Shown in pieces: positions 1 to 15,718 of a DNA stretch of 15,718 nucleotides. Source of the stretch: Candidatus Woesearchaeota archaeon (GTDB lineage Archaea; Nanobdellota; Nanobdellia; Woesearchaeales; UBA11576); NCBI GenBank assembly GCA_030591125.1, contig JAUVBP010000004.1, positions 1 through 15,718 of the forward strand, written 5' to 3'. A program made the translations under genes and the position numbers. Position 1 is the first letter of the stretch. Each line of letters opens with the position of its first letter. The notes beneath the pieces were generated by a model. It worked only from the letters and a program-made list of their open reading frames with translations. It did no database searches and was not told where the DNA came from.

Positions 1-3
1 GCA

Positions 4-12
4 ATTATTTAA
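4..12 (+). promoter_or_regulatory. Probable TATA box for leuS, with short leader hairpin
   Basis: ATTATTTAA lies at the left edge of the window and would place transcription start near 34, about 50 nt before the chosen leuS start. ACCTGC (16-21) and GCAGGT (34-39) could pair as a 6-bp stem around the presumed start; its role is unknown. The window edge prevents checking for a BRE or an upstream gene. Confidence 0.45.
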
Positions 13-85
13 GCCACCTGCAGGGTACTACAGGCAGGTTGAGCATGTTTGATTATGTTCATTGTTTTGAGTGGTGTTTAGGCAA

Positions 86-2791
86 ATGACAGGACAGACC
101 AGTTTCAGTGAGATAGAGAAGAGATGGCAGAAGAAGTGGGCGGATGAGCAGGTATTCAAGACTTCTTCTGATCCTGACCGGCCCAAGTTCTACTGCCTTG
201 AGATGTACCCTTACCCGTCGGGAAAGCTCCATATGGGACATCTGAGGAACTATTCTATCGGTGATTCTTTCGCACGATACAAGCGTATGCGTGGCTTCAA
301 TGTCCTGTATCCTATGGGCTATGATGCTTTCGGGCTTCCTGCTGAGAATGCAGCGATCAAACACAAGACTCATCCTGAGGAGTGGACGCGTCGCTGTATA
401 GCTGACATGAAGGCACAGCAGAGTGCTTTGGGAATCTCTTATGATTGGGACAGACAGGTCCAGAGCATAGACCCTGAGTACTATCGGTGGAACCAGTGGA
501 TATTCCTTAAGATGCTGGAGAAGGGCCTTGCCTACAAGAAGGCCGCCCCTATCAACTGGTGTCCTGACTGCAATACTGTACTTGCGAACGAGCAGGTCGA
601 GGATGGCAAGTGCTGGCGATGCAAGCATGTTGTTGAGGAGAAGAACCTGGAGCAGTGGTTCTTCAAGGTCACAGCATATGCTGACAGGCTCCTGGAGGGT
701 CTTGAGCATCTGGAGCATTGGCCTGAGCAGGTCAAGGTGATGCAGAGCAACTGGATCGGGAAGTCATATGGTACGATCATTGATTTTGATGTTGTCGACG
801 AGTCTGGTAAGAAGATCGACACGATATCTACATTCACCACAAGGCCTGATACTGCTTATGGCATAACATATCTCGTATTGGCTGCTGAGCACCCTAAGGT
901 GCTGGAATGGACAGGAGGCACCAAGTATGCGGAGCCGGTCAAGAGCTTCATATCCGAGGTCAAGAAGCAGACGATCATCGAGCGTACCTCCGAGACCAAG
1001 GAGAAGAATGGTGAGTTTCTGGGGGTCTATTTTGTCAACCCAGTAAATGGCGAGAAGTGCCCTCTCTGGGTCGGTGATTATGTGCTCATGAACTACGGTA
1101 CTGGTGCTGTGATGGCAGTCCCTGCCCACGACCAGCGGGACTTTGAGTTTGCCAAGAGATATGGCCTGCCGCTTAAGGTCGTGATAAACCCTAAAGACGG
1201 GCATGAGCTCAATCCTGATAAGATGGCCAGGGCATTCTGTGATGAAGGTGTGATGGCTAATTCAGGTGATTTCAATGGTTCTGAGAGCCGTGATGCTATT
1301 GAGGAGATATCAAAGTTCCTTGAGTCTAAAGATTGGGGAAAGCGCACTGTCAATTACAGGCTCCGTGACTGGCTCATATCACGCCAGAGGTACTGGGGCA
1401 CCCCTATACCGATAATCTATTGCGAGAAGTGCGGTATCGTGCCTGTACCGTATGACCAGCTTCCAGTCACACTGCCTAAGGACGTGGAATTCACAGGAGA
1501 GGGGAACCCTCTTGCAAAGTCCGAAAGCTTCACGAAGACGACCTGCCCAAAGTGTTCTGCGCCAGCCAGGCGCGAGACAGATACGATGGACACATTCATG
1601 GACTCTTCCTGGTACTTCTTCAGATACCTCTCACCCAAGATGGACTCCCTTCCGTTTGACAAGAAGGATTCTGATTATTGGATGCCTGTCGACCAGTATA
1701 TCGGGGGCATAGAGCACGCGATATTACATCTCCTTTATGCCCGCTTTCTCACCAAGGTGTTGAAGGATCTGGGCTTGACCGATGTCGATGAGCCGTTCCA
1801 CAGCCTGCTCTGTCAGGGCATGGTGACAAAGGATGGTGCGAAGATGTCAAAATCTATCGGTAATGTCGTCGATCCTGCAGAGATAATGGACAGGTACGGC
1901 GCAGATACAGCAAGGATATTCATGTTATTTTCCGCCCTTCCTGAGAAGGAGCTGGAGTGGTCTGACAAGGGTGTCCAGGGAGCGTTCCGCTTCCGTAACC
2001 GTGTATGGCGCCTGGTCGATGAGGCTCCTGAGACTGAGGCGCGCGAGCATAATAATTCTGATCGGCAGATGATCAGCAGGATGAATAGGACCATAGCCAG
2101 CGTGACCGGTCTGCTTGAGGACATAAGACCCAGCCTTGCCATTGGTGCATTGATGGAGTTTGTGAATGCGATCTACAAGTACAGGGAAGCTAAGGTGCAC
2201 GTTGATGTCCACGCCGAGCTTTTGGAGAATCTTGCCCTTCTTCTGGCCCCTTTCTCACCTCATCTTTCAGAGGAGATGTGGGAGCGGTTAGGTAAGGATG
2301 GGTTCATATCGCTTGCTAAATGGCCGGAGTCTGATGAAGGCAGGATAGATCCTGAGGCAGAGGCGTCTGATGAGCTGGTCTCATCCACTGCGTCTGATAT
2401 CTGCAGGGTGCTTGAGCTTGCCAAACTGGACAAGCCGTCCAAGGTCAGGCTGTTCATCTCAGATGCCTGGAAATATGACTTTGTCAGGCAGCTGAAGCAG
2501 GAGCTTGAGAAGACGCGAGACGTCGGCTCCATACTGAAATCAATCATGTCAACAGGTCTGAAGGTATATGGTCAAGAGATATCCAAGCTTGTCCCAAAGC
2601 TTGCGGCTGATGCCTGCAAGATGCCTGCAGTAGTGATGGACCAGGATAAGGAAGTGGCTGTCCTGGAAGAGAACAGAGCCACGCTTGAGAAGCAGTTCGG
2701 ATGCCCTGTGGAATTGGTCAGGGCGCAGGAAGCGAAGGAGCCGAAGGCCAGGCAGGCGATGCCAGGGAAACCTGCAATACTCGTCGAGTGA
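86..2791 (+). CDS. leuS: Leucyl-tRNA synthetase, bacterial-type architecture
   Basis: Class I aminoacyl-tRNA synthetase that charges tRNA(Leu) in the cytoplasm, 901 aa from the ATG at 86. An in-frame GTG lies upstream at 71, but a GGTG Shine-Dalgarno-like stretch (73-76) sits at a suitable distance before ATG 86. Visible motifs are HMGH at residues 49-52, zinc-finger Cys pairs C159/C162 and C176/C179, the editing-domain threonine-rich TFTTRPDT (249-256), the editing aspartate in AHDQRD (about D349), ISRQRYWG (431-438) and KMSKS (586-590). The editing domain follows the first zinc module, as in bacterial enzymes. The last 140 residues or so do not read like the bacterial C-terminal domain; the segment around SDAWKYDF and the final AMPGKPAILVE look more like archaeal-type tails, which is inference. 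It is followed after 64 bp by a dGTPase-like gene on the same strand and probably shares its transcript. Confidence 0.96.
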   Translation: MTGQTSFSEIEKRWQKKWADEQVFKTSSDPDRPKFYCLEMYPYPSGKLHMGHLRNYSIGDSFARYKRMRGFNVLYPMGYDAFGLPAENAAIKHKTHPEEWTRRCIADMKAQQSALGISYDWDRQVQSIDPEYYRWNQWIFLKMLEKGLAYKKAAPINWCPDCNTVLANEQVEDGKCWRCKHVVEEKNLEQWFFKVTAYADRLLEGLEHLEHWPEQVKVMQSNWIGKSYGTIIDFDVVDESGKKIDTISTFTTRPDTAYGITYLVLAAEHPKVLEWTGGTKYAEPVKSFISEVKKQTIIERTSETKEKNGEFLGVYFVNPVNGEKCPLWVGDYVLMNYGTGAVMAVPAHDQRDFEFAKRYGLPLKVVINPKDGHELNPDKMARAFCDEGVMANSGDFNGSESRDAIEEISKFLESKDWGKRTVNYRLRDWLISRQRYWGTPIPIIYCEKCGIVPVPYDQLPVTLPKDVEFTGEGNPLAKSESFTKTTCPKCSAPARRETDTMDTFMDSSWYFFRYLSPKMDSLPFDKKDSDYWMPVDQYIGGIEHAILHLLYARFLTKVLKDLGLTDVDEPFHSLLCQGMVTKDGAKMSKSIGNVVDPAEIMDRYGADTARIFMLFSALPEKELEWSDKGVQGAFRFRNRVWRLVDEAPETEAREHNNSDRQMISRMNRTIASVTGLLEDIRPSLAIGALMEFVNAIYKYREAKVHVDVHAELLENLALLLAPFSPHLSEEMWERLGKDGFISLAKWPESDEGRIDPEAEASDELVSSTASDICRVLELAKLDKPSKVRLFISDAWKYDFVRQLKQELEKTRDVGSILKSIMSTGLKVYGQEISKLVPKLAADACKMPAVVMDQDKEVAVLEENRATLEKQFGCPVELVRAQEAKEPKARQAMPGKPAILVE

Positions 2792-2855
2792 TGTATTGAT
2801 TTGAGATATTCATTCAGTGTCTTTTGAAATGTTTTGAGAGGTGTGAGAGGAAGAC

Positions 2856-3932
2856 ATGGGATTCAGACATAGGACTAGGAAAGAGAAGGAAGAGGCAGAG
2901 AATACCCTGATAGCGATAGGGAATCTTTCTGATATGTACTCACTTTCATCAGCTTCAAAGGGCAGGCAGCATCCTGATCGCCAGAGCACCTGGCGGACCT
3001 GCTATGAGCGCGATGTTGACAGGATAATCTATTCTATGGCTTACCGTAGGCTAAGGAACAAGACCCAGGTGTTCATGTTCCCTTCAGAGCAGCACATAAC
3101 TACAAGGTTGATGCACACAGAAGAGGTGTACCAAGTAGCTAGGGGTGTGTGCTCATTTCTGGGACTTAACCAGACATTGGCAGAGGCCATAGCCAGAGGT
3201 CATGATCTGGGCCATACCCCCTTCGGGCATACCGGAGAGGAAGAGCTCGAGATGGTGATGCAGGAGATTCTTGGTGATGATTCTTACACGTTCCATCATG
3301 CGAAATATGGTCTTGACATCGTCGACAGGATTGAGAAGGATGGTAAGGGGCTTAACCTCACTCATGAGGTCAGGGATGGCATAGCCAAGCACTCTTTAGG
3401 TAAAGAGAGATCAAAGGACCCTAAGTATTGGCCTGAGACAGTGGAAGGCAGGGTAGTCTTCTGGTCAGACAAGATTGCCTACACCTGCAGCGATATGGAT
3501 GATGCTCTTCGCGTGGGTGCATTGAATGAATCAGACCTGCCACAAGCAGAGCTGAGACTGCTGGGACCACGGAAATCCAAGTGGATAGGCTCTCTGAACA
3601 AGGCATTGGTCGAGACAAGCCTTGCATATGGTGACGTGAACAATGACTCTTTCAGCGGAGAATACAGGGATGCCTTTGATACTATCAAGGACTTCATGTA
3701 CAGGAACGTCTATGGCGGAAAGACTGGTGATCCCGATGATCCTTTGAAGAAGGAGTTCAAGAAGGCCCGGAAACAGATAAGATTGGTGTTCGAACATGTC
3801 ATGGAGACCCGGTTCTCAGACCTGGAACAGAAGGACGCAGCACACAAGACTCTCGACGTAGTGGCCTGCATGACTGACCAGTCTATAATGCGTTATTTCA
3901 AGGAGAATTTTCAGCCGAAAGCGATATATTGA
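2856..3932 (+). CDS. dgt: dGTPase-like HD-domain triphosphohydrolase
   Basis: 358-aa cytosolic HD-superfamily hydrolase resembling deoxyguanosine triphosphate triphosphohydrolases, which remove the whole triphosphate from dNTPs. Seen directly: YRRLRNKTQVF (63-73), RLMHTEEV with metal ligand H87, the GHDLGHTPFGH block with H116/D117 plus H120 and H125, FHHAKYGL (146-153) where the family usually has FxHNxQ, and the late metal ligand D205 in WSDKIAY. A purine-rich GAGAGGTG/GAGAGG stretch lies just before ATG 2856. The gene follows leuS by 64 bp with no convincing TATA box between, so cotranscription is likely. It ends 16 bp from the convergent HIT gene. Substrate preference among dNTPs cannot be told from sequence; a broader HD phosphohydrolase role is possible. 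Confidence 0.88.
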   Translation: MGFRHRTRKEKEEAENTLIAIGNLSDMYSLSSASKGRQHPDRQSTWRTCYERDVDRIIYSMAYRRLRNKTQVFMFPSEQHITTRLMHTEEVYQVARGVCSFLGLNQTLAEAIARGHDLGHTPFGHTGEEELEMVMQEILGDDSYTFHHAKYGLDIVDRIEKDGKGLNLTHEVRDGIAKHSLGKERSKDPKYWPETVEGRVVFWSDKIAYTCSDMDDALRVGALNESDLPQAELRLLGPRKSKWIGSLNKALVETSLAYGDVNNDSFSGEYRDAFDTIKDFMYRNVYGGKTGDPDDPLKKEFKKARKQIRLVFEHVMETRFSDLEQKDAAHKTLDVVACMTDQSIMRYFKENFQPKAIY

Positions 3933-3948
3933 GTTAAGTCGATCTACA

Positions 3949-4587
3949 TCAAGGCATGCGCCTGAGCTGTTTTATCATGTAGTTCTCATTGTCCTGTCCA
4001 GAAGGCTCAGATGACTTTTCAGGTTTTTTGTCATCTTCTTTGTCATCCTTATCAGCAGGCTTCTCTTCTCTCTCATCACCCTTACCAGCATCTTGTTCAG
4101 GAACATTCTCCTCACCCAATCCGAGCTTTTCAGGCTTCTTGTCAAGGTCAACGACTTCGTTCTTCTGCTCATGTCCTATCAGGTCGCACTTGTCCTTGAT
4201 CTTGCCCTGCGCTGCCTTGAGTTCCTCCTCTGGCAGCTTTTTCGGGGTCCAGATGAAGTTGAGCTTGTCATCATTCTTCCTTGCTATCACGTCGATATGG
4301 AAGTGTCCTCCCTTCTTCAGGAGGCTCCCTGAATTGGCGATTATGTTGGTCCCATGCGCTTCGAGGTTCTCGAACAGCGCTGTGGCTGAGAAGCTTGCAG
4401 CATAGAATATGTGCTCCACATCCTTGTCTTCTATCCCCTGGATGTTGTCATGGTGCTCTTTGGATATGACCTGGACATGGCCTTTTGTGATAGGATCCGC
4501 TGGAATGACCACAATCACCTTATCATCCTCATAGAGGAGGTTAGGCTTTTTCTGCACAATTTCACAATATTTGCAGCCCTCGACCAT
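3949..4587 (-). CDS. HIT-family protein with acidic low-complexity tail (HxHxD triad)
   Basis: 212-aa HIT-domain (histidine triad) protein; the family comprises nucleotide-binding hydrolases and transferases. The N-terminal 110 residues or so contain a CxxC zinc-type pair (C5, C8), the TKGHVQVISKEHH segment (34-46) and the triad region HFHIDV (95-100). Here the first and catalytic middle histidines (H95, H97) remain, but the third is Asp99. After about residue 135 comes a strongly charged Lys/Glu/Asp tail that looks disordered, ending in a compact basic NYMIKQLRRMP segment that may be a short interaction motif (inference). The ATG lies 2 bp after the stop of the other HIT gene, with GGCGGTGA from the upstream coding sequence as Shine-Dalgarno, so translation is probably coupled. 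Substrate unknown. Confidence 0.85.
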   Translation of the reverse strand: MVEGCKYCEIVQKKPNLLYEDDKVIVVIPADPITKGHVQVISKEHHDNIQGIEDKDVEHIFYAASFSATALFENLEAHGTNIIANSGSLLKKGGHFHIDVIARKNDDKLNFIWTPKKLPEEELKAAQGKIKDKCDLIGHEQKNEVVDLDKKPEKLGLGEENVPEQDAGKGDEREEKPADKDDKEDDKKPEKSSEPSGQDNENYMIKQLRRMP

Positions 4588-4589
4588 CT

Positions 4590-5399
4590 TCAGTCACCGC
4601 CTCCATTACCATCCTGATCCTCATCACGGAGCTCATCTCCCCCCAGGCTCAGCTTTCCAGGGGTCCTGGGTTTGGCCTTTTTCTTCACCTCTTCTATTAT
4701 CTCGTCGAGATTGAACTGGCTGAACAGCTGCTGCAGCTGTGAGTGCTGTGGAACCATCTTCTTGAACTGGTCTGTCTGGTTGAGTATGAGCTGCTTGACC
4801 TGGGGGTTGGAATCTATGATCTGGAGCAGCTGTTCTTTGGTCACTTTCTGTGGTTGACCTGCTCCACCAGGGCCTCCCCTGAAACTGCCAGAAGCGTTCC
4901 CTTCAGTAAATCCTAAGGCAGGAAGGTTTTTCTGCAGCATGGCATTCAGTATTCCGCCGGCTTTTTCGGTGACTTCTTTGGTCTCATTTTCTGGTGCTTC
5001 TTTACCCTTTACATCCATCATCTCAAGCCCGTCCCCTTTGTCCCTTGGGATTATATGGAGCATGAAATGGGCGCTCTGCTGGCCTGCTGCCCCTCCATTG
5101 GCTATGAATATCGTGGTTTCCTTGCACAAAAGTGAGTCTTTGACACATTTATCGATGGCTTTTACCTTGTCAAACAGGTGTTTGAACGTCTCTGGAGGTA
5201 TCAGCGGCATTATAGGGTAATGCTCTTTGGGCATGAGCAGGACATGGCCTTTAGAAGCAGGGTTTATGTCGAGGATACCGACGACAAGATCATCCTCGTA
5301 TACTTTTTTTGATGGTATCTTACCTGAGATTATCTGGCAGAATATGCACTGTTTTTTCTGCTCTTCGAGCATCTTCTGCTGTTCTGGGGAAATCTCCAT
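4590..5399 (-). CDS. HIT-family protein lacking the middle histidine (HxMxH), with C-terminal extension
   Basis: 269-aa HIT-domain protein. Residues 1-125 form the HIT fold: CxxC (C18, C21), IPSKKVYEDD (28-37), SKGHVLLMPKEHY (49-61) and the triad region HFMLHIIPRD (111-120). The middle position, which is the nucleophilic histidine in active HIT enzymes, is Met113; the codon is an unambiguous ATG. The protein may therefore bind nucleotide without hydrolysis or work with its neighbour, whose defect is complementary. The C-terminal half has a Glu/Lys-rich helix, a Gly-rich linker (about 165-181), a helical Gln-rich stretch (about 184-243) with a STI1-like look that I hold only weakly, and a charged tail. 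A TATA box 27 bp upstream of the ATG makes this the leaderless first gene of a two-gene unit. Confidence 0.85.
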   Translation of the reverse strand: MEISPEQQKMLEEQKKQCIFCQIISGKIPSKKVYEDDLVVGILDINPASKGHVLLMPKEHYPIMPLIPPETFKHLFDKVKAIDKCVKDSLLCKETTIFIANGGAAGQQSAHFMLHIIPRDKGDGLEMMDVKGKEAPENETKEVTEKAGGILNAMLQKNLPALGFTEGNASGSFRGGPGGAGQPQKVTKEQLLQIIDSNPQVKQLILNQTDQFKKMVPQHSQLQQLFSQFNLDEIIEEVKKKAKPRTPGKLSLGGDELRDEDQDGNGGGD

Positions 5400-5421
5400 A
5401 CCCGAAAGTGCAGGATATTGT

Positions 5422-5430
5422 ATTTATAAA
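5422..5430 (-). promoter_or_regulatory. TATA box of the HIT gene pair
   Basis: Minus-strand TTTATAAAT is centred about 27 bp upstream of ATG 5399, so transcription should begin at or next to the start codon, giving a leaderless mRNA for the first HIT gene. Confidence 0.7.
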
Positions 5431-5437
5431 GGTTGAC

Positions 5438-5480
5438 AAAAAAAGAATTGCTGAAAAATTATTGAATAAAATAAAAATGA
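5438..5480 (-). terminator. T-rich terminator after the RelA/SpoT-like gene
   Basis: Read on the minus strand, the stretch after the stop at 5486 is T-rich, with runs near 5471-5476, 5454-5458 and a 7-T run at 5438-5444. This fits archaeal oligo-T termination just before the promoter of the HIT pair. Confidence 0.55.
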
Positions 5481-5485
5481 TTTTG

Positions 5486-6292
5486 TTATAGCTGAGAGTC
5501 CTGGGCGAGCCTTGCCACATCATTCTTGTCGAAGCCGTGGTAACCGTCCTTCTTGGAGGCCTCTTCTGCCTCGACAGTCATGAGCTGAAGCTCTCTCACA
5601 AGCCCTTTATACTCAATCTGGAGGTGTTTTGCCCTGTATGTGGGCTTGTCCTTCTCCTCATAGCCGACAATCCTCATGTTCTCCCTGGTGTCCACCCAGT
5701 CTATCATCTTGTCTGTGCCTTCTTCTGTCTCGAATAGGGCTCGTGTAGCTGAACAGTCTCCCATGACATATGTGAGCGTCTGGCTGTCAACATCGATCCG
5801 ATAAGGGGATTCTTCTTCCAAGGCCCGTCTTGCAGTCTCCTCGTCGATATGGCTCTTTCTGAAGACTTTCGCGAGAGTGTTCCTTCCTCTTTTGACCCTT
5901 GTCTTGAACAAGGACAGGCCCATATCACCAGAGTATGTATTGATGTATCTTATCCCTGCAAGGCCGCAGGTCCCTGGCTTGAACTCATACTTGTCCATGT
6001 GTGCATCGACAAATACGCGTGCGAACCGGTCAAGTCCATCAGCGTCGAGAAGCAGCACTTCCTCGATATCGGTCTCTATTCTCGCTATATCTGCATTCGG
6101 GTCTTCACAAAGCAGGTGTTTTGCCTCCATGACCAGATCGCTGAGCGCATCTGGCATGGTGACCGCTTTGCTGAAATCTGCCGCTACCGAATACTTCATC
6201 AGTTCCTCGAGGCTTGGCTTCTTTACAAGCTCAAGTCGAGTTGTCTCTACATAGTCTCTCTCTATGTATAGTTCCTCTGCAGTGGCTTCCAT
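5486..6292 (-). CDS. RelA/SpoT-like nucleotidyltransferase-domain protein (putative alarmone synthetase)
   Basis: 268-aa soluble protein whose C-terminal half resembles the RelA/SpoT pppGpp synthetase domain. Motifs in family order: basic KTRVKRGRNTLAKVFRK (130-146) in place of the RxKxxxS..K block; MGDCSATRALFE (177-188), where D179 would match the metal-binding Asp of DxxGxRI; TYRAKHLQI (218-226) for GYRSLH; and ELQLMT (234-239), where E234 would match the essential Glu of ExQIRT. GYHGF (250-254) follows, near where the family has its AAHW. Residues 1-105 are helical, acidic and unrecognised; I see no HD hydrolase, TGS or ACT domain. ATG 6292 has an AGGTG Shine-Dalgarno. No antitoxin-like partner is adjacent. 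Transcribed alone from a TATA box at 6574-6580 through a structured leader. Assignment rests on motif reading and could be a diverged fold relative without synthetase activity. Confidence 0.6.
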   Translation of the reverse strand: MEATAEELYIERDYVETTRLELVKKPSLEELMKYSVAADFSKAVTMPDALSDLVMEAKHLLCEDPNADIARIETDIEEVLLLDADGLDRFARVFVDAHMDKYEFKPGTCGLAGIRYINTYSGDMGLSLFKTRVKRGRNTLAKVFRKSHIDEETARRALEEESPYRIDVDSQTLTYVMGDCSATRALFETEEGTDKMIDWVDTRENMRIVGYEEKDKPTYRAKHLQIEYKGLVRELQLMTVEAEEASKKDGYHGFDKNDVARLAQDSQL

Positions 6293-6326
6293 TTCTTGGC
6301 ACCTTTTCCTTTGTTTCTCGTCGATG

Positions 6327-6414
6327 CCTACGCTGTAAAGAGCCCACAGACAGGGATTTTGTCTTGTCAGAAGTTAATCCAGCGCAACAAAATCCCCGTC
6401 CGTGATGGCGTAGG
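6327..6414 (-). promoter_or_regulatory. Long hairpin in the leader of the RelA/SpoT-like gene
   Basis: On the minus strand CCTACGC (6414-6408) pairs with GCGTAGG (6333-6327). Inside it an 18-bp stem forms between 6404-6387 and 6362-6345 around a 24-nt loop. The stem has two non-Watson-Crick positions that are G·U when read from the minus strand but A·C from the plus strand, so the functional RNA is most likely the minus transcript. It ends about 35 nt before ATG 6292. Candidate attenuator, riboswitch or sRNA; a palindromic mobile remnant is the alternative. Confidence 0.5.
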
Positions 6415-6439
6415 ACTTTGTTAACGCATGATTGAGTAT

Positions 6440-6507
6440 TTTGTGACGTCATAGACGCAAAACACGTTTTTGACGGTAAAGATAGGTCTATGTAGTGAAA
6501 CGTCAAA
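6440..6507 (-). promoter_or_regulatory. Second, upstream hairpin in the same leader
   Basis: GACGT (6445-6449) pairs with ACGTC (6500-6504), CATAGAC (6450-6456) with GTCTATG (6486-6492), and an inner CAAAA/TTTTG pair (6458-6462 with 6468-6472) makes a further arm. With the hairpin at 6327-6414 it fills most of the 260-nt stretch between the predicted transcription start near 6552 and the gene. Small open frames here are not convincing. Confidence 0.4.
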
Positions 6508-6573
6508 GTTGCTATTCCATAATCCATTCATTTCACCAAGAGACATAGTAATTCTTTTTTCACCCTTTCATCT

Positions 6574-6580
6574 TATATAA
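6574..6580 (-). promoter_or_regulatory. TATA box for the RelA/SpoT-like gene
   Basis: Minus-strand TTATATA, in the context CATTTATATAAG, predicts initiation near 6552 and hence a leader of about 260 nt. A second A/T-rich candidate lies at about 6602-6621, so the exact start is uncertain. Confidence 0.5.
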
Positions 6581-6636
6581 ATGTTTTGTTTAAAGATGTG
6601 TATTTTTATAAATTATATATGGTCTTTTATAAAGTT

Positions 6637-6651
6637 CCGTAATTTTTACGG
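6637..6651 (-). terminator. Short hairpin downstream of SRP RNA, possible terminator
   Basis: CCGTAA and TTACGG form a perfect 6-bp stem with a 3-nt loop, 46 nt beyond the predicted 3' end of SRP RNA. No strong T-run follows, so a terminator role is tentative. Confidence 0.25.
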
Positions 6652-6696
6652 GTCAGAGAGGTTTATGATGTTTCAGTCTTATCATTCTAATAGAAA

Positions 6697-6974
6697 GTAG
6701 GCAAGCATGCCCGAAGATGGACCTATACACGACCTATTGGTTTGATCTCAACTTTTCCTCAACCCCGCTACCCTCAGAGCACCGACCTGAACGGTTAGGG
6801 CTGCTCCATTCCTGGTCTGACCCGGTTCCCATTAAGGACAGTCCCTAAGGACAGAGTATCATTGTCCAAGCCAAGGCCAACAAGCCTTGCACAGACCTCT
6901 CTCCGGGCTTCAGCCCCATCGTAAGTCGGTTGATGGTAACAAGAGACGACTAACCTCCCAGCCTAGCCTGCCCA
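6697..6974 (-). ncRNA. Signal recognition particle RNA (7S/SRP RNA)
   Basis: RNA scaffold of the signal recognition particle, which with SRP54 and SRP19 targets nascent membrane and secreted proteins. The minus strand carries the S-domain signature at 6830-6792: GGGUCAGACC, then a CCA-GGAA-UGG tetraloop hairpin, then GAGCAGCC and UAACCG, matching the helix 8 region bound by SRP54. The Alu-domain side shows CUUGUUACC (UGU-type turn) and GCUGAAGCCCGGAGAG. The ends pair as archaeal helix 1: GGCAGGC (6972-6966) with GCUUGCC (6706-6700). A TATA box 26 bp upstream of 6974 fixes the 5' end. Length of about 280 nt fits the archaeal class. Exact termini are estimates. Confidence 0.92.
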
Positions 6975-6995
6975 TGCTGCACCGAATGGAGACTC

Positions 6996-7003
6996 TCTTT
7001 TAA
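6996..7003 (-). promoter_or_regulatory. TATA box of the SRP RNA gene
   Basis: Minus-strand TTTAAAAG, centred near 7000, is 26 bp upstream of the GGGCAGGC that begins SRP RNA helix 1 at about 6973. Confidence 0.75.
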
Positions 7004-7046
7004 ATGTTTTCTAAAAGCTCCTCTCACTATCTTATTATTTACAACA

Positions 7047-7155
7047 GCAAAACCCTGACCGTAGCCACCTGTTCAGCATGCTTTCGGATTGTCCTTTAGC
7101 ATGCGTGGCGGCACGAGAGGTTTTCAAAGAAAACCGGAGTAGGGCGGGGTTTTGC
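7047..7155 (+). ncRNA. Structured repeat element, copy A (candidate ncRNA)
   Basis: Bounded by a perfect 9-bp stem, GCAAAACCC (7047-7055) with GGGTTTTGC (7147-7155). Inside, in order: GACCG (7057-7061), TAGCCACC, GCATGC (7076-7081) paired with GCATGC (7099-7104), GTGGCGGCACGAGA, a 7-bp hairpin with AAA loop (7119-7135) and GGAGTAGGG. Two further copies with the same order lie at 8552-8703 and, reversed, at 9209-9373. A weak TATA-like TTCTAAAAG (7009-7017) would start transcription near 7040. The gene at 7268 has its own TATA box, so this copy is probably not its leader. Function unknown. Confidence 0.6.
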
Positions 7156-7207
7156 TTTAAACGCTCTCTAACTATTGAATTATTGGGCCTCACCCAAACC
7201 AAAATGC

Positions 7208-7216
7208 TTAAATATA
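7208..7216 (+). promoter_or_regulatory. TATA box for the winged-helix gene
   Basis: TTAAATATA predicts transcription start near 7238 and a 30-nt leader before ATG 7268, containing a GGGGT stretch as a weak Shine-Dalgarno. Confidence 0.65.
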
Positions 7217-7267
7217 CCTAAAAATTACATACTTGTATCAATCACATATTTGAATCAGGGGTAGACC

Positions 7268-7531
7268 ATGGCAAAAGCGAAACCAGCGACACTGCACTCA
7301 CCTACACTGAATACAATCCTCATGGTAGAGGCAGTGCTGGAAGATAACGAAGGAACTTACCTCTCCATCCCAGAGCTGAAGAAACGACTGCCGAAGAAAG
7401 TCAACCACAACACGCTCATGCAGATCCTCGCTTACCTCGAGGAGAGCAACAAGATAGGAGTCTCACTCAAGGGCATAACCTGGGCCCATAACATGTCTCA
7501 GAAACTCCAGAGACTCGAGAAAAAGGGATGA
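7268..7531 (+). CDS. Small winged-helix DNA-binding-like protein
   Basis: 87-aa basic protein that reads as a single winged helix-turn-helix domain: a helix (about 11-26, NTILMVEAVLEDN), then YLSIPELKKRLPKKVNHNTLMQILAYLEESNKI (about 31-63) as helix-turn-recognition helix, then GVSLKGITWAH as the likely wing. It has no partner domain, metal site or membrane segment. I recognise the general type, common as short conserved proteins in DPANN archaea (family knowledge, unverified), but not its target. It has its own TATA box and 30-nt leader, and is convergent with the presenilin-like protease gene at a 25-bp gap. A transcription regulator is the simplest guess; an RNA-binding role is not excluded. 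Confidence 0.75.
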   Translation: MAKAKPATLHSPTLNTILMVEAVLEDNEGTYLSIPELKKRLPKKVNHNTLMQILAYLEESNKIGVSLKGITWAHNMSQKLQRLEKKG

Positions 7532-7556
7532 TTATTTTTCTTATTCTGCACATCTA

Positions 7557-8465
7557 TTATATGAGTAACAGCACACCATACCCGACAAAGCACGCTGCAC
7601 TCAGGAACGGCATAGCAGGATAGAATCTATCTTTCTTGGCAAAGTACAATAGAAGGAACAAGCCTACACTCACCACTGCAGGCACGACCAGCACTTTCAC
7701 GAACCCGACGCTCTTCATGAGAACGCCAGCAAACAGGAGTGGGAATCCGATATCCCCTCCACCGAGGATTGCTGTCTTGATTTCCTCTGTCTTCACACTC
7801 TTCTTCGGAGCATGCTTATGTGGCTTCATCTGTATCTTCGCAGTCTTGCCCTTCGGCAGCTGGTATGGGATGGACAGTCCTGCAAAGACTTGTGACTGTG
7901 TCTGGAATTTGGCCATCTTGACCATGTGCTTGCTCTGCCATACTGCTATCATGTCATATATAGATATGAGGACAAGAAGGATGAATATAGCAAAGAGGTT
8001 CATTATAGGGACGAAGATCGCTGCCAGTCCGCCATAGATGAATATCTCACTTAGATTATGTATTATGAAGTTCGGCCGCCATATCTTCCATATTGCTATC
8101 CCTACCGCCAGCGATATGGCCAGCAGCTGGTGCATGAACGCACCGAACGATATGGTAAGGCAGAGTGCGACTGAGAGGAAGAACCATGTCTTCCACACCT
8201 TGAAGCTCCTGAATCTGACGAGGAGCAGCACAAGCACAGTGCCGATCATTATTGCAACTATTATGAATATATATGACTTAGATTCCTCTATCTCGGGCCT
8301 CTCGATATTGAAAGGAAGTTCAGAATAGGTTATATCCACGACCTTCCCAGTCTCTGCATCAACTATCTTCTCTGCGATGTACTGGTTCGTCACTGCAAGC
8401 CCTGCGACCTGCGCAAGGAAGAATACCGCAACGAGTATCAACGTTACCTGTAAGCTGTGTTTCAT
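7557..8465 (-). CDS. Presenilin/signal-peptide-peptidase-like intramembrane aspartyl protease
   Basis: 302-aa polytopic membrane protein of the archaeal presenilin-like (A22-type) family, which cleaves substrates within the membrane. About nine hydrophobic segments are visible. The catalytic pair is present: D171 in SIYDMIAVW (the YD motif) and D238 in ILGGGDIGFPLL (the GxGD motif), separated by a soluble basic loop (about 177-230). The C-terminal motif, usually PAL, reads YPAMP (282-286), so Leu is replaced by Met. A TATA box centred about 27 bp upstream of ATG 8465 implies a leaderless message, though GGTGATG also lies just before the start. Likely work is clearance of signal peptides or membrane remnants (family inference). 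Convergent with the winged-helix gene. Confidence 0.9.
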   Translation of the reverse strand: MKHSLQVTLILVAVFFLAQVAGLAVTNQYIAEKIVDAETGKVVDITYSELPFNIERPEIEESKSYIFIIVAIMIGTVLVLLLVRFRSFKVWKTWFFLSVALCLTISFGAFMHQLLAISLAVGIAIWKIWRPNFIIHNLSEIFIYGGLAAIFVPIMNLFAIFILLVLISIYDMIAVWQSKHMVKMAKFQTQSQVFAGLSIPYQLPKGKTAKIQMKPHKHAPKKSVKTEEIKTAILGGGDIGFPLLFAGVLMKSVGFVKVLVVPAVVSVGLFLLLYFAKKDRFYPAMPFLSAACFVGYGVLLLI

Positions 8466-8487
8466 ACATCACCCACTCTCACAAACT

Positions 8488-8496
8488 TATTTAAAT
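8488..8496 (-). promoter_or_regulatory. TATA box of the presenilin-like protease gene
   Basis: Minus-strand ATTTAAATA is centred 27 bp from ATG 8465, predicting initiation at the start codon. Confidence 0.65.
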
Positions 8497-8515
8497 CATT
8501 CGCTTAACTACAATA

Positions 8516-8524
8516 ACATATATT
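8516..8524 (+). promoter_or_regulatory. TATA box upstream of repeat copy B
   Basis: ACATATATT is centred at 8520, predicting a start near 8546, only about 6 nt before the closing stem of copy B. The resulting RNA would run through the element into the PF01877 gene at 8726. Confidence 0.5.
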
Positions 8525-8551
8525 GCATTATTACCCTCTGTATTACCATTG

Positions 8552-8703
8552 CAGAAACCAAGACCGTAGCCGCCTATGAGCATGCTCTCAGCATCATCTG
8601 CGGAATCCAAGCGCCTGGTGGCGGAATCATATGCACTCATTGAATCTTGCATGCGTGGTGGCACGGAGCCGAACGCAGTGAGGCGAGTAGGGTTTGGTTT
8701 CTG
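8552..8703 (+). ncRNA. Structured repeat element, copy B (candidate ncRNA or leader)
   Basis: Closing stem of 10 bp, CAGAAACCAA (8552-8561) with TTGGTTTCTG (8694-8703). Internal order as in copy A: GACCG (8562-8566), TAGCCGCC, GCATGC (8580-8585) paired with GCATGC (8649-8654), GTGGTGGCACGG, a GCC/GGC hairpin with 11-nt loop GAACGCAGTGA (8671-8681), then GAGTAGGG. The interval between the two GCATGC sites is 63 nt and holds a CGCC/GGCG hairpin (8612-8623) and the direct repeat GCGGAATC (8600-8607, 8620-8627). It ends 22 nt before ATG 8726, which has no clear Shine-Dalgarno, so a leader role is possible. Confidence 0.6.
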
Positions 8704-8725
8704 AAATAGAGCAAAGCTAAGAAAA

Positions 8726-9181
8726 ATGAAAATAGCTCACAACATCAAACTCAGTACATTCTCTTACGAAGAGGACGACGCAGATCAGATCAGGCAGGGA
8801 CTGCTGGATCTTGTCCCTTTTGACCTGGAGCAGGAGAAGCTCGAGCTCAAGAAGACAAACGTCCAGGGTTTCAAGGAGAAATGTATAATCATATTTGAGC
8901 TGTTCATGAAGAAAGAACGTCACACCAACAAGTTCCTCAACCATATCAAGGAACAGCTCACCACAGACCAGCGCAACCTTCTACTCAGACAGCAGGAATC
9001 AAGGCTCGATGAAAAGCTAGATTTCTTCTTACGTATAGACAAGCCAAGGTTCCTGAAAGACGGCGTAGTCCAGCTCACAGAGCAGGGCAACTGCTACCAC
9101 ATCAGGATAAGCATCGCAGCATACCCAGCACACAGGGAACAAGCATTGGAAGTCGTTCAGGAGTGGTTGGGCGGGGTTTGA
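8726..9181 (+). CDS. PF01877/COG1325-type RNA-binding protein
   Basis: 151-aa protein matching, by my reading, the archaeal RNA_binding family (PF01877, COG1325), once predicted to be exosome-associated. Recognisable order: HNIKLSTFSYEEDD (5-18), an LVPFDLEQEKL segment (29-39), ELFMKKERHTNKFLNHIKEQL helix, RLDEKLDFFLRIDKPRFLKDGVVQL with the conserved RLDE...LRIDK block (about 92-105), then YHIRISIAAYPAHREQALEVV. No enzymatic motif is evident; it probably binds RNA in the cytosol. The start ATG lacks a good Shine-Dalgarno and lies 22 nt after repeat copy B, whose promoter is the only convincing one upstream. Stop is followed 27 bp later by the 3' end of copy C on the other strand. Confidence 0.82.
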   Translation: MKIAHNIKLSTFSYEEDDADQIRQGLLDLVPFDLEQEKLELKKTNVQGFKEKCIIIFELFMKKERHTNKFLNHIKEQLTTDQRNLLLRQQESRLDEKLDFFLRIDKPRFLKDGVVQLTEQGNCYHIRISIAAYPAHREQALEVVQEWLGGV

Positions 9182-9208
9182 TTATCTTCATTCTTGTTTT
9201 TCTCTGAC

Positions 9209-9373
9209 GCAGCACCATGCCCTGCTCCGCTTGCTCACTACGCTCGCAAGCTCTCGCACCGCCGCCGCATGCCTGAGTTGGTCAAACGTTGAATTTCCCG
9301 AAGGGTACCTCATTATTGATTCATTTTGATGACCTACAGCATGCTACATTGGCGGTTGCGGTCATAGTGCTGC
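9209..9373 (-). ncRNA. Structured repeat element, copy C (candidate ncRNA, inverted)
   Basis: Read on the minus strand: closing stem GCAGCACTAT (9373-9364) with ATGGTGCTGC (9218-9209), 10 bp with one U·G that would be C·A on the plus strand. Then GACCG (9363-9359), CAACCGCC, GCATGC (9344-9339) paired with GCATGC (9272-9267), GGCGGCGGTGCGAGA, a 6-bp hairpin GCTTGC/GCAAGC with loop GAGCGTAGTGA (9245-9235), then GGAGCAGGG. A GGTCA/TGACC pair lies in the variable interval. It points at the tail of the PF01877 gene, so it cannot be a leader there. A weak TATA-like TACAAAAGC (9414-9406) would start RNA near 9383. Confidence 0.6.
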
Positions 9374-9433
9374 TTTAGTCGGAGAACATACTACTTGCAC
9401 TACCTGCTTTTGTACTGCCTGTATTAAGTTAAC

Positions 9434-9441
9434 TTTAAATA
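9434..9441 (+). promoter_or_regulatory. TATA box of trpS
   Basis: TTTAAATA is centred about 27 bp upstream of ATG 9465. With no Shine-Dalgarno before the ATG, the message is probably leaderless. Confidence 0.75.
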
Positions 9442-9464
9442 CCCCATTATCAGACACTCACACC

Positions 9465-10553
9465 ATGCCTAAAACAATAGACCCATACGGTGCAGAGCTT
9501 CCAGAGGATTATACCAAGGTCATCAAGGACTTCGGCCTGGAAGAGTTCAAGGTAGAGGCATTTCCATCTCCGAACAGGCTCATGCGCCGTGGTGTCATAT
9601 TCTCCGGCCGTGACCTGAAGCGCATCTCAGATTGTATCAAGGACAAGAAACCGTTCTATGTCCTTTCAGGAATAATGCCTACCAATGACAAGATCCATTT
9701 CGGCAACAAGCAGGTTGTTGAGAACATAAGATACTTCCAGGAACAGGGAGCTACTGCGTACATACTGATTGCAGATCTCGAAGCTGCAGCTGCCAGGGGA
9801 GTCACATTGGAAGAGGGCAAGAAGCGTGCCTTGGAATTCCACATCCCTGCCTACATCGCGCTAGGCCTCCATCCAGAGAAGACCATATTCTATTTCCAGT
9901 CTGAGAACAAGGACGTTGTCCACATGGCTTATGAGTTCGCACAGAAGATAACCCTGAACGAGTTCAAGGCGATATACGGCAGTGCGGACCCAGGACGTAT
10001 CATGTCCGCAGTGACCCAGGTGGGTGACATATTATATCCACAGCTAGCGACCCGGATGCCTGGTATCATACCTGTAGGTATCGATCAGGATCCGCACATC
10101 AGGCTCACCAGAGATATAGTGAACCGGACCAAGGCCAAGAAGTTCGTACCTCCTTCATCTATATATCATAAGTATACTCCTTCATTGAACGGCGAACTCA
10201 AGATGTCAAAATCTATGCCTGAGTCTTGCATAGTTCTACCTGAAGATATCAAGACAGCTACAAAGAAGATCAAGCGCGCACTCACAGGAGGAAGAGAGAC
10301 TGTTGACATCCAGAAAGAGAAGGGTGGCGAGCCTGAGAAGTGCATGGTGTTCGAGCTGGACAAGCAGCATCTGATAGAAGATGATAAGGAACTCCAGGAC
10401 ATCTACGACCGCTGCAAGAAGGGTGACCTGCTCTGCGGTGAGTGCAAGGACATCGCCTGCCAGAAGATGGAAGAGTTCATGACCCATCTGGAGAAAGGCA
10501 TAGAAAAAGCAAGAAAACAGGTTGACAAGCTCAATTTCGTGAAGTTCAGTTAG
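9465..10553 (+). CDS. trpS: Tryptophanyl-tRNA synthetase, archaeal/eukaryal type
   Basis: 362-aa class I synthetase that charges tRNA(Trp). Archaeal/eukaryal features: the long N-terminal region before the catalytic core (to about residue 60), VGIDQDPHIRLTRDI (204-218), LKMSKSMPES (245-254) as KMSKS, and LCGECKDIAC (about 338-347) in the C-terminal domain. The HIGH-like signature reads KIHFGNK (76-82), with Asn81 in place of the second His; bacterial TrpRS also uses a TIGN form, so activity is plausible. Single gene with its own promoter, no visible leader, ending 7 bp from the convergent symporter gene. Identity is firm; only the start could differ, and the TATA spacing supports the ATG at 9465. 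Confidence 0.95.
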   Translation: MPKTIDPYGAELPEDYTKVIKDFGLEEFKVEAFPSPNRLMRRGVIFSGRDLKRISDCIKDKKPFYVLSGIMPTNDKIHFGNKQVVENIRYFQEQGATAYILIADLEAAAARGVTLEEGKKRALEFHIPAYIALGLHPEKTIFYFQSENKDVVHMAYEFAQKITLNEFKAIYGSADPGRIMSAVTQVGDILYPQLATRMPGIIPVGIDQDPHIRLTRDIVNRTKAKKFVPPSSIYHKYTPSLNGELKMSKSMPESCIVLPEDIKTATKKIKRALTGGRETVDIQKEKGGEPEKCMVFELDKQHLIEDDKELQDIYDRCKKGDLLCGECKDIACQKMEEFMTHLEKGIEKARKQVDKLNFVKFS

Positions 10554-10560
10554 TCGATAT

Positions 10561-11901
10561 CTATTTCTTGAAGAAAGACACGATCATTCCGACAAACAGC
10601 CCGAACAGTGTAGAGCCTATCGCTGCCAGGACTACGGTAGGGGTGATCTCTCCTTGTGATATTGTAGCTACAAGCATCATGATCGTTCCTGCGATACCTA
10701 GTGAGAATCCGAGCACGATTGTCCTTGCTTTTATTCTCTTATTGATCCATGTGGCAATCACAGGGATTGCCAATACTGAGTAGAACGCTACAAAGATGTA
10801 GCTGCCCAGCACTAGACTTCTTATCGCTATTGCAATCAGTGTTGATATGACTATTATCAGGAGTATGACTCGCTTTATGTTCCGGACTATCTTCTTTTTC
10901 GGCCAGTGGAAGAAATCTTGCACGACTGCAGCAGCTCCTGTGAATATATAGGTATCAAGACTGCTCATTATTGCAGCAAACAGAAGGACTGTGGATAGTC
11001 CTAGAAGTCCTGGAGGAAGTAAATTACCAAAGCCATATATCAGTGCAAGATCAGGGTCTATATTGGGGAATTGTGCCTTCACCGTCAGGGCTACAAGCGC
11101 CAGCAGGAATGCCATGAATGCGTATATCCCTACAGAGAGTATCAGCCCGTTCCTCAGCTCTTTTTTCCCCTTTGCTGAATATACCCTCTGCCAAAGGTCG
11201 GGCGATGCAAAAGGGAACATGACTCCTATGATGAAGAATCCTATTATCGTACCTAGGTCTGCCTTGAAGAAGTTCCAGTCAGATGTAGGGATCATCGATC
11301 CATTGAAGAGTATGAGTGTGAGCATGGCCAGTATGAATATCATTGCGATGTATTGGAGGATGTCTGTTCTAGCGACTGCTTTGAATCCTCCGAGCCAGAG
11401 GTATATGAGGATTATGGCGGCCATTATTATCGCGCATGCCCAGAATGGCCATCCTGTGAAGAAGACGAATATCTTTGTCCCTCCGATGAGGTTGATCGTG
11501 CCCAGGCCGAACATGAGGAATATTGAGATGGATGAGGCGAACAAGGCAGGTATCTTGCCGTACTTTGTCCTGAAGTAATCTGCAAGTGTATAGAACTTGT
11601 TTTTTGATTCTTTTTTCAGCACTATGGCGAATGGTATGAATATCAGTGCACCTGTAACGACACCCATGAAATACCAGACTGCAGAGAAGCCCCACAGGTA
11701 TGTCAGTGCCACAAAGGTCATCAATATGGACCCGGTCTTGCTGGCGTTCATTGTTGCCATCGTGGCCCAGGTGCCTAATCTTCTCTCAGCTATCAGATAA
11801 TCTTCATGTCTCTGTTTTCTGGATGTGAAGTATCCTATGAGGATGAGCGCGATGAAGTACACTGCTATCATTGCAAAGTCCAATACAGATAGGTCTGTCA
11901 T
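10561..11901 (-). CDS. Sodium:solute symporter (SSS family)
   Basis: 446-aa polytopic transporter of the sodium:solute symporter family (LeuT fold), importing an unidentified solute with Na+. Seen: about 12-13 hydrophobic segments; YLIAERRLGTW (35-45), the family's YLxAgRslg signature; TLADYFRTKYGK (105-116); GGFKAVARTDILQ (171-183), the SSS hallmark; and a PDLWQRVYSAK block in the following cytoplasmic loop. It ends soon after the last helix, without an extra domain. Substrate cannot be deduced; proline, pantothenate, sugars, acetate and others are known for the family. A TATA box 28 bp upstream of ATG 11901 and the lack of a Shine-Dalgarno point to a leaderless message. Convergent with trpS, divergent from the Lys-rich membrane protein. 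Confidence 0.9.
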   Translation of the reverse strand: MTDLSVLDFAMIAVYFIALILIGYFTSRKQRHEDYLIAERRLGTWATMATMNASKTGSILMTFVALTYLWGFSAVWYFMGVVTGALIFIPFAIVLKKESKNKFYTLADYFRTKYGKIPALFASSISIFLMFGLGTINLIGGTKIFVFFTGWPFWACAIIMAAIILIYLWLGGFKAVARTDILQYIAMIFILAMLTLILFNGSMIPTSDWNFFKADLGTIIGFFIIGVMFPFASPDLWQRVYSAKGKKELRNGLILSVGIYAFMAFLLALVALTVKAQFPNIDPDLALIYGFGNLLPPGLLGLSTVLLFAAIMSSLDTYIFTGAAAVVQDFFHWPKKKIVRNIKRVILLIIVISTLIAIAIRSLVLGSYIFVAFYSVLAIPVIATWINKRIKARTIVLGFSLGIAGTIMMLVATISQGEITPTVVLAAIGSTLFGLFVGMIVSFFKK

Positions 11902-11922
11902 TTCTTAAGAGCGGGAACCGGG

Positions 11923-11935
11923 GTATATTTAATAC
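11923..11935 (-). promoter_or_regulatory. TATA box of the symporter gene
   Basis: Minus-strand AGTATTAAATATAC is centred near 11929, about 28 bp upstream of ATG 11901. It sits in the divergent intergenic region shared with the gene at 12028. Confidence 0.65.
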
Positions 11936-11972
11936 TTGCCAAGCACGGTTTGCATGCTGCTTTCCCACAACC

Positions 11973-11979
11973 TTTATAA
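11973..11979 (+). promoter_or_regulatory. TATA box for the Lys-rich membrane protein
   Basis: TTTATAA predicts initiation near 12002. The short leader then carries GAGGTG (12015-12020), a strong Shine-Dalgarno, 7 nt before ATG 12028. Confidence 0.7.
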
Positions 11980-12027
11980 GCACCAATAACTCCTATATTC
12001 TCATAAATACCTAAGAGGTGTACCAAC

Positions 12028-12453
12028 ATGTGGAAAGTAGCTCCTTTGAAAAGCAGTTTCATGTTTGCTTCTATTGTAGGTTTCCTGATAACGGTGATCT
12101 ATACATTGTATGGCAGGATAAGTGAGACCTGGGGTTTCGCTATCGGTTTTGTGTTCGTGCTGATGTTCATCGCAGCACTTGTATCGATGACCCATGCTCC
12201 GCTGGAGATGCAGCTTGAGATGGCTCCGGACCTGATAAGGTCGCCAAAGAAGAAAGCCAGGAGAAAAGCGGCAAAGAAGAAGCCTGCTAAAAAAGCTGTC
12301 AAGAAAGCTAAGCCGAAAAAAGCTGCTAAGAAAAAACCTGCCAAGAAGAAGGCCGTGAAAAAGCCTGCCAAGAAGGCAAAGAAGAAAGCAGCAAAAAAGG
12401 CCAAGCCTAAGAAGAAGGCAGCAAAGAAGACCCCTTCAAAAAAGAAAAAATAA
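12028..12453 (+). CDS. Two-helix membrane protein with histone H1-like Lys/Ala/Pro tail
   Basis: 141-aa protein. Residues about 9-29 (SSFMFASIVGFLITVIYTLYG) and 35-53 (WGFAIGFVFVLMFIAALVS) form two membrane helices joined by a short turn. After a linker (54-71) the rest, about 72-141, is nearly all Lys, Ala and Pro in degenerate AKKKPAKK/AKPKKAAKK units, like the tails of H1-type and bacterial H1-like proteins. By charge distribution the tail should be cytoplasmic. Family unrecognised. It might hold DNA, RNA or ribosomes at the membrane; all of this is inference. Own TATA box and a strong GAGGTG Shine-Dalgarno suggest good expression. The tail is A-rich with repeated AAGAAG codons, prone to slippage and to length variation between strains. 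Convergent with the gene ending at 12469. Confidence 0.85.
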   Translation: MWKVAPLKSSFMFASIVGFLITVIYTLYGRISETWGFAIGFVFVLMFIAALVSMTHAPLEMQLEMAPDLIRSPKKKARRKAAKKKPAKKAVKKAKPKKAAKKKPAKKKAVKKPAKKAKKKAAKKAKPKKKAAKKTPSKKKK

Positions 12454-12493
12454 AAAGAATTTTGGAAGCTATTTTTTCTTAATATTTTTACTC
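12454..12493. terminator. A/T-rich bidirectional termination region
   Basis: Between and overlapping the ends of two convergent genes lie A-runs followed by T-runs (for example TTTTTT at 12472-12477 and TTTTT at 12484-12488), which can serve as oligo-T termination signals for the plus strand; the A-runs in the coding tail serve the minus strand. Confidence 0.4.
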
Positions 12494-12825
12494 ACTTTTT
12501 TCTTATCTTCCGCAGGTTCAGGGAACTTCTTCCCCCAGTACTTCTGGAACTTCTTCTTGCAGAGCTCACCTTTGTAGTGTACTGCATGGCTTGCTCTCTT
12601 GCGGAAAAGGGTCATGGCCAGGCTCAGGACATGTGACTGCATATCCATCATCTTCTCATCCTTGAGCACATTGCGCGCATCCGCGACGCACTGTCTTACA
12701 AGGTAGAGGTTCTCCTGTCTCGCGACCTGTTCCCGCTCTCGTTCCTCCTGTACTGAGAGGAATACTTCCTCCCACTTTGTGCTTCCGTCTTTCAGTTCTC
12801 GTGGAAAACTTTTGCTGAAAACCAT
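12469..12825 (-). CDS. Conserved-looking hypothetical protein, Lys-rich C-terminus
   Basis: 118 aa from ATG 12825, chosen because a TATA box (12847-12854) is centred 26 bp upstream, giving a leaderless start like several neighbours. A longer frame back to 12915 (148 aa) would pass through that TATA box and adds an unconvincing Cys-containing segment. The protein begins MVFSKSFPRE, continues with WEEVFLSVQEERERE and a helical middle, has a KRASHAVHYKGELCKKKF block (positively charged, about 74-91) and ends in a Lys-rich tail. No membrane segment or known catalytic motif. It reads like a small conserved cytosolic archaeal protein, but I cannot name a family. Its convergent neighbour also has a Lys-rich end, though the two look unrelated. 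Confidence 0.72.
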   Translation of the reverse strand: MVFSKSFPRELKDGSTKWEEVFLSVQEEREREQVARQENLYLVRQCVADARNVLKDEKMMDMQSHVLSLAMTLFRKRASHAVHYKGELCKKKFQKYWGKKFPEPAEDKKKVSKNIKKK

Positions 12826-12846
12826 ATGACAACAGACGCATACACC

Positions 12847-12854
12847 TTTAATAT
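12847..12854 (-). promoter_or_regulatory. TATA box deciding the start at 12825
   Basis: Minus-strand ATATTAAA is centred about 26 bp upstream of ATG 12825. It lies inside the longer reading frame, which argues against the upstream Met codon. Confidence 0.55.
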
Positions 12855-12969
12855 GGGCTTCTGGACCCGGTCCGGACTGTATCCGCAAGGTTCGCATCCT
12901 CTCCGAATTCAGCACACACTATTCTATATACCAATGATCAACTCAGAAATCTTTCACTAAACTCAGAGA

Positions 12970-14307
12970 TCATTCACCGAATCCTTTCTTCTCGACCTTC
13001 ACAGCAGAAGGGCTGGACCCGCCGTGCCATGTGAACCTTGGCCTGACCCTGAAGGGGTGGATCTTCTCGTTCGCATCATCGAATATGACTCCTGCACCAT
13101 GTACTCTAGGTAGATTATCCACTGCCTGTGTCAATCCTTCTTTCATGTAAGACTGTGTCAGCATGCCGAGAGCCTCGACATCCAGGCGCGCAGTGATCCT
13201 GTGGGACAGCACTATATCCGATTGTGTCATAACATCTGTATGTATCTTACCGGGCTGTTGTGTTGCTAATATAAGAGATATTCCTGGCTGACGACCTTCT
13301 CTCATGATGGTCACCAGAGGCATGGTTGCAGAATTGATGTCCTTCGGATCTCTTGGCAGGACCTCATGAGCCTCATCTATCACCAGCCACACAAGTGGCA
13401 TATCTTGTTTTTTGGTTGCAGCATCTTCTGCAGTGAAGTAGTCCATTGAGGAATGAACTTGATCATACTCTTCTTTCTTCCTTGATGTCATCCTCTGCAG
13501 GAAAAGCTTCTGCGCGACCAGACCTACTATCAGGTACTTGATCTTCCACCCTCCTGGCATGGTGGCATAACAGCTTACATCAAGGATTGTGACCTGTCCT
13601 CCTGCTGCAAGTTCGGCCAGCGGGGTTCCATTTATATCGAACACACCCCATCCTTCTGCACTCCTGAACCTGTTCTCCAGCGTATCTTTTGCAGTCTGTT
13701 CTGATCTTATGTCCTGCTGGGCTGCCTGCACCAGGTCGCCCATGTCATAACTATCTCCTTTGAGTTTCTTGAGCTGGTGCACCACCCTTTCGATCAGTAT
13801 GCCTACAGGGTCATTAGGACTTATGTCGAACGCTTCACACCAGTCAGGTGCATCCAGTTCAGATGGTTTTATCGAGAATGGCCTGTCAGTAGGTATGCCC
13901 TGCTCTTTGTATTGCTTGTAGTAGCTTACTGGGGTGTAGATCACTATGTCTAATCCTTTTGGTTTGTACCCCCATGACTCCAGCAAGGTCTCATCCTGCT
14001 TGTTGGGATACTTCATGGTCCAGTAGACACCCATGGTATCGAGAAATATGAAACTCAGGTTCTTGTTGATCTCTGGCGGGAGGTCTGCCATTCCTTCTGC
14101 GATGACTCCCATGGTGTATGATTTTCCACCGCCTCGTTTTCCGAATATTGATAGTACGTGTGCTCCTGCAACATCGAGGTATATCTTGTTGGCGAGGCTG
14201 GTGATCCTGCCCATCTTTACATACGCTTTTCCAAGGAGTATCGTTCCCTTGTTGCCTAGCTTTTCCCTGTCTGCTGGCAGACGGCCTACGACTATATCTC
14301 GTCCCAT
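12970..14307 (-). CDS. HerA-like ATPase (FtsK/HerA superfamily)
   Basis: 445-aa hexameric-motor type ATPase of the HerA/DUF87 group, linked to DNA translocation and end resection or to other nucleic-acid pumping. A short N-terminal beta region (1-45) is followed by Walker A GKRGGGKS (56-63), FLDTMGVYW (88-96), a mid-domain, TILDVSCY (240-247), Walker B LVIDEAHE (308-315), the MREGRQPGISLILATQQP block (335-352) with sensor and arginine-finger candidates (R336, R339), and SHRITARLDVEAL near the end. The usual partner NurA is not adjacent, and no Mre11/Rad50 gene is in the window, so a bipolar helicase in recombination is only one option. ATG 14307 lies 27 bp after a TATA box. Divergent from the parvulin gene. 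Confidence 0.9.
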   Translation of the reverse strand: MGRDIVVGRLPADREKLGNKGTILLGKAYVKMGRITSLANKIYLDVAGAHVLSIFGKRGGGKSYTMGVIAEGMADLPPEINKNLSFIFLDTMGVYWTMKYPNKQDETLLESWGYKPKGLDIVIYTPVSYYKQYKEQGIPTDRPFSIKPSELDAPDWCEAFDISPNDPVGILIERVVHQLKKLKGDSYDMGDLVQAAQQDIRSEQTAKDTLENRFRSAEGWGVFDINGTPLAELAAGGQVTILDVSCYATMPGGWKIKYLIVGLVAQKLFLQRMTSRKKEEYDQVHSSMDYFTAEDAATKKQDMPLVWLVIDEAHEVLPRDPKDINSATMPLVTIMREGRQPGISLILATQQPGKIHTDVMTQSDIVLSHRITARLDVEALGMLTQSYMKEGLTQAVDNLPRVHGAGVIFDDANEKIHPFRVRPRFTWHGGSSPSAVKVEKKGFGE

Positions 14308-14330
14308 GCACCTATATCCTTTTATAAGTA

Positions 14331-14338
14331 ATATAAAT
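14331..14338 (-). promoter_or_regulatory. TATA box of the HerA-like gene
   Basis: Minus-strand ATTTATAT is centred 27 bp upstream of ATG 14307. A second A/T-rich candidate (TTATAAAA, near 14319-14326) is too close to the ATG for a leaderless start. Confidence 0.55.
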
Positions 14339-14393
14339 GTTTATTATAACTTGATGGTGACGATGAGTTTTTTTCTCCTTTCCCGAGTGGTAA

Positions 14394-14403
14394 GTTTTAT
14401 ATA
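14394..14403 (+). promoter_or_regulatory. TATA box of the parvulin gene
   Basis: TTTTATATAG is centred near 14399 and predicts initiation near 14425. That is downstream of the GTG at 14417, which rules it out as the start codon. Confidence 0.65.
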
Positions 14404-14464
14404 GAATCAGCTTTCCGTGTTACCTAATTATCTATGTAATCATGATGTTATGGAGGGGATAAGT

Positions 14465-15439
14465 TTGACAAAGTCTCATAGGAAAAAGAAGGGAAGGAAT
14501 CTTAAGGATGTGTTTTTTGGCGCCGCAGTATTTGTTGTTCTTGTGGCAGTTGTTGCCGGTCTGATATTTCTTTCATCAAAGTCTGGGCAGTTGAGGATGG
14601 GCTCAGGAAATGATGTGGTCGCGACAGTGAATGGTGAAGAGATAACTGCAGCATATCTTGATGAGCAGTATTCAAGGGTCCCTGCAGAGTACCAGAGCAT
14701 CATAACAAAGGAGACTCTGCTCAATCAGACGATCAATGAGATCATACTCATTCAGGAAGCTGAGAAGAAAGGTGTGTCTGTGAGTGCTGAAGACGTAACT
14801 CAGGAGATAGAGAGTGCGATGCTTCAGGCAGGCGTCACTCCTGAACAGCTTGATGAGCGTCTTGCTGAACAGAACATCACAAGAGAATATCTTGAGGAGC
14901 TTTATACAAAGCAGCTCACTATCAATGCTCTGCTTGAGAAGGCAGTCTTCCCTAAAGCTACAGTGACACAAGAGGAAGTGGAGCAGTTCTACAACTCAAG
15001 GATCCATGCTATGCACATACTGGTTGAGAGTGAGAAGGATGCTCTTGAGGCCATAAAGGACCTTGAAGGGATTTCAAAGAACAAGATTCAGGCTGAGTTC
15101 GCCAAGATGGCAGGAGTCAGGTCAACAGACCCATCAGTCACTCAGAATGATGGTGATCTTGGAGAGTTCGGGCCTGGACAGATGGTTCCTCAGTTCGAGC
15201 AGGCAGCACTTGCTCTTGAAGATTATGGATACACTGAAGAGCCTATACAGACTCAGTTCGGCTATCATGTCATCCTGAGACTGCCTAAAGAAGGGTCTCT
15301 TGAGGAGACTGCAACCCAGATCGAGGAGTCATTGCTGGTCCAGAAGAGGTCACAGCTGGTACCTTCCTATATAGAGTATCTTAGGAAGGACGCGGAAGTG
15401 GTAGTCACCTTTGAGGGCGCTGTAGTAGACGAATCCTGA
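14465..15439 (+). CDS. Membrane-anchored parvulin (PpiC-type peptidyl-prolyl isomerase)
   Basis: 324 aa from a TTG at 14465, chosen because GGAGGGGAT (14452-14460) is a near-ideal Shine-Dalgarno 4 nt upstream and the predicted RNA starts near 14425. ATG 14450 is possible but would sit in front of that site. Basic N-terminus, one membrane helix (about 16-37), then an extracytoplasmic SurA/PrsA-like chaperone region: VVATVNGEEIT (51-61), helical segment with LLNQTINEIILIQEAEKKG (85-103), and a PpiC domain (about 181-273) with HAMHILVES, GDLGEFGPGQMVPQFEQAAL and TQFGYHVILRL. Likely folds secreted proteins outside the membrane. The domain begins abruptly after the linker helix and lacks a second PpiC repeat. 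Such exported parvulins are common in bacteria and less so in archaea. Confidence 0.9.
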   Translation: MTKSHRKKKGRNLKDVFFGAAVFVVLVAVVAGLIFLSSKSGQLRMGSGNDVVATVNGEEITAAYLDEQYSRVPAEYQSIITKETLLNQTINEIILIQEAEKKGVSVSAEDVTQEIESAMLQAGVTPEQLDERLAEQNITREYLEELYTKQLTINALLEKAVFPKATVTQEEVEQFYNSRIHAMHILVESEKDALEAIKDLEGISKNKIQAEFAKMAGVRSTDPSVTQNDGDLGEFGPGQMVPQFEQAALALEDYGYTEEPIQTQFGYHVILRLPKEGSLEETATQIEESLLVQKRSQLVPSYIEYLRKDAEVVVTFEGAVVDES

Positions 15440-15511
15440 ACTCTGGAGGAGTTAAGGACCCTCAAGATCTGTGATTTTTGGGTTTTCAAAGCAGTATTGT
15501 TTTGAGCATAA

Positions 15512-15547
15512 TTTTTTTACTGTTCTTTTTTTGTTTTATTTTTTTTT
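15512..15547 (+). terminator. Oligo-T terminator region after the parvulin gene
   Basis: Three T-runs (15512-15518, 15525-15532, 15539-15547) follow the parvulin stop by about 70-110 nt, a clear archaeal type terminator cluster. The 161-nt gap from 15440 to 15600 otherwise holds only a possible leader of the next gene. Confidence 0.65.
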
Positions 15548-15600
15548 AGGTTAGGGACTGACACAGGTCAGGTTTCACACGCGGTTTTGAGAGCATAAAA

Positions 15601-15718
15601 ATGGACAAGGATCTTTTAGACCTGACCTGCCTGACTGACGCAGAGATTACTTCTATATTGGACCTTGCTGATTCTTTGAAGAAGGACCCTGCAGCATACT
15701 CACAGGCATTGAAAGGGA
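15601..15718 (+). CDS. Carbamoyltransferase N-terminus, probably ornithine carbamoyltransferase (partial)
   Basis: Open from ATG 15601 to the window end (39 codons). It starts MDKDLLDLTCLTDAEIT and continues ILDLADSLKKD to ALKG, matching the opening helix of ornithine carbamoyltransferases (LLSLxDLxxxEIxxLLDLAxxLK...LKGK), which make citrulline from ornithine and carbamoyl phosphate. Aspartate carbamoyltransferase shares the fold but usually has a different start. The catalytic STRT and HPxQ motifs lie outside the window, so the choice is not proven. A GAGAG stretch precedes the ATG. Confidence 0.65.
   Translation, partial: MDKDLLDLTCLTDAEITSILDLADSLKKDPAAYSQALKG

Follow-up and report, generated by a model that had tools for sequence, protein, structure and literature searches.

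A dispersed family of structured elements with covarying stems in archaea of the DPANN kind

Structured elements beside the SRP RNA gene

The window, a stretch of 15,718 nt from a Candidatus Woesearchaeota archaeon (assembly GCA_030591125.1, contig JAUVBP010000004.1), carries the synteny block SRP RNA-orf87-SPP-orf151-TrpRS and three copies of a structured element at 7047-7155 (plus strand), 8552-8703 (plus strand) and 9209-9373 (minus strand). A first-pass annotation had reported three copies with a common order of sequence blocks, and every block that it listed is present at the coordinates that it gave. Copy 1 is 109 nt in length with a short apical arm and scored 98.8 bits with model R1 and 94.7 bits with model R2. 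On the plus strand it comprises an 11-bp closing stem, P1, whose 5′ arm at 7047-7057 is partnered by 7145-7155; helix P2, in which GCCACC (7064-7069) faces GGCGGC (7107-7112) with one A-C mismatch; helix P2b, in which GCATGC (7076-7081) pairs with 7099-7104; hairpin P3 (7119-7135); and the conserved joining segment GGAGTAGGG (7136-7144). Copy 2 (152 nt; R1 80.9 bits, R2 86.9 bits) has P1 arms at 8552-8562 and 8693-8703 and GCATGC at 8580-8585 and 8649-8654. In copy 3 (165 nt; R1 96.4 bits, R2 125.2 bits), which is on the minus strand, the P1 arms are at 9363-9373 and 9209-9219 and GCATGC is at 9339-9344 and 9267-9272. When folded as single copies, the z-score of copy 2 was not unusual (-1.72) and those of the other two were -4.67 and -4.77. 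The SRP RNA gene (RF01857) at 6699-6973 on the minus strand lies within the window ~70 nt from the elements; it also specifies a structured RNA, but is a separate gene whose model fails on the elements.

The structure was drawn by hand on the three window copies, and the first covariance models were built from this hand-placed structure. Each copy is a three-way junction. Next to the 11-bp closing stem is a bulged A, which in some copies is a pairing base, and then an invariant CC/GG. The long arm consists of P2, P2b and an apical domain that in many copies ends in a UUCG-type hairpin, and the variable hairpin P3 is flanked by GAGA and GNAGYA. Element length is 94-265 nt across the family. The proposal in the first-pass annotation that each closing stem pairs with its own 3′ partner was correct, but the stem extends for 11 bp in each window copy instead of 9-10 bp as the G of GACCG is the innermost stem base. 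Nor are the closing stems wholly unrelated in sequence as had been described, since the family leans toward GCAAAGCCACG. Among the three window copies, standard pairs occupy 84 of 85 cells (98.8%), and both sides are altered in 10 of 29 pairs, compared to 3.6 ± 1.6 in shuffled and 0-2 in slid versions.

Distribution and covariation

Covariance model searches of the same genome and of relatives for further copies, as the first-pass annotation had advised, revealed many copies in eight genomes: at least 16 in the genome of the window, at least 22, 3 and 64 in three congeners, at least 7 apiece in three genomes from a second genus, and at least 1 in a further genome (G104). The family total of at least 127 and the individual counts are lower bounds because at most 150 candidates were scored per genome. 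For comparison of individual elements, 111 of the 127 copies were extracted (15/16, 19/22, 3/3, 55/64, 7/7, 7/7 and 5/7 for the respective genomes) with omission of the single G104 copy. The best identity within any genome is only 93% (86% in G000), and so no fresh copies are apparent.

The 352 genomes of the order and the 371 sampled from the phylum, two sets that overlap, contained no further genome with a match when the top 7-8 candidates of each were scored. In IMG/VR, none of 39 pattern stretches was confirmed by the model at E ≤ 0.1, which does not favor a viral origin. A search for other phyla in the genome_contigs collection yielded 24 pattern stretches, of which nine were confirmed, all from two archaeal MAGs; a Planctomycetota stretch was marginal (16.5 bits, E 0.089) and the remaining 14, mostly from Streptomyces, did not match the model. 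A pattern match with two mismatches on another contig of the same genome resembled coding sequence and was set aside. Within the scope of these searches, the family is restricted to a handful of archaeal genera that are related and of the Nanoarchaeota/DPANN kind.

In an alignment of 31 copies, 98.1% of 806 cells are paired and 20 of 26 pairs are altered on both sides, with 128 double-changed cells compared to 30.2 ± 4.4 in shuffled and 10-25 in slid alignments. The closing stem is intact, defined as 8 or more of 11 pairs, in 107 of the 111 extracted copies, and 96.9% of pairs are kept across 80 different 11-mers. Thus, the compensatory change that had been noted from the three window copies is borne out by the family. 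Copies that were held out from the 31-copy model set behave likewise: the stem is intact in 76 of 80, 96.1% of 836 cells are paired, and 59 of the 62 distinct stem arms are new, which confirms the hand-drawn structure. The stem stops at 11 bp, as the first position outward pairs in 14 of 40 copies, which is approximately the chance level. The GCATGC helix elsewhere in the family appears, for example, as GCACGC/GCGTGC, GCCCGC/GCGGGC or GGCCGT/ACGGCC and pairs in 95.7% of cells; these paired variants rule out GCATGC as a fixed palindromic DNA site. The unpaired core, including the junction letters, is conserved across the family. Overall, the family preserves the fold of one strand together with a few unpaired letters, while the letters of the helices drift by paired changes. 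Double-hairpin modules are present inside 16 of the 111 copies.

Sites and resemblance to known elements

The three window sites are without the element in all three congeners. Other sites are shared between genomes, as exemplified by L219 (G001) and L025 (G003), whose flanks can be aligned as far as the stem at either end. Nine shared-site comparisons, three of them from one trio and one with a flank match at a single side, revealed 38 differing stem pairs; 34 of these are standard in both copies and 33 of the 34 are double-sided changes. Paired stem differences also are evident at the shared site L068/L079. Some shared sites have the element in reverse or with a very different stem (6-7 pairs), which may reflect independent insertion. 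A few copies are nested inside other structured repeats; L028, for instance, is located within the P2 arm of another element, whose closing stem is GCAGCTTCAAAGCC/GGCTTTGAAGCTGC. Perfect stems of ≥9 bp that enclose a copy were barely more frequent than in controls (13/106 vs 23/288) and nesting therefore rests on a few long stems.

ERIC, NEMIS and MITEs are intergenic imperfect palindromes of roughly 100-200 bp, and the archaeal element is alike in size and form. MITEs also carry conserved terminal repeats and target duplications. The element instead is without a conserved terminal inverted repeat (the 107 intact copies among the 111 have 80 different 11-nt arms), and the duplications by which the first-pass annotation would have recognized a plain MITE are not general: the longest word shared by the two flanks averages 4.7 in 51 copies compared to 4.55 in swapped controls, with words of ≥7 nt at 6 of the 51 copies and in 4.4% of controls. 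The element thus is not a plain MITE.

REPINs, as PMC3116915 describes them, are dispersed extragenic palindromic units that are thought to be non-autonomous. Compensatory changes in part of the hairpin are common to REPINs and, in the 31-copy alignment, to the archaeal element. However, the ends of REPINs (REP words) are highly conserved while the middle drifts, whereas the ends of the element drift and the core is conserved. Furthermore, REPINs are REP doublets mobilized by RAYT, a Y1 transposase, whereas the element is a three-way junction and no Y1 transposase (PF01797) was detected in eight genomes, namely that of the window, which is only 67% complete, its three congeners, G045, and three that lack the element. 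Five of these genomes bear the element (G277, G280 and G104 fell outside the set), and a RAYT-driven REPIN is not favored.

Mitochondrial double-hairpin and repetitive hairpin-forming elements of Allomyces, Fusarium and sponges also are small and structured, and their optional presence between related genomes is taken as a sign of mobility in the accounts of PMC7218506 and PMC2800124. The archaeal element likewise is optional at its site, as the three empty window sites demonstrate. It differs in being a three-way junction in an archaeal genome and not two adjacent simple hairpins in an organelle. According to the description in PMC2800124, the sponge elements are hairpins, double hairpins or more elaborate folds in which stems are conserved and loops vary slightly, whereas the stems of the archaeal element vary and its junction letters are fixed.

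Two further sources of mobility are not favored. TnpB-type proteins (PF07282) occur in one of the eight element-bearing genomes and are absent among the ten window proteins scanned, which disfavors a TnpB/IS605 guide RNA. Reverse transcriptases, which we take to be diversity-generating-retroelement-like by motif, occur in only three of the eight; among five stretches around these enzymes, four are without the element and one (L170) has a copy ~1.1 kb away, which does not favor an enzyme-driven retro-element.

The element also did not correspond to a known non-coding RNA. The first-pass annotation could not match it to any RNA class, and no Rfam family exceeded its gathering cut-off: Rfam 15 gave no match to the three window copies at E up to 5, and 20 loci of relatives produced two matches below threshold, with 22 bits against a cut-off of 42 and 21.6 bits against one of 48, of which one is outside the element. 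Searches of open-access papers revealed no description of the family. We read the family as undescribed and as REPIN- or double-hairpin-like in behavior, with a three-way-junction fold and no known mobilizer. The earlier proposal of an undescribed family or a structured miniature mobile element therefore holds, with at least 127 copies in eight genomes and no Rfam match.

Mobility and the selected fold

With moderate confidence, we favor a non-autonomous, dispersed family of structured repeats whose folded strand is mobilized in trans and which is kept folded after insertion. The folded strand, which would be RNA or less probably single-stranded DNA, may be recognized by an enzyme supplied in trans, and the new copy would enter an intergenic site or a loop within another element. 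Copies then would persist for long periods, and their fold would be maintained because the folded strand retains a role, either in mobility or in protein binding. No transposition event was caught among the copies analyzed. More tentatively, the family could exemplify a mobile class that is recognized by shape: almost any terminal stem that pairs over 11 bp would suffice, entry would be into intergenic sites and loops of its own kind with no recognized transposase, the fold would be selected after landing, and each copy would act for the host as a structured RNA as well.

It is unlikely that the copies are genes for a trans-acting structured RNA, all of them transcribed, sharing one protein partner and turning over rapidly through gain and loss. 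The conserved unpaired core, the very strong covariation, the paired differences at L219/L025 and L068/L079, and the lack of near-identical copies fit such genes. Transcription signals do not: no TATA-like word is present at -45 to -22 near 35 copies classed as un-nested (of 51), 14 such words occur in the 60 upstream bases, of which six are at -50 to -46 and the other eight at -21 to -6, 23 occur on the downstream side, and T-runs are present at 5 of the 35 on each side. A purine at -1 alone stands out (A24 G8 T3 in the 35 copies). All of these tallies are without a shuffled control. The leap in copy number from 3 to 64 between congeners and the empty window sites also argue against such genes.

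Comparably improbable is the maintenance of the fold at the DNA level without any RNA function, whether template switching during replication matches the arms or the element acts as a hairpin extruded from DNA. Such patterns can be created by template switching, which is able to fix stems in DNA, as set out in PMC8794818, and the compensatory changes in the hairpins of REPINs, which are mobile DNA (PMC3116915), offer a precedent. The rarity of G-U pairs is in keeping with this explanation: 1113 of 1177 closing-stem pairs are Watson-Crick and only 28 are G-U, and predicted folds contain similar numbers on the given strand (349/5987) and its reverse complement (320/5991) compared to 23 of 95 pairs in the neighboring SRP RNA, which is a single molecule assessed by energy folding only. 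The near-equal G-U share of the two strands also slightly lowers the confidence placed in the favored reading. Conversely, G-U outnumbers A-C at closing-stem positions (28 vs 10, p 0.005; 20 vs 9, p 0.06 in held-out copies alone), the given strand folds better than its reverse complement in 89 of 111 copies, junction letters are conserved while unpaired, and stem length is constant. In P2 the G-U to A-C ratio is 1:2, with too few cases to tell. The claim in the first-pass annotation of an RNA fold rather than a DNA site thus draws support from the unpaired core, the G-U excess over A-C and the strand preference, but is weakened by the scarcity of G-U, and the selected form may be either RNA or DNA.

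Cis-acting mRNA elements in untranslated regions (riboswitch, terminator or stabilizer) are very improbable. Copies 1 and 2 are upstream of same-strand genes and most copies are within ~100 nt of a mechanically called ORF, but copy 3 is antisense to both neighbors, relatives have the same genes without the window elements, and orientation is unbiased in 40 copies (both flanking ORFs are sense in 10 and antisense in 12, orientations are mixed in 14, and an ORF is missing on one side in 4), so that the element is not a leader. Mechanical ORFs of ≥70 aa overlap 19 of the 40 copies, many being small or overlapping by few bases; intergenic placement is secure for the window copies and provisional elsewhere.

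REPIN-type dispersed palindromes keep their end sequence, presumably since the transposase reads it. In the archaeal family the ends vary freely provided that pairing is retained, and copies that occupy one site in two species are distinguished by several co-changed stem pairs. This pattern suggests a hitherto undescribed shape-reading enzyme in these archaea. The family also provides a natural, many-copy case in which to ask whether paired changes arise from selection on the fold or from DNA-level copying between arms. In G003, at least 64 copies of ~165 nt amount to some 10 kb of a 1.6-Mb draft genome.

Architecture and distribution of the element

The three stretches at 7047–7155 (+), 8552–8703 (+) and 9209–9373 (−) proved to be true copies (copies 1, 2 and 3) of one element, with the blocks present as the first-pass annotation had claimed. 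The outermost part is the closing stem P1, of 11 bp; inwards from it come a bulged A, CC/GG, the 6-bp helix P2 (RCCRCC/GGYGGY), a 5–6 nt bulge, the 6-bp helix P2b, which is GCATGC/GCATGC in the window copies, and a variable apical arm. A GAGA-like joint, hairpin P3 of the three-way junction and GRGYAGGG then lead back to P1. The letters of P1 are unlike at most positions across the three copies and every P1 pair is standard; overall, 84 of 85 cells hold standard pairs, the sole exception being an A-C mismatch in the P2 helix of copy 1. As single sequences, copies 1 and 3 fold strongly (z −4.67 and −4.77), and the fold of copy 2 is unremarkable (z −1.72). Most copies have a P1 of 11 bp with the bulge next to it; in those whose bulged base pairs, the stem extends into CC/GG. 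The position immediately outward of P1 pairs in 14 of 40 copies (counted by hand).

The only match in an Rfam scan of the window was archaeal SRP RNA at 6699–6973 (−; 138.5 bits), which bounds the gap with copy 1, and the three elements had no Rfam match at E up to 5. The copies belong to a genuine family of dispersed, structured repeats, undescribed within the searches made of Rfam and the open-access literature. The family works like REPINs and double-hairpin elements, but falls outside both by their membership tests. A further long hairpin with 18-nt arms that are 89% complementary lies outside predicted genes at 6345–6404.

A covariance model built from the three window copies (R1) gave eight matches at E ≤ 1 in the genome itself, six of them below 1e-10, and matched 5 of 59 relatives: the genus was positive in all four of its genomes, the own one among them, and the fifth genome came from another family. 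A model from 31 copies (R2) was positive in 8 of the 352 genomes searched in the order and in 7 of 371 in a phylum sample overlapping that set; both searches scored 7–8 candidates in each genome. When up to 150 candidates were scored, the eight positive genomes contained at least 16, 22, 3, 64, 7, 7, 7 and 1 matches (E ≤ 0.001). Among genome contigs the model confirmed 9 of 24 pattern stretches, all from the congeners G001 and G003; among viral contigs it confirmed none of 39.

Covariation and the history of the closing stem

In the 31-copy alignment 98.1% of 806 cells pair, and both sides have changed in 20 of 26 pairs. Double-change cells numbered 128 compared with 30.2 ± 4.4 in shuffled and 10–25 in slid versions. 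P1 was intact (≥8 of 11 pairs) in 107 of 111 extracted copies, whose 1177 P1 cells comprise 1113 Watson-Crick, 28 G-U, 10 A-C and 26 other combinations from 80 distinct arms; exchange of 3′ arms between copies reduced pairing to 61.9%. Of the 80 held-out copies, which were outside model building, 76 have an intact P1 with 96.1% of their cells paired, and they contribute 59 new arms among 62 distinct ones. As the model itself scores P1, badly broken copies may escape the search; the four broken copies recovered indicate that it tolerates some breakage.

Two-sided flank matches identified shared sites at L219/L025, L030/L013, L026/L181, L018/L207/L223, L068/L079, L220/L178 and L217/L014, and one-sided matches at L019/L082, L227/L042 and L218/L189. 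Nine like-oriented comparisons, three within one trio and one with a flank match on one side only, yielded 38 differing P1 pairs (counted by hand). Each copy has a standard pair in 34 of them, and in 33 of those 34 the two partners have both changed. The cleanest sign of pairing being kept in place is L219/L025, where the stems differ in a single pair, G-C replaced by A-T, and the flanks match right up to the stem. The element is reversed between L084 and L186, and in L215 relative to both L220 and L178; this opposite orientation within an orthologous gap would reflect either an in-place flip between stem arms or independent insertion. The L025 copy (G003), at the site common to L219 of G001, is flanked by an 11-nt direct repeat, TTTATCAGCAA, with one repeat unit 17 nt upstream and the other immediately downstream of the element; no longer flank repeat occurred in the 51 copies compared.

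Conservation at the RNA or DNA level

Several properties of the given strand argue for an RNA: unpaired letters are conserved, its predicted fold energy is below that of the reverse complement in 89 of 111 copies (by a mean of 3.8 kcal/mol), and G-U exceeds A-C in P1 by 28:10 (p 0.005), which divides into 8:1 in the 31 model copies and 20:9 (p 0.06) in held-out copies. A DNA-level cause is favored by the rarity of G-U. On the given strand it accounts for 349 of 5987 pairs in the predicted folds, and on the opposite strand for 320 of 5991, compared with 23 of 95 in the adjacent SRP RNA, a single control folded by energy. Also counted for this cause, from published accounts, are that REPIN hairpins likewise co-vary (PMC3116915) and that stems can be repaired by template switching (PMC8794818).

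Promoter-like words were counted, with no shuffled control, around the 35 of 51 copies judged to be un-nested. TATA-like words were absent from −45 to −22; the rest of the 60-base upstream stretch contained 14, including six at −50 to −46, and the downstream side contained 23. T-runs were found in 5 of 35 upstream and 5 of 35 downstream, and the base before the stem was a purine in 32 (A24 G8 T3). Mechanical ORFs read by hand revealed no bias in flanking orientation: among 40 copies the ORFs were sense in 10, antisense in 12 and mixed in 14, with 4 open.

Mobility and nesting

The family most likely spreads via some enzyme and most likely is kept folded after spreading. In favor of mobility, congeners differ in copy number, from 3 to 64. 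Synteny of the block SRP RNA-orf87-SPP-orf151-TrpRS extends to the congeners G001, G002 and G003, from which the three window elements are absent in searches with both models, an absence that was counted for mobility; the SPP-orf151 gap is 260 bp in the window versus 53 bp in the relatives (read off). Other regions do have the element at shared sites. By eye, the gaps in G002 and the own genome corresponding to the G001 site L012 contain other palindromic sequence; the short G003 gap corresponding to L016 of G001 has none. Also in favor of mobility, L028 lies inside the P2 arm of a second element, one whose stem is 14 bp long, and 16 of the 111 copies contain recurring double-hairpin modules of ~50–65 nt (L186, L192, L194–L196, L043, L187, L188, L191, L193, L200, L092, L029, L042, L219 and L221). 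Four patterns detected the modules, giving 8, 4, 3 and 4 hits; two patterns coincided in three of the copies.

Against mobility, no fresh copies were found, the top within-genome identity being 93% (86% in the own genome), and no general target duplication was found. Eight genomes searched, five of them element-bearing, contained no Y1 transposase; also counted against mobility was that, of the eight element-bearing genomes, just one has a TnpB-type domain and just three have a reverse transcriptase. The enclosing-stem statistic over all copies was weak (13 of 106 versus 23 of 288 in the control). The reverse transcriptases are in L168 (3360–4691 and 5574–6674, two on one G001 contig), L169, L170, L171 and L172, and carry an Asn-rich stretch reminiscent of diversity-generating retroelements. 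An element lies ~1.1 kb from the reverse transcriptase in L170, which also has a double-hairpin module.

At two of the gaps that contain the element in the window, a relative has a different palindromic element. One of these, in the orf151-TrpRS gap of G002, sits between AAGCAA direct repeats, and AAGCAA is present once at that place in G001. Such elements at L061:12046–12240 (G002), L063:11467–11625 (G003) and L060:11833–11996 (G001) have closing stems of ~13–16 bp and short GAAGC-type hairpins, and occur in the same genomes as the family and in part in the same gaps. The double-hairpin modules lie at recurring places, which are in the apical arm, in P2, in P3 or in the joint between P3 and P1. 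The L014 and L037 flanks (G003) and L149:1383–1500 (G002) show a further frame that reads GCAGTGCCAC-C-GCC ... AGCCTGGC-GTGGCACTGC or similar; some copies lie within such a frame, and it seems to occur alone too.
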